DNA of 64,000 nucleotides from Spartobacteria bacterium LR76 (GTDB taxonomy: Bacteria; Verrucomicrobiota; Verrucomicrobiia; Chthoniobacterales; Terrimicrobiaceae), in NCBI GenBank assembly GCA_003054655.1, contig QAYZ01000012.1, positions 124,001 through 188,000 of the forward strand. The letters run 5' to 3'. Below the pieces are notes generated by a model. The model was given only the letters and a program-made list of their open reading frames with translations, was not told the origin of the DNA and searched no databases. The position numbers and the translations under genes were made by a program. Of the stretch, positions 1-64,000 are shown one piece after another. Each line of letters begins with the position of its first letter. Position 1 is the stretch's first letter.

Positions 1-110
1 TTCCCGTGCTGGTCGACAAGGAGGGGTGGCACACGTACTCGGATAACAAGGTGAATCATCTCTTCGCCGATGGCCACGCGACGAAGGAGCTGAGGCTTTT
101 CACGGAGTAA
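1..110 (+). CDS. C-terminal fragment of a pilin-like (DUF1559-type) protein
   Basis: Only the last 35 codons are in the window; the gene enters from the left edge and stops at 108-110. The readable tail contains HLFADGHA, the histidine-then-aspartate-glycine ending seen in verrucomicrobial and planctomycete proteins that carry a prepilin N-terminal methylation motif. The complete pilin-like gene at 43083 ends with the closely similar LFADGHVAGF, so the two are probably paralogues. Such proteins are normally exported and pseudopilin-like, with unknown individual roles. The N-terminus is outside the window, so the prepilin assignment is inferred. Confidence 0.55.
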   Translation, partial: PVLVDKEGWHTYSDNKVNHLFADGHATKELRLFTE

Positions 111-114
111 CACG

Positions 115-984
115 GTGGTCCGGCTCGAACGTCTCTCCAAATCCTGGCGCGGGTGCAAGGCGCTCGACTCGCTCTCGCTCGAGATCGCGAAGGGCGAGAT
201 TTTCGGCCTGCTCGGCCACAACGGCGCGGGCAAGAGCACGACCTTTGGGATGATGCTCGGGCATGTGCATCCCGACGAGGGCGATGCTTTCATCGACGGG
301 CATTCCGTCACGCAGAACCGTCCGCGTGCACTGGAAAAGGTGGGGGCGATTTTTGAAACGCCGTCCTTCTACGATTACATGAGCGGCTGGCAGAACCTGC
401 GGTTCTTTGTCTCGCTGAGCGGCGCGGTGAGCCGCGAGCGCATGCAGGATGTGCTGCGATTGGTGGGACTCGAAAAACGCATCAATGATCCCGTGCGCAC
501 CTACAGCCACGGCATGCGGCAACGGCTCGCCCTGGCGCAGGCTTTGCTGCCCGATCCCGATTTCATCCTGCTGGATGAACCGACGGAGGGACTCGATCCG
601 CAAGGCATTCGCGAAATGCGCGAGATGATCCTGCGGCTGCGCGATGAACATGGGCTCACCATCCTGCTTTCCTCGCATCTGCTCTCGGAGGTCGAGCAGT
701 TGTGCGACCGCGTCGCGATCCTGCATCAGGGGCGGCTGATGTATTGCGGCAACTGGCGCGATGCACGACCGGAGTGGGAGCTGGAGGTCGATGCGTGGGA
801 GGTGGCGGATCGCGTCCTTGCGATGCTCAAGGTCGTGCGCACGGATTCACATGTCGCGTTGCCGGACGGACTGGAGATCGCAGATGTGGTCGCCGCGCTG
901 GTGCGCGGAGGCGTGCGGGTGAGCCGCGTGCAGCCGTACGAGCGCACGCTGGAGAACTTTTACCTGGAGCGCACGACGGGATGA
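115..984 (+). CDS. ABC transporter ATP-binding protein (ABC-2 exporter type)
   Basis: Cytoplasmic ATPase subunit of a two-gene ABC exporter. Walker A GHNGAGKST is at residues 34-42, a degenerate signature SHGMRQ at 131-136, Walker B ILLDEP at 151-156 and the switch histidine in SSHLL near 188. The 289-residue length and the C-terminal extension after the nucleotide-binding fold (about residues 225-289) are typical of ABC-2/CcmA-type ATPases. Translation starts at GTG 115, four bases after the preceding stop. It overlaps the permease gene by four bases (ATGA), which indicates translational coupling. The substrate cannot be told from sequence. Confidence 0.93.
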   Translation: MVRLERLSKSWRGCKALDSLSLEIAKGEIFGLLGHNGAGKSTTFGMMLGHVHPDEGDAFIDGHSVTQNRPRALEKVGAIFETPSFYDYMSGWQNLRFFVSLSGAVSRERMQDVLRLVGLEKRINDPVRTYSHGMRQRLALAQALLPDPDFILLDEPTEGLDPQGIREMREMILRLRDEHGLTILLSSHLLSEVEQLCDRVAILHQGRLMYCGNWRDARPEWELEVDAWEVADRVLAMLKVVRTDSHVALPDGLEIADVVAALVRGGVRVSRVQPYERTLENFYLERTTG

Positions 985-1826
985 CTCTCTTCTGGCTCCA
1001 ACTGCGTGGGGAAACCCGCAAGCTCTTCGCCCGCAAGCGGACGTTTATCGGCTTCGGCGCGTTTCTGGTTTTTGAAATCGTCGTGCTCTTCCTGCTGCGG
1101 CTGCCGCCGGTGCAGAGGTCGCTCTCCGGCGCGATCGAGCGGATGGGCTACGATCCCACACAATATCTCTCCGGCCTCACTCTGGGTCTCCTCATTGTGG
1201 CTTGGACGGTGTTTCTGCTTGAGGCGCTGTTTCTCGCGCTGGTCGCAGGCGACGTGGTGAGCAAGGAGGTGGAGGATGGAACGCTGCGCATGATGCTTTG
1301 CCGGCCGATCTCCCGTACCCGCATCCTGACGGTGAAGGTGATCGTGGCGCTGCTGTACACGATCGTGCTGACGCTCTTTGTCGGCCTTACTGCGCTGGCG
1401 GTGGGACTGCTGAACAGCGGCCCTGGCGGTCTATTCGTAGTCGATCCCCCGGCGGGTATCTTTTCGTTTCATGATTTCTGGCCGGGGCTGACCCGCTACG
1501 CTATCGCGCTGCCTTTGCTGGCGCTGAGCCTGTGTACGGTGACGCTGCTGGCCTTCTGCCTGTCGTGCTTCAACATGAAGCCGGCGGCGGCGACGATCAT
1601 CACGCTGTCCCTGCTCTTTGCCGATGTGATTGTGCGGAGCGTCCCCTTCTTTGAAGGCATCCGAGGATGGTTTCTTACCACGAAGATGTCGGCATGGATT
1701 CAGGTCTTTCAGGCGCGGGTGCCCTGGGAGATGATGGTGGAGAGCTACGTGTTTCTCCTCGCCATCAATGTCACGCTTTTCGTCATTGGCTGGGCGGTCT
1801 TTGAGCGGCGGGACTTCAAGTCGTGA
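981..1826 (+). CDS. ABC-2 type transporter permease
   Basis: Integral-membrane partner of the ATPase just upstream. The start is the ATG at 981, inside the ATGA overlap; a longer reading frame that begins at 702 lies within the ATPase gene and is not credible. The 281-residue product has about six hydrophobic segments, beginning near residue 23 and ending close to the C-terminus, and the ABC-2 permease hallmark DVVSKEVEDGTLRMML with an RPISR stretch after the second segment. It would form the membrane channel of an exporter for an unknown substrate. Confidence 0.88.
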   Translation: MTLFWLQLRGETRKLFARKRTFIGFGAFLVFEIVVLFLLRLPPVQRSLSGAIERMGYDPTQYLSGLTLGLLIVAWTVFLLEALFLALVAGDVVSKEVEDGTLRMMLCRPISRTRILTVKVIVALLYTIVLTLFVGLTALAVGLLNSGPGGLFVVDPPAGIFSFHDFWPGLTRYAIALPLLALSLCTVTLLAFCLSCFNMKPAAATIITLSLLFADVIVRSVPFFEGIRGWFLTTKMSAWIQVFQARVPWEMMVESYVFLLAINVTLFVIGWAVFERRDFKS

Positions 1827-1859
1827 CAACAGGTGCTCCACCCCGCTAGAGGTTTTCCG

Positions 1860-2726
1860 ATGAAGAGCATGACCGGCCACGGACGAGGCGAGACCGCCGC
1901 CAAGGGCGTGCGCGCCGTCGTGGAGTGTTTCTCCGTCAATCGCAAACAAGCCGAGGTGTCGCTGGCTGCTGGCCGCGAGCTCGCCTGGCTCGAGCCGCAT
2001 GTGCGCGAGGAAGTCCTCAAGCGTGTGTCGCGCGGCAAGGTGCAGGTGTCGGTGGCGATCGAAACGACAGACGATTCCGTCCACGGACTCATCGACCGCA
2101 GCCGGGCCGCTGCATTTTTGAAAGAAGCGAAGGCTTTGCAGAAACATCTCGGCCTCTCCGGCGAGATCAGCCTGGAGACCGTCCTGGCTGCGCCGGGCGT
2201 GATCCGTGCGGGCGATCCGTCGGAGCGCGACGTGCTGCCTGCCGTGAAGAAGGCGCTCGGGCTTTCGCTCGATGCGCTGCTGGAGATGCGTGTGCGCGAG
2301 GGCGCGCATCTGCAAAAGGATCTGGCGAAATCCCTCACTCGCATGGCCACGATGGTGAAGCGCGTGCGGACGCTTGCTCCCAATGTGCCGAAACGCCAGC
2401 GCGAGAATCTGCTGCGCCGCCTCGAGTCCGCGCAACTGCCCATCGACGTGATGGAGCCGCGACTCGCCACGGAGATCGCCGTCTTTGCCGAGCGATGCGA
2501 CGTCGCGGAGGAACTGACGCGCCTCGACAGCCATATCGCGCAATTCCGCGAGGCTTTGAAATCCGACGCCCCTGTAGGCCGCACGCTGGAGTTTCTCGCC
2601 CAGGAGATGGGACGCGAGTGGAACACGACCGGCTCCAAGGCCAACGATGCGGAAATCTCACGGGTCGTCGTGGACGCCAAGGCCGAGCTTGATAGAATAC
2701 GCGAACAACTTGCCAACATTGAATAG
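1860..2726 (+). CDS. yicC: YicC family protein (stress-related endoribonuclease family)
   Basis: The 288-residue product begins MKSMTGHGRGE and ends with the DUF1732 block (EWNTTGSKAND...REQLANIE), the two ends that define YicC. Family members are cytoplasmic endoribonucleases or RNase adaptors. The ATG at 1860 is chosen because it starts exactly at the conserved N-terminus; a GTG at 1833 would add nine unconserved residues. The gene lies directly upstream of gmk and overlaps its likely start, the arrangement found in many bacteria. It probably belongs to one transcript with gmk and coaC. Confidence 0.92.
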   Translation: MKSMTGHGRGETAAKGVRAVVECFSVNRKQAEVSLAAGRELAWLEPHVREEVLKRVSRGKVQVSVAIETTDDSVHGLIDRSRAAAFLKEAKALQKHLGLSGEISLETVLAAPGVIRAGDPSERDVLPAVKKALGLSLDALLEMRVREGAHLQKDLAKSLTRMATMVKRVRTLAPNVPKRQRENLLRRLESAQLPIDVMEPRLATEIAVFAERCDVAEELTRLDSHIAQFREALKSDAPVGRTLEFLAQEMGREWNTTGSKANDAEISRVVVDAKAELDRIREQLANIE

Positions 2727-3333
2727 CACCTTCCAACGCACCGGCGTCCTCTTCGTTCTCTCCGCTCCGTCCGGAGGAGGAAAGACCACGCTCTGCGCCG
2801 GACTGCGAGCCAACCAGGATTTTGTGTATTCCGTCTCCTGCACCACGCGTGCGCCGCGTCCCGGCGAGCGCGACGGCGAGCACTACCTCTTCCTTTCCCA
2901 GGAGGAATTCACCCGCCGTGTCGAGGCGGAGGAATTCCTGGAATACGCCGAGGTGCATGGACGCTACTACGGCACGCTGAAGAGCACGGTGATCGAGAAT
3001 CTGCGCCAGGGCCTCGACGTGTTGATCGACGTCGACATCGCGGGCGCGGCGTCCATTCGCGGATGCGGTGACAAGCTCATCACCGATTCCCTCGCCGATG
3101 TTTTCGTGATGCCTCCCAGCGTGGAGGAACTCCGCCAGCGCCTGGAGCGTCGCGGCACCGAGGCGCCGGAGCAGATCGCCTTGCGCGTGCGCAATGCCGT
3201 GGCCGAGATGGAGCGCTGGTACGAGTACAAGTACACCATCATCAGCCGGACGCCTCCCGAGGACGTGGAGAGCTTCCGCGCCATCATGCGGGCCGAGCGC
3301 CAGCTCACGCGCCGCTACGTCAATACGCCATGA
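2719..3333 (+). CDS. gmk: Guanylate kinase
   Basis: Phosphorylates GMP to GDP with ATP in the cytoplasm. The P-loop SAPSGGGKTT is near the N-terminus, followed by the GMP-binding stretch TTRAPRPGERDG. The start is uncertain: no ATG lies just before the conserved block, and an upstream in-frame ATG at 2647 would overlap yicC by 80 bases. TTG codons at 2719 and 2710 give a length of about 204-207 residues, normal for Gmk, so 2719 is proposed. The stop overlaps the next gene, so gmk and coaC are coupled. Confidence 0.93.
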   Translation: MNSTFQRTGVLFVLSAPSGGGKTTLCAGLRANQDFVYSVSCTTRAPRPGERDGEHYLFLSQEEFTRRVEAEEFLEYAEVHGRYYGTLKSTVIENLRQGLDVLIDVDIAGAASIRGCGDKLITDSLADVFVMPPSVEELRQRLERRGTEAPEQIALRVRNAVAEMERWYEYKYTIISRTPPEDVESFRAIMRAERQLTRRYVNTP

Positions 3334-3887
3334 AAACGATCGTTCTCGGTGTCTGCGGCTCCATCGCAGCCTACAAGGCGGCGGATATCACCAGCCGCCT
3401 CACGCGCGACGGATGCAGCGTGCATGTCGTGATGACCGGGAACGCTGCGCAATTCATCGGCGCGATGACCTTCCAGACGCTCTCGCGCAATCCCGTGACG
3501 ACCGGCGTCTTTGATGAAAAGGAGTCCTGGAGGCCGACGCATATCGACCTCGCGGATCGCGCGGATCTTTTTCTCATCGCTCCAGCGACAGCCAACGTCA
3601 TCGCGAAACTCGCCAACGGCATCGCGGATGATGCGCTCACCTCCATCTCGCTCGCCACGCGCGCGCCGTTTCTCATCGCGCCTGCGATGAACGGAAAGAT
3701 GTGGCTGCATCCTGCGACGCAGAAAAATGTCGCGACTCTGCGCGAGCGTGGAGCCGAGTTTATCGGTCCGGAAGAGGGAATGTTAGCGTGTGGATATGAG
3801 GGCGTTGGAAGGCTCTGGCCGACGGACGAAATCGTCGCGAAGGCTCATGAAATCTTGCTCCGCGGTTCACAAGGCGCGTGCGCGTGA
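3330..3887 (+). CDS. coaC: Phosphopantothenoylcysteine decarboxylase, stand-alone (CoaC type)
   Basis: FMN-dependent decarboxylase of coenzyme A synthesis (phosphopantothenoylcysteine to phosphopantetheine). Visible signatures are GSIAAYKA at the N-terminus, the catalytic-His region PTHIDLADRAD, the PAMN motif and the ACGYEG substrate-clamp loop with its cysteine. At 185 residues it is only the decarboxylase half: the CoaB ligase domain, fused in most bacterial CoaBC proteins, is absent and no coaB follows. It is the last gene of the yicC-gmk-coaC run; rpoZ, often found between gmk and coaBC, is missing here. Confidence 0.88.
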   Translation: MKTIVLGVCGSIAAYKAADITSRLTRDGCSVHVVMTGNAAQFIGAMTFQTLSRNPVTTGVFDEKESWRPTHIDLADRADLFLIAPATANVIAKLANGIADDALTSISLATRAPFLIAPAMNGKMWLHPATQKNVATLRERGAEFIGPEEGMLACGYEGVGRLWPTDEIVAKAHEILLRGSQGACA

Positions 3888-3953
3888 CTAAATTGGCGCG
3901 AAAAAATCAAGAGAAAATCGAGAAAATTTCGTTGACGAGAGAGAAGCGGCGAC

Positions 3954-3994
3954 TTATTCACAGCGCATAGTGAGTTATTCACATGCTTTTCACA
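3954..3994 (+). promoter_or_regulatory. Cluster of DnaA-box-like sequences upstream of the H1-like gene
   Basis: TTATTCACA occurs twice on the + strand, at 3954-3962 and 3975-3983, 21 bases apart (two helical turns). A one-mismatch version CTTTTCACA follows at 3986-3994. The first two match the relaxed DnaA consensus TTWTNCACA. An A/T-rich purine run (3901-3930) lies just upstream. The same 9-mer occurs once more in reverse orientation before dnaA (55537-55545). The stretch between coaC and the H1-like gene has no other content. Binding by DnaA is inferred. Confidence 0.45.
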
Positions 3995-4031
3995 ATCTTT
4001 CGCCGTTGCGAATGGAAAGGGGGGAAATTTG

Positions 4032-4283
4032 ATGCCAGTTGCTAAGAAACCCGCAGCCAAGAAGGCTCCCGCGAAAAAAGCTCCTGCCAAGAAGGCCGCT
4101 CCGGCCAAGAAGGCAGCAGTCGCGAAGAAGCCCGCAGCCAAGAAGACCGTCGCAGCTAAAAAGCCCGCCGTTAAAAAAGCGGTCGCTAAGAAGCCGGTGG
4201 CCAAGAAGGCAGCAGTTAAGAAGCCGGTCGCCAAGAAGACCGTTGCCAAGAAGCCAGTCGCCAAAAAAGCGACCAAGAAATAA
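4032..4283 (+). CDS. Histone H1-like Lys/Ala/Pro-rich DNA-binding protein
   Basis: An 83-residue protein built from only six residue types: 32 lysines, arranged as 16 KK pairs spaced by three or four small residues, plus Ala, Pro, Val, Thr and the initiator Met. This is the composition of eukaryotic H1 tails and of bacterial H1-like or HC2-like nucleoid proteins, which bind DNA by charge and compact it. The ATG at 4032 is preferred over the in-frame TTG at 4029, with a GGGGAAA ribosome-binding stretch upstream. It is a single-gene unit closed by a strong terminator, with DnaA-box-like sites upstream. Confidence 0.85.
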   Translation: MPVAKKPAAKKAPAKKAPAKKAAPAKKAAVAKKPAAKKTVAAKKPAVKKAVAKKPVAKKAAVKKPVAKKTVAKKPVAKKATKK

Positions 4284-4290
4284 CCTGGTT

Positions 4291-4306
4291 GTTCGCGGCC
4301 GCGAAC
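4291..4306. repeat. 16-bp perfect palindrome downstream of the H1-like gene
   Basis: GTTCGCGGCCGCGAAC reads the same on both strands. It starts eight bases after the H1-like stop codon and precedes the terminator hairpin. It could be a binding site or a helper stem for 3'-end formation; nothing in the sequence decides. Confidence 0.5.
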
Positions 4307-4318
4307 GACTGAACTTGA

Positions 4319-4354
4319 TTTGGGAGAGGCCGAAAGGCTTCTCCCAAATTTTTT
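4319..4354 (+). terminator. Intrinsic terminator of the H1-like gene
   Basis: A stem TTTGGGAGA / TCTCCCAAA with an inner GGCC-GAAA-GGC tetraloop is followed by six T. It is a textbook rho-independent terminator on the + strand. Confidence 0.9.
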
Positions 4355-4441
4355 GCCCGGATGGCGCGGGGCGGTGTGTAGCCGGGTTCGAGAGAGAAAA
4401 TCTTTTTGCCGCCGGGCGCGCCGCCCTCTAAAACCGAGCGC

Positions 4442-5188
4442 GTGTCCGACTATCTCACACCAGCCATCGAGGCCGCGCAGGCGGCAGGCGGCCTTTTGCG
4501 CGCCGCCTTTGAGCGTCCCCTGACCATAGACGCCAACGAGGCGCACGACATCAAGCTGGAGCTCGACCGCCGCAGCCAGGCGCTGATTGAGTCGCTGCTG
4601 CTTTCGCGTTTCCCCGATCATGCCATTCTCGGCGAGGAAGGCGTGCGCGGCGAGGCCGGGAGCGAGTACGAGTGGATCATCGATCCCATCGACGGCACGG
4701 TGAATTTCTTCTACGGCATCCCGCACTTTGCCGTCTCCATCGCGCTGCGCCGCAAGGGGCAGATCATCGTGGGAGTGATTTACGATCCGATGCGCGACGA
4801 CCTTTGGGCGGTGGATGAAAACTCTCCCGCCACCCTGAATGGCCAGCCGATCCAGGTGAGCCAGCGCAAGGAGCTCTCCGAGGCCGTGGTCTCGGTGGGT
4901 GTGGCGAAGACCTCCGAGTCCATCGACCGCGGACTCCCGCTCTTTGAGCGCATGGCGCGTTCCGCCAAGAAGTGCCGCATGATGGGCAGCGCCTCGCTCG
5001 ACATCGCCTACGTGGCCTGCGGACGTCTCGATGCCTACATCGAGAGCCAGATCAGCATCTGGGATATCGCCGCCGGACTCCTCCTCGTGGAAAAGGCGGG
5101 CGGCATCGTCACTCTCACGCCGCATGAGACGGTGAAGGAGAAGTACGGCATCGTCGCCTACAGCGGCAAACTCGACCTGGGTCTCTGA
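4442..5188 (+). CDS. Inositol monophosphatase family protein
   Basis: Mg2+-dependent phosphatase of the IMPase/SuhB/CysQ superfamily. Metal-binding motifs are visible in order: GEEG, then DPIDGTVNF, then WDIAAGLLLVEKAGG. The 248-residue length is typical. GTG 4442 is the chosen start since the helix SDYLTPAIEAAQ begins there; an upstream TTG at 4406 would add low-complexity residues. Substrate may be inositol-1-phosphate or another sugar or nucleotide phosphate. It is followed two bases later by ispF, so they may be cotranscribed. Confidence 0.88.
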   Translation: MSDYLTPAIEAAQAAGGLLRAAFERPLTIDANEAHDIKLELDRRSQALIESLLLSRFPDHAILGEEGVRGEAGSEYEWIIDPIDGTVNFFYGIPHFAVSIALRRKGQIIVGVIYDPMRDDLWAVDENSPATLNGQPIQVSQRKELSEAVVSVGVAKTSESIDRGLPLFERMARSAKKCRMMGSASLDIAYVACGRLDAYIESQISIWDIAAGLLLVEKAGGIVTLTPHETVKEKYGIVAYSGKLDLGL

Positions 5189-5189
5189 T

Positions 5190-5666
5190 ATGTTTGCGAC
5201 CGGCATCGGCTATGACGTGCATTGCCTGGTGGAGGGGCGTCCCCTCGTGCTGGGCGGCGTGACGTTTGATTACCCGCTCGGGCTCGAGGGGCATTCCGAT
5301 GCCGACGTGCTGTGCCATGCCATCGCCGACGCCGTCCTCGGCGCGGCGGGCGAACCCGACATCGGGCATCTTTTCCCCAATACGGATGAGTCGATACGGG
5401 GAATCAGCAGCCTGGAGATCCTGCGGCGCGTGCGCGCCGTGCTGGATGAGCGCGGACATGTGCTGAATACCATCGACTCGACCCTCATCGCCGAGGCACC
5501 CAAGATCGGGCCGCATCTCACGGCCATGAAGGAAAACATCGCCGGAGCGCTGGGCCTGCCTCCGAGCCATGTGGGCATCAAGGCCACGACCAATGAAAAA
5601 CTGGGATTCCTCGGGCGCGGGGAAGGGATAGCCGCCATGGCGGTCGCCGCCATCGAACGTCAATGA
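5190..5666 (+). CDS. ispF: 2-C-methyl-D-erythritol 2,4-cyclodiphosphate synthase
   Basis: MEP-pathway enzyme that cyclises CDP-methylerythritol 2-phosphate with loss of CMP. The 158-residue product shows the N-terminal metal site G-Y-D-V-H, then HSDADVLCHAIADA, and TNEKLGFLGRGEGIAA at the C-terminus, all hallmarks of IspF. Its stop overlaps the cysS start by four bases. ispF next to cysS is a common pairing. It indicates that isoprenoids are made by the MEP route in this organism. Confidence 0.96.
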   Translation: MFATGIGYDVHCLVEGRPLVLGGVTFDYPLGLEGHSDADVLCHAIADAVLGAAGEPDIGHLFPNTDESIRGISSLEILRRVRAVLDERGHVLNTIDSTLIAEAPKIGPHLTAMKENIAGALGLPPSHVGIKATTNEKLGFLGRGEGIAAMAVAAIERQ

Positions 5667-7057
5667 GCATTCGCCTTTTCAATACTCTCACCCGGGAGAT
5701 CGAGGACTTTCAGCCTGCGGACCCGAACCGCGTGCGCATGTACACCTGCGGACCGACGGTTTACAATTACGCGCACATCGGCAATTTCCGCGCCTATGTC
5801 TTTGAGGACCTGCTCCAGCGTCATCTGGAGTTTCGCGGGTTCGCAGTCGATCGCGTGATGAACCTCACTGATGTGGACGACAAGACAATCCGCGGGTGCC
5901 GCCATGCCGGGGTGCCGCTGGGTGAGTTCACGCGGGAGTACAAGCAGGCGTTCTTCCAGGATCTCGATGCTTTGCGAATCAAGCGCGCATCGCATTATCC
6001 CGAGGCCACGGCGTCGAATCACATCACGCGGATGATCGAGATGATCTCCGATCTCGTGAAAAAGGGCCACGCCTACCGCGCGGAGGACGGATCGGTCTAT
6101 TTTCGCATTCGCACCTTCCCGAACTACGGGAAGCTGGCGCATTTCAATCTCGACGAGCTTCAGCCCTCCGGCCGAGTGGCCAGCGACGAGTACGAGAAGG
6201 AGCAGATCGGCGACTTCGCGCTGTGGAAGGCGTGGGACGAGGCCGATGGCGATGTCTTCTGGGAAAGCCCGTGGGGACGCGGACGTCCCGGCTGGCATAT
6301 CGAGTGCAGCGCGATGGCGACAGCGATCCTCGGCGCGAGCCTCGACATTCACTGCGGCGGCGAGGACAACATCTTCCCGCACCACGAGGCGGAGATCGCG
6401 CAGAGCGAGAGCGTGACGGGAGAGCCTTTCGTTCGCTACTGGCTCCATTGCAAACACCTCCTCGTTGACGGTCGCAAGATGGCCAAGAGCGAGGGAAATT
6501 TCTTCACCCTCCGCGATCTCCAGGCCAAGGGATGGACGGGTCGCGAGGTGCGGTACGTGCTGCTCTCCGTGAAGTATCGCGAGCAGTTGAATTTCACCTT
6601 CGAGAGCCTCGAGGCCGCGCGCAAGTCGCTGGCCCGCTTCGACGAATGGAGCCGCCGATTGCAGGAAACCGCCTCAACCACGCCGGAGCCGCTGCCCGAG
6701 ACGCTCGACCCCGAGCGCTTTGGCGCGGCCCTGGACGATGACCTGAACATCTCGGCGGCGCTGGGCGCGGTGTTTGAGCTTATCCGCGAGTCCAACCGCC
6801 TGCTCGATGCCGGGCAGCTCACGCCGGGACAGGCACGGTCGCTCCTCGCGTGGCGCGAGCGCATCGACTCGGTGCTGAATTTCTCCGCCGATGACGAAGG
6901 CATTCCCGCCGAGGTGCAGGCGCTGGTCGATCAGCGCGCCGAGGCCCGGGCGAAGAAGGAATGGGCGCTCAGCGACGTGCTGCGCGACCAGATTCTCGCC
7001 CTCGGCTGGCAGGTGAAGGACACGAAGGACGGCCAGAAAGTCTCCCGCAAGGGCTAG
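5663..7057 (+). CDS. cysS: Cysteinyl-tRNA synthetase
   Basis: Class I aminoacyl-tRNA synthetase charging tRNA-Cys. The zinc/cysteine-binding CGPTVYN is near residue 29, the HIGH-type motif is HIGN at about 37, the second zinc cluster includes WHIECSAMA, and the KMSKS motif is KMAKSEGNF near 270. Length 464 residues is normal. It starts inside the ispF stop (ATGA overlap), suggesting translational coupling. Confidence 0.97.
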   Translation: MSIRLFNTLTREIEDFQPADPNRVRMYTCGPTVYNYAHIGNFRAYVFEDLLQRHLEFRGFAVDRVMNLTDVDDKTIRGCRHAGVPLGEFTREYKQAFFQDLDALRIKRASHYPEATASNHITRMIEMISDLVKKGHAYRAEDGSVYFRIRTFPNYGKLAHFNLDELQPSGRVASDEYEKEQIGDFALWKAWDEADGDVFWESPWGRGRPGWHIECSAMATAILGASLDIHCGGEDNIFPHHEAEIAQSESVTGEPFVRYWLHCKHLLVDGRKMAKSEGNFFTLRDLQAKGWTGREVRYVLLSVKYREQLNFTFESLEAARKSLARFDEWSRRLQETASTTPEPLPETLDPERFGAALDDDLNISAALGAVFELIRESNRLLDAGQLTPGQARSLLAWRERIDSVLNFSADDEGIPAEVQALVDQRAEARAKKEWALSDVLRDQILALGWQVKDTKDGQKVSRKG

Positions 7058-7131
7058 GGCGAAGCGTCGTACCGATGGGGCCGGAAGTTTTTGCGCTTCC
7101 GGTCGGGCGCGGCGTTGCGCATAGTGCGTCC

Positions 7132-7812
7132 ATGTTCGAGCCAGACCGTTTTCTCGATCTCACCCGTACGGAACACAGGGTGATCTTCGAAAACGTGGAG
7201 GCGGTGTGGCAGGCCCTCCCGAAAATCTCCGCGTACCTGCAATTTCGCCTCAAGCCGGGCATCTACGGCAAGCTGATCGGCAAGCCATTCATCAGCAACG
7301 CGGTCTTCATCGGGCGCGGTACCGTCATCGAGCATGGCGCGATGATCAAGGGCCCGGCCTGGATCGGCGAGGGGTGCGAGATTCGCAATGGCTGCTACAT
7401 CCGCGAAAACGTCATCATCGGCAATGGCGTGGTGGCGGGCAACTCGTGCGAATTCAAGAACTGCCTGGTATTCGACGAGGCCCAGGTGCCGCATTATAAC
7501 TACGTCGGCGACTCGATCCTCGGCTACAAGGCACATCTCGGCGCAGGCGTGATCCTTTCCAACGTGAAACTCGACAAGCGCGAGGTCTCGATCATTGGCC
7601 CCGAAGGTGTCCCGGTCTCGACGGGCCTTCGGAAATTTGGAGCAATCGTCGGCGACGAGGCCGAGGTGGGCTGCAACAGTGTGCTCTCGCCTGGGTCCAT
7701 CATTGGCCGCCGGTCGATTCTCTATCCCGGCATCCAGTGGCGCGGCGTCCTCGGCGAAAATCAGATCGCCAAGGTCCGCCAGCCAGTCGACATCGTCCCG
7801 CGCCGCGATTGA
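7132..7812 (+). CDS. Left-handed beta-helix (hexapeptide-repeat) acyltransferase-like protein
   Basis: The 226-residue product has successive isoleucine-rich hexapeptide repeats (GTVIEHGAMIKGPAWIGEG and onward) that form a left-handed beta-helix, as in the C-terminal acetyltransferase half of GlmU. It lacks the N-terminal uridylyltransferase domain. Homologues are often labelled UDP-N-acetylglucosamine diphosphorylase, but the label is not supported by a pyrophosphorylase motif here. It probably transfers an acyl group to a sugar nucleotide. ATG 7132 is chosen; the frame runs open to 6961 but those residues overlap cysS. Confidence 0.72.
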   Translation: MFEPDRFLDLTRTEHRVIFENVEAVWQALPKISAYLQFRLKPGIYGKLIGKPFISNAVFIGRGTVIEHGAMIKGPAWIGEGCEIRNGCYIRENVIIGNGVVAGNSCEFKNCLVFDEAQVPHYNYVGDSILGYKAHLGAGVILSNVKLDKREVSIIGPEGVPVSTGLRKFGAIVGDEAEVGCNSVLSPGSIIGRRSILYPGIQWRGVLGENQIAKVRQPVDIVPRRD

Positions 7813-7831
7813 CGCGGGAGCCTCCTAAAAA

Positions 7832-8434
7832 TCAATCCCCCTTGATCGTGAACGCTCCGCCGCGCGGGAGCTGATCCGTTGTATTGGCGGATGTCTCTTC
7901 GCCGTCGTCGTACTGGCTAGTGCACGAGGACATGAGCGCCCGCATTTCGGGGCGTCCGCTGAATGCCTGGGAGCTGGCCTGAAAGGTGAGCTTGTTGCCA
8001 TTCACCTTGACCTTGGTGAGATCGACCGTCTCCTTTCGACCCTTGAGGACCATGGTGCCGGAGTCGGTCTGCCAGCGGTTGGTACCCCGGGGTTTGTAGA
8101 TGCGACAGACGACATCCTTTCCGAAGGAGGGAAAGGTGATCGCCGCGCGTCCGGTCGATGCGTCATTATCGACATCGAATTTCACCCAGAAGGTCACCGT
8201 GCGATCCCGATCGAAGTTGGCTGGGATTTCTGCCGCCAGCGTAATGTCAAAGTCGAGGGTGGTTTTGCTTTTGCGGGTGATGAGACCTTCTTTGAAATAG
8301 AGATAATCCGGTTTGTCTTCGGTGGCCGCGGGTGCAGGGGGATTCGTAACGACAACCGGAGTGTCCTCGGCCGACTTCGCCGGCAAGGCGGATAGAGCTA
8401 GAGCGGCGATCAGCAGGAGATTCTTTGTCTTCAT
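7832..8434 (-). CDS. Secreted protein of unknown function, copy 2 of a tandem duplicate
   Basis: A 200-residue protein beginning MKTKNLLLIAALALSALPAKSA, a clear signal peptide, so it is exported. The mature part holds blocks shared with the adjacent gene at 8448-9050: YFKEGLITRKSK near residue 50, an IYKPRGT block and the identical C-terminal ending FTIKGD preceded by QLPRGG. The predominantly polar, strand-like pattern suggests a beta-rich fold. I do not recognise the family. The start at 8434 is chosen for the signal peptide; the frame is open further upstream. Confidence 0.75.
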   Translation of the reverse strand: MKTKNLLLIAALALSALPAKSAEDTPVVVTNPPAPAATEDKPDYLYFKEGLITRKSKTTLDFDITLAAEIPANFDRDRTVTFWVKFDVDNDASTGRAAITFPSFGKDVVCRIYKPRGTNRWQTDSGTMVLKGRKETVDLTKVKVNGNKLTFQASSQAFSGRPEMRALMSSCTSQYDDGEETSANTTDQLPRGGAFTIKGD

Positions 8435-8447
8435 CACGATCTCGCAA

Positions 8448-9050
8448 CTAGTCGCCCTTGATGGTAAACGATCCTCCGCGGGGGAGTTGGTCGGCAGTCG
8501 TGGAAGCGGATTCCAGGCCATTCTCGTATTTGCTGATTCCAGCCATCAAAAGGGCTTTCGTCTGAGGGTAGTCGCCAAAGAGGGGCGATGTGAGCTCGAA
8601 GGTCAGCTTGTTCCCATCAGCCTTGAGTTTGGAAATGGTCATCGTTTCTTTCCTGCCTTTGACGGTGGCTTCGCCATCAGAAGCGGTGAAACGTGCCGTG
8701 CCTCGCGGCCTATAGATATGGCAGCCGATGTCCTGGCCGAAGCCCGGATACGTGATCGACGCCGTGCCCGTTTGCGGATTCGCGTCGATGTCGAAGCAGA
8801 CCCAATAATGCACGATGATATCGCGATCCAGGGTGTTTGGGATATCTCCAGCGAGGGTGATATCAAATTCTACCTTGTTCTTGCTCTTGCGGGTGATGAG
8901 TCCCTCCTTGAAGTAGCAATAGATCGGCTTCAATTCGGTCGGTGCTGGCGCCGGGGGATTGGTGACGATGGTTGGCGTGCGGTCTCCTGCCTGGAGAGGA
9001 AGGAGCGACAGGGTGAGTCCAGCTAAAGCCGGAAGGATGATAAGTTTCAT
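8448..9050 (-). CDS. Secreted protein of unknown function, copy 1 of a tandem duplicate
   Basis: Exactly the same length (200 residues) as its neighbour at 7832-8434, with a signal peptide MKLIILPALAGLTLSLLPLQA and the same landmarks: a VTNPPAPAPTE linker, YFKEGLITRKSK, IYRPRGT and the QLPRGGSFTIKGD end. The two stand head-to-tail with 13 bases between them, so they arose by gene duplication and are probably cotranscribed from upstream of 9050. Divergence is spread along the whole length. Function unknown. Confidence 0.75.
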   Translation of the reverse strand: MKLIILPALAGLTLSLLPLQAGDRTPTIVTNPPAPAPTELKPIYCYFKEGLITRKSKNKVEFDITLAGDIPNTLDRDIIVHYWVCFDIDANPQTGTASITYPGFGQDIGCHIYRPRGTARFTASDGEATVKGRKETMTISKLKADGNKLTFELTSPLFGDYPQTKALLMAGISKYENGLESASTTADQLPRGGSFTIKGD

Positions 9051-9081
9051 AGTGGTTGGATCTGTATTTGAAGGAAAGCGA

Positions 9082-9597
9082 TCAGTCTTTCCAATCGGCC
9101 TTGTTGGAAAGTGTCGAGGGATTGCAGTATTCTTGGCTCAGCGTTCCCTCGACGTAGATGCGAATCCAGATTCCGATCACGCGATCTTCGGATTTTCTGT
9201 TCGCTCCAGAATAATAGACCCAGTTTCCATCTAATTGCTCTGTGGTCAAAGTGAACGGCGAAGTGTTGACCGTGACGGTTTCATTGGCGCCTAGTAGCGG
9301 AAACTTTTCCGAGCCACCCTTGGATTGTAAAATGCCCTTATCAGTCTCCCCAGGTTGGAGATCCTTATAGAAGATGCGATACTTGGCTTCCACATTGTTG
9401 AGCGCCTTGAATGAGCGGCTCTTTATAGTGATGCGATAGCGGATCTCTTTGGACGTCACAGAAGTATTTCCATCCACGCGCCCGCGCTCTTGGCTCAGTT
9501 TCTCACGCTGGGCGACAATATCGAAATTCGTGAGTCCTGCAGCAGCGTTGCTGGCTATCAGTAGAAACGCCAAAGTGTTTAAAATGAGGACTCTCAT
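9082..9597 (-). CDS. Secreted protein of unknown function
   Basis: A 171-residue product with signal peptide MRVLILNTLAFLLIASNAAA; this fixes the start at 9597, although the frame is open to 9831. The mature part is rich in beta-strand patterns (RYRITIKSRSFKALNN, TVNTSPFTLTTEQLDG) and has one cysteine near the C-terminus. It lies upstream of, and in the same direction as, the duplicated pair at 7832-9050 and could share their transcript. No family recognised. Confidence 0.65.
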   Translation of the reverse strand: MRVLILNTLAFLLIASNAAAGLTNFDIVAQREKLSQERGRVDGNTSVTSKEIRYRITIKSRSFKALNNVEAKYRIFYKDLQPGETDKGILQSKGGSEKFPLLGANETVTVNTSPFTLTTEQLDGNWVYYSGANRKSEDRVIGIWIRIYVEGTLSQEYCNPSTLSNKADWKD

Positions 9598-9708
9598 CAA
9601 GAGACGACAGCGTGCAAATTCCAACTTTAGACTGTCGAGAGGAAAGGGCTGCGGCTTGTGTAAATTAGGGCGATGGAGTATCTTAATTACGTATAACCAC
9701 CCTATAGT

Positions 9709-10935
9709 ATGGCTAACGCAATGGTCATCGGGATAGGCGGCGTGGGCTCTGTCATCGGGCAGAAGCTCCATGAGTACGATTGCTTCGACAAGATTGTCCT
9801 GGCGGATCTGGATCCTGTTTTCGCGCAACATCTTGCGGCGAAAACTCCGAAGAGCCGCTTCGTGGTCGTGCAGGCAAATGCCATGGAGACGGAGCGTCTC
9901 GCCGCGTTAATGAAAGAACACAAGGTCGAGGTGACGTGCAATGCCTGCGTCTGCCAGACCAACCACTCCGTGATGGAGGCCTGCTTACGTGCCGGGTCGC
10001 ATTATCTCGACATGGCGGCAGACATTTATTCGCCCCCCGGCGTGAAGCGACCGGGAAAGAATTCCTTCGAGGCCGAGATTGAGAAATTCAACGACGCATA
10101 CCTGCAGCGCGGCCTCGCAGGCATTCTTTGCATGGGGATGGACCCCGGGGCAGTGAATGTCTTTGCCCGCTGGGCGATGGACCGGCTCGATACGGCGTCG
10201 AGTATTCGCGTGCTGGATGCCGACAATGCCGAGGTACGTGGCTATCGCTTCGCGGTGCTGTTTTCGCCGGAGACGTTCTTTGAGGAACTGGGAGCCTCGC
10301 CGTACTTTGTGAAGGATGGCAAGGTCATCAGCGGGCGCCCGTTGGAGACGGAGGTGGAGTGGGTGCGGTTTCCCGATCCCATCGGCCTCCAGAAAACCTA
10401 CGCGGTCGCGCACGAGGAGGGCGTGAGCCTGGGCATCTATCCGCCTTTCGTGGACAAAGGGGTGCGCTACTCGGTTTTCAAATACAGCATCCCGGACAAA
10501 GTGGTGAACATTTCCAAGTCGCTCCAGCTCCTCAACCTCGACACCTGGAAAAAGGTGAAGGTCGACGGCGTGGAGGTGGCCCCCGTACGGGTGGCGAGCG
10601 CGCATCTGCCGAAGCCTGCGCAGCTCGGTCCCACGGTGGATGGCTATTCCTGCGTGGGTACGGAGGTGCGCGGAACCAAGGATCGCCGTCGGGTGGAGTA
10701 CTTTGTCTACTCGATGGACAACCACCGCGACACCTACGAGCGCTACGGCTACTCGCTCACGCTCGTGCAGACGGGCATCCCGCCCGCTCTCACGGCGAAG
10801 CTTCTCGCGATGGGCAAGATCCCCGAGCGCGGCGTGATGATGCCGGAGGCCCTCGATCCCGAGGAACTCATGGCAAATTTCACACGCGAAGGATTGCCCA
10901 TTTTCGTGGAGAAGCGTGAAGTGGAGAGACTATGA
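9709..10935 (+). CDS. Saccharopine dehydrogenase family protein
   Basis: NAD(P)-dependent oxidoreductase of 408 residues. The Rossmann fingerprint GIGGVGSVIGQKL is at residues 8-20, and NACVCQTNHSVMEAC plus HYLDMAAD follow as in bacterial saccharopine or carboxynorspermidine dehydrogenases. Possible reactions are saccharopine to glutamate and aminoadipate semialdehyde, or the carboxynorspermidine step of polyamine synthesis. The coupled aldehyde dehydrogenase (four-base overlap at 10932) favours a role that makes a semialdehyde, but no lysine-ketoglutarate reductase or nspC is in view. It is divergent from 9082-9597. Confidence 0.8.
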   Translation: MANAMVIGIGGVGSVIGQKLHEYDCFDKIVLADLDPVFAQHLAAKTPKSRFVVVQANAMETERLAALMKEHKVEVTCNACVCQTNHSVMEACLRAGSHYLDMAADIYSPPGVKRPGKNSFEAEIEKFNDAYLQRGLAGILCMGMDPGAVNVFARWAMDRLDTASSIRVLDADNAEVRGYRFAVLFSPETFFEELGASPYFVKDGKVISGRPLETEVEWVRFPDPIGLQKTYAVAHEEGVSLGIYPPFVDKGVRYSVFKYSIPDKVVNISKSLQLLNLDTWKKVKVDGVEVAPVRVASAHLPKPAQLGPTVDGYSCVGTEVRGTKDRRRVEYFVYSMDNHRDTYERYGYSLTLVQTGIPPALTAKLLAMGKIPERGVMMPEALDPEELMANFTREGLPIFVEKREVERL

Positions 10936-12359
10936 GCAACCGGGCGTTTTATCTGAACGGGTCGTGGGTGAACTCAGGCGAGAGCCACGCGGTGGAGAAT
11001 CCGTGGAATGGCGCGCTCGTGGCTGAGATCGCGGTGGCGGAGGCCGCCCATGTCGAGGAGGCGGTCGCCACGGCGGCGGCGGCGTTCGAGGTCACGCGGA
11101 AGGCGCCGCCGGTTGAGCGGGCCGAGCTGCTGACGCGCATCGCGGATGGCATCGCGGCGCGGCGGGAGGATTTCATCGCCACGCTCATCGCCGAGGCCGG
11201 CAAGCCGGTAACCTTTGCCAGCGTGGAAGTCGAGCGCGCGGAGATCTGCTTCCGCCAGGCGGCGTACGAAACGGCGCACGCTCCCGGCGAGCTTCTCGAG
11301 ATGGGAGCGACGAAGCCGGGGCGCAATCACTTCGGCCTTGTGCGGCGGTTTCCGCTCGGCGTCATTCTCGGCATCACGCCCTTCAATTTTCCGCTCAACC
11401 TCGTCGCCCACAAGGTCGCCCCCACCATTGCGACCGGGAACACGATGGTGCTCAAGCCCGCGCTGAAAACCCCGCTCTCCGCGCTCCTCCTCGCCGAGGT
11501 GCTGCATGAGGCCGGTCTGCCCGCCGGGCAGATCAACGTCACGCCCTTCGGCCACGAGCACATCAAGCAGCTCCTCACGGATGAGCGGATCAGGATGCTG
11601 AGCTTCACCGGCAGCGTCGATGTCGGCTGGAAGCTCAAAAGCGAGGCCGCGAAGCTCAAGGTCGCGCTGGAGCTGGGCGGCAACGCCGCCGTGGTCATCG
11701 AGTCCGACGCGGACTGGCGAGCCGCCATTCCCAAGGTCGCCTCGGGTGCGTACGGGTACGCGGGACAGTCGTGCATCAGCGTCCAGCGCATCATTGTGCA
11801 GCGCGGGATTTACGAAGCCTTCCGCAGCGAGCTCGTCGCGTACATCCGCGAAAAGATCGCGGCGGGCGATCCCTCGCTTCCCTCCACCATCGTCGGCCCG
11901 ATGATCAACGCCCGCGCACGCGACAAGGTGGTCGACTGGATTCAGGACGCCGAGCTGGCTGGCGCAAAACTCCTCACTCCGCTGAAAGTCGAGGGCGCTT
12001 CGCTCCTGCACCCTGTTCTGATCGAGAACGCTCCCGGCAACGCCGCCGTCTCCTGCGAGGAGGCCTTTGCTCCGCTCGCCGTGCTCCAGCGCTACGACAC
12101 CTTCGAGGAGGCGCTAGACATCGTGAACGACTCCGCTTTCGGACTTCAGGCCGGGGTGTTCACTCCGAGCATCACGAAGGCTTTCCAGGCTTACGGAGCC
12201 CTCGATGTGGGCGGCGTGATGATCAACCAGGTTCCAACCTTCCGGGTTGAAAACATGCCCTACGGCGGCGTGAAAGACAGCGGCTTCGGCCGCGAAGGCA
12301 TCCGCTACGCCATGGAGGAAATGACCGAGCCGCGGAGCCTGGTGGTGAACCTGGGGTGA
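10932..12359 (+). CDS. Aldehyde dehydrogenase family protein
   Basis: NAD(P)+-dependent oxidation of an aldehyde to a carboxylate. Landmarks are the N-terminal GSW...ENPWNG, the cofactor loop FTGSVDVGW near residue 226, the general-base Glu in LELGGN near 247 and the nucleophile Cys281 in GYAGQSC. The 475-residue length is normal. It overlaps the stop of the saccharopine-dehydrogenase-like gene (ATGA), so both are one operon. An aminoadipate-semialdehyde substrate would fit, making this a lysine-catabolic pair, but that is inference. Confidence 0.85.
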   Translation: MSNRAFYLNGSWVNSGESHAVENPWNGALVAEIAVAEAAHVEEAVATAAAAFEVTRKAPPVERAELLTRIADGIAARREDFIATLIAEAGKPVTFASVEVERAEICFRQAAYETAHAPGELLEMGATKPGRNHFGLVRRFPLGVILGITPFNFPLNLVAHKVAPTIATGNTMVLKPALKTPLSALLLAEVLHEAGLPAGQINVTPFGHEHIKQLLTDERIRMLSFTGSVDVGWKLKSEAAKLKVALELGGNAAVVIESDADWRAAIPKVASGAYGYAGQSCISVQRIIVQRGIYEAFRSELVAYIREKIAAGDPSLPSTIVGPMINARARDKVVDWIQDAELAGAKLLTPLKVEGASLLHPVLIENAPGNAAVSCEEAFAPLAVLQRYDTFEEALDIVNDSAFGLQAGVFTPSITKAFQAYGALDVGGVMINQVPTFRVENMPYGGVKDSGFGREGIRYAMEEMTEPRSLVVNLG

Positions 12360-12432
12360 GGTTTTTGTCAGTTGAGTTCTATGCTGATTTATTTATATCC
12401 AGCGGGGTTCTGATTTTGTCGCTCGCCGTAAT

Positions 12433-12771
12433 ATGGTAAACACAAGTAAGCCTTCGAGTATTGAGAAGTGGTGTAAATGGAGGTTGCTGACTGGGCTTGC
12501 GGCAATGGTCTATCTTGTGATCGGAGTGATGGTAAATCATTACATGAATATAATGATCAAATGCCATTGGATGTTTATGTTGGGCGCAATCTCTATTTGG
12601 TGTAATGCCGTGCTGGCGGTGAAGCTGGGACAGGTTTCTACTTCGGTGCGCAATATAACTCGGGAAGGCGATAAAATTAGTTTTTGGACCGTTGTGGGGA
12701 TGAATTATCTTGCGGCTGTAATGCTGGGATTAATGTCCTTGGCGGTGATGTTTGAATGGCAATGGAAGTGA
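12433..12771 (+). CDS. Small membrane protein, unknown function
   Basis: 112 residues with three probable membrane segments: about 20-37 (LTGLAAMVYLVIGVMV), 46-64 (WMFMLGAISIWCNAVLAV) and 86-107. The DNA is clearly richer in A/T than the flanking genes, suggesting recent acquisition or weak constraint. ATG 12433 is the only credible start. No recognised domain. A GC-rich hairpin follows the stop at once. Confidence 0.5.
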   Translation: MVNTSKPSSIEKWCKWRLLTGLAAMVYLVIGVMVNHYMNIMIKCHWMFMLGAISIWCNAVLAVKLGQVSTSVRNITREGDKISFWTVVGMNYLAAVMLGLMSLAVMFEWQWK

Positions 12772-12785
12772 GCGTAATTTCCGGC

Positions 12786-12818
12786 CCGCCCCCACTGTAG
12801 CGTGGGGGCGGATATTTT
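12786..12818 (+). terminator. Probable intrinsic terminator
   Basis: A ten-base stem CCGCCCCCAC / GTGGGGGCGG with a TGTAGC loop lies 15 bases after the 12433-12771 gene and is followed by ATATTTT. The T-tract is short. About 150 bases between here and the PIN gene at 12972 show nothing else. Confidence 0.65.
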
Positions 12819-12971
12819 GGATTTATCAGTTTCTGGAAAAATCGATGCTTTGTTTGGGCCCAGATGGAATGGCGTAACCTGACTCATAGTGGTCTGGATA
12901 CGCGGAGATTTGCGCCAGAACTTTAACGCTGTACGGCGGAACCAATAGGCTCTGGCCTGGCGTTGAGTCCG

Positions 12972-13382
12972 CTATCCTCGGAACGGATGGAAGGCGATGC
13001 CCTTTGCCCATGCTGCCTTGAGGACGCCTTCGTCGAGGGTGGCGAAGCGGCAGGAATGCTGGCGGGCCAGGGCAACGAGATAAGCGTCGGTGATATCCTT
13101 GTAGCTGGATACCGCAGGGAGCGCGGTGGGAGTCGTTTTGCAGTCCAGAAAGCGGGCTGCCGATTGGGATGTCAGGCTCGTCAGCACGGCGGCGGCATCG
13201 GTCTGGCTCGCTCGATAGCCGGGGCTCATGCTTACTCGGAGAAATCCAAGCTCTGTGATGGCGCAGGTGGCAAATTTGGACAGACTTGCAAACCACCTTC
13301 GGGTTTCGTCGTGACTGGCGTGAGATCGCCAGCCATAGGCGAGCAGGAGGTTCACATCCGGGAGCACGCAGGTTTTGCTCAC
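12972..13382 (-). CDS. vapC: VapC-type PIN-domain toxin
   Basis: A 136-residue PIN-domain ribonuclease. Acidic metal-binding residues are visible: Asp9 in LPDVNLLLAYGW, the Glu in CAITELGFLRV, Asp in ITDAYLVALA and Asp in FATLDEGVL. The ITD-A-YLVALA pattern matches the TTA(A)DAYLAALA-type VapC subgroup. Its start overlaps the antitoxin stop by four bases (ATGA). It would cleave RNA when unbound by the antitoxin. Acts in the cytoplasm. Confidence 0.85.
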   Translation of the reverse strand: MSKTCVLPDVNLLLAYGWRSHASHDETRRWFASLSKFATCAITELGFLRVSMSPGYRASQTDAAAVLTSLTSQSAARFLDCKTTPTALPAVSSYKDITDAYLVALARQHSCRFATLDEGVLKAAWAKGIAFHPFRG

Positions 13383-13624
13383 GACTCGGAGAGAAGATCC
13401 TTCACGCGTTCCGGCGTCATTTCGGGAGCGCCTTCGGGGGCATCCAGGGCCACATAGTTCTTTCGGGAAACGATCTCTGCGGGGTGCGCCGTTTTCACCG
13501 GGTCAAGGATGATCCGGCCGTCCTCAAGGTAGCAGGAGATGACTGCTCCGGTCGGGAGCCCCAGCCGCTTACGAATCTCCAGAGGTATGACTACCTGGCC
13601 TTTGCTGGAAAGGGTTGTTGTCAT
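13379..13624 (-). CDS. vapB: AbrB/MazE/SpoVT-domain antitoxin (VapB type)
   Basis: An 81-residue protein whose N-terminus TTTLSSKGQVVIPLEIRKRLGL is the swapped-hairpin AbrB DNA-binding fold; the C-terminal half (MTPERVKDLLSES) would wrap the toxin. It is first in the toxin-antitoxin operon and overlaps vapC by four bases. The promoter at 13632-13659 leaves almost no leader, so the pair is probably autoregulated by the VapBC complex binding there. Confidence 0.87.
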   Translation of the reverse strand: MTTTLSSKGQVVIPLEIRKRLGLPTGAVISCYLEDGRIILDPVKTAHPAEIVSRKNYVALDAPEGAPEMTPERVKDLLSES

Positions 13625-13631
13625 GAATGGG

Positions 13632-13659
13632 ATCTTACTCGTCTTACTTTATCTGTCAA
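13632..13659 (-). promoter_or_regulatory. Sigma-70-type promoter of vapBC, probably leaderless
   Basis: Read on the minus strand: TTGACA (13659-13654), a 16-base spacer, then TAAGAT (13637-13632). The vapB ATG begins at 13624, only seven bases after the -10, so transcription would start at or next to the start codon. The spacer holds a repeated GTAAG that could bind VapB. Confidence 0.6.
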
Positions 13660-13832
13660 CCTGCGGCCCGGAATGCTTTCGCGTCTCGGGTGGACCAATG
13701 GGAGGACATTGATAGCAAGGCGTTTCAGCCTGGAACGCACGAGTTTACATTCAAGACCAGGAATCCCTAAGGATTAAGCGTTCGCTCCGACTTGCAGGCC
13801 GTCATATAATCCGGTAGATCTGCTGCAAAACG

Positions 13833-14168
13833 ATGAATTCCGGCGCCGCCCAGCTTTCTCTCGATCCCTCAGCGCTCACCGCCTTCGTGGCGTCGCTCTC
13901 GGCCCTTCCGGCGGACGAGATTCGCAAGGCCAAGTCGCTCTTTAGCCGCAATGCGATTGCGGACTACCGGATGAGCTTGAAATCCCTTGGGATCATGGGA
14001 GTTCTCAGCATTATTCCGATTTTCCTCATTGTCTCTATTCCCACGTTTTTCAGCTACCGGGCGCTCAAGGAGAATGGCCGGCAGAAAATCCTCAATGCCC
14101 TGGAGGTTTGGCGATCCGACCTCGGGAGCGCCTATGAGGTGCTGTTGTCTGCGTTGGACGCGATATAG
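13833..14168 (+). CDS. Small protein with one or two membrane segments, unknown
   Basis: 111 residues; a single long hydrophobic stretch (about 53-74, GIMGVLSIIPIFLIVSIPTFF) is preceded by a basic patch and followed by a charged tail. The N-terminal half is helical and soluble-looking. ATG 13833 follows a weak purine stretch. No family recognised, and it has no obvious partner: the next gene is convergent and 16 bases away. Confidence 0.45.
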   Translation: MNSGAAQLSLDPSALTAFVASLSALPADEIRKAKSLFSRNAIADYRMSLKSLGIMGVLSIIPIFLIVSIPTFFSYRALKENGRQKILNALEVWRSDLGSAYEVLLSALDAI

Positions 14169-14184
14169 CGCCGCCAGGAGTTGA

Positions 14185-15366
14185 CTATTCCAGCATGATC
14201 GCGCGGAAGGATGCGATTTCTTCCGGCGTGATGCCAATTTTCTGGAGATAGGCTTCGATCTTCTTATGGAGCGGATCGCCGGTTTCGCCGAACTTTTCGA
14301 ACCCTCCTGAGAGGTCGTTGAACATCTTCTCGTATTTGAAATAGCTGTTGGCGGTGATTTCCCAGTCCTTTTCGAGTTCGTCGGCTTTCACGCCGAGCAC
14401 GCCGTTGAGGACATAAGCGAGAGCGCCTGTGCGGTCGGCCCCTGCGATGCAGTGAAACTCGATGGGATAGTTTTTGCGGTCGCAGAAGAGGCGGAAGTTT
14501 CTGGCCATTGCCTCCGGCCCTTCGCCGGTGCAGTTTCCGTCCTGCCCGAAGATCTTGCCGTAAGAAAGCGACGAGTTGTGAACCCACTTCACGGCAGGGC
14601 CGGCGGGAGATTCTTTCATGGTGGCGACTTCGCCCGGGCTGCGAAGGTCGAGATCGGTTTTCCAGCGGAGCACGTCGTTGATATAGGCGACGCCTTCCGG
14701 CGAGAGCTTCGTTTCGCCGATGCGAAAGTCGTCGATACGCTCCTTTTTCCACTTGGTCCGATCCCAGTCAAAGTCGGGGCTGTTGGCATTGAGTCCGGCA
14801 GAACGGTAGATGAACCCCTGGCGGATCATGCGTCCATCCAGACCGACGCGCCCGCCGAGGTCGCGGGCATTTTCGATGTTGGGGATGGTAAGCAGGCGAG
14901 GCGCGAGCGAGTCGGTGTGGAAGCGTCCGATCCTGGAAATTGCGGGCTGGCCGTTGGCATCAAGCCCCTCGACTTTCCAGTAGTAGGCTTTGCCGATGAG
15001 GAAATTTGCGACGCGGGCTTCGTTGGGGATCGTGTCCTTTTCGGCAGGCAGGGCGAGGGCCGGGGAGGGGGCGGAGAAGTCTTCCTTCTCGGAGATCAGG
15101 ACGCGAAAGGGGCCGTGCTCGCCTGCGGTGCAGTCCCAGGTGAAGGCGTACGGCTGCGCATTGCGCACCTTGTTGAGCGATTTGCGTTTTTCCGCGTCGT
15201 TGAAAAACTCGCGTCGCTGCTCCTGCGGCATTTCGAGAAAAGCGCGGAGTTCCGGAGCAACGGTCGAGATGGTGGCGTCGAAGGAAGGCGACTTCAGGAC
15301 GATCTCGGCGTGCAGCAGCCCTGAAAGGGCCCAGGTCAGCGCAAACATTAGCAGGCGACTTTTCAT
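14185..15366 (-). CDS. Exported tyrosine-protein phosphatase
   Basis: A 393-residue protein with a signal peptide (MKSRLLMFALTWALSGLLHA). An N-terminal region of about 150 residues looks like a beta-sandwich. It is followed by a catalytic domain with NARDLGGRVGLDGRMIRQGFIYRSA and the C-x5-R loop HCIAGADRTGALA (Cys near residue 304), the signature of bacterial Y-phosphatase2/Y-phosphatase3 enzymes. Export suggests it removes phosphate from extracellular or periplasmic phosphoproteins, phosphoinositides or other esters. The substrate is not deducible. Confidence 0.85.
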   Translation of the reverse strand: MKSRLLMFALTWALSGLLHAEIVLKSPSFDATISTVAPELRAFLEMPQEQRREFFNDAEKRKSLNKVRNAQPYAFTWDCTAGEHGPFRVLISEKEDFSAPSPALALPAEKDTIPNEARVANFLIGKAYYWKVEGLDANGQPAISRIGRFHTDSLAPRLLTIPNIENARDLGGRVGLDGRMIRQGFIYRSAGLNANSPDFDWDRTKWKKERIDDFRIGETKLSPEGVAYINDVLRWKTDLDLRSPGEVATMKESPAGPAVKWVHNSSLSYGKIFGQDGNCTGEGPEAMARNFRLFCDRKNYPIEFHCIAGADRTGALAYVLNGVLGVKADELEKDWEITANSYFKYEKMFNDLSGGFEKFGETGDPLHKKIEAYLQKIGITPEEIASFRAIMLE

Positions 15367-15455
15367 CGTCGCCGAATTGTCGGGAATTCGTGAGGTATCG
15401 TAAAGGGGGATCTAGCGGCTTGCTCACATGGCCAAAAGTTTCTTATGTGCGTGCA

Positions 15456-15899
15456 ATGCGAGCACTGACGATGAAGGGTGTCCTTTTGGCGATCAGTGTG
15501 ATTTTCACTTTTTCGGGCTGCTGCGAGTATAAGGTGATCCAGCGGTTTTCCCTTGCGAATGGCGTGTCCGTGGAGATCCTGCGGGAGACGGAGTGGGAGC
15601 ATAGTCCAATACTCTTCTATACTGTGAGAGAGAGCGGATCGGTGCGGGTGCCGAGGACCTTTTTCGATACGGCAGGCGATGAGGAGTTGCAGATGATTGA
15701 TTCGGACAAGGGGGTGGTTGGCTTTGTGCTGACATCCGCCCCCTCGGACGTGGTGATTTTGTTCGACCAGACTACAGGGGAGAGCTGGCCGCAGACACTT
15801 GGGGAAGAATCCACGGAGGCAGCGCTCAGCCGGGGCGAGCGAATGCTTCTGGTCCTTCAAGCCGCTTTTCCCAGACGGGAGTTTGTTCTGAAAAACTAG
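15456..15899 (+). CDS. Putative lipoprotein, unknown function
   Basis: The product has a hydrophobic leader ending in FSGC, a lipobox-like sequence, near residue 22, so it is probably lipid-anchored after export. The remaining 125 residues look beta-rich (VRESGSVRVPRTFF, DSDKGVVGFVLT). Starts at 15456 and 15471 are both possible; 15390 is too far upstream of the leader. It is divergent from the phosphatase gene. No family recognised. Confidence 0.5.
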   Translation: MRALTMKGVLLAISVIFTFSGCCEYKVIQRFSLANGVSVEILRETEWEHSPILFYTVRESGSVRVPRTFFDTAGDEELQMIDSDKGVVGFVLTSAPSDVVILFDQTTGESWPQTLGEESTEAALSRGERMLLVLQAAFPRREFVLKN

Positions 15900-15958
15900 T
15901 GTTTAGTAAAAACGAGCTAAACGCGATCTCCAGGTAAGCTTTCTCCCGGAGGGAGGGT

Positions 15959-16036
15959 GTATTACCTGAGATTTCGAAGGCAAATGTTGAGTATTACCCG
16001 CGGGGTACTTGCCGAGTTTGCCAGACTGGGTAATAT
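15959..16036. repeat. Spaced GTATTACC sites upstream of the hybrid kinase
   Basis: GTATTACC occurs at 15959-15966 and 15991-15998, and an inverted 7-of-8 match GGTAATAT at 16029-16036. They lie in the 236-base gap between 15899 and 16136, which otherwise shows no gene. They may be regulator half-sites; support is weak. Confidence 0.3.
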
Positions 16037-16135
16037 GGATGAGTCGAATCGGCATGCGCGTCCCAGACCAGAAAAGGACGTAGTATCTTTGGTCAAACAA
16101 CCCACCAAGACGGCGCGACGAATTGCCGCCAGATT

Positions 16136-17710
16136 ATGACCGATTCGTGTATGCCTGATGATGTATCCGCCGTCGCGACGGCGGAAGGCAATGGTCTCCC
16201 GGGGAACGAACCGGAATGCCGTACCCGTGCCGAGGAGAGATATCGCATGCTCTTCAACTCGATCGATGAAGGGTTTTGTGTCTTTGAGATGATTTACGAC
16301 GCGGAGGGGTCTCCCGTTGATTATCGGTTTCTCGAGGTAAACGAGGCGTTTGAAAAGCATACGGGCCTCGCTGATGCCGAGGGCCGGAGGATTCTTGAGC
16401 TGGTGCCGACGCATGAAAGGCATTGGCACGAGATTTACGGGAGGGTAGCCGAGACAGGCGAATCGATCCGCTTTGAAGAACGCGGCGAGGGACTGGGGCG
16501 ATGGTTCAGCGTCTATGCGTTTCGCATCGACGAGCCCGAGCTGCGTCACGTGGCGGCGATCTTCAGCGACATCACCGAGAGGAAACAAGCCGAGGAGGAA
16601 CTCGCAGAGGCGCACCGCCGCAAGGACGAGTTTCTCGCCATGCTGGCACACGAGCTGCGCAGCCCGCTCGCTCCGCTGGTCAACATGCTTAATGTCCTCA
16701 AACAGTCCGAGGCCGACGTGGATCTGGTCCGCCAGGCGACCGAGACGATGGAGCGTCAGCTTGGGCAGATGGTGCGGCTGGTGGACGATCTGCTCGATGT
16801 CAACCGGGTCGGTCGCGATAAGCTGGAGCTGCGCAAGTCGCGGGTGGAGTTGGCCCCTGTCATTGAGCAGGCGCTCGAGGTTTGCTACCCCTTGGCTGAG
16901 AGATTGAGCCATGAGATCGTCGTCCAGTTGCCGCTCGAGCCGGTGTATCTGCTAGCGGACCGCGCTCGCCTCACCCAGGTTTTCAGTAATCTCCTTAACA
17001 ACGCGTGCAAATACACGGATGCCAACGGCCGGGTCTCCCTGGAGGCCTGGACGGAGGCGGACGAGGTCTTGGTGAAGGTGGCCGATACCGGCGTGGGCAT
17101 CCAGCCCGATCAGTTGCCGCATATCTTTGACATGTTCCGGCAGGCCAGCAAATCGCAGGAGCACATGCAGGGCGGGCTCGGCATCGGTTTGACGCTCGTG
17201 CAGGGACTGGTCGAGATGCACGACGGCACCGTCGAGGCGTTCAGCGAAGGGCTGGGGCGAGGCAGCGAGTTCCTCGTTCGTCTGCCGATTTATGACGGGT
17301 CACTCGGCGAAGCCGCCCAGGAGGGACCCGAGGCAAAGTCTCGGTCCATACCAAGCCGGCGCATTCTCGTGGTCGATGACAATGTCGATGCTGCGGAGTC
17401 GATGGCCATCCTGCTGGCGATTGGCGGAAACGAGACCCGCACCGCGCACGATGGCCTCGCCGCGCTGGCGGAGGCGGCAGATTTCCAGCCCGACGTGATG
17501 CTGCTCGATATTGGCCTGCCCAATATGAGCGGACTTGATGTCGCCCGCCGCATCCGGCAGGAGCCGTGGGGCAAGAACATCGCGCTCATCGCCCTGACGG
17601 GCTGGGGCCAGGAGGAGGATCGCCAAAACTCACTGGAAGCCGGTTTCAACGCCCACCTCGTCAAGCCCGTCGAGCAGGCAGAGCTGATGGCGTTGCTCGG
17701 CAGAATGTAG
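16136..17710 (+). CDS. Hybrid sensor histidine kinase (PAS-HisKA-HATPase-REC)
   Basis: A 524-residue cytoplasmic two-component protein with no membrane segment. Domains: PAS (about 35-150, with RFLEVNEAFEKHTGL), HisKA with phospho-acceptor His172 in LAHELRSPLA, ATPase with N-box NLLNNACKYTD, G1 DTGVGI and G2 GGLGIGLTLV, then a receiver at about 405-522 with acidic pair VVDDN, phospho-acceptor Asp458 in LLDIGLP and the conserved Lys in LVKPVE. There is no output domain and no response regulator next door, so it must relay to a distant partner. Confidence 0.93.
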   Translation: MTDSCMPDDVSAVATAEGNGLPGNEPECRTRAEERYRMLFNSIDEGFCVFEMIYDAEGSPVDYRFLEVNEAFEKHTGLADAEGRRILELVPTHERHWHEIYGRVAETGESIRFEERGEGLGRWFSVYAFRIDEPELRHVAAIFSDITERKQAEEELAEAHRRKDEFLAMLAHELRSPLAPLVNMLNVLKQSEADVDLVRQATETMERQLGQMVRLVDDLLDVNRVGRDKLELRKSRVELAPVIEQALEVCYPLAERLSHEIVVQLPLEPVYLLADRARLTQVFSNLLNNACKYTDANGRVSLEAWTEADEVLVKVADTGVGIQPDQLPHIFDMFRQASKSQEHMQGGLGIGLTLVQGLVEMHDGTVEAFSEGLGRGSEFLVRLPIYDGSLGEAAQEGPEAKSRSIPSRRILVVDDNVDAAESMAILLAIGGNETRTAHDGLAALAEAADFQPDVMLLDIGLPNMSGLDVARRIRQEPWGKNIALIALTGWGQEEDRQNSLEAGFNAHLVKPVEQAELMALLGRM

Positions 17711-17788
17711 GCAGACATTCCCGGTTCGAGATCTCCTCTTCTCAGGACGCTATCAAGGGCGATTGGAGGTATGGACTGATGCCAGATC

Positions 17789-18202
17789 CTACATCTGATC
17801 AAGGAACGATTTCGGGCTTAGAATTGGGATCCCGAGAAAAGGATGGAGGATAAGCAGATCGTCGTCGCCAGTAATGATCGCGTCCGCTCTGCCATTGATT
17901 GCCAGCTCGAGGAATCTGTCGTCCTTGGGATCGCGGCAAGCTTTGACGGGGCGCAAAACCTCGATGCGTATTGCGACCCGGCTGAGGAGTTGAAAGAATT
18001 CGCGGCGCTCTTCCGGAGAGAGGTACTTGTTAAACTTTGGCCGGGCCAGAACGTCGGCCAACTCCTGCAGGGTGGCATCGGATACAATGAGATCGCCTGA
18101 AGACAACGCTTTTTGAACGGCGCGGGCAGACACTGATGTCGGGAGGAGAAGGCGGCTGATGAGCGCATTGGTATCCACGACCCAACGGCGAGGCGGGATC
18201 AT
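17789..18202 (-). CDS. PIN-domain toxin, second module
   Basis: A 137-residue PIN-family putative toxin (the 'putative toxin component, PIN family' group). The conserved acids are Asp10 in VVDTNALISRLL, Glu in LQELADVLARPKF, the CRDPKDDRFLELA block and Asp in IITGDDDLL. It overlaps the preceding antitoxin gene by four bases. Predicted cytoplasmic ribonuclease held inactive by the Phd-type partner. It differs in subfamily from the VapC at 12972, so the two modules are independent. Confidence 0.87.
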   Translation of the reverse strand: MIPPRRWVVDTNALISRLLLPTSVSARAVQKALSSGDLIVSDATLQELADVLARPKFNKYLSPEERREFFQLLSRVAIRIEVLRPVKACRDPKDDRFLELAINGRADAIITGDDDLLILHPFLGIPILSPKSFLDQM

Positions 18203-18447
18203 GGATTATCCAAGAAGTCGGAGAGCTTCTTCTCCGTCAGCCCCGCTCTTTTGGCGCGTTCGCCGACGCGATCGCAAAAAGCTTCGAACTCGGCGGTATT
18301 GATGCCTCGCAGGCGCTCATATTCTTCTGCCGAGAGAATGACCGCAGCCGCTCGGTTGTGCTTTTGGATGAGCACCGGCTCTCGCTGGGCAGCATCGAGG
18401 ACTTTTCCAAAGCTCTGCTTGGCCTCGTTGGCGGCGATGATCGTCAT
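18199..18447 (-). CDS. Phd/YefM-family antitoxin
   Basis: An 82-residue protein with the Phd/YefM N-terminal DNA-binding pattern (ANEAKQSFGKVLDAAQREPVLIQKHNRAAAVILSAEEYERL) and a charged, probably disordered C-terminal tail that would mask the PIN toxin. The first gene of the pair; the stop overlaps the toxin start (ATGA). A perfect palindrome sits on its start codon, consistent with autorepression. Confidence 0.88.
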   Translation of the reverse strand: MTIIAANEAKQSFGKVLDAAQREPVLIQKHNRAAAVILSAEEYERLRGINTAEFEAFCDRVGERAKRAGLTEKKLSDFLDNP

Positions 18448-18469
18448 ATCATCTAAAATAGATGATATG
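18445..18469. promoter_or_regulatory. Operator palindrome over the Phd-type antitoxin start codon
   Basis: An inverted repeat with 11-bp arms, CATATCATCTA and TAGATGATATG, separated by AAA. The left arm includes the antitoxin start codon (CAT at 18445-18447 on the + strand), so the site would block both initiation of transcription and the 5' end of the message. Phd/YefM antitoxins are known to bind palindromes of this kind. Confidence 0.75.
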
Positions 18470-18498
18470 GATGAATCTTCAAGTGCGCTTTGGAGGCG

Positions 18499-18927
18499 CT
18501 ACCGCTCCTTTGCCTTCAGCAAGAGCACCGGGATGTCGACGAGATGCCGCACCTTGTCGACTGTCGCGCCATAGAGGAGGTCGCTGATGAAGCGATGGCC
18601 GTGGGTCGACATCGCGATGAGGTCGATGTGGTCCTGTCTGGCGAATTTCACGATCTCGTCGGAGGGCTCGCCCATGGCGAGGTGATACGTGACGGTGAAG
18701 CCCTCGGCGGTGAGTTCCTTCGCACGGCGCTCCAGGTAGGCGCGGTCCTCGATGATCTCCTCGCTCTCGGCCAGCTTGAGCTGGTCGTAGTTGCGGGCGA
18801 CCCAGCCGTCAGCCACGTGGAGGAGGACGATGCAGGCATTTGACCAGCGGGCGAGCGGCTTGATGTGGTTGAGGATCGTGTCGTCGGCGGGGCTGTTCTC
18901 CACCGGGATGAGGATGTGGTGGTACAT
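18499..18927 (-). CDS. Universal stress protein, UspA family
   Basis: A 142-residue single-domain Usp. N-terminal ILIPVENS, central LLHVADGW and the C-terminal nucleotide-binding segment MSTHGHRFISDLLYGATVDKVRHLV are seen; the GHRFISDLLYG-T-V pattern is a variant of the ATP-binding G-2x-G-9x-G-S/T motif. It follows the metal transporter gene after nine bases and is likely cotranscribed with it. Role: stress survival, possibly modulating the transporter. Cytoplasmic. Confidence 0.88.
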   Translation of the reverse strand: MYHHILIPVENSPADDTILNHIKPLARWSNACIVLLHVADGWVARNYDQLKLAESEEIIEDRAYLERRAKELTAEGFTVTYHLAMGEPSDEIVKFARQDHIDLIAMSTHGHRFISDLLYGATVDKVRHLVDIPVLLLKAKER

Positions 18928-18936
18928 GGAGGGGTT

Positions 18937-20328
18937 TTAGATGGTGAGGCCGAAGAGCGCGTAGAAGGGCCGCCGGATGGAGTCCGGCACGAAGGTGTCA
19001 AAGAGCAGCTTCACGTTGAGCACGATGATGATGAGCGCAGTCGACCAGCCGAGGAGCTTGATCCAGAGCGGATTGGCGAATTCGCCCATCTTGGCCTTTT
19101 CCCCGGTGAAGCGCATGAGCGGCCACACGGCAAAGCCGAGCTGCATGCTGAGCACGACCTGGCTCGCGATGAGCAGCGAGGTGGTGCTGCTCTCGCCATA
19201 CATGCCGATGACGACCACGGCCGGCACGATGGCGATGGCGCGGGTGATGAGGCGGCGCAGCCAGGGCTTCAGGCGGAAATTGAGAAAGCCCTCCATCACG
19301 ATCTGGCCAGCGAGAGTCCCGGTGAGCGTGGCGTTCTGCCCGGAGGCGAGCAGGGCTACGGCGAAGAGCGTGCTCGCGACCCCGACTCCCAGCGTTGGAC
19401 TCAGGAGCTGGTAGGCATCCTGGATTTCCGCGACGTCATTGTGGCCGCTGAAGTGAAATGCCGCCGCCGCCAGCACGAGGATGCCGCCATTGATGAAGAG
19501 GGCAAACATGAGCGCCGCGGTGGAGTCGATCGTCGCAAACCGGATGGCCTCCCGCTTGCCCTCGTTCGTGCGCTCAAAGTTGCGCGTCTGTACGATGGAC
19601 GAGTGCAGGTAGAGGTTGTGCGGCATGACGGTCGCGCCGAGGATGCCGATGCTGACGTAGAGCATTTCCTGGTTCTTGAGGATTTCCGTGCTCGGCACGA
19701 ACCCCATGAGCACGCCGGTGAGACTGGGCTTGGCAAAGAACAGCTCGGCCACGAAGCACCCGCCGATCGTGAGGATGAGCGTGAGCACGAGCGCCTCGAT
19801 GTAGCGGAATCCCTTGTTCTGCAAATACAGCACGGCTAGCACGTCGAGACAGGTGATGATGCAGCCCCAGACCAGCGGGATGCCAAAGAGGAGCTGGAGG
19901 CCGATGGCCGAACCGATGACCTCCGCAAGATCGCACGCCGCGATGGCGAGTTCGCAGAGGAACCAGAGACCCCACACGACCGGGGTGGAGTAATGATCAC
20001 GGCAGGCCTGCGCGAGGTCGCGGCCGGTGGCCACGCCGAGCTTCACACAGAGGTGCTGCAGCAGGATGGCCATCAGGTTGGAAATGAGGATGACGCTGAG
20101 CAACGTGTAGCCAAACTTTGACCCGCCCGCGAGATCGGTGGCCCAGTTGCCCGGGTCCATGTAGCCCACGGCCACGAGGAAGCCGGGTCCGGCGAAAGCC
20201 ATCATCTTGCGCCAGAACGGCGCCTTGTTCGGGACGAAAATACTGCGGTGGACCTCCGGCAGGCTCACCGTCGCCGCTTCCCTCCGCCAGGCGATATCAG
20301 GAGAGTCCGGCTCGCTACCAGTTCCCAT
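18937..20328 (-). CDS. Nramp-family divalent metal transporter
   Basis: A 463-residue inner-membrane H+-coupled Mn2+/Fe2+ importer. The metal-binding DPGN of TM1 is at residues 58-61 ([16 protein letters not shown]) and the TM6 motif [10 protein letters not shown] is intact, including the expected Met-Pro-His. About 11-12 membrane segments follow a 40-residue soluble N-terminus. It is the first gene of a UspA-containing pair. An imperfect inverted repeat upstream (20344-20377) may be a metal-regulator site. Confidence 0.93.
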
Positions 20329-20343
20329 GGAGTCCCTTTATTT

Positions 20344-20377
20344 GTAGCCAGTGATACACTTTTGTGAGTCTAGCTAC
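20344..20377 (-). promoter_or_regulatory. Imperfect inverted repeat upstream of the Nramp gene
   Basis: On the minus strand GTAGCTAG ... CTGGCTAC (7 of 8 pairs) bracket an ACTCACAAAAGTG core, 15 bases before the Nramp start. This could be an operator for a metal-responsive regulator (MntR/Fur type) or part of the promoter; no consensus match can be claimed. Confidence 0.3.
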
Positions 20378-20459
20378 TTCTCTTTGACGCGATGTGTCAA
20401 TAGACAAAAGGAGGATTCGTGCTGACGATGCAGGGGCCGGCGGGGTAGGATCGGACGCA

Positions 20460-20750
20460 ATGAGCTGGCTGCGTGAGAGTTCGCAAGGATGCGTGATTTC
20501 CGTCCATGCCGCGCCGCGTGCGAGCAAGGATGCGATTGCTGGAACACATGGCGATGCATTGAAGGTGCGGCTCAACGCGCCCCCGGTCGACGGCAAGGCG
20601 AATGACCGGCTGCTGAAGTTCCTCGCGGAGAAACTCGGGGTGCCGGGCGCGGCGCTGAGCCTGTTGCGCGGCCAGTCGAGCCGGGAAAAGCAGGTGCTCG
20701 TCAGCGGCCTCGCGGCGGCGGAGATTCGCGCCCGGCTGCTCGCGGAGTAG
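20460..20750 (+). CDS. DUF167 (YggU) family protein
   Basis: A 96-residue protein with the DUF167 signatures: VISVHAAPRASKDAI, LKVRLNAPPVDGKAND and a C-terminal SREKQVLVSGL. Small conserved cytoplasmic family of unknown role. ATG 20460 matches the usual family N-terminus (WLRES...), while the frame is open to 20394. Stands alone between divergent and convergent genes. Confidence 0.85.
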   Translation: MSWLRESSQGCVISVHAAPRASKDAIAGTHGDALKVRLNAPPVDGKANDRLLKFLAEKLGVPGAALSLLRGQSSREKQVLVSGLAAAEIRARLLAE

Positions 20751-20762
20751 AGAGGCTCCCGC

Positions 20763-20981
20763 TTAATCGATTCCGGCGGTGATGATTTTCGCAAGGAGAG
20801 GTGCGACGAAGTACAGCACGGCGGCAAACACCATCCCGAGCACCGCGAATATGGCAGCCTCAAATTTGAAAATATTCGCTCCGTTTGGCAGCAGCAGAAC
20901 CATTGTCAGCAGCGAGTAAGCGAACCAAAGGACGGCAATAAAGCGCTGTGCGACGATCACGACTTTCTCGTAAGTGTTCAT
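20763..20981 (-). CDS. Small membrane protein, unknown
   Basis: 72 residues with two hydrophobic segments, about 9-31 (AQRFIAVLWFAYSLLTMVLLL) and 40-64. The N-terminus MNTYEKVVIVAQRFIAVLWF resembles small verrucomicrobial membrane proteins, but no function is known. It lies 12 bases downstream of the exported protein gene at 20994 and may share its transcript. Confidence 0.55.
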   Translation of the reverse strand: MNTYEKVVIVAQRFIAVLWFAYSLLTMVLLLPNGANIFKFEAAIFAVLGMVFAAVLYFVAPLLAKIITAGID

Positions 20982-20993
20982 AAGGATGTCCCG

Positions 20994-21302
20994 TCACTTA
21001 CCAAAGAACTCGGTGATGTCGAAATAGACGGTATAGCGCTTCCCCTCCCAGGTGAAGTCGAGCGCGTCGTAGAGACGGTCTTTATGGTTGAGCAAAGATT
21101 GCCTGGTAAAAACGTAGCCTGGGTAATGTTTGCGTAAATATGCGTACTCCGCCGGGACGCCCGTGGCCTCGGTCGCGCCTTGGACGAGGATGGCTTTTTC
21201 AAACGAGGAACCGTCCCCGCCCGCGAGGGTGACCTCCGCGAAGAGCGGGCTGGCCAGTGAGAAGAGGGCGAAGACTGCGAAAAACGCGAAGCGCGGCTTC
21301 AT
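20994..21302 (-). CDS. Small exported protein, unknown
   Basis: 102 residues with a signal peptide MKPRFAFFAVFALFSLASPLFA. The mature 80 residues contain AILVQGATEATGVPAEYAYLRKHYPGYVFTRQSL and DALDFTWEGKRYTVYFDITEFFGK, a compact alpha/beta-looking domain found as a stand-alone module. Function not recognised. It overlaps the preceding gene by four bases, so the two are translationally coupled. Confidence 0.6.
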   Translation of the reverse strand: MKPRFAFFAVFALFSLASPLFAEVTLAGGDGSSFEKAILVQGATEATGVPAEYAYLRKHYPGYVFTRQSLLNHKDRLYDALDFTWEGKRYTVYFDITEFFGK

Positions 21303-21697
21303 TGCTTTTTCAGGGTGAAGTCCTTGTAGAGGGGGATGCAGCGAGGGTCTTTCACGTCCGTGACGCGGATGGAGATCGTGACTCCGTCGCCAGTGGGTGT
21401 GATCGTCGCGGTGCCGGTGTTTTCAAAGGAATCCGTAAAGGTGGCGACCAGCACTCCCTGGTCATTGACATTGCCGGAGCCGTCGAAGCTCGGAGTCGCG
21501 CCGTGACCGGATTCCAACGCATAGGAGCCGGAAATGGCGTAGCCTTTGCCTTCCGCCGTGATGGTGAGTTCGCAAAGGAGGGTGTCTTTGTTAACGGCGT
21601 GCTCGCCGGAGTAGGTGCCGGAGAGATCGGAACCGGCGTAGGCCGGGCGGAGGAGGACAAACAGAGCGATGAGGGGGAGGATGCGGAGGAGTCGCAT
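21299..21697 (-). CDS. Exported protein, unknown
   Basis: A 132-residue product with a signal peptide (MRLLRILPLIALFVLLRPAYAGS); this sets the start at 21697 rather than the longer open frame to 21757. The mature part looks like an all-beta domain (SGTYSGEH, KGYAISGSYALE, GTATITPTGDGVTISIRV), lipocalin-like in pattern only. First gene of a probable operon with 20994-21302 and 20763-20981. Confidence 0.6.
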   Translation of the reverse strand: MRLLRILPLIALFVLLRPAYAGSDLSGTYSGEHAVNKDTLLCELTITAEGKGYAISGSYALESGHGATPSFDGSGNVNDQGVLVATFTDSFENTGTATITPTGDGVTISIRVTDVKDPRCIPLYKDFTLKKQ

Positions 21698-21788
21698 GTC
21701 GGCAAGTGTGCGCCTGGCGGGTGGCGCGGGCGAGAAGAATTGCGGAGCGGGTGGCAAATCCCGCGGCGTGCGCTAAGATTGCGGCTCC

Positions 21789-22670
21789 ATGAAATTTCCA
21801 CTCGTCCTCGACGCCCCGGTGTGGCGGCAGATGCGCCGCGACCACGAGGCGAGGGTACGACCGTGGATCGAGCCGAGGCTGCGGCGCATGTCGTTGCAGC
21901 AGAGGCACCCGGTGGATGATTTTCTCTTTGAATACTACCCGAACCGCCCGGCTAAGTTGCTGCTCTGGCATCCGGGGCTGGGAGTCGTACTCAGGGGCGA
22001 AGGTTGCGAGGAATATCTCTCCATCACGGGTTATCGGCGGGAGGGCGACGGGGTGATGGCTGATCCGGTGGAGCTCCCGGAAAAACGGCGAGCCTTTCCG
22101 CGCTGGCTGGCGGGATTTCTCACGGCGGCGGCGAATCGCCCGCCGGTCTATGGGTGCTTCGGGCTGCACGAGTGGGCCATGGTGTACCGGACGCCGGAGA
22201 CGCGGCACGCCTGGCCGCTGCGGGTCGCGGGCGATGATCTTGCCGCGGCGGTGGAGTCGCTCGGGCTGCGCTGCACGCACTACGACGCCTTCCGGTTTTT
22301 TACGCCGGAGGCTGCTCCTCTGAACAAGCACCCGCTCACGCGCGAGGCGACGATTGATTTCGAGCAGCCCGGCTGCCTCCACGCCAACATGGACCTGTAC
22401 AAGTGGGCCTTCAAACTCGCGCCCTTCTCGTCCTCGGAGCTGGTGGCCGATTGCTTCGAGCTGGCGCGGGACATTCGCACCCTCGATATGCAGGCCAGCC
22501 CGTATGACCTGCGGGCGCTCGGGTATGAACCGGTCTGCGTCGAGATGGCGGAGGGGCGGGCGGAATACGAAGCGCGGCAGCGGGAGTTCACCCGGAGGGC
22601 GGTTCCCCTGCGGGAAAAATTGATCGCACTGTGCCGGGAACTCACCGCGCCGGGGGTGGAAGTTGGTTGA
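21789..22670 (+). CDS. Protein of the family annotated as '3-methyladenine DNA glycosylase'
   Basis: 293 residues. Family blocks that I recognise: HPVDDFLFEYYPNRPAKLLLWHPG near residue 40, YGCFGLHEWAMVYR near 120, HYDAFRFFTPEAAPLN near 165, and QPGCLHANMDLYKWAFKL near 193. This family carries a 3-methyladenine DNA glycosylase label in actinobacteria and verrucomicrobia, but no helix-hairpin-helix or AAG active-site motif is visible, so the activity is doubtful. Divergent from the exported-protein operon. Confidence 0.6.
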   Translation: MKFPLVLDAPVWRQMRRDHEARVRPWIEPRLRRMSLQQRHPVDDFLFEYYPNRPAKLLLWHPGLGVVLRGEGCEEYLSITGYRREGDGVMADPVELPEKRRAFPRWLAGFLTAAANRPPVYGCFGLHEWAMVYRTPETRHAWPLRVAGDDLAAAVESLGLRCTHYDAFRFFTPEAAPLNKHPLTREATIDFEQPGCLHANMDLYKWAFKLAPFSSSELVADCFELARDIRTLDMQASPYDLRALGYEPVCVEMAEGRAEYEARQREFTRRAVPLREKLIALCRELTAPGVEVG

Positions 22671-22701
22671 AATCCGCCCGTCGTGGGTGTCATCTAGTCA
22701 G

Positions 22702-23832
22702 GTGTCCATTCCTTCGAACCTCCGTACCTGGGTTCAAATCGATCTCGCCGCCTTCCGTCACAATCTGAAGGCCATTCGCGCGCGGATCGACCCGACGGCG
22801 GGAATCATTGCCGTGGTGAAAGCCGATGCCTATGGGCATGGCATCACCCGTGTCGCACCGGCGATCGCGGATCAGGTGGATCTTTTCGCAGTGGCCAATG
22901 TCTTGGAAGCGAACGAACTAGCCGCCCTGGGCCTGGGCCGGGACATCCTGCTCCTGGGTCCTTGCCTGCCCGATGAGCGCCAGGCGGCGGTGGATGCGGG
23001 CTACATTGTCTCTGTATCCAGTGCCGAGGAGGCGGCAGCCGTGGCCGCGCTGGCGGGGACTCGGCCATGTACGCTCAACCTCAAGGTCGATACCGGCATG
23101 GGTCGCATGGGATGCTGGCACGAGGACGCAGAGGAGGTCGTGCGCCAGATCGTGAAGCTGCCCAATCTTGGCGCGTTCCATGTTTCCACCCACCTCCCCG
23201 CGCCGGATGAGGATGCAGATTTTACACGGGAGGAGCTGGAGGGCTTCGGGCGGCTCGCGGCCCAGATCAAAGCCATCGCGCCTCAGGCGAAATTCCACGC
23301 CCTCAACAGCGCGGGCATCTTTGAGTTTGCCGGGTTCGCTCCGGATTACGTGCGGGCGGGGCTCGTGCTCTACGGATCGTGTTACCCCGATATCTACCAG
23401 CCGCAAATCCAGCCGGCTCTGAGCTGGAAAGCCCGCCTCGTGCTCGTGCGCGATGTTCCGCCGGGGCGGAGCGTGAGCTATGGGCGCACGTTTTTTACAC
23501 CGCATCAGATGCGTATCGCCACGGTGCCGGTGGGCTATGCCGATGGCTTTCCGCGACAGGTTTCCGGCCACGATACGGCGGTGCTCGTCCACGGTCGGCG
23601 CTGTCTGGTGCTGGGCCGGGTGACGATGGACCAGATCCTCGTCGATGTGACCGATGTGCCGGAGGCCCAGGTGGGAGACGAGGTGGTGCTGATCGGTCGG
23701 CAGGGCGGGGAGGAAATCCTCGCCCGGGAGCTGGCCGACAAGGCGGGAACGATCTCGTGGCACATTTTTACCGGCTTGAAGCCGCGCGGATCGTACTTTT
23801 ATTACGATTCCGACACAGGCTCGACAGTGTAA
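22702..23832 (+). CDS. alr: Alanine racemase
   Basis: PLP enzyme interconverting L- and D-alanine for peptidoglycan. The PLP lysine is in AVVKADAYGHG near residue 35, and the catalytic tyrosine in SVSYGRTF near 260. No ATG lies before the conserved N-terminus; GTG 22702 gives 376 residues, a normal length, and begins just before NLRTWVQIDLAAFRHNL. A TTG at 22663 is possible but overlaps the previous gene. Confidence 0.93.
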   Translation: MSIPSNLRTWVQIDLAAFRHNLKAIRARIDPTAGIIAVVKADAYGHGITRVAPAIADQVDLFAVANVLEANELAALGLGRDILLLGPCLPDERQAAVDAGYIVSVSSAEEAAAVAALAGTRPCTLNLKVDTGMGRMGCWHEDAEEVVRQIVKLPNLGAFHVSTHLPAPDEDADFTREELEGFGRLAAQIKAIAPQAKFHALNSAGIFEFAGFAPDYVRAGLVLYGSCYPDIYQPQIQPALSWKARLVLVRDVPPGRSVSYGRTFFTPHQMRIATVPVGYADGFPRQVSGHDTAVLVHGRRCLVLGRVTMDQILVDVTDVPEAQVGDEVVLIGRQGGEEILARELADKAGTISWHIFTGLKPRGSYFYYDSDTGSTV

Positions 23833-23857
23833 GAAAACCTGCCTAAGTTCCCCCACC

Positions 23858-24277
23858 ATGCCCCCAAGCGACCCCCACAATCGCGACCTGACCCCGGAGT
23901 CCGCGGCTCCGACGGATATTGCTCCACTCGGCCGGGATACCGTCCCCGCCCACGAACGCACCGCCGATGAGGAAAAGGCCATGGCCGATTGGGATGCCAT
24001 CGCGGCTGACCCCGATTTCAAGAGCCTGCTCGCCTCCAAGGCCCGCTTCATCGTGCCGGCGACCGTGTTTTTCCTCGCGTATTACCTCGCCCTGCCGATC
24101 CTGGTGGGCTGGTTCCCCAACCTGATGACCAAGGAGGCTTTTGGCGGGTTGAACTGGGCGTACGTCTTTGCCTTCTCGCAGTTCATCATGGCTTGGGTCG
24201 TCGCGTTCCTGTACGTGGCTGCGGCTGCGGGCTGGGACAAGCAGGCGGCGGCGCTGCTGGCGAAGTTCCGCAAGTAA
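23858..24277 (+). CDS. DUF485 membrane protein (YjcH-like)
   Basis: 139 residues: a 55-residue polar N-terminal extension, then the DUF485 domain with two membrane segments (about 68-88 and 104-124) and the FSQFIMAWVVAFLY motif. DUF485 genes sit directly before acetate/monocarboxylate permeases (yjcH-actP in E. coli), as here with a 39-base gap. Probably an accessory subunit of that permease. The N-terminal extension is longer than in YjcH. Confidence 0.85.
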   Translation: MPPSDPHNRDLTPESAAPTDIAPLGRDTVPAHERTADEEKAMADWDAIAADPDFKSLLASKARFIVPATVFFLAYYLALPILVGWFPNLMTKEAFGGLNWAYVFAFSQFIMAWVVAFLYVAAAAGWDKQAAALLAKFRK

Positions 24278-24316
24278 TCAGGTCTCGCATCACTCTTCCC
24301 CCACTTTCTCCACACC

Positions 24317-25945
24317 ATGTCCTCCACATTGCCTCTGGCGGTGGCTCAGCAGAGTCATACCGCTCTCTTCATGTTCATGGCCTTTGTCGCGGCCACGCTC
24401 GTCATCACCTACTTCAGCGCCCGCAAGTCGTCGGGTTCGGCGGGATATTTCGCCGCCGGACGCCGCATCACGGGCTGGCAAAACGGCCTTGCTGTCGCCG
24501 GTGATTACATGAGTGCGGCGAGCTTCCTCGGCATCGCCGGGATGATCGCGTTTAAAGGCTACGACGGCTTCATGTACTCCGTCGGCTTCCTCGTCGCCTA
24601 CCTCACGGTGCTCCTCATCGTGGCGGAACCCCTGCGCAACGCGGGCAAGTACACCATGGCCGACGTGCTGGCGTATCGACTCTCCCCGCGTCCCGTGCGC
24701 GCGCTGGCCTCGCTGAGCACGCTGACGGTCTCGACGTTCTACATGATCGCCCAGATGGTCGGTGCAGGCGCGCTGGTGAAGCTCCTCCTGCCCGGCGTGT
24801 CCTACGAGGTCGCGGTGGCGGGCGTGGGTGTGCTGATGATTGTGTACGTCGTCTTTGGCGGCATGCTGGCGACGACGTGGGTGCAGATCATCAAGGCGGT
24901 GCTGCTCATGTGCGGCACGCTGTTCCTCAGCGTGCTGGTCCTGAAGCATTTCAACTTCGACATCTCGAAGTTCTTCGACGCCATCTCGCATGTTCCGGTG
25001 AAATCGGCGGACGGCACCGTGGTCACGAAAGACTTCCTGCAACCAGGCCTCGTCTATGGCGCGGCGGTGAACCCCTGGGGTCCGCTCGACCTCATCTCGC
25101 TCGGCCTCGCCCTCATCGGCGGAACGGCGGGATTGCCGCACATCCTCATCCGCTTCTACACCGTGCCGGATGCCAAGACCGCCCGCGTGTCGGTCGTGTG
25201 GGCGATGCTGATCATCGGCGCGTTTTACATCATGACCACGTTCCTCGGCTTCGGTGCGGCGACGATCCTCACGCCGGAGAATATCGTGGTGGGCGGCAAG
25301 CCGACCGACAACATGGCGGCTCCGCTGCTGGCGCATTTCCTGGGCGGCGAGGTGTTCTTTGCCTTCATCAGCGCGGTGGCCTTTGCCACGATCCTCGCGG
25401 TGGTGGCGGGCCTCACGATCAGCGCGAGCACTTCCTTCGCTCATGATTTTTATTCCAACGTGCTGCATCACGGCAAAGAGACCAAGCCGGGCGAGGAAGT
25501 CCTCGTCGCCCGCATCACCGCCTTCGTCGTCGGTGCGATTGCGATCTTCCTCGCGATCAAGCTCCAGACGGTGAACGTCGCCTTCCTCGTCGGCCTCGCC
25601 TTTGCGGTGGCGGCGAGCGCGAATCTCCCCGTGATCGTGCTCTCGATCTTCTGGCGGCGATTCAATACCGCTGGCGCGGTGACCGGCCTCGCCGTCGGCC
25701 TGGTGGCCAGCATCGTGCTCATCATCATCAGCCCGAGCGTGATGTCGCTCGACGGCAAGGGACTCATCAACGCCACCCCGCTCTTCCCGCTGAAAAACCC
25801 GGGCATCGTGAGCATCCCGCTCGGCTTCCTCGCCGCCATCATCGCCACGCTGTGTACTCGCGAACCGGCGGCCGAGGCGCGCTTCACCGAGATGGAAGTG
25901 CGCGCAAATACCGGTCTCGGCGCGGAAAAGGCGGTTTCGCACTGA
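24317..25945 (+). CDS. actP: Cation/acetate symporter of the SSS family (ActP-like)
   Basis: A 542-residue Na+-coupled monocarboxylate symporter with about 13 membrane segments. The TM1-2 region YFAAGRRITGWQNGLAVAGD and YMSAASFLGIAGMIA match ActP, as does GTAGLPHILIRFYTVPD near residue 275. With the DUF485 protein it would import acetate or related acids at the inner membrane. A strong terminator follows. Confidence 0.9.
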   Translation: MSSTLPLAVAQQSHTALFMFMAFVAATLVITYFSARKSSGSAGYFAAGRRITGWQNGLAVAGDYMSAASFLGIAGMIAFKGYDGFMYSVGFLVAYLTVLLIVAEPLRNAGKYTMADVLAYRLSPRPVRALASLSTLTVSTFYMIAQMVGAGALVKLLLPGVSYEVAVAGVGVLMIVYVVFGGMLATTWVQIIKAVLLMCGTLFLSVLVLKHFNFDISKFFDAISHVPVKSADGTVVTKDFLQPGLVYGAAVNPWGPLDLISLGLALIGGTAGLPHILIRFYTVPDAKTARVSVVWAMLIIGAFYIMTTFLGFGAATILTPENIVVGGKPTDNMAAPLLAHFLGGEVFFAFISAVAFATILAVVAGLTISASTSFAHDFYSNVLHHGKETKPGEEVLVARITAFVVGAIAIFLAIKLQTVNVAFLVGLAFAVAASANLPVIVLSIFWRRFNTAGAVTGLAVGLVASIVLIIISPSVMSLDGKGLINATPLFPLKNPGIVSIPLGFLAAIIATLCTREPAAEARFTEMEVRANTGLGAEKAVSH

Positions 25946-25965
25946 TACGATCTCTCCCGCTTCAA

Positions 25966-25999
25966 CCCGCCGCTCCGATCGGGCGGCGGGCTTTATTTT
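25966..25999 (+). terminator. Intrinsic terminator after actP
   Basis: The stem CCCGCCGC / GCGGCGGG with loop TCCGATCGG is followed by CTTTATTTT. It lies 20 bases after the actP stop codon. Confidence 0.85.
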
Positions 26000-26142
26000 G
26001 TGCTCCCGGAATGCGTTTGGCCGGAAGGATTTGAGGCCTTCTGAAAACAGCGCACAACCAGCCGGGCATGCGTCTGCGTTGATAAAGTGCGCGACAATGC
26101 GGAGGGCTTCCGACAGAGTCCGCGCGATCCAACGTACAGACC

Positions 26143-26493
26143 ATGAACGAAGCAGAAGACTCTCTGACGCCGTACACCTTTGATGTGGCCAATGACCGGA
26201 CTCCTCAGGATCCCACCGCCAGTCCGTTCCGCGTGGTGGTCGATCCCGCGATGCGCCAGCGTCTTCGACGCGCGCTGATCGCCCTGATCGAGAACCACGA
26301 CGACCAGCTCGCCAAGCACTTTGCCGAGGGCCGGCTCGCCCTCGACAGCTACAAGGAATACATCGAGATTTTCGCCCGCAGCCTGCGGGAAACGATGGAT
26401 ACCAAGGAGGGCGTCGATTACCTCCTACGGAGCTGCGGTTTCGACATCAAGCCGGAGGAGATCAACCTCCAACCCGAGACTCGCTGGAAGTAG
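26143..26493 (+). CDS. Conserved-looking hypothetical protein
   Basis: A 116-residue soluble protein without signal or membrane segment. It is helical in the centre (MRQRLRRALIALIENHDDQLAKHFAEGRLALDSYKEYIEIFARSL) and ends KPEEINLQPETRWK. Codon use matches the neighbours, which supports a real gene. ATG 26143 gives a normal start; the upstream 140 bases hold nothing recognisable. Function unknown. Confidence 0.6.
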   Translation: MNEAEDSLTPYTFDVANDRTPQDPTASPFRVVVDPAMRQRLRRALIALIENHDDQLAKHFAEGRLALDSYKEYIEIFARSLRETMDTKEGVDYLLRSCGFDIKPEEINLQPETRWK

Positions 26494-26514
26494 TCCCGGG
26501 TCGGAGTTGAAATT

Positions 26515-26530
26515 GCGGACTCAGGTCCGC
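26515..26530 (-). terminator. Short hairpin between convergent genes
   Basis: GCGGAC-TCAG-GTCCGC lies between the convergent stops at 26493 and 26541. The tail on the minus strand is only AATTTC, so terminator strength for hppA is doubtful. Confidence 0.35.
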
Positions 26531-26540
26531 GCGCTCGTTC

Positions 26541-28646
26541 CTAGAAAAAGATCGGGATGACGAGGATGGCCATGATGTTGACCACCTTGATCATCGGGTT
26601 GATGGCCGGGCCGCTGGTGTCCTTGTAGGGATCGCCGACGGTGTCGCCGGTGACGGCGGCCTTGTGCGCCTCGGAGCCTTTGCCGCCGTGGTGTCCTTCC
26701 TCGATGTATTTCTTGGCGTTGTCCCAGGCTCCTCCCGAGGAGGTCATCGAGATGCCCATGAAGAGGCCGGTGACGATGCTGCCCACGAGCACGCCGCCGA
26801 GGATCTTCATGCCGCCAGGAACGGCAGCGACTCCGATCACCGCGAGGACGGGGAGGAGGGCCGGGATGATCATCTCCTTGAGCGCGGCGCGCGTGACGAT
26901 GTCGACGCAGGCACCGTAATCCGGAACGTCCTCGCCCTTGAGAATGCCCGGGCGGCGGGCGAGCTGGTTGCGCACCTCCTGCACCACGGCCCCGGCAGCG
27001 CGGCCGACGGCGTTCATGCTAAAGGCGGAGAAGAGATACGGGAGGAGGCCGCCGATGAAGAGGCCGATGATGATCTGGGGATCGCGCAACGAGAAGGACA
27101 GCATCTCGTTGATCGCCGCCGGGTCGAGGTGCATCGTCGCGGCGTTGGCTTCGAGATGGTGCTTCAGGTCGACAAAGTAGGACCCAAAGAGCACTACCGC
27201 GGCGAGGCCCGCACTGGCGATGGCGTAGCCCTTGGTGACGGCTTTCATGGTATTGCCTACTGCGTCCAACTCGTCCGTCACGTTGCGCACCTCATGTGGA
27301 AGTCCGCTCATGACCGCGATGCCGCCCGCGTTATCGGTGATGGGGCCAAAGGCGTCGAGCGAGATGATGATGCCCGACATGGCAAGCATGGCCATGACGG
27401 CGACGGCGATGCCGTAGAGGCCCGCCGAGGAATAGCTGAGCCAGATGGAAGCGCCGATGCAGATCACGGGCAGGGCGGTGGCGTGCAGCCCTACGCCGAT
27501 GCCCGCGATGATGTTCGTCGCGTGGCCGGTCTCGCTGGCCCGGGCGATCTTGCGCACGGGCGAGTACTCGGTCGAGGTGTAGTAGTTGGTGATGATGACC
27601 GAGGCTCCGGTCATGAGCAGGCCGATAAGGGTGGCGAGGTAGATGCCGGTCGCCGAATAAGCGGCTGCTTTGCCCGTGAGGACGTCGTCCACCTTGATGC
27701 CATCGGGGAAGAGCGCGTGCGTCAGCGGCCAGAATCCGATGGCGGCCAGCACCGCGCTGACGAGCACGCCGCCCATGAGGGCGTTGCCCGGCCTGGACTT
27801 CGAGACATTGACGTAAATGATGCCGACGATCGAGGCGACGAGGGCCACGGCTCCGAGCAGGAAGGGGAATACGACCGGAGCGCCGAAGCCGATGGTGAGC
27901 GCGCCGACGAGGATCGTGCCGATAAGCGATACGGCGTAGGTTTCGAAAACGTCAGCCGCCATGCCTGCGCAGTCGCCGACATTATCGCCGACGTTGTCTG
28001 CGATGGTCGCGGGATTGCGCGGATCGTCTTCATCGAGATTGGACTCCACCTTGCCGACGAGATCGGCGCCGACATCGGCGGCTTTGGTGTAGATGCCACC
28101 GCCGAGACGGGCAAAGACCGAGATGAGCGAGGCCCCGAGCGCAACTCCGATGAGGCTGGCAATGGCTCCCTGCGGATTGATCCGCGACATGACGAACCAG
28201 AAAATGCCGACGGAGAGCAGCGCGAGAGCGACGACGAGGAGGCCCGTCACCGCTCCGCCGTTGAATGCCGCCTGCAGCGCCTTTTGCCGGCTCGTGATCG
28301 CGCCCTGAGCGGTCCGTACATTGGCCAGCACGGCGATGCGCATGCCGATGTAGCCAGCCGCGAGCGAGCACGCCGCGCCGAGGAGAAACCCGAGCGCGGT
28401 CGACATGTCGCGCAGGATGGCGAGGAGGATGAAGATCACGACGGAGATCATGCAGATCGTCGTGATCTGCCGGTTCAGGTACGCGCGTGCGCCTTCCTGA
28501 ATGGCTTTGGCAATGGACTGCATGCGGTCATTGCCGGCGGGTGAACGGAGGATTTTTGCAATAAGGATCACAGCGACGACCAGGCCGAGGATGGCGGCAG
28601 TCAATGCGATTCCCATGCCCTGCTGGGTGAGGAATGCCGAATTCAC
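26541..28646 (-). CDS. hppA: Membrane-bound H+-translocating pyrophosphatase, K+-independent type
   Basis: A membrane-integral pump coupling PPi hydrolysis to ion export, about 16 membrane segments and about 700 residues. Substrate-site motifs are [31 protein letters not shown] and [17 protein letters not shown]. The loop [18 protein letters not shown] has lysine where K+-dependent enzymes have alanine, the known discriminator for the K+-independent, H+-pumping class. The start is uncertain: GTG 28646 or ATG 28616 both precede the first membrane helix; the ATG at 28709 adds unconserved residues. Confidence 0.95.
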
Positions 28647-28751
28647 GGTATTGTGGAGGAGTGTCTGGGGTGACGAAAAAATTAAACCCCCATCCGTGCG
28701 CGGAAGCAATGCGATTCCGGCGGCGCGGAACGAGAGTCCCGGGAAATCGCC

Positions 28752-30539
28752 CTAGGGAGTCTCCAGCCCGCGCTCACCCATGCGCCAGCGTTCGATGGCG
28801 GCCTGCATGTCGGAAACACGCAATGGCTTGGTGAGAAAATCATCCATCCCAGCCTCGATGCAGGCATGACGGTTTTCGACGAGGGCATGCGCGGTGAGCG
28901 CCACGATCCAGGGCTGGCGGGAGCTTTGCGCCCGTTGCTGGCGGATGCGATGAGCGGTTTCGTATCCATCCATCTCCGGCATGAGGATATCCATGAACAC
29001 GACATCATAGTCGGTGGCCGAGATCATCGACAGAGCCTCAGCGCCGTTTGAGGCGGTATCCGCTTGGAATCCGAGCCGGTCTAGCAGTCGGCATGACAGC
29101 TTGAGATTCACCGGGACGTCATCCACCACCAGGATACGCATCTGGTTGCTATCACGGCCAAAAGAAGGCTCCAGGAGAGGTTTTGCGGCTGGTGCCTGGG
29201 CGATGCGCGTGGCGATGGAGAAGGAGAAGGTCGAGCCGACCCCGAGCTTGCTCTGTGCGGAGATCTGCCCTCCCATGGCCTCGACGAGCCTGCGGCAGAT
29301 GGCGAGGCCCAGGCCGGTGCCGCCGACAGCGTGCTTGCGTGCCCCATCCCCCTGCTGAAATGGCTCGAAGACATTCTCCAGATCATCGGGAGAGATGCCC
29401 ACCCCGGAATCCGTCACCCTGCCGCAGAGATACATGTGATCGAGGTGGTGCTCCGTCCAGAGGTCCACGGCCACGCGGCCCTGCCGGGTGAACTTGGCTG
29501 CATTGCCGATGAGATTGAACAGGATCTGGCAATACCTGCTCTGGTCGATGTGGAGCCACTGGGGCAGCTCGGGTGCGACATTGCATGCGAGCTGGATGTT
29601 GCGCGTGCTGAGGAGAGGCTCGAAGGATGCCACGACGGAGCGTGTGCAGACGGCCACATCGGTGGCCTCGTAGTCGAGGTCAAGCCGGCCGGACTCGATC
29701 TTGGAGATGTCGAGGATGTCGCTGATGAGGCTGAGAAGTGTTTCGCCGCAGGTCTTGATGGACTCTGCCAGCTCGGCCTGGTGATTGGGCAGGCCCTCGG
29801 CGAGGAGGAGATCGGTAAAGCCGATGACGCCATTGAGCGGAGTACGGATCTCGTGGCTCATCATGGCGAGAAAGGTGCTCTTGGCCGCGCTCGCCTTGGC
29901 GGCGGCCTGCTCGGCGAGCCGGGCGTCCTCGGCCAGGCTGAGTGCGACTCGCTGGTGGCGGCGCAGTTCCTCGGTCTGGCGGCGGAAGGAACGCTCCATC
30001 TGCTGGCGCACGATCGCTCCGCCGAGTCCGGCTGCTGCGGCCCGCAGGTTCTCGAGATCGGCCTCGCTCCAGGTGCGCTCGGTCTTGCAGTCATCGAAAC
30101 CGACGAAGCCCCACAGCTCGTTTTTCAGCATGATGGGCATGACGACAAAGGAAAGGATGCCCTGCGAATCGAGGATGGCATGCTGAGCTTCCGTGAAGTG
30201 CCGGCGGATGCGGGAATACGCAGTGCCTGCCTGGAGGCTCTCGAGCATGCCCTGGAACTTGCCGAAGGGGAGGTTTTGCATGGAGGCGTTGTCGAGTTCC
30301 TTCGACACGCCTGCGGTCGTCCACTCGTGCCGCTGGCTCATCATCAGCTCATCCGAGGCGCGGGAGGAGTGAATCTCGAAAATATACATGCGGTCGGCCT
30401 CCACCGCCCGGCCGATGATCTCGAGAGCCCGCTGCATGGAGGCTTCAAGATCGCCCGGCTGGAGCAGCGTGGAGAGCGCCTCGGTGACGGCACGGAGGAC
30501 CTCGGCCTGGTCCATGGCCCTGGAGGAGGAGTCACTCAT
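28752..30539 (-). CDS. Hybrid histidine kinase (GAF-HisKA-HATPase-REC)
   Basis: A 595-residue soluble kinase. GAF-like sensor (about 15-175), a short coiled coil, HisKA with [16 protein letters not shown], ATPase with N-box [14 protein letters not shown]1 [10 protein letters not shown] and G2 [10 protein letters not shown], then a receiver with VVDD, phospho-Asp in [13 protein letters not shown] and the conserved Lys in FLTKPL. ATG 30539 overlaps the stop of the upstream CHASE4-HAMP-PAS gene (ATGAGTGA), so the two are coupled and probably form one sensor complex. No output domain and no adjacent regulator. Confidence 0.93.
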
Positions 30540-32139
30540 AGGCTTCCACATTGTACGCCGGCGGGAGATTCAACTGGCACCGGAGATCGTTGACCTCCTT
30601 CTTGATCGCGATGATGCGCTCCTCGCGTCCCACCATGGCGGCATTGAAGCGATCCATCTCGGCGTAGGTCTTGGCGAGCTCCTGCTCGCGCTGCTTGCGC
30701 TCGGTGATGTCGTTGATGGTAATGACGAGTCCCTCCTCCCACGGTGTGGCGGAAAAGTGATACCAGCCGGAGGGTTGGAGGGCTCCCGCCGCCTGCTCGA
30801 AGGTGAGCGGCATGTGGGAGTCAATGGCGTGGCGGAAACGATCGAAGACCGCCGGATTGGCGAGATCGGGAAAGAGATCGGTGAGATATCTGCCGCGCCC
30901 CTCGGCGGCCGAGATGCGGAAGAGCCGCTCGGCCGAGTGGTTCATCACCGCGAGTTCGAGGTTTACGATGCGGGAGCTGGCGTCGCGCACGGTATGGAAG
31001 GCGAGGATGGCCTCAAAGGCGCTGTCGAGGATGCTGGCCAGGAGCTCGCGCTGGCGGATGGCGTCGCGCCGTTCGGAGAGGGCGGTGCCCAGGAGCGAGT
31101 TGGCCGAGGTGGCGAGACGGCCGATCTCGTCGTCCCGGGAATCCTCGATGCGCGAGATGGCCGCCGGGGCCGACGACATTTTTTGCATCGCGGTGTCGAG
31201 TTGCGAGATGGGCCGGGTGACGAAGTAATCGATGACGATGAACCCGATGCCGACGATGGCGATGATCCCGGCGGCGGAGAGGATTAGCACCCAGTTTTTT
31301 CTCTCCATCGCATTGAGGTAGATGGTCGCCGAGTCCTTGATCGAGATCAGCGTCTCACCCTTTTCCGAGAGCGGGTGAAAGGTGATGGAGCCGTCGATGC
31401 CTTCGTCGATCTTGGGATTGGCGAAGACGGAGGGAAAGGAGATCGTTACCGGGCCGAGGATGTCGGTCAGGACCTGGGAGCGGATCTGATCGGAAGACCC
31501 CATGTCCTTGGGGAAGGGATGGCCCGAGTTGGAGATGCCGGCGACCTGCGCCATTTCGGAGAGCCGTGGAGGGGTGAGGAAGAGGCCAAACACCAGCCAC
31601 CCCGCAGAATCCCCGGAGGAGGGGGTGGAGCGGGTGATCGGGCTGGCCGCCAGCAGCATCAGCCCCGCCGGGGTCTCGATCAGGCTGGCCCTCGGCTGGT
31701 TGGAGAGCAGCCTGCTGCCTGCAATCTGCTGCACATTCACCCCCTCGGGCATTTCCCCGATTTGAGGAGAATTGAAGGGGCAGATGAAGCTATGGAGTTT
31801 CCTGGATGAGTCGAAGACGAGGATGAGATCCTGGTCGGAGGTATTGACCGCGGGCAGAAAGTTCTCCTCAAGGAAGCGGGGATGCTGCCCCTTCATGTAA
31901 TCGTAAGTCTGGTCCCACTGCGCGTAGTCGCGGACGAGCCGCAGCTTCGACTTCGCCTCGCGATTGAGCACCGTGGCAAACTGCGTGAGATGCTCGCGGG
32001 TAAAGTTGTTCTGCACCCGGCCGAAGTAATCCGTGAGGATCCACGAGCTCAGGATCAGGAAGATGCCGGCAAACAGGAGCATCGCTCCCCCGACGACCAT
32101 TCCGATGCGAAAACGAAGGGAGCCGCGTCGCGTTAACAT
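30532..32139 (-). CDS. CHASE4-HAMP-PAS membrane sensor without kinase domain
   Basis: 535 residues. TM1 (about 13-34) is followed by a periplasmic CHASE4-type domain (DYAQWDQTYDYMKG near 73, the CHASE4 hallmark), TM2 (about 284-306), a HAMP linker (VTRPISQLDTAMQKM) and a PAS domain ending in VITINDITERKQREQ, then a coiled coil. No HisKA, GGDEF, EAL or other output domain follows. The next gene, a hybrid kinase lacking membrane input, overlaps by eight bases. ATG 32139 is chosen since it directly precedes TM1; the frame is open to 32253. Confidence 0.85.
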   Translation of the reverse strand: MLTRRGSLRFRIGMVVGGAMLLFAGIFLILSSWILTDYFGRVQNNFTREHLTQFATVLNREAKSKLRLVRDYAQWDQTYDYMKGQHPRFLEENFLPAVNTSDQDLILVFDSSRKLHSFICPFNSPQIGEMPEGVNVQQIAGSRLLSNQPRASLIETPAGLMLLAASPITRSTPSSGDSAGWLVFGLFLTPPRLSEMAQVAGISNSGHPFPKDMGSSDQIRSQVLTDILGPVTISFPSVFANPKIDEGIDGSITFHPLSEKGETLISIKDSATIYLNAMERKNWVLILSAAGIIAIVGIGFIVIDYFVTRPISQLDTAMQKMSSAPAAISRIEDSRDDEIGRLATSANSLLGTALSERRDAIRQRELLASILDSAFEAILAFHTVRDASSRIVNLELAVMNHSAERLFRISAAEGRGRYLTDLFPDLANPAVFDRFRHAIDSHMPLTFEQAAGALQPSGWYHFSATPWEEGLVITINDITERKQREQELAKTYAEMDRFNAAMVGREERIIAIKKEVNDLRCQLNLPPAYNVEAYE

Positions 32140-32173
32140 ACGTCGAGCTGCTCCGTTTCGTTCTTCATGAACC

Positions 32174-33070
32174 TTAGATTTGCTTGAGAAGAGAGAGGAT
32201 CGTCTTCTGGGTATGGAGCCGGTTTTCCGCCTCCCGGAAGATTGTTTCGGCATGACGCTCGAAGACTTCCTCGGTGATCTCCTTGCCCCGGTAGGCGGGA
32301 AGGCAATGCATGACGAGGGCCTCTGGCGCGACCTTCAGGGTTTCGTCGTTGATCTGATAGCTCTGGAACTGCGCGAGGCGGAAGGCAGCCTCCTCTTCCT
32401 TGCCCATGCTCACCCACACATCGGTATAGAGCACATCGGAACCGGCTGAGGCGGCAATGACGTCCTCGGTGACGGTGATCCTGCCGCCGGACCGGGCGAC
32501 GAGCTCCGCCGGGGGCTGGAACTTCTCGGGCGCGGCGATGCGCAGCTCAAAGCCGAGCCGAGCGGCGGCCCAGATCCAGGAGCGCGAGACGTTGCAGTCT
32601 CCATCGCCGATGAAGGTCACGACGAGATCGTCGAGGGAGCCGCGGAGTTCCTTGATCGTAAAAAGATCGGTGAGAATCTGGCAGGGATGCTCCTCGTCGG
32701 TGAGGGCGTTCACGGTCGGGATGCGGCCATACGAGGCGAAGTCCTCGACGTCGGTCTGGGCAAAGGTACGTATCACTGCGCCATGCAGCATGCGGCCCAT
32801 CACGCGGGCGGTGTCGCGGATCGGCTCGCCGCGGCCGAGCTGGATGTCATCGGCGGCGAGAAAGATCACGTCGCCGCCCAGCTCACGGATGCCGACCTCG
32901 AAGCTCACGCGGGTGCGCGTGGACGATTTGGAAAACATCAGGGCCCAGCATTCTCCCTGCAGCGGCTTGGAGGAATGATGGCCGCGTGATGCCTTCATCT
33001 CTTGCGTCAGATCGACGATTTGTTCGATTTCCGCGCGGGAAAGCGACTCGATGGAGAGGAGGTGTTTCAC
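32174..33070 (-). CDS. argF: Ornithine carbamoyltransferase
   Basis: Forms citrulline from ornithine and carbamoyl phosphate. The carbamoyl-phosphate motif SSTRTR, HPCQ in EEHPCQILTDL and the ornithine-site HCLP in VMHCLPAYRGKEI are all present; 298 residues is normal. It lies 70 bases downstream of argD in the same direction, making an argD-argF operon. Confidence 0.95.
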   Translation of the reverse strand: MKHLLSIESLSRAEIEQIVDLTQEMKASRGHHSSKPLQGECWALMFSKSSTRTRVSFEVGIRELGGDVIFLAADDIQLGRGEPIRDTARVMGRMLHGAVIRTFAQTDVEDFASYGRIPTVNALTDEEHPCQILTDLFTIKELRGSLDDLVVTFIGDGDCNVSRSWIWAAARLGFELRIAAPEKFQPPAELVARSGGRITVTEDVIAASAGSDVLYTDVWVSMGKEEEAAFRLAQFQSYQINDETLKVAPEALVMHCLPAYRGKEITEEVFERHAETIFREAENRLHTQKTILSLLKQI

Positions 33071-33140
33071 CGGGGAGATGTAAGGGAAAACCGGTCTCCT
33101 GTCTATAAGAAGAACCTGCCCGGAAAATCTCCTGCGGGGC

Positions 33141-34328
33141 CTAAGCCTTCGGGAGGTTTTTCAGGATGCGGTCGAGGGACTCGGCGGTGTCCTCCGGAGT
33201 GACATTGAGCGGTGGAAGCAGGCGTACGACCTTCTCGCCGGCCGGGATGGTCAATAGCCCTCCCGCCATGAGCGCCTTCACTGCGTCGATGGCGGCGATG
33301 CCGGGGACAAGCTCGATGCCGAGCATCAGGCCGAGCGCCCGGACGGTGGCGATGGAGGGATGGTTTGCGGCCAGCAGGCCGTCGCGGAGCTGTGCGCCGC
33401 GCGCCTTGGCGTTTTCCAGGAGGCTGTCGCGCTCGATGATCTCGAGCACCTTGTTGCCCACGGCGCTGACGAGCGGATTGCCGCCGTAGGTGGTGCCGTG
33501 GGTTCCTGGCCCGAGGAGGTCGCAGAGGCCGCGGTTCGATGAAGCCCAGAAGGCTCCGAGCGGCACGCCGTTGGCGATCCCTTTGGCCCAGCTCACGCCG
33601 TCGGGCTGGATATCGGGAGCGATCGACCGCCAGCCGCACCATTCGCCAGTGCGTCCGAGGCCGCATTGGATTTCATCGAAAAGCAGGAGCAGGTTGTGCT
33701 CGTCCGCGAGCTGCCGGAGCTGGCGGAGGAAGTCCCCGGCGGCGATGTGGATGCCGCCCTCGCCCTGGACGGGTTCCAGCAGGATGCCCGCCGTCTTGGG
33801 GCCGATCGCCGCCTTCACGGCTTCGATATCGCCAAAGGGCAGATGCTGAAAGCCGTCGAGCAGCGGAGCGAAGCCCTTCTTTACCTTGTCCTGTCCCGTG
33901 GCGGAGATGCCCGCCATGGTGCGGCCATGGAAGGAGCCGAGAAAGGTCAGGATCTCGTATCGGCCCGTTTCGCTGCCAAACTTCCGCGTGAGCTTGATCA
34001 GTCCTTCATTAGCCTCCGCGCCGCTGTTGCCAAAGAAAACCTTGCCCGGTCCCGTGATGCCGACGAGCCGCTGGGCCAGGAGCGCCTGCGGCTGGGTCTT
34101 GTAGAGATTCGAGGTGTGGATGAGTGTGGCGGCCTGCTTCGCAATGGTCTCAGTGATCTCGGGATGCGCGTGGCCGAGCGAGCACACGGCGATGCCCGCG
34201 CCATAGTCGAGGTATTCCTTGCCGTCGAAATCCCATACGCGCGAACCCGCTCCACGTGCGATCTCGAGATCGAAACGGCCGTACGTGGGCATGACGAATT
34301 CGCTATAGAGATCGGAGAGTGTGCTCAT
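33141..34328 (-). CDS. argD: Acetylornithine aminotransferase
   Basis: Class III PLP aminotransferase of 395 residues that converts N-acetylglutamate semialdehyde to N-acetylornithine. It has NSGAEANEGLIKL, the cofactor segment LLLFDEIQCGLGRTG, and the PLP lysine in SWAKGIANGVPLGAF. ATG 34328 follows a purine-rich stretch. It heads the argD-argF pair; the N-acetylglutamate synthase for the same pathway is at 52425. Confidence 0.93.
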   Translation of the reverse strand: MSTLSDLYSEFVMPTYGRFDLEIARGAGSRVWDFDGKEYLDYGAGIAVCSLGHAHPEITETIAKQAATLIHTSNLYKTQPQALLAQRLVGITGPGKVFFGNSGAEANEGLIKLTRKFGSETGRYEILTFLGSFHGRTMAGISATGQDKVKKGFAPLLDGFQHLPFGDIEAVKAAIGPKTAGILLEPVQGEGGIHIAAGDFLRQLRQLADEHNLLLLFDEIQCGLGRTGEWCGWRSIAPDIQPDGVSWAKGIANGVPLGAFWASSNRGLCDLLGPGTHGTTYGGNPLVSAVGNKVLEIIERDSLLENAKARGAQLRDGLLAANHPSIATVRALGLMLGIELVPGIAAIDAVKALMAGGLLTIPAGEKVVRLLPPLNVTPEDTAESLDRILKNLPKA

Positions 34329-34387
34329 GGTTTGGGACCGCAAGATTTCCCATGTCGCGCGGGAAACTCCAAGCCGGTTTTTACGGG

Positions 34388-36776
<2,389 letters not shown>

Positions 36777-36800
36777 CAACTTCGCAGATACATTTACGGC

Positions 36801-38570
36801 GTGGGCGCGTTTTCCAAGAATTTAATCCTCGGAATCGAGGGCGGCGCGACAAAAACCCGGTGGATTCTCTGTGAACAAGCAGGCGAGTCGCTCATCACCG
36901 TCTCGGAAGGGGTACTCGGCCCTGGCAGCTTGCGGTTGCTGAGTGTGGAGGGACTCCGCCACCTTCTCTCCGTCCTGCCGGCCGATGCCAGCCGGGTGGG
37001 CGTTTTTCTTGCCGGATGCGCGACGGATCGCGACCGCGACATCCTGCGCGAGGTGGCGGCTTCCGTCTGGCCGCATGCGACAGTGCGGGTCGGGAGCGAC
37101 CGGGAGTCCGGCTTTGCTGCGGCTTTTCAGGATCGCGATGGCATCGCTGTGATCGCAGGCACGGGCTCGGCCGTGACCGGACGGGTCGGAGGTATTGAGG
37201 ATCGTGCGGGCGGCTGGGGGCATCTGCTGGGCGACTCCGGCGGCGGGTACGATATCGCCATCAACGCGCTCCGACGCATCCTGTACGACTACGACACGGC
37301 GAGGGAAATCACTCCCCTTGCCGCCGAGACGCTGCAACTCCTCGGCATCAACACCCTGGCCGAGCTGACAGCGTGGGCACAGGCCGCGCACAAGAGCGAC
37401 CTGGCTCGGATCACCCCTGTTGTCTTTCGTCATGCCGGAGAGTTTTCCGTTGCGCGCATCCTCCGGCGGTGCGCGGCGGCGCTGGCGCGTCTCGCTGGCA
37501 GCGTGGCGCGGCGTCTGGAGTTTGAGCATCCTGTCGTGCGCTTGCAGGGCGGGGTATTCACCGGGCAGCCGTTGTACAGGGAGCTGTTCGAGCGGGAATT
37601 TCGCAAGGCATGGCCGTCTGCCGACATCGATGTCTGCACGACTCAGGGAAGCTTGGGAGCGGTCTATCTCGCGGCGGGGCATTTGCCGACACCTGCCTGT
37701 GCCCCGACCGTTGCGGAACCCGAGGTCGCCCGGTCGGAAACCGAGCAGCCCAACCCGCGCTCGACCGATCTTGGCCTCCTGCCGACGCGGGAACTCGTGG
37801 AGCTTTTTGCCACGGAGGAGCGGGCGGTCGAGGAGGCGGTCAGCCATTGCGTCCCGGAGCTGGCGGCGGCGGTTGATCTTGTGACCGCATCGCTTCAGGC
37901 GGGCGGGCGGCTGTTTTACATCGGAGCGGGTACGAGCGGACGCCTCGGCCTCCTGGATGCGAGCGAAATGCCGCCGACCTTCGGTGTCGACCCGGAGATG
38001 GTGCAGGGAATCCTCGCGGGTGGCGTGGCGGCGGTGATGCGCAGCTCGGAGAGTGCGGAGGATTCCCGTGAGGCTGGGGCTTTGGCTCTACGAGATCGCG
38101 GGGTGCGTGCCTCCGATGTAGTCTGCGGCATCACAGCGAGCGGTCGCACCCCGTATGTGCTGGGAGCTTTGGCAGAAGCCGGTCGATTAGGGGCTGGTAC
38201 GATCCTTCTCACCTGCAACCCCCGGCGCGATCGCACTGCTTCGCACGCTGATGTGGAGATCGACCTGCCGACCGGGCCGGAACTCATCACCGGCTCAACT
38301 CGCCTGAAAGCTGGCACTGCCACCAAGGTCGCCCTGAATATCCTTTCCACCTGCTCCATGGTTCGCCTCGGCCGGGTGGATGGAAATTTCATGTCCTGTC
38401 TCAAACCGACCAATGAAAAACTCCGCCGCCGGGCAGCCCAGATCGTAGCCGACTGCGCAAAAATCGACTTCGCTCAAGCCTTGGATCTCCTGGCGTGTGC
38501 GAATTGGGACATTCGAGAGGCGATTTTGCGTACAAAAACGTACATTCCTCCGTCCGACACCTCGCGATAG
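36801..38570 (+). CDS. murQ: Fusion: BadF/BadG-type amino-sugar kinase + N-acetylmuramic acid 6-phosphate etherase
   Basis: One 589-residue frame with two enzymes. Residues 1 to about 300 are a BadF/BadG/NagK-type ATPase: phosphate loop LGIEGGATKTRW (Glu in place of the usual Asp), AGTGSAVTGRVG and GGWGHLLGDSGGGYDIA. Residues about 315-589 are MurQ: IGAGTSGRLGLLDASEMPPTFG, ITASGRTPYV and NFMSCLKPTNEKLRRRA. MurQ cleaves the lactyl ether of MurNAc-6-phosphate to give GlcNAc-6-phosphate. A kinase of the MurK type would supply that substrate, so the fusion could perform both steps of MurNAc salvage. GTG 36801 is the only close start. Confidence 0.9.
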   Translation: MGAFSKNLILGIEGGATKTRWILCEQAGESLITVSEGVLGPGSLRLLSVEGLRHLLSVLPADASRVGVFLAGCATDRDRDILREVAASVWPHATVRVGSDRESGFAAAFQDRDGIAVIAGTGSAVTGRVGGIEDRAGGWGHLLGDSGGGYDIAINALRRILYDYDTAREITPLAAETLQLLGINTLAELTAWAQAAHKSDLARITPVVFRHAGEFSVARILRRCAAALARLAGSVARRLEFEHPVVRLQGGVFTGQPLYRELFEREFRKAWPSADIDVCTTQGSLGAVYLAAGHLPTPACAPTVAEPEVARSETEQPNPRSTDLGLLPTRELVELFATEERAVEEAVSHCVPELAAAVDLVTASLQAGGRLFYIGAGTSGRLGLLDASEMPPTFGVDPEMVQGILAGGVAAVMRSSESAEDSREAGALALRDRGVRASDVVCGITASGRTPYVLGALAEAGRLGAGTILLTCNPRRDRTASHADVEIDLPTGPELITGSTRLKAGTATKVALNILSTCSMVRLGRVDGNFMSCLKPTNEKLRRRAAQIVADCAKIDFAQALDLLACANWDIREAILRTKTYIPPSDTSR

Positions 38571-38617
38571 CGTTGGTTTTCCCTTCCGAGGGGGGCTTCA
38601 TGAGGACTTTTTGAAAG

Positions 38618-38634
38618 TTGGCACGGCCTCTGCT
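38618..38634 (+). promoter_or_regulatory. Sigma-54 (RpoN) promoter
   Basis: TTGGCACGGCCTCTGCT matches the sigma-54 consensus yTGGCACGrNNNTTGCW at all fixed positions except one T (C at 38630), with GG and GC exactly 12 bases apart. It lies 47 bases after the murQ stop. The expected transcript start is about 38645. No gene on the + strand follows before 39949, so it drives the structured RNA described next. Confidence 0.75.
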
Positions 38635-38644
38635 ATATACATAT

Positions 38645-38854
38645 CAACAGAACAACCCGGTCGAGGGAGCCGAGTGGTAAGGGGGGATACTACCGGCAGG
38701 GATTCAAAACGACCGGGTTGTTCGTTTCTCTTTATTCTTCTCCTTTTGGCAAAGGTAAACAGGGTGCCAAGAGGAGAGGAAAAAGAAACGGCTCCGGAGG
38801 CCTCCGCAGTCGCAGGTACACGCCAGTCGCACATCGCGAATCTGGCGTTTTTTT
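38645..38854 (+). ncRNA. Predicted sigma-54-dependent structured small RNA, about 210 nt
   Basis: Hairpin 1: a 14-bp perfect stem (38650-38663 with 38710-38723), enclosing an inner hairpin GCCG-A-GTGGTA / TACTAC-CGGC (38669-38697, one bulged A) whose loop is AGGGGGGA. Hairpin 2: 17 bp (38735-38751 with 38765-38781, two G-T pairs), extended by CGTTTC / GAAACG (38723-38728 with 38785-38790). Hairpin 3: palindrome CGGAGGCCTCCG (38795-38806). Terminator stem and seven T end at 38854. No coding frame has a ribosome-binding site or coding character. No family known to me fits; boundaries are predictions. Confidence 0.65.
38820..38854 (+). terminator. Intrinsic terminator of the predicted small RNA
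   Basis: The stem ACGCCAG / CTGGCGT with an inner TCGC / GCGA pairing is followed by TTTTTTT (38848-38854). There is no T-run on the other side, so it works on the + strand only, where no gene precedes it except the murQ fusion 250 bases upstream. Confidence 0.85.
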
Positions 38855-38860
38855 AGGCCC

Positions 38861-39139
38861 TCAGGACTCGAGATCCTTGAGCTCGCGCTCCAGGCGCTCG
38901 CTGAGCCACTGCTTGATCATGCTCTGGTAATTGAGATACCGCGAGCGGGCGAGCCGCTTGATGCGGGCGAGCATGCGGGGATCGAACCGCAGGGTGATCG
39001 TGGTGGAGTCGCGGTTGTCCGTCTTGAGCATCGAGGCGTTCATCAGCCTCGGGTCGAGCGACGTTTCCTTCCAAAACTCTGCTTCCTCGCCTTCGTCCGA
39101 GAAACTCGGGACGTCGCCCCATTTGCTGAGTACTCTCAT
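38861..39139 (-). CDS. brnA: BrnA-type antitoxin
   Basis: 92 residues; the C-terminal part DSTTITLRFDPRMLARIKRLARSRYLNYQSMIKQWLSERLERE is a ribbon-helix-helix DNA-binding domain of the BrnA/CopG kind, and the N-terminal half would bind the toxin. It follows brnT by four bases, the usual toxin-first order for BrnT/BrnA, and would autorepress the operon. Confidence 0.82.
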   Translation of the reverse strand: MRVLSKWGDVPSFSDEGEEAEFWKETSLDPRLMNASMLKTDNRDSTTITLRFDPRMLARIKRLARSRYLNYQSMIKQWLSERLERELKDLES

Positions 39140-39143
39140 GATG

Positions 39144-39422
39144 TCAGTTGTTTAGTTCCGCGTTTTTGCGCTCGTAGAATCCCGCCTCGGCCTCTGTCAT
39201 GACACGCGACTGGATGATGCGATAGCGTTTGCCATCGGTCCAGAAGACGGTGAAAAGCAGCTTTCCCGAGACGGCGCGGCCCAGGATGAAGTAGCGCGCG
39301 TCGCTGGAATCATCCAGCTCCGGCAGGAGCCGGATGCTGAAAGGGTCCTCGAAAGTTTCCTCAACCTCGCGGGGGGTAAGATCCCCGAGGCCGGCGGGGG
39401 AATTGATCCAGTCGAACTCCAT
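39144..39422 (-). CDS. brnT: BrnT-type ribonuclease toxin
   Basis: 92 residues of the BrnT (DUF497) fold, RelE-like: begins MEFDWINSPAG, has EVEETFEDPF, ARYFILGRAVSGKLLFTVFWTDGKRYRIIQSRVMTEAE, with the RxIxxR-type positive patch near the C-terminus. BrnT toxins cleave RNA and are neutralised by BrnA, encoded just downstream. Typical length. Confidence 0.82.
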   Translation of the reverse strand: MEFDWINSPAGLGDLTPREVEETFEDPFSIRLLPELDDSSDARYFILGRAVSGKLLFTVFWTDGKRYRIIQSRVMTEAEAGFYERKNAELNN

Positions 39423-39446
39423 AGCGGTGTCTTGGGGGGTAAAAAT

Positions 39447-39827
39447 CTAGCTGGCGTGCTGGATCAGCTCGACTTCGTATCCCTCCGGGGCGTCGACGAA
39501 GGCAATGACGGAACCGCTCGATGTGGTGTGAGGTCCGTCGCTCAGCGGGTAACCCAGGGCGGCGGCGTGTTTGGCGAAAGCCTCCATGTCCTCCACCTCA
39601 AAGGCGAGGTGGGTCAGGTCGGGTCCGACCTGGACAGGACCGCTGGCGTCGTATTTGCAAATCTCGATCTCCTCCTCGCTGCCGGGAGCCTTGAAGAAAA
39701 CGAGCTGCGAGCCGCGCCCACTCTGGGAACGCCGGGTCTCCTCCAGCCCGAGGACGTCTTTATAGAAATGCACCGTCTTCTCGAGGTCGCTCACGCGATA
39801 GCGCGTGTGCAGCAGTCGTTTCACCAT
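39447..39827 (-). CDS. gloA: Lactoylglutathione lyase (glyoxalase I)
   Basis: A 126-residue VOC-fold enzyme converting hemithioacetal of methylglyoxal to S-lactoylglutathione. Metal ligands fit the GloA pattern: His7 in LLHTRYRV, Glu in EIEICKYD near 55, His73 in LTHLAFEV and Glu in GYEVELIQ near 120. ATG 39827 is used because RLLHTRYRVSDLEKTVHFY is the family N-terminus; the frame is open to 40091. Confidence 0.88.
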   Translation of the reverse strand: MVKRLLHTRYRVSDLEKTVHFYKDVLGLEETRRSQSGRGSQLVFFKAPGSEEEIEICKYDASGPVQVGPDLTHLAFEVEDMEAFAKHAAALGYPLSDGPHTTSSGSVIAFVDAPEGYEVELIQHAS

Positions 39828-39948
39828 GGCGGCAGTGTAACCGGTTTTCCAACCGTGTCGAAGCAGATTTCCGCAGGTGCGCCCGGGGCATGCAACAGTG
39901 AGACAGTTTTTTGTACCCCAGCGGGGCAAAGCTGCGTATTCATCGCGC

Positions 39949-41232
39949 ATGGTCACTCCGAATTCCCACGAGCTGTTCACCGAGGCGCTGCGGCACATCC
40001 CGGGAGGGGTGAATTCTCCGGTGCGGGCGTTTCGCGGTGTGGGCGGCGAGCCGTTCTTCGTCGCGGAGGCGGAGGGCTCGCGCATTCTCACCGTCGATGG
40101 TGTTGAGCTGATCGATTACGTCGGCACCTGGGGCCCGGCCATTCTCGGCCATGCGCCGGATTCCGTCATCGCCGCCGTCTGCGGTGCGGCCTCGCGCGGG
40201 CTGAGCTTTGGCATTCCGAATCCCTACGAGGTCGAGATGGCCAGGACGATCAAGGACCTCATGCCCTCAATCGAAAAGGTGCGCATGGTCAATAGCGGCA
40301 CCGAGGCGACGATGAGCGCGGTGCGCCTGGCGCGCGGATTCACCGGGCGCGACAAGGTGATCAAGTTCGAAGGCTGCTACCACGGGCATGTCGATTCGCT
40401 GCTGGTCAAGGCAGGCAGCGGCGCGCTGACCCATGGCACACCGGATAGCGCGGGTATCCCGGCGGCCTTTGCCGACCTGACGATCACCGTTCCCTTCAAC
40501 GATGCCGAGGCGGTGCGGCAGGCTTTCGCCGCCAACAAGGGCGAGATCGCCGCAGTCATCCTCGAGCCGGTCCCGGCCAATGCCGGCCTGTACCTGCCTG
40601 AGCCCGGTTTCCTCGAGCTGCTGCGCTCGCTTTGCAACGAATCCGGTACGGTGCTGATTTTTGACGAGGTGATGACCGGTTTCCGGCTCTCTCCGGGTGG
40701 TGCGCAGGAGATTTATGGGATCGTTCCCGACCTCACGACGCTGGGCAAGATTATCGGCGGCGGGCTGCCGGTGGGAGCCTTTGGCGGGCGGGCGGACATC
40801 ATGGATCACCTCTCGCCCGACGGCCCGGTGTACCAGGCTGGCACGCTTTCCGGGAATCCCGTCGCCATGGCGGCGGGTCTCGCCCAGCTCAACGAACTCG
40901 TCGCCCGGGGCGGCTGGAGCGAGCTGGAGCGGCTCGGCAACCTCATGGAAGAGGGGGTGCGCGAGGCCATCGCGGGCAAGCCGCTTACCTTCCAGCGTAT
41001 CGGGTCGATGTTCTGCCTGTATTTTCACCCCGGCCCGGTGCGAAACCTCGCCGAGGCGAAACTGGCGGATCGCGAGAAATTTGCCCGGTTTTTCCACGCG
41101 GCGCTGGATCGCGGCGTGTACTTTGCCCCTTCGCAGTTCGAGGCCGGGTTCCTCTCGCTGGCGCATACGCCGGATGACATCGAGGAGACCCGCCGCGTCG
41201 TGGCGGAGTCCCTCGCCGCCGCCGGTGTCTAG
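39949..41232 (+). CDS. hemL: Glutamate-1-semialdehyde 2,1-aminomutase
   Basis: PLP enzyme that makes 5-aminolevulinate from glutamate-1-semialdehyde (C5 haem pathway). It shows [59 protein letters not shown] and the PLP lysine in [18 protein letters not shown]. 427 residues from ATG 39949. Divergent from gloA. Confidence 0.95.
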
Positions 41233-41285
41233 GCAGCAGAATCGACATGACAAACCGGCCTCCCGAGGCCTAGAATAACGGCGCG

Positions 41286-41858
41286 ATGAGCCCGGAATCT
41301 GACATAGCCGAGATCGAGGAGATGATTCGCAAGATCGGCATGGGCGACCGTGCGAGCTTCGAGACGTTTTACGATCGCTTCTCGGGCCTCATCTACTCGA
41401 CCGTCCTGCATGTGCTGAACGACCACGCCGACGCGGAGGATTGCGCCCAGGAGGTGTTTTTCCTGCTGTGGGAAAAGGCCCCCATGTACGACCCCGCGCG
41501 GGGCAAGCCGCTCACGTGGGCCATCACCATGGCGCGCAACAAGGCCATCGACCGCCTGCGCTCGCTCCAGCGGCGCTTCCGCCTCCATGACGAGGTACAG
41601 CGCGAGACCGCGCCCGACGATCTGCTCACCCAGCGCGAACCCTTCGAGGATCTCGACTCCAGCGAGAAGGGCGAGCTCATCCGCAACGCCGTGCTGAAGC
41701 TCAACCGCGACCAGCGCGAGGCCATCGAGATGGCCTACTTTGGCGGGCTCACCCAGCAGGAGATCGCCACCCGGCTCGATGAACCGGTCGGCACGGTGAA
41801 AGCCCGCATCCGGCGCGGCATGATGCGCTTGCGCAAGATGATCGGCTCGACTCTTTGA
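41286..41858 (+). CDS. ECF-type RNA polymerase sigma factor
   Basis: 190 residues with sigma-2 (FYDRFSGLIYSTVLHVLNDHADAEDCAQEVFFLLW) and sigma-4 (LNRDQREAIEMAYFGGLTQQEIATRLDEPVGTVKARIRRGMMRLRKMI) regions, and no others. The pattern resembles the SigK/ECF19-like group. No anti-sigma factor lies beside it: the next gene is queA. Regulation must be supplied elsewhere or by expression. Confidence 0.92.
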   Translation: MSPESDIAEIEEMIRKIGMGDRASFETFYDRFSGLIYSTVLHVLNDHADAEDCAQEVFFLLWEKAPMYDPARGKPLTWAITMARNKAIDRLRSLQRRFRLHDEVQRETAPDDLLTQREPFEDLDSSEKGELIRNAVLKLNRDQREAIEMAYFGGLTQQEIATRLDEPVGTVKARIRRGMMRLRKMIGSTL

Positions 41859-41889
41859 GCGGACGACGCCAAGCTCCCGCGCTCGTTCC

Positions 41890-42858
41890 ATGCTCGTATC
41901 CGACTTTGACTTCGACCTGCCGCCCGAGTTGATCGCCTCGCGTCCGCTTCCCGATCGCGACGCCTCGCGCATGATGGTCGTCGACCGCGCCACCGGGGAG
42001 ATTTCGCACCGCATGTTCCGCGACTTTCCCTCCTATCTCGCGCCCGGCGACCTCGTCGTGCTCAACGACTCGCGCGTGATCAAGGCCCGCCTGCGCACGC
42101 CCGACCAGCGCACCGAGCTGCTCCTTCTCGAACCGATTGACTCCTCCGCCTGGAAGTGCCTGGGCAAACCCGGGCGCCGCCTCCGTATTGGCATGTCCCT
42201 GGAGATCGCGGGCACGGTGGCGACCGTGCGCGACATCCTGCCCGACGGCGAGCGTGTCGTGGAGTTTGCCTCTCCGCCCGACCTGGAGGCCCACGGCGCG
42301 ATGCCCATCCCGCCGTACTTTCGCCGCGAGGCGGATGCCGAGGACGACGTGCGCTACCAGACCGTCTTTGCCGACGAACCGGGGTCCGTCGCCGCGCCCA
42401 CGGCGGGCCTGCACTTCACTCCCGAGCTGCTTTCCACGCTGCCCCACGCCTTTCTCACCCTGCATGTCGGCATCGGCACGTTTCTGCCCGTAAAGGTCGA
42501 CCGCGTGGCCGATCACGTGATGCATGAGGAACGCTACAGCATCTCACCGGAGACGGCGCAGGCCATCAACGCCGCGCATCGCGTCGTCGCCGTCGGCACC
42601 ACCGCCTCGCGCGTGCTCGAGAGCCAGCCCGAGGGGCCGATCCAGGCGCGCTCCGGCGCGACCGCGATCTTCATCCACCCCGGGTATCGGTTCCAACACG
42701 TCGGCGCGCTGCTGACGAATTTCCACCTCCCCAAGTCCACCCTCATCATGCTCGTCTCCGCCCTGGCCGGGACCGACCTCATCCGCCGCGCCTACGAGGA
42801 GGCCGTGCGCGAGCGCTACCGGTTCTTCAGCTACGGGGATTGCATGCTCATCGTGTAG
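41890..42858 (+). CDS. queA: S-adenosylmethionine:tRNA ribosyltransferase-isomerase
   Basis: Transfers ribose from SAM to preQ1-modified tRNA, giving epoxyqueuosine. Signatures: LVSDFDFDLPPELIASRPLPDRDASRMMV, APTAGLHFTPELL, HVGIGTFLPVK and FHLPKSTLIMLVSALAG. At 322 residues it is a little shorter than E. coli QueA but complete. gluQ, another queuosine-related gene, is 3.3 kb downstream. Confidence 0.95.
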   Translation: MLVSDFDFDLPPELIASRPLPDRDASRMMVVDRATGEISHRMFRDFPSYLAPGDLVVLNDSRVIKARLRTPDQRTELLLLEPIDSSAWKCLGKPGRRLRIGMSLEIAGTVATVRDILPDGERVVEFASPPDLEAHGAMPIPPYFRREADAEDDVRYQTVFADEPGSVAAPTAGLHFTPELLSTLPHAFLTLHVGIGTFLPVKVDRVADHVMHEERYSISPETAQAINAAHRVVAVGTTASRVLESQPEGPIQARSGATAIFIHPGYRFQHVGALLTNFHLPKSTLIMLVSALAGTDLIRRAYEEAVRERYRFFSYGDCMLIV

Positions 42859-43082
42859 GCGATCTCCATCGCCGCGACCGGGCGGACGATATTGTCCAGC
42901 GGTGCCGTATTGATGCGCAGTGCGCCATTTTCTCCGGGCGCGACCGGTGGTCATTCGCTGTCCTTTGTTTCCCGCTGCAAGCCGATGATGACGAGGTTTG
43001 CGGGGAAAGCTGATCGCTCAACACGCTATCGGGCGAGGGGCGGAAGCGGGATTGCTTGCCAATTTCGCAGGGAAGGAAATCA

Positions 43083-43799
43083 ATGTCGCACTCCCTAAAA
43101 ATGAAACCCCGGGCTTTTACCCTGATCGAGCTCCTCATCGTGGTGGCGATCATCGGCGTGCTGGCCGTGCTGCTCCTGCCTGCCATGCAAAATATGCTCA
43201 GCAGGGGCAACGACGGAAAAACCGTCTCCAACCTCCGGCAGATCGGCGCGGCGTTGATCGCCTATGCTTCCGACCACCAGCAGCTCCTGCCTGCCGCCCA
43301 CGCCACCATTCCCTATCAGACCGATCAAGCCGCCGACCCGCTTCCCTGGCAGCAGCAGTTGGATACCTACATCGGCTACACCGGTGCCTCCACGGAGACG
43401 GACGGCGAGCGCAAAGTCTTCAGCGCCCCCACATGCGCCTACCGCACCAACAGCTTTTTCCTCGGCAGCTATGCCGCCGGTTACGCCACGGCCAAGGAAT
43501 CCAATGGCGGGGAATTCATCTTCGCTCCGCTCAACCTCCAGCGCATCACCCGCCCGTCCATGCACGTCCTCGGCGGCGAAGTCGCGAGGCACGTGCAGTT
43601 TGCCGACAACGACGCCGACAAGGACGACTACGGCGACAACGACCCCGCCTTCCTTGGCGCTTCCGGCACGAAGGTCGTCCAGATCCTCTTCGCCGACGGC
43701 CACGTCGCCGGTTTCAAAGCCTTCGACCCCACCCGCATGACCGTCCGCTACGAAGGCGTGAAGGAAGACGGCACGGGGTATTCGTATTCCGACCCGTAA
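43083..43799 (+). CDS. Prepilin-type pilin-like protein
   Basis: 238 residues. The start at 43083 is supported by AGGGAAGG upstream; residues 7-30 are the type IV prepilin signal, MKPRAFTLIELLIVVAIIGV, with cleavage expected before the Phe and Glu5 conserved. The C-terminus has the LFADGHVAGF motif of verrucomicrobial/planctomycete pilin-like (DUF1559-type) proteins, as in the fragment at the left edge. Processed by prepilin peptidase and assembled or retained at the envelope; role unknown. Confidence 0.88.
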   Translation: MSHSLKMKPRAFTLIELLIVVAIIGVLAVLLLPAMQNMLSRGNDGKTVSNLRQIGAALIAYASDHQQLLPAAHATIPYQTDQAADPLPWQQQLDTYIGYTGASTETDGERKVFSAPTCAYRTNSFFLGSYAAGYATAKESNGGEFIFAPLNLQRITRPSMHVLGGEVARHVQFADNDADKDDYGDNDPAFLGASGTKVVQILFADGHVAGFKAFDPTRMTVRYEGVKEDGTGYSYSDP

Positions 43800-43815
43800 G
43801 ATCGGTGCGGTGATC

Positions 43816-43925
43816 ATTCGACGCAAGTTATGCGTCGAATACGGGAATAATCGACGCAAAACCTGCGGTGATACCTTGTATACCGGGGAATCATTGCTTT
43901 ATATGACGCAAAATCTGCGTCGAAT
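43816..43925. promoter_or_regulatory. Three operator palindromes upstream of the Fic gene
   Basis: Site 1 (43816-43840) is perfect: ATTCGACGCA-AGTTA-TGCGTCGAAT. Site 3 (43901-43925) has 8 of 10 left-arm and 10 of 10 right-arm matches with spacer AAATC. Site 2 (43849-43872) keeps TCGACGCA and TGCG with a five-base spacer AAACC. All spacers are five bases and centres are 33 and 52 bases apart, so all lie on nearly the same helix face. Site 3 ends three bases before the Fic ATG. A dedicated repressor is inferred. Confidence 0.8.
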
Positions 43926-43928
43926 AGG

Positions 43929-45029
43929 ATGTTCATCTACGAAAAACCGGACTGGCCTGCCTTTCGCTGGCGGGATGCGGAGCTGCTGCCGATGCTCACG
44001 GAATTGCGGCATCGCCAGGGGCGGCTGCTCGGGCGCATGGAGGGCTTGGGATTCGGGCTGCGCGAGCGGGCGAAGCTGAATACGTTCACCAGCGACACCG
44101 TGGCCTCAAGCGCCATCGAGGGCGAAAAGCTTGATGCCGAGCAGGTCCGATCCTCCATCGCGAAGCGGCTGGGTATTCCCTATGCCGGTACGGCAGTGGC
44201 CAGTCGCCATATTGAGGGCGTGGTCGAGATGATGCTGGATGCCACCCAGCGCTACGGCGCGCCCCTGACCAAGGGCCGCCTGCTCGGCTGGCACGCCTCC
44301 CTTTTTCCCACCGGCTACAGCGGCACGCAGAAAATCACCGTCGGCGGCTGGCGCACGGTGGCGTCGGGTGAAATGCAGGTGGTTTCCGGCCCCATCGGGC
44401 GCGAGCGTGTGCATTTTCAGGCTCCACCAGCGGATCGTATGGACGGGCATATGGAGGCTTTTTTCAAGTGGTTCAACGGCGAGCAGGGCCTGGACGAGGT
44501 TTTGAAAGCGGGCGTGGCGCACCTGTGGTTTCTCACGCTGCATCCGTTCGAGGATGGGAATGGACGCATTGGCCGGGCCATCGTCGATCTGCTCCTCGCC
44601 CGGGCCGAGCATTCGGCGGATCGGTTTTACAGCATGTCGGCCCAGATCGAGGCCGAGCGTGCGGATTACTACCTAAGTCTGGAAGCCGCCCAGCGCGGCG
44701 GTCTGGACATCACGGCCTGGCTCCAGTGGTTCATCGCCTGCCTGCGGCGGGCGCTCGCCACGGCGGAGAAGCAACTAGAGGAGACCCTGCGCAAGGCGCG
44801 GGCTTGGGAACGCATCAACACGCTGCCGGTCAACGAACGCCAGCGCAAAGTCATCAACCTCCTGCTCGACGGCTTCGAGGGCAAGCTGACCAACGCCAAG
44901 TACGCCAAGCTCACCAAGTGCTCCCACGACACCGCCCTCCGCGACCTCAAAGACCTCGCCACCCGTGGCATCCTCACCCGCGACGAGGCCGGAGGACGGA
45001 GCACGGCGTATTTGCTGGTGGAAGTTTAA
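43929..45029 (+). CDS. Fic family protein (DUF4172-Fic-winged helix)
   Basis: 366 residues. The N-terminal DUF4172-type region has the class II inhibitory motif S60-x-x-x-E64-G65 (SSAIEGE). The Fic core is HPFEDGNGRIGR (His205), and a C-terminal winged-helix-like region follows (about 310-366, TNAKYAKLTKCSHDTALRDLKDL). Fic enzymes transfer AMP or another nucleotide to Ser/Thr/Tyr of target proteins; the inhibitory Glu would keep this one off. The C-terminal domain and the three upstream palindromes suggest autorepression. Confidence 0.92.
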   Translation: MFIYEKPDWPAFRWRDAELLPMLTELRHRQGRLLGRMEGLGFGLRERAKLNTFTSDTVASSAIEGEKLDAEQVRSSIAKRLGIPYAGTAVASRHIEGVVEMMLDATQRYGAPLTKGRLLGWHASLFPTGYSGTQKITVGGWRTVASGEMQVVSGPIGRERVHFQAPPADRMDGHMEAFFKWFNGEQGLDEVLKAGVAHLWFLTLHPFEDGNGRIGRAIVDLLLARAEHSADRFYSMSAQIEAERADYYLSLEAAQRGGLDITAWLQWFIACLRRALATAEKQLEETLRKARAWERINTLPVNERQRKVINLLLDGFEGKLTNAKYAKLTKCSHDTALRDLKDLATRGILTRDEAGGRSTAYLLVEV

Positions 45030-45067
45030 TTAAAATTTATTTTTTAAAGCGAAATAAGAAATTTTAC

Positions 45068-45096
45068 TTGACTTTAACATGTTTATCGTGCAGAAT
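45068..45096 (+). promoter_or_regulatory. Possible sigma-70 promoter of the 45106 gene
   Basis: TTGACT (45068-45073), 17 bases, CAGAAT (45091-45096), within an A/T-rich stretch that starts after the Fic stop. The start codon at 45106 is only nine bases beyond the -10, so the message would be nearly leaderless. Confidence 0.35.
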
Positions 45097-45105
45097 CAGC
45101 TTATT

Positions 45106-45612
45106 ATGACTGATATAGATACGATAAACAGATTAAAATCCTTGTATGGGGAGTCTCCGGTTAATAATTTATTTTTTAATATAATTGCCCGTAGGAAAAA
45201 TAAAGCTTCGATCACCAAGGTGGATCGAATTTTGGGCCTCATGTTGAATGAGGATGAGAATGTCAATCGAGGAGAGATTGTTCGCTTGATGCAGGAGTTG
45301 GATGCTTTGGGGTTTGGCCGTTTTGTGCCCGGGCGACATTCCAAACCAAGCCGTATGGAATGGAGCGTTGATGTTCGCGAGTTGGCAAAAGCCGCTATGG
45401 GAGAGTCAGAGACCGTCTCGGAAGTTCAGCCTGGGGAGCTTGATGATGATCATGAGGAGGATACCGACTGTGATGTGCTGGAGCACAAGTTTTACTTACG
45501 CTCAGACTGCTTGGTAAGCATCAAGTTGCCTGTCGACCTTACAGCCGCAGAAGCGGATCGCTTGGCGGGGTTCTTGAAGAGTCTGCCCATTGAGAGCGGT
45601 AAAGATTTGTAA
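45106..45612 (+). CDS. Hypothetical protein, A/T-rich gene
   Basis: A 168-residue soluble protein. The N-terminal 80 residues look helical and DNA-binding-like (KASITKVDRILGLMLNEDENVNRGEIVRLMQELDALGFGRF resembles a winged helix), followed by an acidic linker (GELDDDHEEDTDCD) and a C-terminal SIKLPVDLTAAEADRLAGFLKSLP. Base composition is clearly lower in G/C than its neighbours, suggesting acquisition. Starts at 45079 and 45106 are both possible. It could be a transcription regulator, possibly of the Fic gene, but this is a guess. Confidence 0.55.
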   Translation: MTDIDTINRLKSLYGESPVNNLFFNIIARRKNKASITKVDRILGLMLNEDENVNRGEIVRLMQELDALGFGRFVPGRHSKPSRMEWSVDVRELAKAAMGESETVSEVQPGELDDDHEEDTDCDVLEHKFYLRSDCLVSIKLPVDLTAAEADRLAGFLKSLPIESGKDL

Positions 45613-45683
45613 CTTTCCTGTAGATTTGTCGCGGAACCCCTTGCCGATGAGAAAAAAATCGGACAAGTTCCTGTTCTTTCTGT

Positions 45684-45755
45684 GCCGGCATAGCTCAGCG
45701 GTAGAGCAACGGTTTTGTAAACCGTCGGTCCTCGGTTCGATCCCGAGTGCCGGCT
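45684..45755 (+). tRNA. tRNA-Thr (anticodon TGT)
   Basis: Cloverleaf from sequence: acceptor GCCGGCA / TGCCGGC, D arm GCTC-AGCGGTA-GAGC, anticodon stem ACGGT / ACCGT with loop TTTGTAA (anticodon TGT, Thr ACA), variable CGGTC, T arm CTCGG-TTCGATC-CCGAG, discriminator T. CCA is not encoded. A T-run follows directly and can end transcription. Confidence 0.95.
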
Positions 45756-45798
45756 TTTTCTTGCCCCTCGGGAAGGCTCGGGGCAGGGTTGGCGGGAT

Positions 45799-46113
45799 AT
45801 GGAATTTTCTCCCGTGACGGCGGTGGCCAAGGCCAATGTGTACTTCGATGGCGGCGTGGTGTCGCATGCGATCATTTTCCCCGATGGCGAGCGCAAGACG
45901 CTCGGTATCATCCGGGAGGGGTCGTATCACTTCGGCACCGAGGCGGCGGAAAACATGAAGATCACCGATGGCTCGTGCAACGTGCTCTTCGACGGGACGA
46001 CGGAGTACAAGACTTTCTCGGCGGGCGAGGAATTTGACGTGGCGGCGAACTCGGGCTTCACCATCGCGGTGACGAAGGGGCTTTGCCAATACGTCTGCTC
46101 GTACCTGAAGTAA
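45799..46113 (+). CDS. ppnP: Pyrimidine/purine nucleoside phosphorylase (DUF1255)
   Basis: A 104-residue cupin-like protein matching PpnP/YaiE: NVYFDGGVVSHAIIFPDGERKTLGII, GSYHFGTEAAENMKITDG and the end FDVAANSGFTIAVTKGLCQYVCSYL. The family phosphorolyses several nucleosides to base and ribose-1-phosphate in the cytoplasm. ATG 45799 fits the family N-terminus. Lies 43 bases after the tRNA. Confidence 0.92.
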   Translation: MEFSPVTAVAKANVYFDGGVVSHAIIFPDGERKTLGIIREGSYHFGTEAAENMKITDGSCNVLFDGTTEYKTFSAGEEFDVAANSGFTIAVTKGLCQYVCSYLK

Positions 46114-46148
46114 GGAGGCGGACTGCCTGGATTTTCGCCCGGGTTCCG

Positions 46149-46991
46149 ATGAGCGGCGGATGCACATATCGCGGGCGCATTGCGCCGACGCCGACCGGAT
46201 TCCTGCATGTCGGGCATGCGGCGACGTTTCGCCGGGCGGCGGAGCGGTGCGAGGCGGCGGGGGGAACGATGGTTTTCCGGCTGGAGGACCTGGATCCGCT
46301 GCGCTGCAAGCCGGAGTATTGCGACGCGGCGCTGGAGGATTTGCGCTGGCTCGGGCTCACCTGGGCCGAGGGGCCGGATGTGGGCGGACCCTGCGGGCCG
46401 TACCGGCAGAGCGAACGCCGTCCGCATTTTCTCGCGGCGTGGCGGGCCTTGCGCGATGGCGGGTGGATTTATCCCTGTGCGCGTTCGCGCAGGGAGGTGG
46501 CGACGGCGGCGCTGGCTCCGCATGAGGACGAGCCGGTTTTTCCGCCGGAGTGGCGTGTACCCGTCGAGAAGGCGCGGGAATGGGCGAACCCGGCGGGAAC
46601 GAACTGGCGGTTCCGCGTGCCGGATGGCGAGGCGGTGGAGTTTGTGGACGGGCATTTCGGCCCGACGCGGCGGGTGGCTGGGGTGGATTTCGGCGATTTC
46701 CTGGTCTGGAATCGCGACAATGTGCCGGCCTACGAGCTGGCCGTGGTGGTCGACGACATTGCCATGGGCATCACGGAGGTGGTGCGCGGCGCGGATCTGC
46801 TGACCTCCACGGCGCGGCAACTGCTGCTTTACCGGGCGCTCGGCGCTGCGGCTCCGGGGTTTTACCATTGTCCGCTGGTGGTGGATGAACACGGGCGGCG
46901 GCTGGCCAAGCGAACGGGCGCGCTGGCCCTGCGCACCCTTCGGGAACAGGGGGAGACTCCACAGAAGATCTGGGGGAAGACAGGGTTTTAA
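46149..46991 (+). CDS. gluQ: Glutamyl-Q tRNA(Asp) synthetase
   Basis: A 280-residue truncated GluRS paralogue that loads glutamate onto queuosine of tRNA-Asp. The HIGH-type motif is HVGHA in RIAPTPTGFLHVGHAATFRRA; FRLEDLDPLRCKPEY, FGDFLVWNRDNVPAYELAVVVDD and the KMSKS variant RRLAKRTGALAL follow, and no anticodon-binding domain is present. ATG 46149 fits; the frame overlaps ppnP if read from 46083. Depends on queuosine, matching queA in the window. Confidence 0.92.
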   Translation: MSGGCTYRGRIAPTPTGFLHVGHAATFRRAAERCEAAGGTMVFRLEDLDPLRCKPEYCDAALEDLRWLGLTWAEGPDVGGPCGPYRQSERRPHFLAAWRALRDGGWIYPCARSRREVATAALAPHEDEPVFPPEWRVPVEKAREWANPAGTNWRFRVPDGEAVEFVDGHFGPTRRVAGVDFGDFLVWNRDNVPAYELAVVVDDIAMGITEVVRGADLLTSTARQLLLYRALGAAAPGFYHCPLVVDEHGRRLAKRTGALALRTLREQGETPQKIWGKTGF

Positions 46992-47110
46992 CAGAAGGAA
47001 GCGAAGGAAACCAAGGGGGAGGCAGAAGACTTTTTACAAAAGGTCGCAAAGGCCGCGAAGGGGGGGGACGGCCTCTTGCGCTGGTGGCATTTGCGAAATT
47101 CGAGCGCGGG
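46989..47110 (+). repeat. Dispersed intergenic repeat, copy 1
   Basis: Two modules: AACAGAAGGAAGCGAAGGAAACC and onward, then TTTTTACAAAAGGTCGCAAAGGCCGCG and a tail GCGCTGGTGGCATTTGCGAAATTCGA. The same order occurs inverted at 47752-47898 and in looser form at 59425-59600. It starts inside the gluQ stop codon. Positions 47111-47274 after it hold no recognisable gene. Confidence 0.75.
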
Positions 47111-47274
47111 GTTGCGGGTTTTGCCTCGGGGACTGGGAGGACGACGCTGTTGGGTTTCCTGCGATACCGGCGAGCAGAGGAAAGTGGGAGGAGCGTCGCC
47201 CGGTTCTGCTTATGAGCGAACGGCGATGCAATCTACGCCGAGCCGGTCGTCGGAAAGAGGTGGCATCTGCCGCT

Positions 47275-47664
47275 CTACCCGATCGGGGTGCAGAGTTCGA
47301 CGAGGTGGCCGTCGAGGTCGCGGAGGTAGGCGACGGTCTGGCCCCAGGGTTTCTGCGTGGGCGTTGAGACACCAATGGCTCCGGCGGAAACGGCCCGCTG
47401 GTAGGCGCTGTCGACATCGGGCGTGGCGAAGGCGATTTCGCTGGGGAAGGGGCGGCGTTCGCGATTCGGCGACTCCACTCCGCCGGGGAGATTCATCTCG
47501 CCGAGTTCCAGCGCGGCAAAACCGAGCGTGGTCGCGCCGGTATCGAGTTCCCCATAGGTGCCGCTCTCATGCAGGAACCGGGTGGCAAACCCGTAGGCCG
47601 CTTCGTAATGGGCGAGCGAAGCGGTGACATCTGATACGTACAGGATCGTGTAGGCGAAGTGCAT
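47275..47664 (-). CDS. VOC-family (glyoxalase/bleomycin-resistance-like) protein
   Basis: 129 residues with the paired beta-alpha-beta VOC pattern (MHFAYTILYVSDVTASLAHYEAAYGF ... QKPWGQTVAYLRDLDGHLVELCTP). Its C-terminal DPDGHLVEL-type motif is typical of unspecific VOC enzymes, and it is not GloA-like. Metal dependence and substrate unknown. The gene is bracketed by two inverted copies of the intergenic repeat. Confidence 0.82.
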   Translation of the reverse strand: MHFAYTILYVSDVTASLAHYEAAYGFATRFLHESGTYGELDTGATTLGFAALELGEMNLPGGVESPNRERRPFPSEIAFATPDVDSAYQRAVSAGAIGVSTPTQKPWGQTVAYLRDLDGHLVELCTPIG

Positions 47665-47751
47665 GATGGAGGAAGTGTGCCCCGGTGTGGTGCCCGGTCA
47701 ATGCCGGAAAGCTGGCATGCTCCTTCAGCCAACGCCTGCATCAGCAACCCC

Positions 47752-47898
47752 AGCGTTCGAATTTCGCAGGTGCCACCAGCGCAAGGGGCCGACCACCTTC
47801 GCGGCCTTTGCGACGTTGGCTTCGCCTGTCTCGCAAGGCTCGGCTCTGTAAAAAGTCTTCAGCCTTCCCCTTTGGTTTCCTTCGCTTCCTTCTGTTCC
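47752..47898 (-). repeat. Dispersed intergenic repeat, copy 2 (inverted)
   Basis: Reverse complement of the copy 1 pattern: AACAGAAGGAAGCGAAGGAAACC, GACTTTTTACA, CGCAAAGGCCGCGAAGG and TTGCGCTGGTGGCA are shared. It has about 30 extra bases between the TTTTTACA and CGCAAAGG modules (near 47815-47845). It ends just before phzF. Confidence 0.75.
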
Positions 47899-47920
47899 AT
47901 GACTTCTGTACGGTTTCCGC

Positions 47921-48697
47921 GTGAAGGTTCCTTATTTCCACGTGGATGCGTTTGCCTCGGAGATGTTTCGGGGAAATCCGGCGGGGGTGTGCCTGCTGCG
48001 CGAGGCGGTCGATGACGCGACGCTGCAGCGGATTGCGTTTGAGAACAACCTGTCGGAGACGGCTTTTGTGCTGCCACAGGCAGAGGAGTTTTCCATCCGG
48101 TGGTTCACGCCGACGGTGGAGGTGGACCTGTGCGGCCATGCCACGCTGGCGGCGGCGCATGTCCTGGTGACCGAGGCGCGGTGCCATGCGCCGATCCGTT
48201 TCGATTCCGCCAGCGGCGTGCTCGGGGTGTCGGCGGAGGGGGACCGGCTGGTGCTGGATTTCCCGGCGCGTTCCGGGGAGGTCATCGCCGAAACGGGGCC
48301 TCTGGCCGCAGCGCTGGGAGCGGCTCCGCGAGAGGTGCGCAAGGCGCAGGATTTTCTTTGTATCTACGACAGGGCGGAGGACGTGCTCGATTTGCGCCCC
48401 GACATGGCGGCGGTGGCCGGGCTGGACGCGCGCGGAGTGATCGCGACGGCACCGGGAGAGGATTGTGACTTTGTGTCGCGCTTCTTTGCTCCGGGATGCG
48501 GGATTCCCGAGGACCCGGTGACGGGTTCGGCGCATTGTACCCTTGCGCCGTATTGGGCGGAGCGGCTGGGGAAAAACGTCTTTTTTGCGAGGCAGGTTTC
48601 CGCTCGCGGAGGCGAGTTGTGGTGCGAACTGGCAGGGGACCGGGTGCGAATCGGCGGGCGGTGTGTCACCTACCTGCGGGGGGAGATTTCCGTCTAA
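47921..48697 (+). CDS. PhzF family isomerase/epimerase
   Basis: A 258-residue diaminopimelate-epimerase-fold protein. It has HVDAFASEMFRGNPAGVCLL, the catalytic Glu in NNLSETAFVLP, the STHDR-type FTPTVEVDLCGHATLAAAHVL and PEDPVTGSAHCTLAPYW. Named for phenazine synthesis, but stand-alone copies such as this act on unknown substrates; no phz genes are nearby. GTG 47921 is the start. Confidence 0.88.
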   Translation: MKVPYFHVDAFASEMFRGNPAGVCLLREAVDDATLQRIAFENNLSETAFVLPQAEEFSIRWFTPTVEVDLCGHATLAAAHVLVTEARCHAPIRFDSASGVLGVSAEGDRLVLDFPARSGEVIAETGPLAAALGAAPREVRKAQDFLCIYDRAEDVLDLRPDMAAVAGLDARGVIATAPGEDCDFVSRFFAPGCGIPEDPVTGSAHCTLAPYWAERLGKNVFFARQVSARGGELWCELAGDRVRIGGRCVTYLRGEISV

Positions 48698-48883
48698 AGT
48701 GTCGATCCCCGTGGAGGCCGATGGCAGCGAAATGCCAGCCTCGGAACCGAGGAACATGCGTGGGGGAAGGGAATCGAACACCGCTGCTTGTCATTGGTCG
48801 CGCGAGCATATTTGTGGCAACGCTGCCACCCGGATGATAAACGGGGCTGGGACAGTCATTTTTTCGAACACCTCACTATCTTT

Positions 48884-49825
48884 ATGTCGTTGCGTATCCT
48901 GGTTACTGGCGGAGCGGGTTTTTTGGGCTCTCACCTTTGCGATCGGTTGGTTGCCGAGGGGCATGACGTATTGTGCCTCGACAATTTCTTCACCGGGAGG
49001 AAGTCGAATATCGAGCATCTGCTTGGGAATCCGCGGTTTGAGTTGATCCGGCACGACGTGATCGACCCGTTCAAGTTTGAGGTCGACCAGATTTACAACC
49101 TCGCCTGCCCGGCCTCGCCGCCGCACTACCAGTACAATCCCATCAAGACGATCAAGACGTCCGTGATGGGGGCGATCAACTGCCTCGGGCTGGCCAAGCG
49201 CACGAAGGCCCGGGTCTTTCAGGCCTCCACCTCGGAGGTCTATGGCGACCCGAACGTGCATCCGCAGACCGAGGAGTACTGGGGCAATGTGAACCCGATC
49301 GGCCGCCGCTCGTGTTACGACGAGGGCAAGCGCTGCGCCGAGACGCTTTTTTTTGATTACCACCGGGAGAACAAGGTCGACATCCGCGTGGTGCGCATTT
49401 TCAACACCTACGGCCCGCGCATGCACCCGAACGATGGCCGCGTCGTTTCGAACTTCATTGTGCAGGCCCTGCGCGGCGAGGACATCACGATCTACGGCGA
49501 CGGCTCGCAGACCCGGTCATTCTGTTATGTGGACGATCTCATCGAGGGCTTCCTGCGGCTCATGAATCAGGAGCTCACCGTGGGGCCGGTGAACATCGGC
49601 AACCCGGGTGAGTTTACCATGCTGGAGCTGGCCAGGCTCGTCCTGGAGATCGTGGGCGGCCCGTCCAAAATCGTCCACTTCCCGCTGCCCTCGGATGACC
49701 CGAAGCAGCGCCGGCCCGACATCACGCTGGCGAAAAAATACCTCGGCTGGGAGCCGACCGTACCGCTGGTCGAGGGATTGCAGCGCACGGTGGAGTACTT
49801 CCGCAAGGAAATCCAGGCGGGCTAA
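48884..49825 (+). CDS. uxs: UDP-glucuronate decarboxylase (UDP-xylose synthase)
   Basis: An extended SDR of 313 residues. The NAD-binding motif [11 protein letters not shown] is at 9-19, the UXS-specific [23 protein letters not shown] block near 76, catalytic Tyr and Lys in [12 protein letters not shown], and [10 protein letters not shown] later. Converts UDP-glucuronate to UDP-xylose with NAD+. The UDP-glucose dehydrogenase that supplies its substrate follows after 63 bases, so the pair forms an operon. ATG 48884 is chosen; the open frame extends to 48788. Confidence 0.92.
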
Positions 49826-49888
49826 CGCGCTGGACGAAGTCCCGGTCAATTGAGACACTCACCCCTTTCCCAGACTCACCACCAAACT

Positions 49889-51259
49889 ATGAACATCTGC
49901 TGTATCGGAGCGGGCTATGTCGGGGGACCGACGATGGCCATGATCGCAAAGAAGGCGACCTTCTGCAAAGTGACGGTTGTCGATATCAATCAGGCGCGCA
50001 TCGATGCCTGGAACTCCGACGAACTACCGGTGTACGAGCCGGGACTCGACGATGTCGTGCGCGAGTGCCGCGGCAAGAACCTGTTTTTCTCCACCGACGT
50101 CGACCAGGCCATCCGCGACGCAGACATCATCTTCGTGAGCGTGAACACGCCGACCAAGACGTACGGAGTCGGGGCGGGCCGCGCGGCGGACCTGCGTTAT
50201 CTCGAGCTGTGCGCCCGCCGCATTGCCGAGGTGGCTGAGGGCGACAAGATCATCGTGGAAAAGTCGACGCTCCCCGTGCGCACGGCGGAGTCGCTCAAGC
50301 GCGTGCTGCATTCCAACAGCAACGGGCACCGCTTCGAGGTGCTGTCGAATCCCGAGTTTCTCGCCGAGGGCACGGCCATCGCCGATCTCGAGGCTCCTGA
50401 CCGCGTGCTGATCGGAGGCGATGATACGCCGAGCGGACAGGCCGCGGTCGAGACCCTGGTCAAGGTGTACAACGCCTGGGTGCCGCGCGAGCGCATCCTC
50501 ACGACGAATCTGTGGTCGTCCGAACTGACCAAGCTCGTCTCCAACGCCCTCCTGGCGCAGCGCATTTCCTCGGTGAACTCGATCTCCGCCCTGTGCGAAG
50601 CGACCGGCGCCGACATCGACGAGGTGGCCTTCGCCGCCGGCAAGGACACGCGCATCGGGCCAAAATTCCTCAAGGCCTCCGTCGGCTTCGGCGGATCGTG
50701 CTTCCAGAAGGACATCCTCAACCTCGTCTATCTCTGCGAATACTACGGCCTGAAGGAAGTGGCCGAGTACTGGGAGAGCGTGGTGAAGATCAACGACTGG
50801 CAGAAGGACCGCTTCGTCCGCGGCATGATCCGCACGATGTTCAACACCATCTCGGGCAAGAAGATCGCGGTGCTCGGGTTTGCCTTCAAGAAGGACACGA
50901 ACGACACCCGCGAGTCCGCCGCGATCCGCGTCTGCGCCTCGCTGCTCGCAGAACATGCCGAGGTGGCCGTGTACGATCCGCAGGTGACCGAGAAGGGCAT
51001 CCGCGACGACCTGGCCTACGCAGGCGTGCCGGAATCGCAGCTCGCCCGCCTCAAGGTGGTGGAGGACCCGTACGAGGCGCTCGACCAAGCCCATGCTCTC
51101 GCCGTGCTGACGGAATGGGACGAGTTCAAGGGCTACGACTACGAGCGGGTTTTCAAGGGCATGAAGAAGCCAGCCTTCGCCTTCGACGGCCGCAATATCC
51201 TCGACCGGGTCAGGCTCCGCGAGATCGGCTTCGAGGTGCACGCCATCGGCAAGCCGTAA
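49889..51259 (+). CDS. ugd: UDP-glucose 6-dehydrogenase
   Basis: A 456-residue UGDH oxidising UDP-glucose to UDP-glucuronate. It begins [20 protein letters not shown], has the catalytic cysteine in [17 protein letters not shown] near residue 270, and [15 protein letters not shown]. The long form and the FVSVNTPTK / GAGRAADL stretch resemble animal-type UGDH rather than short bacterial Ugd. Product goes to UXS, encoded upstream. A terminator follows. Confidence 0.94.
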
Positions 51260-51292
51260 GGCCTTCCGCAAAACCGGTCTTCCGTTTCGCTG

Positions 51293-51330
51293 GGGGAGCA
51301 GTCCGCATAAGGCTGCTCCCCTTTGCTTTT
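51293..51330 (+). terminator. Intrinsic terminator after ugd
   Basis: The stem GGGGAGCAG / CTGCTCCCC with an 11-base loop is followed by TTTGCTTTT. It closes the uxs-ugd operon. Confidence 0.88.
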
Positions 51331-51404
51331 CCCTGGCTTCCGCCCTCTGAGGGGGCCTCAAATCTGATTGCGCTTTAGGCGAGTCGATAGCACCCTTGAG
51401 GGCA

Positions 51405-52397
51405 GTGAACTTCTGGAAGCGAAAGCCGGTGCTGGGGATAGGCATCGGAGTCGGGGTGATGGGAGCGGTGGCGCTGGCGGTGCGATATGGCATGCGCCGG
51501 GTCCCGCGTGAACCCATTCCCGACGATATTTCGCCCGCCATCTTTGCCACGCGGGTGGCGAGCACATCGCATGGGGAGATGGTCTATCACATCTCCGGCT
51601 CCGGTGAGCCACTGGTCTTCCTGCACGGCATCTATCTCGGTGCCTCGTCGTACGAGTGGAGCAAGGTGTATCCGCATTTTACGATGGGTCATGAGGTCAT
51701 CGTGCCCGACCTGATCGGCTTTGGCGAAAGCGAGCGGCCGGGCGTGCCGATGGATGCCACGGATTACGCCGAGAGCCTGGCGGAGTTCCTGCTGGAGACG
51801 TGCCCGGGGCGGCAGCCGGTGATCGTGGCAAGCGGATTGACGGCAGGTATCGCGCTGCTGCTGGCGTCGCGTCATCCCGAGCGGATTTCGCGCGTCGTGG
51901 CCCTGCTGCCGACGGGTCTGAAAGAATCCGGCAAATGGCGCGCCGCCGGCATGGTGGCGCTCGTCGGGCTGCCGGGACTGAACCGCTTTGTTTATCACAA
52001 CTATCTCTCGCGTCCGCCCTTCATCCGGGGATGGCTGTCACGTTTTGCCCTCGGCGATGCCTCGCGGGTCAATGAGGAGATGGTGCGCGTGCTCTCCACC
52101 TGCGCCCGGCAGACGGGGGCGGAGCATGCGATCTTTGGGTTTTTGCGCGGTCGGCTGGCCTTTGACATCGAGTCGCGGCTGGGCCGGGTGCCGCATCCGG
52201 TGACGATCCTGTGGCCCGACAAGGCGACAGGATTTCCGATCGGCAAGGGGCTGGAGATCGCAAAAAAGATCGCGAATGTGCGGATGGTGCAGGTGCCGGA
52301 TTGCGGCATTCTGGCAGCCTTGGAGGTTCCCGAACGCCTTACGGAGCTGCTAACTTCCGAGATTGATGGTGACTTAAGGCTTGAGGGTGCGGCCTGA
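51405..52397 (+). CDS. Membrane-anchored alpha/beta-hydrolase-fold protein, probably catalytically inactive
   Basis: 330 residues with an N-terminal membrane anchor (about 10-28) and an alpha/beta hydrolase fold (SGEPLVFLHGIYLGASSYEW, IVPDLIGFGESERP). The catalytic positions look lost: the nucleophile elbow reads VASGLTAG instead of G-x-S-x-G, the acid position reads WPDKATG instead of GxxD, and the His position in VPDCGILAALEVPE is Ile. GTG 51405 has GAGGG upstream; TTG 51396 is an alternative. May serve as a binding or scaffold protein. Confidence 0.75.
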   Translation: MNFWKRKPVLGIGIGVGVMGAVALAVRYGMRRVPREPIPDDISPAIFATRVASTSHGEMVYHISGSGEPLVFLHGIYLGASSYEWSKVYPHFTMGHEVIVPDLIGFGESERPGVPMDATDYAESLAEFLLETCPGRQPVIVASGLTAGIALLLASRHPERISRVVALLPTGLKESGKWRAAGMVALVGLPGLNRFVYHNYLSRPPFIRGWLSRFALGDASRVNEEMVRVLSTCARQTGAEHAIFGFLRGRLAFDIESRLGRVPHPVTILWPDKATGFPIGKGLEIAKKIANVRMVQVPDCGILAALEVPERLTELLTSEIDGDLRLEGAA

Positions 52398-52424
52398 CGT
52401 GGTATTGGCCGACCTCGTAAAGAA

Positions 52425-53705
52425 GTGAACGTCTCCGATCTCCGCGAAATTCTCCAGTATGTCCCTCGCTTCCGCGAGCGGGTGTTTGTCATTGCCATCG
52501 ACGGCGAGGTGATCGCATCCGATAATTTTCCCAACATCCTGCTGGACCTGGCGGTGCTGCGATCCCTGAGCATCAAGGTGGTGCTCGTGCATGGCGCAGC
52601 CCACCAGATCACCGAGCTGGCTGCGGCCCGCGGTGTGCAGTTGAGCAACGCCGACGGCACGGGCGTGACGGATACGGCGACGCTCCAGGTGAGCATCGAC
52701 GCGGCGATCCGGCTGACGAACGAGATCATGGAGGGGCTTTCCGCCGTGGACCTGCGGGCCGCCTACATCAACGCCATGATCGCCCATCCGGCGGGCATCT
52801 TGGGCGGCGTGGACCAGCAGTACACGGGCCGGGTCGAGCGGGTGGATGTGAAAGCGCTCAAGCTCCTGCTCGATGAGGGCATCTGTCCCATCATCCCTCC
52901 GCTCGGCTTTGATGGCGAGGGAAGGACGTTCCGGGTGAACTCCGACGCAGCCGCCGTGGAGGTGGCCGAGGAGTTGGGTGCTTCGAAGATCATTTATCTC
53001 GCCCCGCACTCGGCTTTTGCGGGCGAGAGCCTGCCGCGGCAGGTCTCCGTGGCCGAGACCAACGACCTGCTCAAGCGGCGGAAGGACGACCTCGCCCCGA
53101 GCATCTGGTCAAAGCTCGACTGCGCTGCCCGGGCCTGCGTGCAGGGCGTACTGCGTGTCCATGTGCTCGACGGCAGCGTGAACGAGGCGCTCCTCACCGA
53201 GATTTTCAGCCATGAGGGCTTTGGCACCATGGTGTACTCCAACGAGTACCAGCAGATCCGGCGGATTTTCAAAAAGGACGTCCGGGCGGTGATGTCGCTC
53301 ATCCGGCAGTCCGTGAAAAACGAGGAGCTCGTGCGCCGCACGCGCACCGAGATCACGGAAAGAATCGAGGATTACTGGCTGCTCGAGGTCGACCGCACGC
53401 CGGTCGCCTGCGTGGCGCTGCACGTGTACCCGGAGGACGCCTCGGGCGAGCTGGCTTGCCTCTATGTGAGCAAGGCGCATGAAAACCAGGGCTACGGGCG
53501 CAAGCTCATGGCGTTTGTCGAGAACATCGCGCGGGAAAAGGGCCTCAGGCGCATCTTTGCGCTCTCAACCCAGGCGGTGCATTACCTCCAGCAAAAGGGT
53601 GGTTTCCACGAGGTGCCGCCGGAGCGGCTGCCTGCCGTGCGGCGGATCAAGTATGAAACCAGCGGGCGCAACTCCCGTGTGCTGGAGAAGACCTTCTCCG
53701 CATGA
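52425..53705 (+). CDS. argA: Amino-acid N-acetyltransferase (N-acetylglutamate synthase)
   Basis: A 426-residue protein with an amino-acid-kinase-like N-terminal domain (KVVLVHGAAHQITEL, FRVNSDAAAVEVAEELGASKIIYL) and a C-terminal GNAT domain (GELACLYVSKAHENQGYGRKLMAFVE, about 290-426). This is the bacterial ArgA architecture; it makes N-acetylglutamate, first step of arginine synthesis, and the kinase-like domain usually mediates arginine feedback. GTG 52425 is the start. It overlaps the next gene by four bases. Confidence 0.93.
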   Translation: MNVSDLREILQYVPRFRERVFVIAIDGEVIASDNFPNILLDLAVLRSLSIKVVLVHGAAHQITELAAARGVQLSNADGTGVTDTATLQVSIDAAIRLTNEIMEGLSAVDLRAAYINAMIAHPAGILGGVDQQYTGRVERVDVKALKLLLDEGICPIIPPLGFDGEGRTFRVNSDAAAVEVAEELGASKIIYLAPHSAFAGESLPRQVSVAETNDLLKRRKDDLAPSIWSKLDCAARACVQGVLRVHVLDGSVNEALLTEIFSHEGFGTMVYSNEYQQIRRIFKKDVRAVMSLIRQSVKNEELVRRTRTEITERIEDYWLLEVDRTPVACVALHVYPEDASGELACLYVSKAHENQGYGRKLMAFVENIAREKGLRRIFALSTQAVHYLQQKGGFHEVPPERLPAVRRIKYETSGRNSRVLEKTFSA

Positions 53706-55333
53706 GCGGCACCAGTGCCTGGGGACTCGCCATCGACGGCGTCGTCATCTTCATCTACTTCCTTGTCATCGTCGGAATCGGCCTCTACGCCGGACGTAAT
53801 AACAAGAGCCTGCAGGATTTCGCCCTCGGCGGGCACAAGATCCCGTGGTGGGCCGTCCTGGCGTCCATCGTCGCAGCCGAGACAAGCGCAGCCACCTTCC
53901 TGGGCACTCCGGCGGAAGGATTCAAGACGCGGAGTTTTGCCTACGCGCAGCTCGCCATCGGCACCGTACTCGCACGCATCATCATCGCGTGGCTCTTCAT
54001 CGCTCCGTACTTCCGGTACAAGGTGCAGAGCATCTACGAGTTTCTCACCATTCGCTTCGGGCCTCGCACGAAGGATACGGCGAGCGGCATCTTCCTGCTC
54101 GGGCGAGTCCTGGGCATCGGGGTGCGCTTGTATCTCGGCGGAGTGATCCTGGTCGTGATCTGGCGCTTCCTTTTCCCGGACGCGCCGGTGACTCTGGCGA
54201 CGTATTTCTGGGGCATCGTCTTTGTCACGCTGGTGACGACGTTTTACACTGCCGTCGGCGGTATCAAGGCGGTGGTGTGGACGGATCTCATCCAGGCCTG
54301 CCTCATGATGGGGGCGGTGGTCTTTGCCCTCTTCACCATCCTCAACCATATTCCCGGTGGTCTCGGAGAGGTGCACCGGCAGCTTTCCACGCAGGATATC
54401 TCGATGTTCCAGACAGGGTGGGACGCGGCCAAGCCCTTTGGCGATGCCCTGCGGGGCATGCTGGAGAATCCCTATACGATCATGGCCGCGCTCATCGGGT
54501 CGACCTTCCTGACCATGGCGACCCATGGCACAGATCAGGACATGGTGCAGCGCATGTTGACGGCGGAAAACGTGGCAAAGTCGCGCTTCAGCCTCGTCCT
54601 GAGCGGACTTGCCGACATCCCGATCGTGCTCGCCTTCCTCGGCGTGGGCATGCTCCTGTGGGTGCGGTACCAGGTGACTCCCGATTCATCGCTTCCGGGG
54701 GCTCACAATGAAGTCTTTGCCTACTATATCATTCACGAAATGCCGGTGGGCATTCGCGGAATCATCGTTGCCGGTGTTTTCGCCACCATGATGGGATCGA
54801 CCTCGGCCGCGCTCAACGCGCTGGCCACGGCGTTTATTCGCGACTTTTACCAGCCCTATATCCGGCCTGCGGCCACGGAGCAGCAATCGATCCGGGCTGC
54901 ACGCATCTCAACGGCTGTTTTCGGCCTGCTGATGATCCTTGTCGCCACGGGGGCGGCCTACACCGTGCTGGAAACGAACATCACCATCATTCCCCTGGCG
55001 CTCGGGGTGCTCGGTTACGGCTACGGCTCGCTCCTCGGCGTGTTCCTTCTCGGTGTCCTGACTGAAAAGCGGGGAAACGATATCGCCAACGTGGTTGCGA
55101 TGCTCCTTGGCGTGGTCGCGGTGCTTTTCCTCGGCAAGGTCAACCTGCCGGGAGTGAGCCTTCAATTTCAGCCGAATCTCCATTTCCAGCCGGTGAGTTG
55201 GGACTTTGGCGCGTTGATGCCGGCCTGGTGGCCTGCCATCGCGTGGCCCTACTATGTTTTTATCGGCTGCTCGGTGACCTTCCTCCTGGCCATCCTTTTT
55301 CCGCGTCGCGAAAGCGCCCCGGCGAAACTTTGA
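53702..55333 (+). CDS. Sodium:solute symporter family protein
   Basis: A 543-residue SSS transporter with about 13 membrane segments. It begins with the TM1 pair GLYAGRNNKSLQDFALGGHKIPWW and has AETSAATFLGTPAEGF, then THGTDQDMVQRML near residue 278. The substrate (sugar, inositol, proline or another) cannot be assigned. It is coupled to argA by an ATGA overlap, an unusual pairing that may be only positional. Confidence 0.88.
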   Translation: MSGTSAWGLAIDGVVIFIYFLVIVGIGLYAGRNNKSLQDFALGGHKIPWWAVLASIVAAETSAATFLGTPAEGFKTRSFAYAQLAIGTVLARIIIAWLFIAPYFRYKVQSIYEFLTIRFGPRTKDTASGIFLLGRVLGIGVRLYLGGVILVVIWRFLFPDAPVTLATYFWGIVFVTLVTTFYTAVGGIKAVVWTDLIQACLMMGAVVFALFTILNHIPGGLGEVHRQLSTQDISMFQTGWDAAKPFGDALRGMLENPYTIMAALIGSTFLTMATHGTDQDMVQRMLTAENVAKSRFSLVLSGLADIPIVLAFLGVGMLLWVRYQVTPDSSLPGAHNEVFAYYIIHEMPVGIRGIIVAGVFATMMGSTSAALNALATAFIRDFYQPYIRPAATEQQSIRAARISTAVFGLLMILVATGAAYTVLETNITIIPLALGVLGYGYGSLLGVFLLGVLTEKRGNDIANVVAMLLGVVAVLFLGKVNLPGVSLQFQPNLHFQPVSWDFGALMPAWWPAIAWPYYVFIGCSVTFLLAILFPRRESAPAKL

Positions 55334-55354
55334 CTCGTCCCGAGGCGGGACGAG
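55334..55354 (+). repeat. Perfect hairpin just after the symporter stop
   Basis: CTCGTCCCG-AGG-CGGGACGAG, a nine-base perfect stem beginning immediately after the TGA. There is no T-run, so it may protect the 3' end rather than terminate. Confidence 0.6.
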
Positions 55355-55536
55355 CGGAGGTGAGGAAATACATTGTCACCGGCGCGGGCCTTGAAGCCAT
55401 CAAGGGGGCGGGGAGGGTCAAGATTTTTCGGGGAAAACACCAATCTTTTTGTGTGACGATCCCGCCATTTTTTCTTGAGGATGGGGTATCCAAAAATTAC
55501 TCTGGCGCCGCATGCGGCACCTAGGGAAATGGGTGC

Positions 55537-55823
55537 TGTGAATAACTTGTGAAGAGATTGAAAACCCCCACCATCACCTTCCGCAAGTCGTCAGGTGACG
55601 ACGCAAAACCCGCCTCGGGGCGGGGATTTTTTTCGCGAAAAGTCGTCACGAGGGGATGGGTTTATAACTAATTGGTTTGTATCTAGTTATGAATTCCGTT
55701 TCTCCAAAAATCCCGGAAAAATCGCTTGGCATGGTTTGCCCTTTTTGCTCTTTTACTGGGCCAGCCAAAACTGCCGATCCTAGTCGTAATGGACGGAAGT
55801 ACGCCGGGGAAACCAGTGTATAA
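55537..55823 (-). promoter_or_regulatory. oriC-like / dnaA regulatory region
   Basis: The 496-base gap before dnaA. A TTATTCACA box lies on the minus strand at 55537-55545 (TGTGAATAA on +), with a two-mismatch box 11 bases away (55548-55556) and a one-mismatch box at 55815-55823. GTCGTCA-GG-TGACGAC is at 55587-55602. An A/T-rich block (TTTATAACTAATTGG and onward, 55660-55700) could unwind. Origins often lie beside dnaA, but box number here is low, so origin function is uncertain; dnaA autoregulation is the alternative. Confidence 0.4.
55607..55633 (+). terminator. Intrinsic terminator upstream of dnaA
   Basis: The stem CCCGCC-TCGG-GGCGGG is followed by GATTTTTTT. It separates the symporter transcript from dnaA, so the dnaA promoter should lie between 55634 and 55829. 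Confidence 0.75.
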
Positions 55824-55829
55824 CTTTCT

Positions 55830-57218
55830 ATGACATCGAATTGCGGGCAGAATTGGTCATCGATCTCCGAGGTGATCCGCCAGCGCATCAGCGCCGACGG
55901 GTACGAGCGCTGGTTTCATGGCGTGGACATCGTGAGTGACGACGGCATCCGCATGGTGCTGAGTGTGCCCAATCCGATTCACCAGTTTTTCATCGAGAGT
56001 AACTACCTGCCGCTCGTGCAGGACGCGGCGGCCGAGGTGCTCGGCTCGGCGCGGAAAATCCAGTTTGTCGCTCCCAGCCGCGAGGATGGTGCGGCTGTGG
56101 CTGCGAACTCTGCCGCGCCCCAGGAGGCTCCGGCCCCCAAGGTGACTGTGCGTGAGCGCGCCTCGGCCTCCGCCTCCTCCTCTGCGAGCGGATCTGCCAG
56201 TGGTTTGAATTCCCGCAATACTTTTGAAACGTTCGTCGTCGGTTCCAACAACCAGTTTGCGCATGGCGCGGCCATCGCGGTAGCCAAGTCCCCGGCGAAA
56301 ACCTATAACCCGTTCTTCGTCTACGGCGGTAGCGGACTGGGCAAGACCCATCTCCTGCAGGCTATCGGCCACTACGTGCTGGCCAACCAGAAGTCTGCCC
56401 GCGTCGTTTATCTCTCAAGCGAGCAGTTTACCAACGAATTCATCGACGCCATCCAGCACGGCACGCTGGTGAAGTTCCGCAAGAAGTACCGGCAGGCGGA
56501 CGTGCTGATGATCGACGATATCCAGTTCCTCGCGGGCAAGGAGCGCTCGCAGGAGGAGTTTTTCCATACTTTCAACACCCTGCACGACGGCCACAAGCAG
56601 ATCGTGCTCTCCAGCGACCGTCCGGCCAGCGAAATCGAGAAGCTCGAGCAGCGCTTGGTCTCCCGCTTCGAGTGGGGCATGACGGCGGAGCTACAGCCCC
56701 CGGATATGGAAACCCGTATCGCCATCCTGAAGAAGAAGGCGGAGGGTCTCCATATCAATGTCGAGCCGTGGGTGATCGAATTCCTCGCCGACCGCATTCG
56801 CAACAACGTGCGTCGCCTGGAAGGCGCGCTCATGCGGGTGGCCTCGTACAAGTCCCTGAGTGATCGCGAGATCAGCCGGGACGTGATCGAGAACCTGCTG
56901 CGCGATATCTTCCAGGAGCAGGCCCGCCGTGCGGTGACGATCGAGCAGATCCAGCGCAAGGTGGCCGAGCACTACGACGTGCGCCTCGCCGACATGACGA
57001 GCAAGCGCCGTCCGGCGAATATCGCCTTCCCGCGCCAGGTCGCCATGTACCTCGCCCGCGAGCTGACGAACTCCTCGCTTAACGACATCGGCGATGCCTT
57101 CGGCGGCAAGGACCACGGCACCGTGATCCATGCCTGCAAGCTGATCAAACGCCGCATCACGGAGGATGAGCAGACGCGGCATACGATCAAGATGCTGGAC
57201 AGCCAGCTCCAGCGGTAG
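55830..57218 (+). CDS. dnaA: Chromosomal replication initiator protein DnaA
   Basis: A 462-residue AAA+ initiator. Domain I (1-80), a Ser/Ala-rich domain II (about 85-130, ASASASSSASGSAS), domain III with Walker A GGSGLGKTH near 170 and Walker B LMIDDIQFL near 230, and domain IV with the DnaA signature DHGTVIHACKLIKRRI at the C-terminus. ATG 55830 is the start. dnaN follows after a 163-base gap that carries a strong hairpin. Confidence 0.97.
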   Translation: MTSNCGQNWSSISEVIRQRISADGYERWFHGVDIVSDDGIRMVLSVPNPIHQFFIESNYLPLVQDAAAEVLGSARKIQFVAPSREDGAAVAANSAAPQEAPAPKVTVRERASASASSSASGSASGLNSRNTFETFVVGSNNQFAHGAAIAVAKSPAKTYNPFFVYGGSGLGKTHLLQAIGHYVLANQKSARVVYLSSEQFTNEFIDAIQHGTLVKFRKKYRQADVLMIDDIQFLAGKERSQEEFFHTFNTLHDGHKQIVLSSDRPASEIEKLEQRLVSRFEWGMTAELQPPDMETRIAILKKKAEGLHINVEPWVIEFLADRIRNNVRRLEGALMRVASYKSLSDREISRDVIENLLRDIFQEQARRAVTIEQIQRKVAEHYDVRLADMTSKRRPANIAFPRQVAMYLARELTNSSLNDIGDAFGGKDHGTVIHACKLIKRRITEDEQTRHTIKMLDSQLQR

Positions 57219-57271
57219 TCCCACGACCAATGGCCGAGAAGTTCCTTTCCACAGGCTTCCCGGCCCCCCAT

Positions 57272-57296
57272 CGGAGGCGGAAAAATGCCGCCTCCG
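57272..57296. repeat. Hairpin in the dnaA-dnaN gap
   Basis: CGGAGGCGG-AAAAATG-CCGCCTCCG is a nine-base perfect stem without a T-run on the + strand. A DnaA-box-like CTTTCCACA (one mismatch) lies at 57245-57253. It may partly terminate dnaA transcripts or be part of the replication-origin region. Confidence 0.6.
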
Positions 57297-57381
57297 GCAC
57301 GCCCCGGCGGCAGGCACCCTTTGCGATGGTGTTTGACTTCCGTCGAGGCGATCCATAAATCACTTGTTTTCCATCGAGATC

Positions 57382-58479
57382 ATGAAGTTCTCTGTCACGA
57401 AAGAAGCCCTCCTAGACGGCCTGCAACGCATCCAAAACGTAGTCAGCACGCGCAGCACCTTACCGGTATTGACTAACGCGCTGCTGGAGACGACAGAGAC
57501 CGGTCTGCGGTTGACCACCACGGACCTCGAGGTCGCCATCCGCTGTGAGATCACGGCCCAGGTCGAGCGCCCCGGTGCGACGACCCTGCCGGCCCGCCGC
57601 CTTGCCGCCATCGTGCGCGAGCTGCCCTCCTCGGAGATCACGATCGAGACCGACGCCAAGAACATTTCGACGCTTCGCTGCGGATCGAGCTTCTTCAAGA
57701 TTTTCGGCCTGGCCAAGGAGGAGTTCCCGGCCTTTCCCTCCTTCAAGGACGCCAAGACCTACTCCATCAAGCAGCACGACCTGCGCGACGGCCTTCGCAA
57801 AACCTCGTACGCCATCTCGGTCGACGAGACCCGTTACGTACTGAACGGCATCCTTTTCTCCTTCAAGGACAACAAGCTCACTCTCGTCGCCACCGACGGA
57901 CGCCGTCTGGCGCTCTTCGACAGCGACATGGAATTCCCGCAGAGCCACGAGCGCGATTTCATCGTGCCGACCAAGGCGGTAACGGAAATCCAGCGCCTCC
58001 TCGGGGAAGAAGGCGAGGTCCAGATCTCCGTGGCGGAAAACCTCGTTTCCTTCGAGGTCGCCGGGGGCCAGCTCGTTTCCAAGCTCGTCGAGGGCAACTA
58101 CCCGAACTACCGCCAGGTCATCCCGGGCGAAGCCAAGGAGCGCATCACCCTCGAGCGCGAAGCCTTCCTGACCAGCATCCGCCGCGTCTCGCTCCTCAGC
58201 AGCGACAAGACCAGCTCGGTGCGTCTCGCCTTTTCCAAGAACAACCTCGATATCACTGCGAACACCCCGGAAGTCGGTGAGGCCCGCGAGTCGATGGCCA
58301 TCGTTTACCGTGGCCGCGATTTCTCGATCGCCTTCAACCCGGAATTCGTGATCGACCCGCTGCGCAACCTGCCCAACGACGAGATCTACCTCGAGCTGAT
58401 CGACGAAATGAGCCCCGGCGTGATCAAGATCAACACGCCGTTCCTCTACGTCCTCATGCCGATGCGCGTCTCGGTGTGA
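57382..58479 (+). CDS. dnaN: DNA polymerase III beta subunit (sliding clamp)
   Basis: A 365-residue clamp with the three-fold beta-clamp domains. MKFSVTKEALLDGLQRIQNVVSTRSTLPVLTNALLE is the canonical start and the ending YVLMPMRV is the standard clamp C-terminus. ATG 57382 is chosen over 57364 for that reason. Placed directly after dnaA as in most bacteria. Confidence 0.97.
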   Translation: MKFSVTKEALLDGLQRIQNVVSTRSTLPVLTNALLETTETGLRLTTTDLEVAIRCEITAQVERPGATTLPARRLAAIVRELPSSEITIETDAKNISTLRCGSSFFKIFGLAKEEFPAFPSFKDAKTYSIKQHDLRDGLRKTSYAISVDETRYVLNGILFSFKDNKLTLVATDGRRLALFDSDMEFPQSHERDFIVPTKAVTEIQRLLGEEGEVQISVAENLVSFEVAGGQLVSKLVEGNYPNYRQVIPGEAKERITLEREAFLTSIRRVSLLSSDKTSSVRLAFSKNNLDITANTPEVGEARESMAIVYRGRDFSIAFNPEFVIDPLRNLPNDEIYLELIDEMSPGVIKINTPFLYVLMPMRVSV

Positions 58480-58524
58480 TCGTAGTATCCGTTTTTCTCT
58501 GTTAGCTCTCCTCTCCCTGTATCC

Positions 58525-59424
58525 ATGAATCTTTGGGGCATCGACCTCGGCGGCACAAAAATCGAAGGCGCAATTCTTGACCCGTCCAAACCGGACAAAG
58601 CCCTTCACCGCCTCCGAGTCCCCACGGAATCCGCCCAGGGATACGAGCACGTCATCTCGCAGATCGCGAAGGTGGTCACGATGCTTGAGGAGGAGTCCGG
58701 ACTCAAGCGGCCCGCCGTCATTGGCATTGGAACGCCTGGAGCCAGCGAGCCGTCGACCGGACTGCAAAAGAATTCCAACACGCTCTGCCTGAACGGCCAG
58801 CCCCTGAAGGCGGACATCGCCCAGGCCCTCGGCATCGAGGTACGACTGGCCAATGATGCGAACTGCTTCGCTCTGGCCGAAGCCACCCTCGGCGCGGCCA
58901 AAGGCGCTCCCGTCGTGATGGGCCTTATCTTGGGGACGGGCTGCGGTGGCGGTGTCGTGGTCAACCAGCATATCATCGAGGGCCTGCATGGCATCGGTGG
59001 CGAGTGGGGGCACAATCGCCTGCCTGGGGAAACGGAACCCTGCTACTGCGGCAAATCCGGCTGCAACGAGCAGGTGATCGCTGGTCCGTCGCTGGAGCGT
59101 TTTTACGAGCGCGAGACCGGGCAGAAGATTCGCCTTCCCGAGATTTGCCAGCGCGCCGCAGCAGGTGAACCTGCCGCCGTCGCGACGCTCGAGCGCCTGC
59201 GCACGAAGTTTGCCGAGGCGATCGCCGTGGTGATCAATATTCTCGATCCGCACGCCGTGGTCATCGGCGGCGGTGTCGGCAATATCGACCTGCTTTACGA
59301 CGAGAAGACCCGTGCCGAGGTCGGCAAGTTTGTCTTCAATCACGAGGTCCGCACGGCCTTCCTCAAGCCCACGCTGGGCGACAGCGCCGGAGTCTTCGGC
59401 GCGGCCATGCTGACGGTCGACTGA
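58525..59424 (+). CDS. ROK family sugar kinase
   Basis: 299 residues. ATP site WGIDLGGTKIEGAI at the N-terminus, LANDANCFALAEATLGAAKG near 110, GGEWGHNRL with the metal-binding His, and the ROK zinc motif C-x-C-x4-C (CYCGKSGCNE) near 173. A glucokinase, N-acetylglucosamine or fructose kinase activity is possible; substrate not decided by sequence. It could be cotranscribed with dnaN (45-base gap). Confidence 0.9.
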   Translation: MNLWGIDLGGTKIEGAILDPSKPDKALHRLRVPTESAQGYEHVISQIAKVVTMLEEESGLKRPAVIGIGTPGASEPSTGLQKNSNTLCLNGQPLKADIAQALGIEVRLANDANCFALAEATLGAAKGAPVVMGLILGTGCGGGVVVNQHIIEGLHGIGGEWGHNRLPGETEPCYCGKSGCNEQVIAGPSLERFYERETGQKIRLPEICQRAAAGEPAAVATLERLRTKFAEAIAVVINILDPHAVVIGGGVGNIDLLYDEKTRAEVGKFVFNHEVRTAFLKPTLGDSAGVFGAAMLTVD

Positions 59425-59600
59425 TTTTTTACAGAAGGCAGCTAAGGAAACGAAGGTTGGGCGGAACCCGTCTTTGACGGATCGCTTTGCAGGTCGGAAA
59501 CGCGACTTCCAAGCCATGGGGCCGGAAAGCTTTTTTACAGAAGATCGCAAAGGTCGCGAAGGACTGAGCCTGCTTTGTGGAGGTGCGCTTGCGAGGATTC
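59425..59600 (+). repeat. Dispersed intergenic repeat, copy 3
   Basis: Module A, TTTTTTACAGAAGGCAGCTAAGG, is at 59425-59447 and module B, TTTTTTACAGAAGATCGCAAAGG, at 59531-59553, with a GTGGAGGTGCGCTTGCGAGG tail. The modules match those at 46989 and 47752 but are separated by about 85 unrelated bases. Positions 59600-59712 show nothing else. Confidence 0.6.
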
Positions 59601-59712
59601 GTCGATCTTCGCCCGATTGATTATCCGCTTTGGTGACAACGGAACTCCTTGCAGGTCATGCCGCCGGGATAAATATCCCGGCGTTAACCGATTTCAATGT
59701 CGTGTGCGTCGG

Positions 59713-60462
59713 TCAGCGCCGCCGCCAGCGGGAGCCGAGGGCGATGCCGTATTGGAACTTCCGGGCGTGTTCCCTGATCAGGAACGGGAGGTCGACGGTG
59801 TGCTCCAGATCAAAGTGCTCCCGCAATCTTGCTTTCAGCGCCTCGAAGCCGCTCGGACCGCCGGGATGGCCGCCAAGCCACTTGTCGCGGGGCGTGTAGG
59901 TGTCGAGCCAGGTGAAGGGGGTGGTGAGCAGGAGCTGGCCGCCGGGTTTCACCAGGAAGGGCAGGCGGGCGAGAAAGATGGCCGGATCGGGCAGGCGGCA
60001 GATGAGGTTGGCTGCGAGCACGATGTCGGCCGGGCCGAGCTCCTCGGGCAGAGCCATGGCATCGCCCTGGACGAAGCGCGCGCGGGAACGGATGACCCCG
60101 GGAGGCACCGCGGCGAGAAAATGCTCGCTAACGTCGCCCTCGACGATCTTCTCGGCCTCCATGCTGCCGTGGGCCTGCAAATATTGGGCGGCCTGGATAA
60201 AGCGATGGGAATAGTCGATGCCCGTGACTGCGTCGGCAAAAAGCGTCAGCTCAAAGGTCGACCGCCCGACCGCGCACCCGATATCGAGCGCGGCAGGCAG
60301 GCGGCTCTCCGGTGGATCGATGAGCGAGGTGACGCTCCGCACGGCGAAATCCAGCGCCTCGCGCGGGGCGGGCACGTCGCCGAGGATCTCCTCCGCCGTT
60401 CCGTAGTGGAAGAGGAGATACTCGTTGAGAAAGCGGTCGGACTCGTAGGGGTTCGCGCTCAA
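59713..60462 (-). CDS. SAM-dependent methyltransferase, resembling the OvoA C-terminal methyltransferase
   Basis: 249 residues. SAM motif I is ALDIGCAVGRSTFEL near residue 58, and a GDAMALPEELGPADIVLAANLICRLPDP block follows. The N-terminus NPYESDRFLNEYLLFHYGTAEEIL and the WLGG stretch match, as I recall it, the free-standing family labelled putative 4-mercaptohistidine N1-methyltransferase (C-terminal domain of ovothiol synthase OvoA). No sulfoxide synthase is in the window. Its 5' end overlaps the peptidase-like gene upstream by four bases. Confidence 0.65.
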   Translation of the reverse strand: MSANPYESDRFLNEYLLFHYGTAEEILGDVPAPREALDFAVRSVTSLIDPPESRLPAALDIGCAVGRSTFELTLFADAVTGIDYSHRFIQAAQYLQAHGSMEAEKIVEGDVSEHFLAAVPPGVIRSRARFVQGDAMALPEELGPADIVLAANLICRLPDPAIFLARLPFLVKPGGQLLLTTPFTWLDTYTPRDKWLGGHPGGPSGFEALKARLREHFDLEHTVDLPFLIREHARKFQYGIALGSRWRRR

Positions 60463-61625
60463 GCGAGGAGTCCGTTCATGTAGGCCGAGGGCTCGAAGTC
60501 CTCGATGAGCACGGTGGTTTCGCCATTGCGGAACATGCGGGCCTGCACGACGCGAATCTCCGGCGTCTTGTGCGGCGCGAAGAGGATGTCGTCGTGGGTG
60601 GCATTCTTGTGATTGGCGAATTTCTCCGGCGTGAGGCTGCCGCCGAGATGGTCGCTGCGGCCCGTGGCGACGTGGATGGTGCCGCGCACCTTTTCGTCCT
60701 GGATGTCGCGGCCCGAGAAGGGCAGGAGCTGCGTGCCGAAACCGAGTTCGCCGAGTTCGCCGGTGACCGGATCGCTGGCGAGCTTGGCGTTGTGTTCCTC
60801 GACGGTCTTTGGGTTGCCCGAGAGGAAGTCCGCCTTCTGGATGCGTCCGTCGGACACGTGCATGATGCCGATGGTGCCGTCCTCGTATTTCATCGGGAAC
60901 GAACCGGACGCGCCAGTGGGTACGTAGTAAATCTCGCCCGCCGGGAGGTTGGCGACATCGGGCTCCTTGCCGCGACAGAGGCCGTGGCTTTTTTGCGCCT
61001 CCTGCTGGCCGAGGTCGAGGTGCAGGGTGTGCTTCTGATCGGCTACCTCAAAATCGATTTCCACCCAGTCGGCCCTGGTCATGCCGAGGCGCAGGAGCTC
61101 GGCCTCGCGGCTCACGTCGTCGTAGTTCACGGCGAGGCCGGTGGAGAGAATGATCGGATTCAGTCCATGAAGCGTTGCGCCGCGGAAGCCATACTGCTTG
61201 GCAAAAGCGGTGAGCGGCGCGGTGGCCGAGTAGGTCGAGATGCAGAGGATGATGTCGTAGTTCGGATACACATCCTTCGATAGGCTCACCTCCTTGCCCT
61301 CCGGGGTGAAGGCGACGTCGGGCAGGTCGAGATTGCTGCCTCCCGTCACCTCGTAGGCGAAAATCTCGCCTCCGGTGAGCCCCAGCTCGGCGAGAGCGCC
61401 GTTTTTCAGGCCCTCGTAGAAATGCGTGATGGCATTGCGCTGGATGGTGAGGGCGGGGTCTTCGAGGAACTTAAAGTCCTTGATGTCCTGTGGGTTGGCG
61501 AGGTCGATCAGGATGCAGACGCGCTGGCCGGGCTCCGGCGCGAAGGTGGACTTGAGGAGACCTGAAAGGCTGAAGGGGGGGAACTTGCGGGCGGCGATTT
61601 GTTCGGCGATCGTCATGTTGGGCAT
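60459..61625 (-). CDS. M29-like (AmpS-type) aminopeptidase family protein
   Basis: 388 residues, cytoplasmic. The C-terminal half holds GELGFGTQLLPFSGRDIQDEKVRGTIHVATGRSDHLGG, a pattern like the metal-binding end of M29 aminopeptidases (E-x-I... EKxxGTxHxAxG), and ITHFYEGLKNGALAELGLTGGEIFAYEVTGG earlier. A close alternative is a ring-cleaving NicX-like member of the same fold. ATG 61625 (MPNMTIAEQIAAR) is preferred. First gene of a pair with the methyltransferase. Confidence 0.6.
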   Translation of the reverse strand: MPNMTIAEQIAARKFPPFSLSGLLKSTFAPEPGQRVCILIDLANPQDIKDFKFLEDPALTIQRNAITHFYEGLKNGALAELGLTGGEIFAYEVTGGSNLDLPDVAFTPEGKEVSLSKDVYPNYDIILCISTYSATAPLTAFAKQYGFRGATLHGLNPIILSTGLAVNYDDVSREAELLRLGMTRADWVEIDFEVADQKHTLHLDLGQQEAQKSHGLCRGKEPDVANLPAGEIYYVPTGASGSFPMKYEDGTIGIMHVSDGRIQKADFLSGNPKTVEEHNAKLASDPVTGELGELGFGTQLLPFSGRDIQDEKVRGTIHVATGRSDHLGGSLTPEKFANHKNATHDDILFAPHKTPEIRVVQARMFRNGETTVLIEDFEPSAYMNGLLA

Positions 61626-61720
61626 ACGGTAAACGGATACGTTCCGGGTCGCAATGGCGATGCGAGAGGCGTGAATTTTCCTCCTCATTGGAGTCAAGTT
61701 CCTCTTATTCTGTGGGTTCC

Positions 61721-62584
61721 ATGGCTCGCAAAGGCATCATCCTCGCCGGAGGCTCAGGCACCCGGCTCGATCCCCTCACCCGCATCGTCTGCAAGCAGCT
61801 CCTGCCCATTTACGACAAGCCGATGATCTACTACCCGCTGTCCGTCCTCATGCTGGGCGGCATCCGGGATATCCTGATCATCTCGACGCCGAAAGATCTG
61901 CCGATGTTCCGGATGCTCTTCGGCGACGGTTCGCGGCTCGGCCTGCACATCGAGTACGTGGAGCAGGCAAAACCTGATGGCATCGCCCAGGCCTTCCTGC
62001 TCGGCGAATCCTTCCTCGCGGGCGACGGGGCCGCGCTCATTCTCGGCGACAATATTTTCCACGGCAAACTCGACTTCGTCCGCGCCGCGCTGGCACGCAC
62101 CGAGGGCGCGTCGATTTGCGCCTGTCCGGTGAAAGACCCGGAGCGCTACGGCGTGATCGAGTTCGACGCCGAGGGCCGCGCCATTTCCATCGAGGAAAAG
62201 CCAAAACAGCCGCGGAGCAACTATGCCGTGCCGGGCTTCTACGTTTACGACGACCAGATCGTCGACGTGACCCGCTCGCTCAAGCCTTCCCCGCGCGGTG
62301 AGCTGGAGATCACCGATGTGAACCGCGCCTACATGAGCCGTGGCCAGCTCTACGTCGAGCCACTCGGCCGGGGCGTCGCCTGGCTCGATACCGGCACGCC
62401 CGACAGCCTCATGGAGGCTAGCAATTACATCGCGACCCTGGAGCACCGCCAGGGCGTGAAAGTCGCCTGCCTCGAGGAGATCGCCCGCTATCGCGGCTTC
62501 ATCGACGACGAAGGTTTTGCCAAGCTTATCGATTCGCTGCCGAGGAACTCCTATCGGGCTTATCTCGAAGGGCTGGTGTTTTAG
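61721..62584 (+). CDS. rfbA: Glucose-1-phosphate thymidylyltransferase
   Basis: A 287-residue nucleotidyltransferase that makes dTDP-glucose. Signature GIILAGGSGTRLDPLTRIVCKQLLPIYDKPMIYYPLSVLML at the N-terminus, LILGDNIFHG, ISIEEKPKQPRSNYAVPGFYVYD, and VAWLDTGTPDSLMEASN. ATG 61721 is the start; the frame is open to 61688. It feeds the dTDP-sugar (rhamnose-type) pathway, but rfbBCD are not adjacent. Confidence 0.95.
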   Translation: MARKGIILAGGSGTRLDPLTRIVCKQLLPIYDKPMIYYPLSVLMLGGIRDILIISTPKDLPMFRMLFGDGSRLGLHIEYVEQAKPDGIAQAFLLGESFLAGDGAALILGDNIFHGKLDFVRAALARTEGASICACPVKDPERYGVIEFDAEGRAISIEEKPKQPRSNYAVPGFYVYDDQIVDVTRSLKPSPRGELEITDVNRAYMSRGQLYVEPLGRGVAWLDTGTPDSLMEASNYIATLEHRQGVKVACLEEIARYRGFIDDEGFAKLIDSLPRNSYRAYLEGLVF

Positions 62585-62616
62585 GGCGAATTGGGGAGAC
62601 CTCTCCCGATATCCTG

Positions 62617-62937
62617 ATGAGCTACGGCATCCACCCTGCCGCGCGTGAAGAGTATCTCGATGCGATTCGCTGGATGACCAAACACCACTATGATGTGAGG
62701 GCTCTCGCTCGTTTCATCGACGAAATCGAAACAGGATTTGTTGTCATCGACAACCGTGCGCAGGAACTTCCCGAGGACCCATGTGGGCGTCCGGGCTGGA
62801 GATTCTACGGTCCTACGGAGACTTTCCGGTATGTTATCCGATTCGTCGAAGATATCCGAGGTGAGCCGTACATCATGGCGATCAATGCTCCTCAGCGACG
62901 GCCCGGATATTGGAAAAATCGGAGAGTAAGAACCTAG
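62617..62937 (+). CDS. RelE/ParE-like toxin
   Basis: 106 residues with the ParE/RelE pattern: YGIHPAAREEYLDAIRWMTKHHYDVRALARFIDEIETG, then RYVIRFVEDIRGEPYIMAINAPQRRPGYWKNR. The typical basic C-terminus is present. The convergent gene at 62934-63185 resembles an addiction-module antitoxin and shares the CTAG where both stop codons overlap. Usually such pairs are codirectional, so the pairing is plausible but unproven. Confidence 0.72.
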   Translation: MSYGIHPAAREEYLDAIRWMTKHHYDVRALARFIDEIETGFVVIDNRAQELPEDPCGRPGWRFYGPTETFRYVIRFVEDIRGEPYIMAINAPQRRPGYWKNRRVRT

Positions 62938-63185
62938 GCTTTGCGTTTCTTGAGAGGCGCGGGTCTGCTTCCGATTCCTGCGAGGCTGCGCGCCTCACTC
63001 ATGACAGACGATACCTCGATGCGTCGGACTTTCCTGCTTCGTACCTCGTCTTCCCGACGGGCCAGCTCGTCATCCGGCGTGAGGACTGCGGGCATGTCGG
63101 CGGCGAGCAGCTTCGCCACGAGCCGAGCCCGCTCCTTGGGAGAAAGTGTGCGGGCTTCCCGGTATACCTGCGTCATCGTCGCCAT
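62934..63185 (-). CDS. Addiction-module-antitoxin-like protein
   Basis: 83 residues; the N-terminus VYREARTLSPKERARLVAKLLAADMP resembles the 'putative addiction module component' family (helix with SPxERAxLxxxLL) that accompanies RelE/ParE toxins. The rest is highly charged and ends in basic residues. It is transcribed toward the toxin gene at 62617, with overlapping stops. Confidence 0.6.
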   Translation of the reverse strand: MATMTQVYREARTLSPKERARLVAKLLAADMPAVLTPDDELARREDEVRSRKVRRIEVSSVMSEARSLAGIGSRPAPLKKRKA

Positions 63186-63377
63186 GAGGGGTAATTACTC
63201 CTGCCGCGATGCGGGTGCAAGTGGAGAGTCTCGAGCGATACGTATCCGCCCGCGAACCGCTCGGAGTTTTTTCACGGCAGGAAGGAAGCGAAGACAGGGC
63301 GTATCTGTGCAGAGGGGTTCGGCGTTGATTTCAGAGCCCGGTTCGGAAAGGGTTTGTGGCTGGTTAGCTTCCCATTC

Positions 63378-63809
63378 ATGAACGAAATCTACTCCCTCCA
63401 CACCGACCGAGATATTCAGCCATTGGAATTCGGCCAGCTCGCAGCGCTGAACCTCTGGGGGGACGCTGGCGACTTCACAGAGGAGCGGCTGGCCGGGCAC
63501 TTTGCCGCCGTGGACTTCGTGGCGCATGTCCGTACCTCGCGAAAGCTGCTGGTCGGCTACGCCAGCGCCATTTCGAACGGACTCGGAACCGTATTCATCG
63601 ACAGCCTCATTACCCATCCGGAGTATGATCGCGATGCCATCGGAAGCTTGCTCATGCAGGCTGTATTGACTCATTTCTCCGGACAGCCGGTGTACGCCAT
63701 GCCGTTCACGGATGAGCAGCAGGTCTTTCGCGCCAATGGCTTCCGGATTTATCGCCGGGAGATGGTAGCGCTCGCTCATCGCAATGATGAGGCGCCTGCG
63801 GTTAGTTAA
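63378..63809 (+). CDS. GNAT family N-acetyltransferase
   Basis: 143 residues. Reads as a compact GNAT domain: VFIDSLITHPEYDRDAIGSLLMQAVLTHF matches the acetyl-CoA-binding motif A (x-Q/R-x-x-G/A), followed by GFRIYRREMVAL. The N-terminus NEIYSLHTDRDIQPLEFGQLA is the family's beta1-alpha1. ATG 63378 is preferred to 63354. Substrate unknown. Confidence 0.8.
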   Translation: MNEIYSLHTDRDIQPLEFGQLAALNLWGDAGDFTEERLAGHFAAVDFVAHVRTSRKLLVGYASAISNGLGTVFIDSLITHPEYDRDAIGSLLMQAVLTHFSGQPVYAMPFTDEQQVFRANGFRIYRREMVALAHRNDEAPAVS

Positions 63810-63846
63810 GTGCCTTTCCGCGGTGTTGCAGGAGCGGCTCGATGGG

Positions 63847-64000
63847 CTACCCGGTGGTGACCAAATCCTCCTGGTTCCGGGCGATGGTTTTGATGAGCTT
63901 GATGGCGACGAGGCAGAGGATGATATCGAGCACCTCGGAGGAGATGGAGACCATGGTGAAGGTGCGCAAACCCTCGACTGTGTCGCCGTGTTTCCAGTTT
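63847..64000 (-). CDS. C-terminal fragment of a membrane protein (possibly DUF4328)
   Basis: The gene is cut by the right edge; 50 codons are visible to the stop at 63847-63849. The readable end has a hydrophobic segment (SEVLDIILCLVAIKLI) and finishes KTIARNQEDLVTTG, which resembles the last helix of DUF4328 membrane proteins. Too little for a firm assignment. Confidence 0.4.
   Translation of the reverse strand, partial: NWKHGDTVEGLRTFTMVSISSEVLDIILCLVAIKLIKTIARNQEDLVTTG

What the first reader, a model, noticed from the sequence alone, without database searches (positions are those of the whole stretch)
38618..38854. Orphan sigma-54 promoter driving a structured, terminator-ended RNA of about 210 nt
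A near-consensus -24/-12 promoter (GG and GC exactly 12 apart, one consensus mismatch) points at a segment with no coding gene on its strand. Transcript start is expected near 38645, five bases before a 14-bp perfect stem; a second stem of 17+6 bp and an intrinsic terminator with seven T follow. Promoter, structure and terminator line up in one direction. The layout (RpoN-driven, about 200 nt, serial hairpins) resembles GlmY/GlmZ of enterobacteria, and the gene just upstream is an amino-sugar kinase-MurQ fusion. The match to a known sRNA class is by analogy only; no sequence relation is claimed.
Basis: partly seen in the sequence, partly recalled or inferred. Interest (0 to 1): 0.87.

Follow-up and report, generated by a model that had tools for sequence, protein, structure and literature searches.

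The report
Genus-specific sigma-54-driven regulatory RNA
A stretch between two genes of a soil bacterium (probably Terrimicrobium) carries a real, conserved small RNA gene switched on by the nitrogen-type sigma factor RpoN; it is a new RNA family of a known kind, is not a relative of GlmY/GlmZ, and may act on the toxin gene next door.

Summary
All three available species of the genus carry this gene in the same place. The -24/-12 element is identical at 13 of 13 positions in all three, while its 4-base spacer (1/4), the -11 to -2 stretch (3/9) and the upstream intergenic DNA (19%) have drifted. Strong conservation starts at the predicted transcription start and covers 146 nt (90% identical in all three, against 41% at third codon positions of the neighbouring gene). 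G-U pairs assign the structure to the + strand, and a terminator with seven T is kept. The overlapping sigma-70-like hexamers are not conserved. RpoN and four clear activators are in the genome; sister sigma-54 sites sit before amtB and PII genes, so the regulon looks nitrogen-related.

The GlmY/GlmZ analogy fails: no Rfam match, and no RapZ, Hfq or CsrA found. The covariance model finds the RNA in no other genus (order, and a phylum sample).

Best reading: an RpoN-activated, Hfq-independent regulatory RNA of about 210 nt. Its G6 apical loop may pair with a conserved C6 just upstream of the adjacent brnT toxin gene; this target is suggestive only. Transcription itself is untested.

The parts
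38618..38634 (+). sigma-54 promoter, -24 TTGGCACG (38618-38625) and -12 CTGCT (38630-38634)
   Evidence: 13/13 positions identical in three species, spacer 1/4; RpoN in genome
38645..38854 (+). predicted transcript, about 210 nt
   Evidence: conserved block starts at predicted +1 and the segment ends at a T7 terminator in all three species
38644..38789 (+). conserved RNA core
   Evidence: 90% of positions identical in all three species; third codon positions of murQ 41%, linker 14%
38650..38723 (+). hairpin H1 (arms 38650-38663 / 38710-38723) with inner hairpin
   Evidence: one compensatory A-U/G-C pair
38680..38687 (+). apical loop AGGGGGGA of H1, invariant, unpaired in the predicted fold; candidate seed
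38729..38786 (+). hairpin H2, 22 bp, arms nearly invariant, loop variable
38820..38854 (+). intrinsic terminator, stem then TTTTTTT (38848-38854)
   Evidence: also T7-ended stems in L002 and L003
39434..39439 (-). C6 at -17 to -12 of the brnT start codon, candidate binding site for the G6 loop
   Evidence: conserved in all three species, mostly unpaired
39144..39422 (-). BrnT-like toxin gene, candidate target
   Evidence: PF04365 E 7.5e-8, 33.0 bits against cut-off 34.5
38861..39139 (-). BrnA-like CopG antitoxin gene, convergent to the RNA
   Evidence: PF12441 E 6.6e-12
36348..38570 (+). BadF-type kinase and SIS (MurQ-like) fusion gene upstream
   Evidence: PF01869, PF22645, PF13580

Best explanation
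A stand-alone small-RNA gene. RpoN-RNA polymerase sits at 38618-38634 and, when one of the cell's activators (most likely of the nitrogen circuit) fires, makes an RNA of about 210 nt that ends at the T7 terminator. Two long, sequence-constrained hairpins stabilise the RNA and present a G6 loop. The RNA works without Hfq, by loop-to-linear base pairing with C-rich ribosome-binding regions; the best candidate is the brnT toxin leader next door, whose translation it would block. Shown by sequence and conservation: promoter, RNA boundaries, strand, structure, terminator. Inferred: transcription, which activator, base pairing, target.
For: Promoter: 13/13 conserved with drifting spacer and flanks. 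RNA core 90% identical against 41% at murQ third codon positions, 51-65% in four other genes. Folding z -8.0. Polarity: 155 paired cells on + against 145 on -. RpoN present; four strong activators, three NtrC-like and one NifA-like. Sister sigma-54 sites before amtB and PII. Target: of 12 C6/G6 runs in the window only two are conserved in all three species, the RNA loop and the brnT leader; in 376 kb 19 of 71 runs are conserved between two species; C6 mostly unpaired, 6 bp with the loop, 8 bp in one species.
Against: No expression data. No shared activator site was found upstream of the RNA and of amtB/PII, so nitrogen control is guilt by association. Only three species, with one compensatory change and one broken pair. 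The brnT pairing was picked from about 48 segment-target tests at p about 0.01, is only 6 bp in two species, and the C6 may be conserved for another reason. Five of 19 conserved C6 runs lie upstream of some ORF start under a loose rule. Both arms of H2 are conserved in sequence, which loop pairing does not explain.
Confidence: 0.5

Rival explanations
1. RpoN-dependent RNA that binds and titrates a protein through H1 and H2 (sponge or decoy), not an antisense RNA.
For: Both arms of H2 and the inner part of H1 are conserved in sequence, not only in pairing. This fits protein recognition or a fixed RNase III site better than seed pairing. Hfq was not found.
Against: The known sponge partners looked for, CsrA and RapZ, were not found. 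No protein partner is identified.
Confidence: 0.3
2. The RNA acts locally on the convergent brnT-brnA operon as a cis-antisense or transcription-interference element overlapping the 3' UTR of the toxin-antitoxin mRNA.
For: The RNA terminator ends 7 bases before the brnA stop codon; no strong terminator for the brn operon was found between the genes; arrangement kept in all three species.
Against: The linker and terminator sequences nearest brnA are the least conserved part (14% and 57%), while the distal core is the most conserved. G-U polarity shows a structure selected on the + strand.
Confidence: 0.12
3. Transcribed by the housekeeping sigma factor from an overlapping TTGAAA-17-TATATA promoter with a TGC extended -10; the sigma-54 match is secondary or a second layer, as in E. 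coli glmY.
For: TTGAAA 38611-38616 and TATATA 38634-38639 with 17-bp spacing are present.
Against: Only 6 of these 12 positions are conserved in all three species, against 13 of 13 for -24/-12. Dual use is not excluded.
Confidence: 0.08
4. No RNA: a conserved DNA element or a chance structure.
For: No RNA-seq was available.
Against: Promoter, conserved start, + strand G-U polarity and terminator agree in three species. One copy per genome and no match in plasmids, phages or viral contigs.
Confidence: 0.04

Closest known systems
NrsZ of Pseudomonas (PMC8395346)
   Same: About 226 nt, RpoN-dependent, orphan intergenic RNA gene; nitrogen circuit (here inferred only).
   Different: No Rfam match was found; NrsZ works in a genome that has Hfq and targets rhlA; activator and processing unknown here.
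GlmY/GlmZ of enterobacteria (PMC7073468)
   Same: RpoN-type promoter overlapping a sigma-70-like one; about 200 nt with serial hairpins.
   Different: No Rfam match; no RapZ and no Hfq found in the genome; no second homologous RNA copy; no sign of a glmS link.
Qrr RNAs of Vibrio and CrcZ of Pseudomonas (from my own knowledge)
   Same: Sigma-54 plus activator drives a small RNA.
   Different: Both act with Hfq, which was not found here; no sequence relation in Rfam.
Small RNAs with C-rich loops that bind Shine-Dalgarno sequences in Gram-positive bacteria (from my own knowledge)
   Same: Hfq-independent pairing between a hairpin loop and a ribosome-binding region is the proposed mode.
   Different: Here the loop is G-rich and the leader C-rich; untested.

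Membership tests
RpoN (sigma-54)-dependent small RNA genes | -24/-12 element upstream of a non-coding transcript | tested here: met
   13/13 conserved positions in three species
RpoN (sigma-54)-dependent small RNA genes | RpoN and AAA+ activators encoded | tested here: met
RpoN (sigma-54)-dependent small RNA genes | transcript made and lost without RpoN | not testable with these tools
   needs RNA and a mutant
GlmY/GlmZ | match to the Rfam family models | tested here: not met
   no match even at E up to 5
GlmY/GlmZ | RapZ adaptor in the genome | tested here: not met
   PF03668 not found; control genomes ring; genome 96% complete
GlmY/GlmZ | Hfq in the genome for glmS pairing | tested here: not met
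   PF17209 not found; control genomes ring
GlmY/GlmZ | pair of homologous RNAs | tested here: not met
   one copy per genome
CsrA sponge (RsmY/RsmZ type) | CsrA in the genome | tested here: not met
   PF02599 not found
NrsZ-like nitrogen RNA | control by NtrC under nitrogen limitation | tested here: inconclusive
   sister sigma-54 sites before amtB and PII, but no common activator site found
RNA antitoxin acting on brnT | pairing site at the toxin ribosome-binding region | tested here: inconclusive
   conserved C6/G6 complementarity, mostly accessible, modest statistics

The most novel reading that the evidence does not exclude
A nitrogen-sigma-factor-driven RNA that silences the BrnT ribonuclease toxin next to it by a G6-loop/C6-leader contact, adding an RNA antitoxin layer, tied to nutrient state, on top of the protein antitoxin BrnA, in a phylum where Hfq-free RNA regulation is hardly studied.
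Probability: 0.2. Interest if true: 0.75.

Novelty: new member of a known kind. Interest (0 to 1): 0.5.

Why it matters
Few small RNAs are listed for the whole Planctomycetes-Verrucomicrobia-Chlamydiae group (8 Rfam families in one survey, PMC9029176), and my literature searches found no report of an RpoN-driven one in Verrucomicrobiota. This one has unusually clear borders, one copy per genome, and apparently a culturable host (one genome has the size and contig number of T. sacchariphilum NM-5T). If the brnT link holds, it would join nutrient-sensing sigma-54 control to a toxin-antitoxin system through RNA in a cell that apparently lacks Hfq.

Tried and rejected
GlmY/GlmZ relation. CsrA sponge. 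tRNA or known structured RNA: weak microRNA-family hits are stem-only matches far below cut-off. Mobile repeat or phage origin: single copy, no match in viral contigs, plasmids or phages. Wider family: covariance model R1 found nothing credible outside the genus in the order (213 genomes) or a phylum sample (388 genomes). The weak G012 hit at E 0.04 was not pursued, and the minus-strand G001 hit overlaps the RNA itself. Targets with the full reverse complement of loop 1: the three best-looking hits are not orthologous in all species and lie inside coding regions in the two relatives. NifA-type TGT-N10-ACA upstream site: present in this species at -148, imperfect in the other two, not claimed. 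Pairing of the RNA loops with amtB, PII, porin and the other neighbours: no signal. A first run of that script timed out.

Full report
What is there. The + strand at 38618-38634 reads TTGGCACG-GCCT-CTGCT. It is the only site in the 64-kb window within one mismatch of the sigma-54 consensus. As a pattern alone this is weak: the whole genome holds three such sites against seven for the reversed control pattern. Downstream, 38645-38856 folds at -97.2 kcal/mol against a shuffled mean of -63.3 (z -8.0). It forms two long hairpins and a terminator stem with seven T at 38848-38854. Rfam has no match.

Comparison decides the matter. The same DNA sits in the same place in both other species of the genus. 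I aligned 6.7 kb of the three genomes and counted positions identical in all three: upstream intergenic 19%; TTGGCACG 8/8; spacer 1/4; CTGCT 5/5; -11 to -2 3/9; RNA core 38644-38789 90%; linker 38790-38824 14%; terminator 57%. Third codon positions are 41% in the upstream gene and 51-65% in hemL, queA, brnA and brnT. At the noncoding background (23%) the chance of 13/13 is about 5e-9, and even at a generous 0.60 it is 0.0013. Conservation switches on at the base where sigma-54 transcription would start. The overlapping sigma-70-like hexamers keep only 6 of 12 positions. An overlapping sigma-70 promoter is also known for E. coli glmY (PMC7073468), so dual use is not excluded.

Strand and structure. 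All three species keep a T7-ended terminator stem, giving RNAs of about 200-211 nt. Of 52 consensus pairs one has a compensatory change, three have one-sided changes that keep pairing, and one is broken in one species. Because several pairs are G-U, the same helices score 155 paired cells on + and 145 on -; the selected strand is +. Covariation is thin because the sequences are so alike. A 2-nt indel inside H1 rules out a conserved reading frame across it.

Distribution. A covariance model of the core finds the RNA once in each of the three genus members and not credibly in other genomes of the order (213 searched) or a phylum sample of 388. Plasmids, phages and viral contigs have none. One of the two relatives is JAFKMU010000037.1, a Verrucomicrobia MAG. 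The other has the size and contig number of Terrimicrobium sacchariphilum NM-5T (4.75 Mb, 3 contigs; PMC5532833), so the genus is probably Terrimicrobium; that naming is inference.

Regulation. The genome encodes one RpoN and four strong sigma-54 activators, three NtrC-like and one GAF-domain NifA-like; none reaches the curated cut-off for a named type. A stricter sigma-54 pattern gives six sites in this genome and four in each relative. Besides the RNA, sites found in two or three species precede an ammonium transporter (PF00909), a P-II protein (PF00543), a porin-like protein without a Pfam match, and an unknown protein. So nitrogen supply is the likely signal. No activator-binding site common to these promoters was found.

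Why not GlmY/GlmZ. GlmY works by sequestering RapZ, and GlmZ pairs with glmS (PMC7073468). RapZ's domain and Hfq were not found in a 96%-complete genome, while control genomes rang; CsrA was not found either. There is no second copy of the RNA. The functional analogy is therefore unsupported beyond 'RpoN-driven RNA with hairpins'. NrsZ, a 226-nt RpoN/NtrC RNA of Pseudomonas (PMC8395346), is the nearer parallel in layout, again without a known sequence relation.

A possible target. The apical loop of H1 is AGGGGGGA, invariant and unpaired in the predicted fold. A small pairing test over neighbours and sigma-54-controlled genes picked out the brnT leader (p about 0.01 among about 48 tests). That leader carries CCCCCC at -17 to -12 of the start codon in all three species. 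Of 12 C6/G6 runs in the window only this and the RNA loop are conserved in all three. In the whole 376-kb contig, 19 of 71 runs are conserved between two species, so a conserved C6 in a neighbour's ribosome-binding region is uncommon but not decisive. The leader site is unpaired in the two relatives and mostly so in this species. Pairing is 6 bp, extended to 8 bp (AUCCCCCC) in one species. I give the specific brnT mechanism about 0.2.

Verdict. A genuine new small-RNA family with a sigma-54 promoter, restricted as far as can be seen to one genus: a new member of a known kind. The proposed mechanism, Hfq-free loop pairing, is inferred; the main rival is protein binding, favoured by the conserved H2 arms.

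Noticed in passing
window 38861-39422 (-): BrnT-BrnA-like toxin-antitoxin pair just downstream of a glyoxalase-like gene, convergent to the RNA and kept in all three species; the BrnT match is slightly below the Pfam cut-off.
   Followed up: partly
L117 and L112, upstream of position 1500: Conserved inverted repeat TTATCCAC...GTGGATAA inside a conserved stretch upstream of the sigma-54 site of amtB; looks like an activator binding site.
   Followed up: no
L113, L115, L105: Sigma-54 site TTGGCACGGTCGATGCT, with everything from the site to past the start codon identical in three species, in front of an unknown protein without Pfam match (MIHANCRVRLTADDFAF...).
   Followed up: no
L110, L109, L108: Conserved sigma-54 site TTGGCACATAACGTGCT with a conserved GCAT-rich inverted repeat downstream, in the leader of a porin-like protein without Pfam match.
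   Followed up: no
window 39371-39376 (-): A second C6 in the brnT mRNA, 63 bases after the leader C6 (46 bases after the start codon), shared by two of the three species.
   Followed up: partly
own genome G000: No Hfq, CsrA or RapZ domain found, although RpoN and four activators are present.
   Followed up: yes
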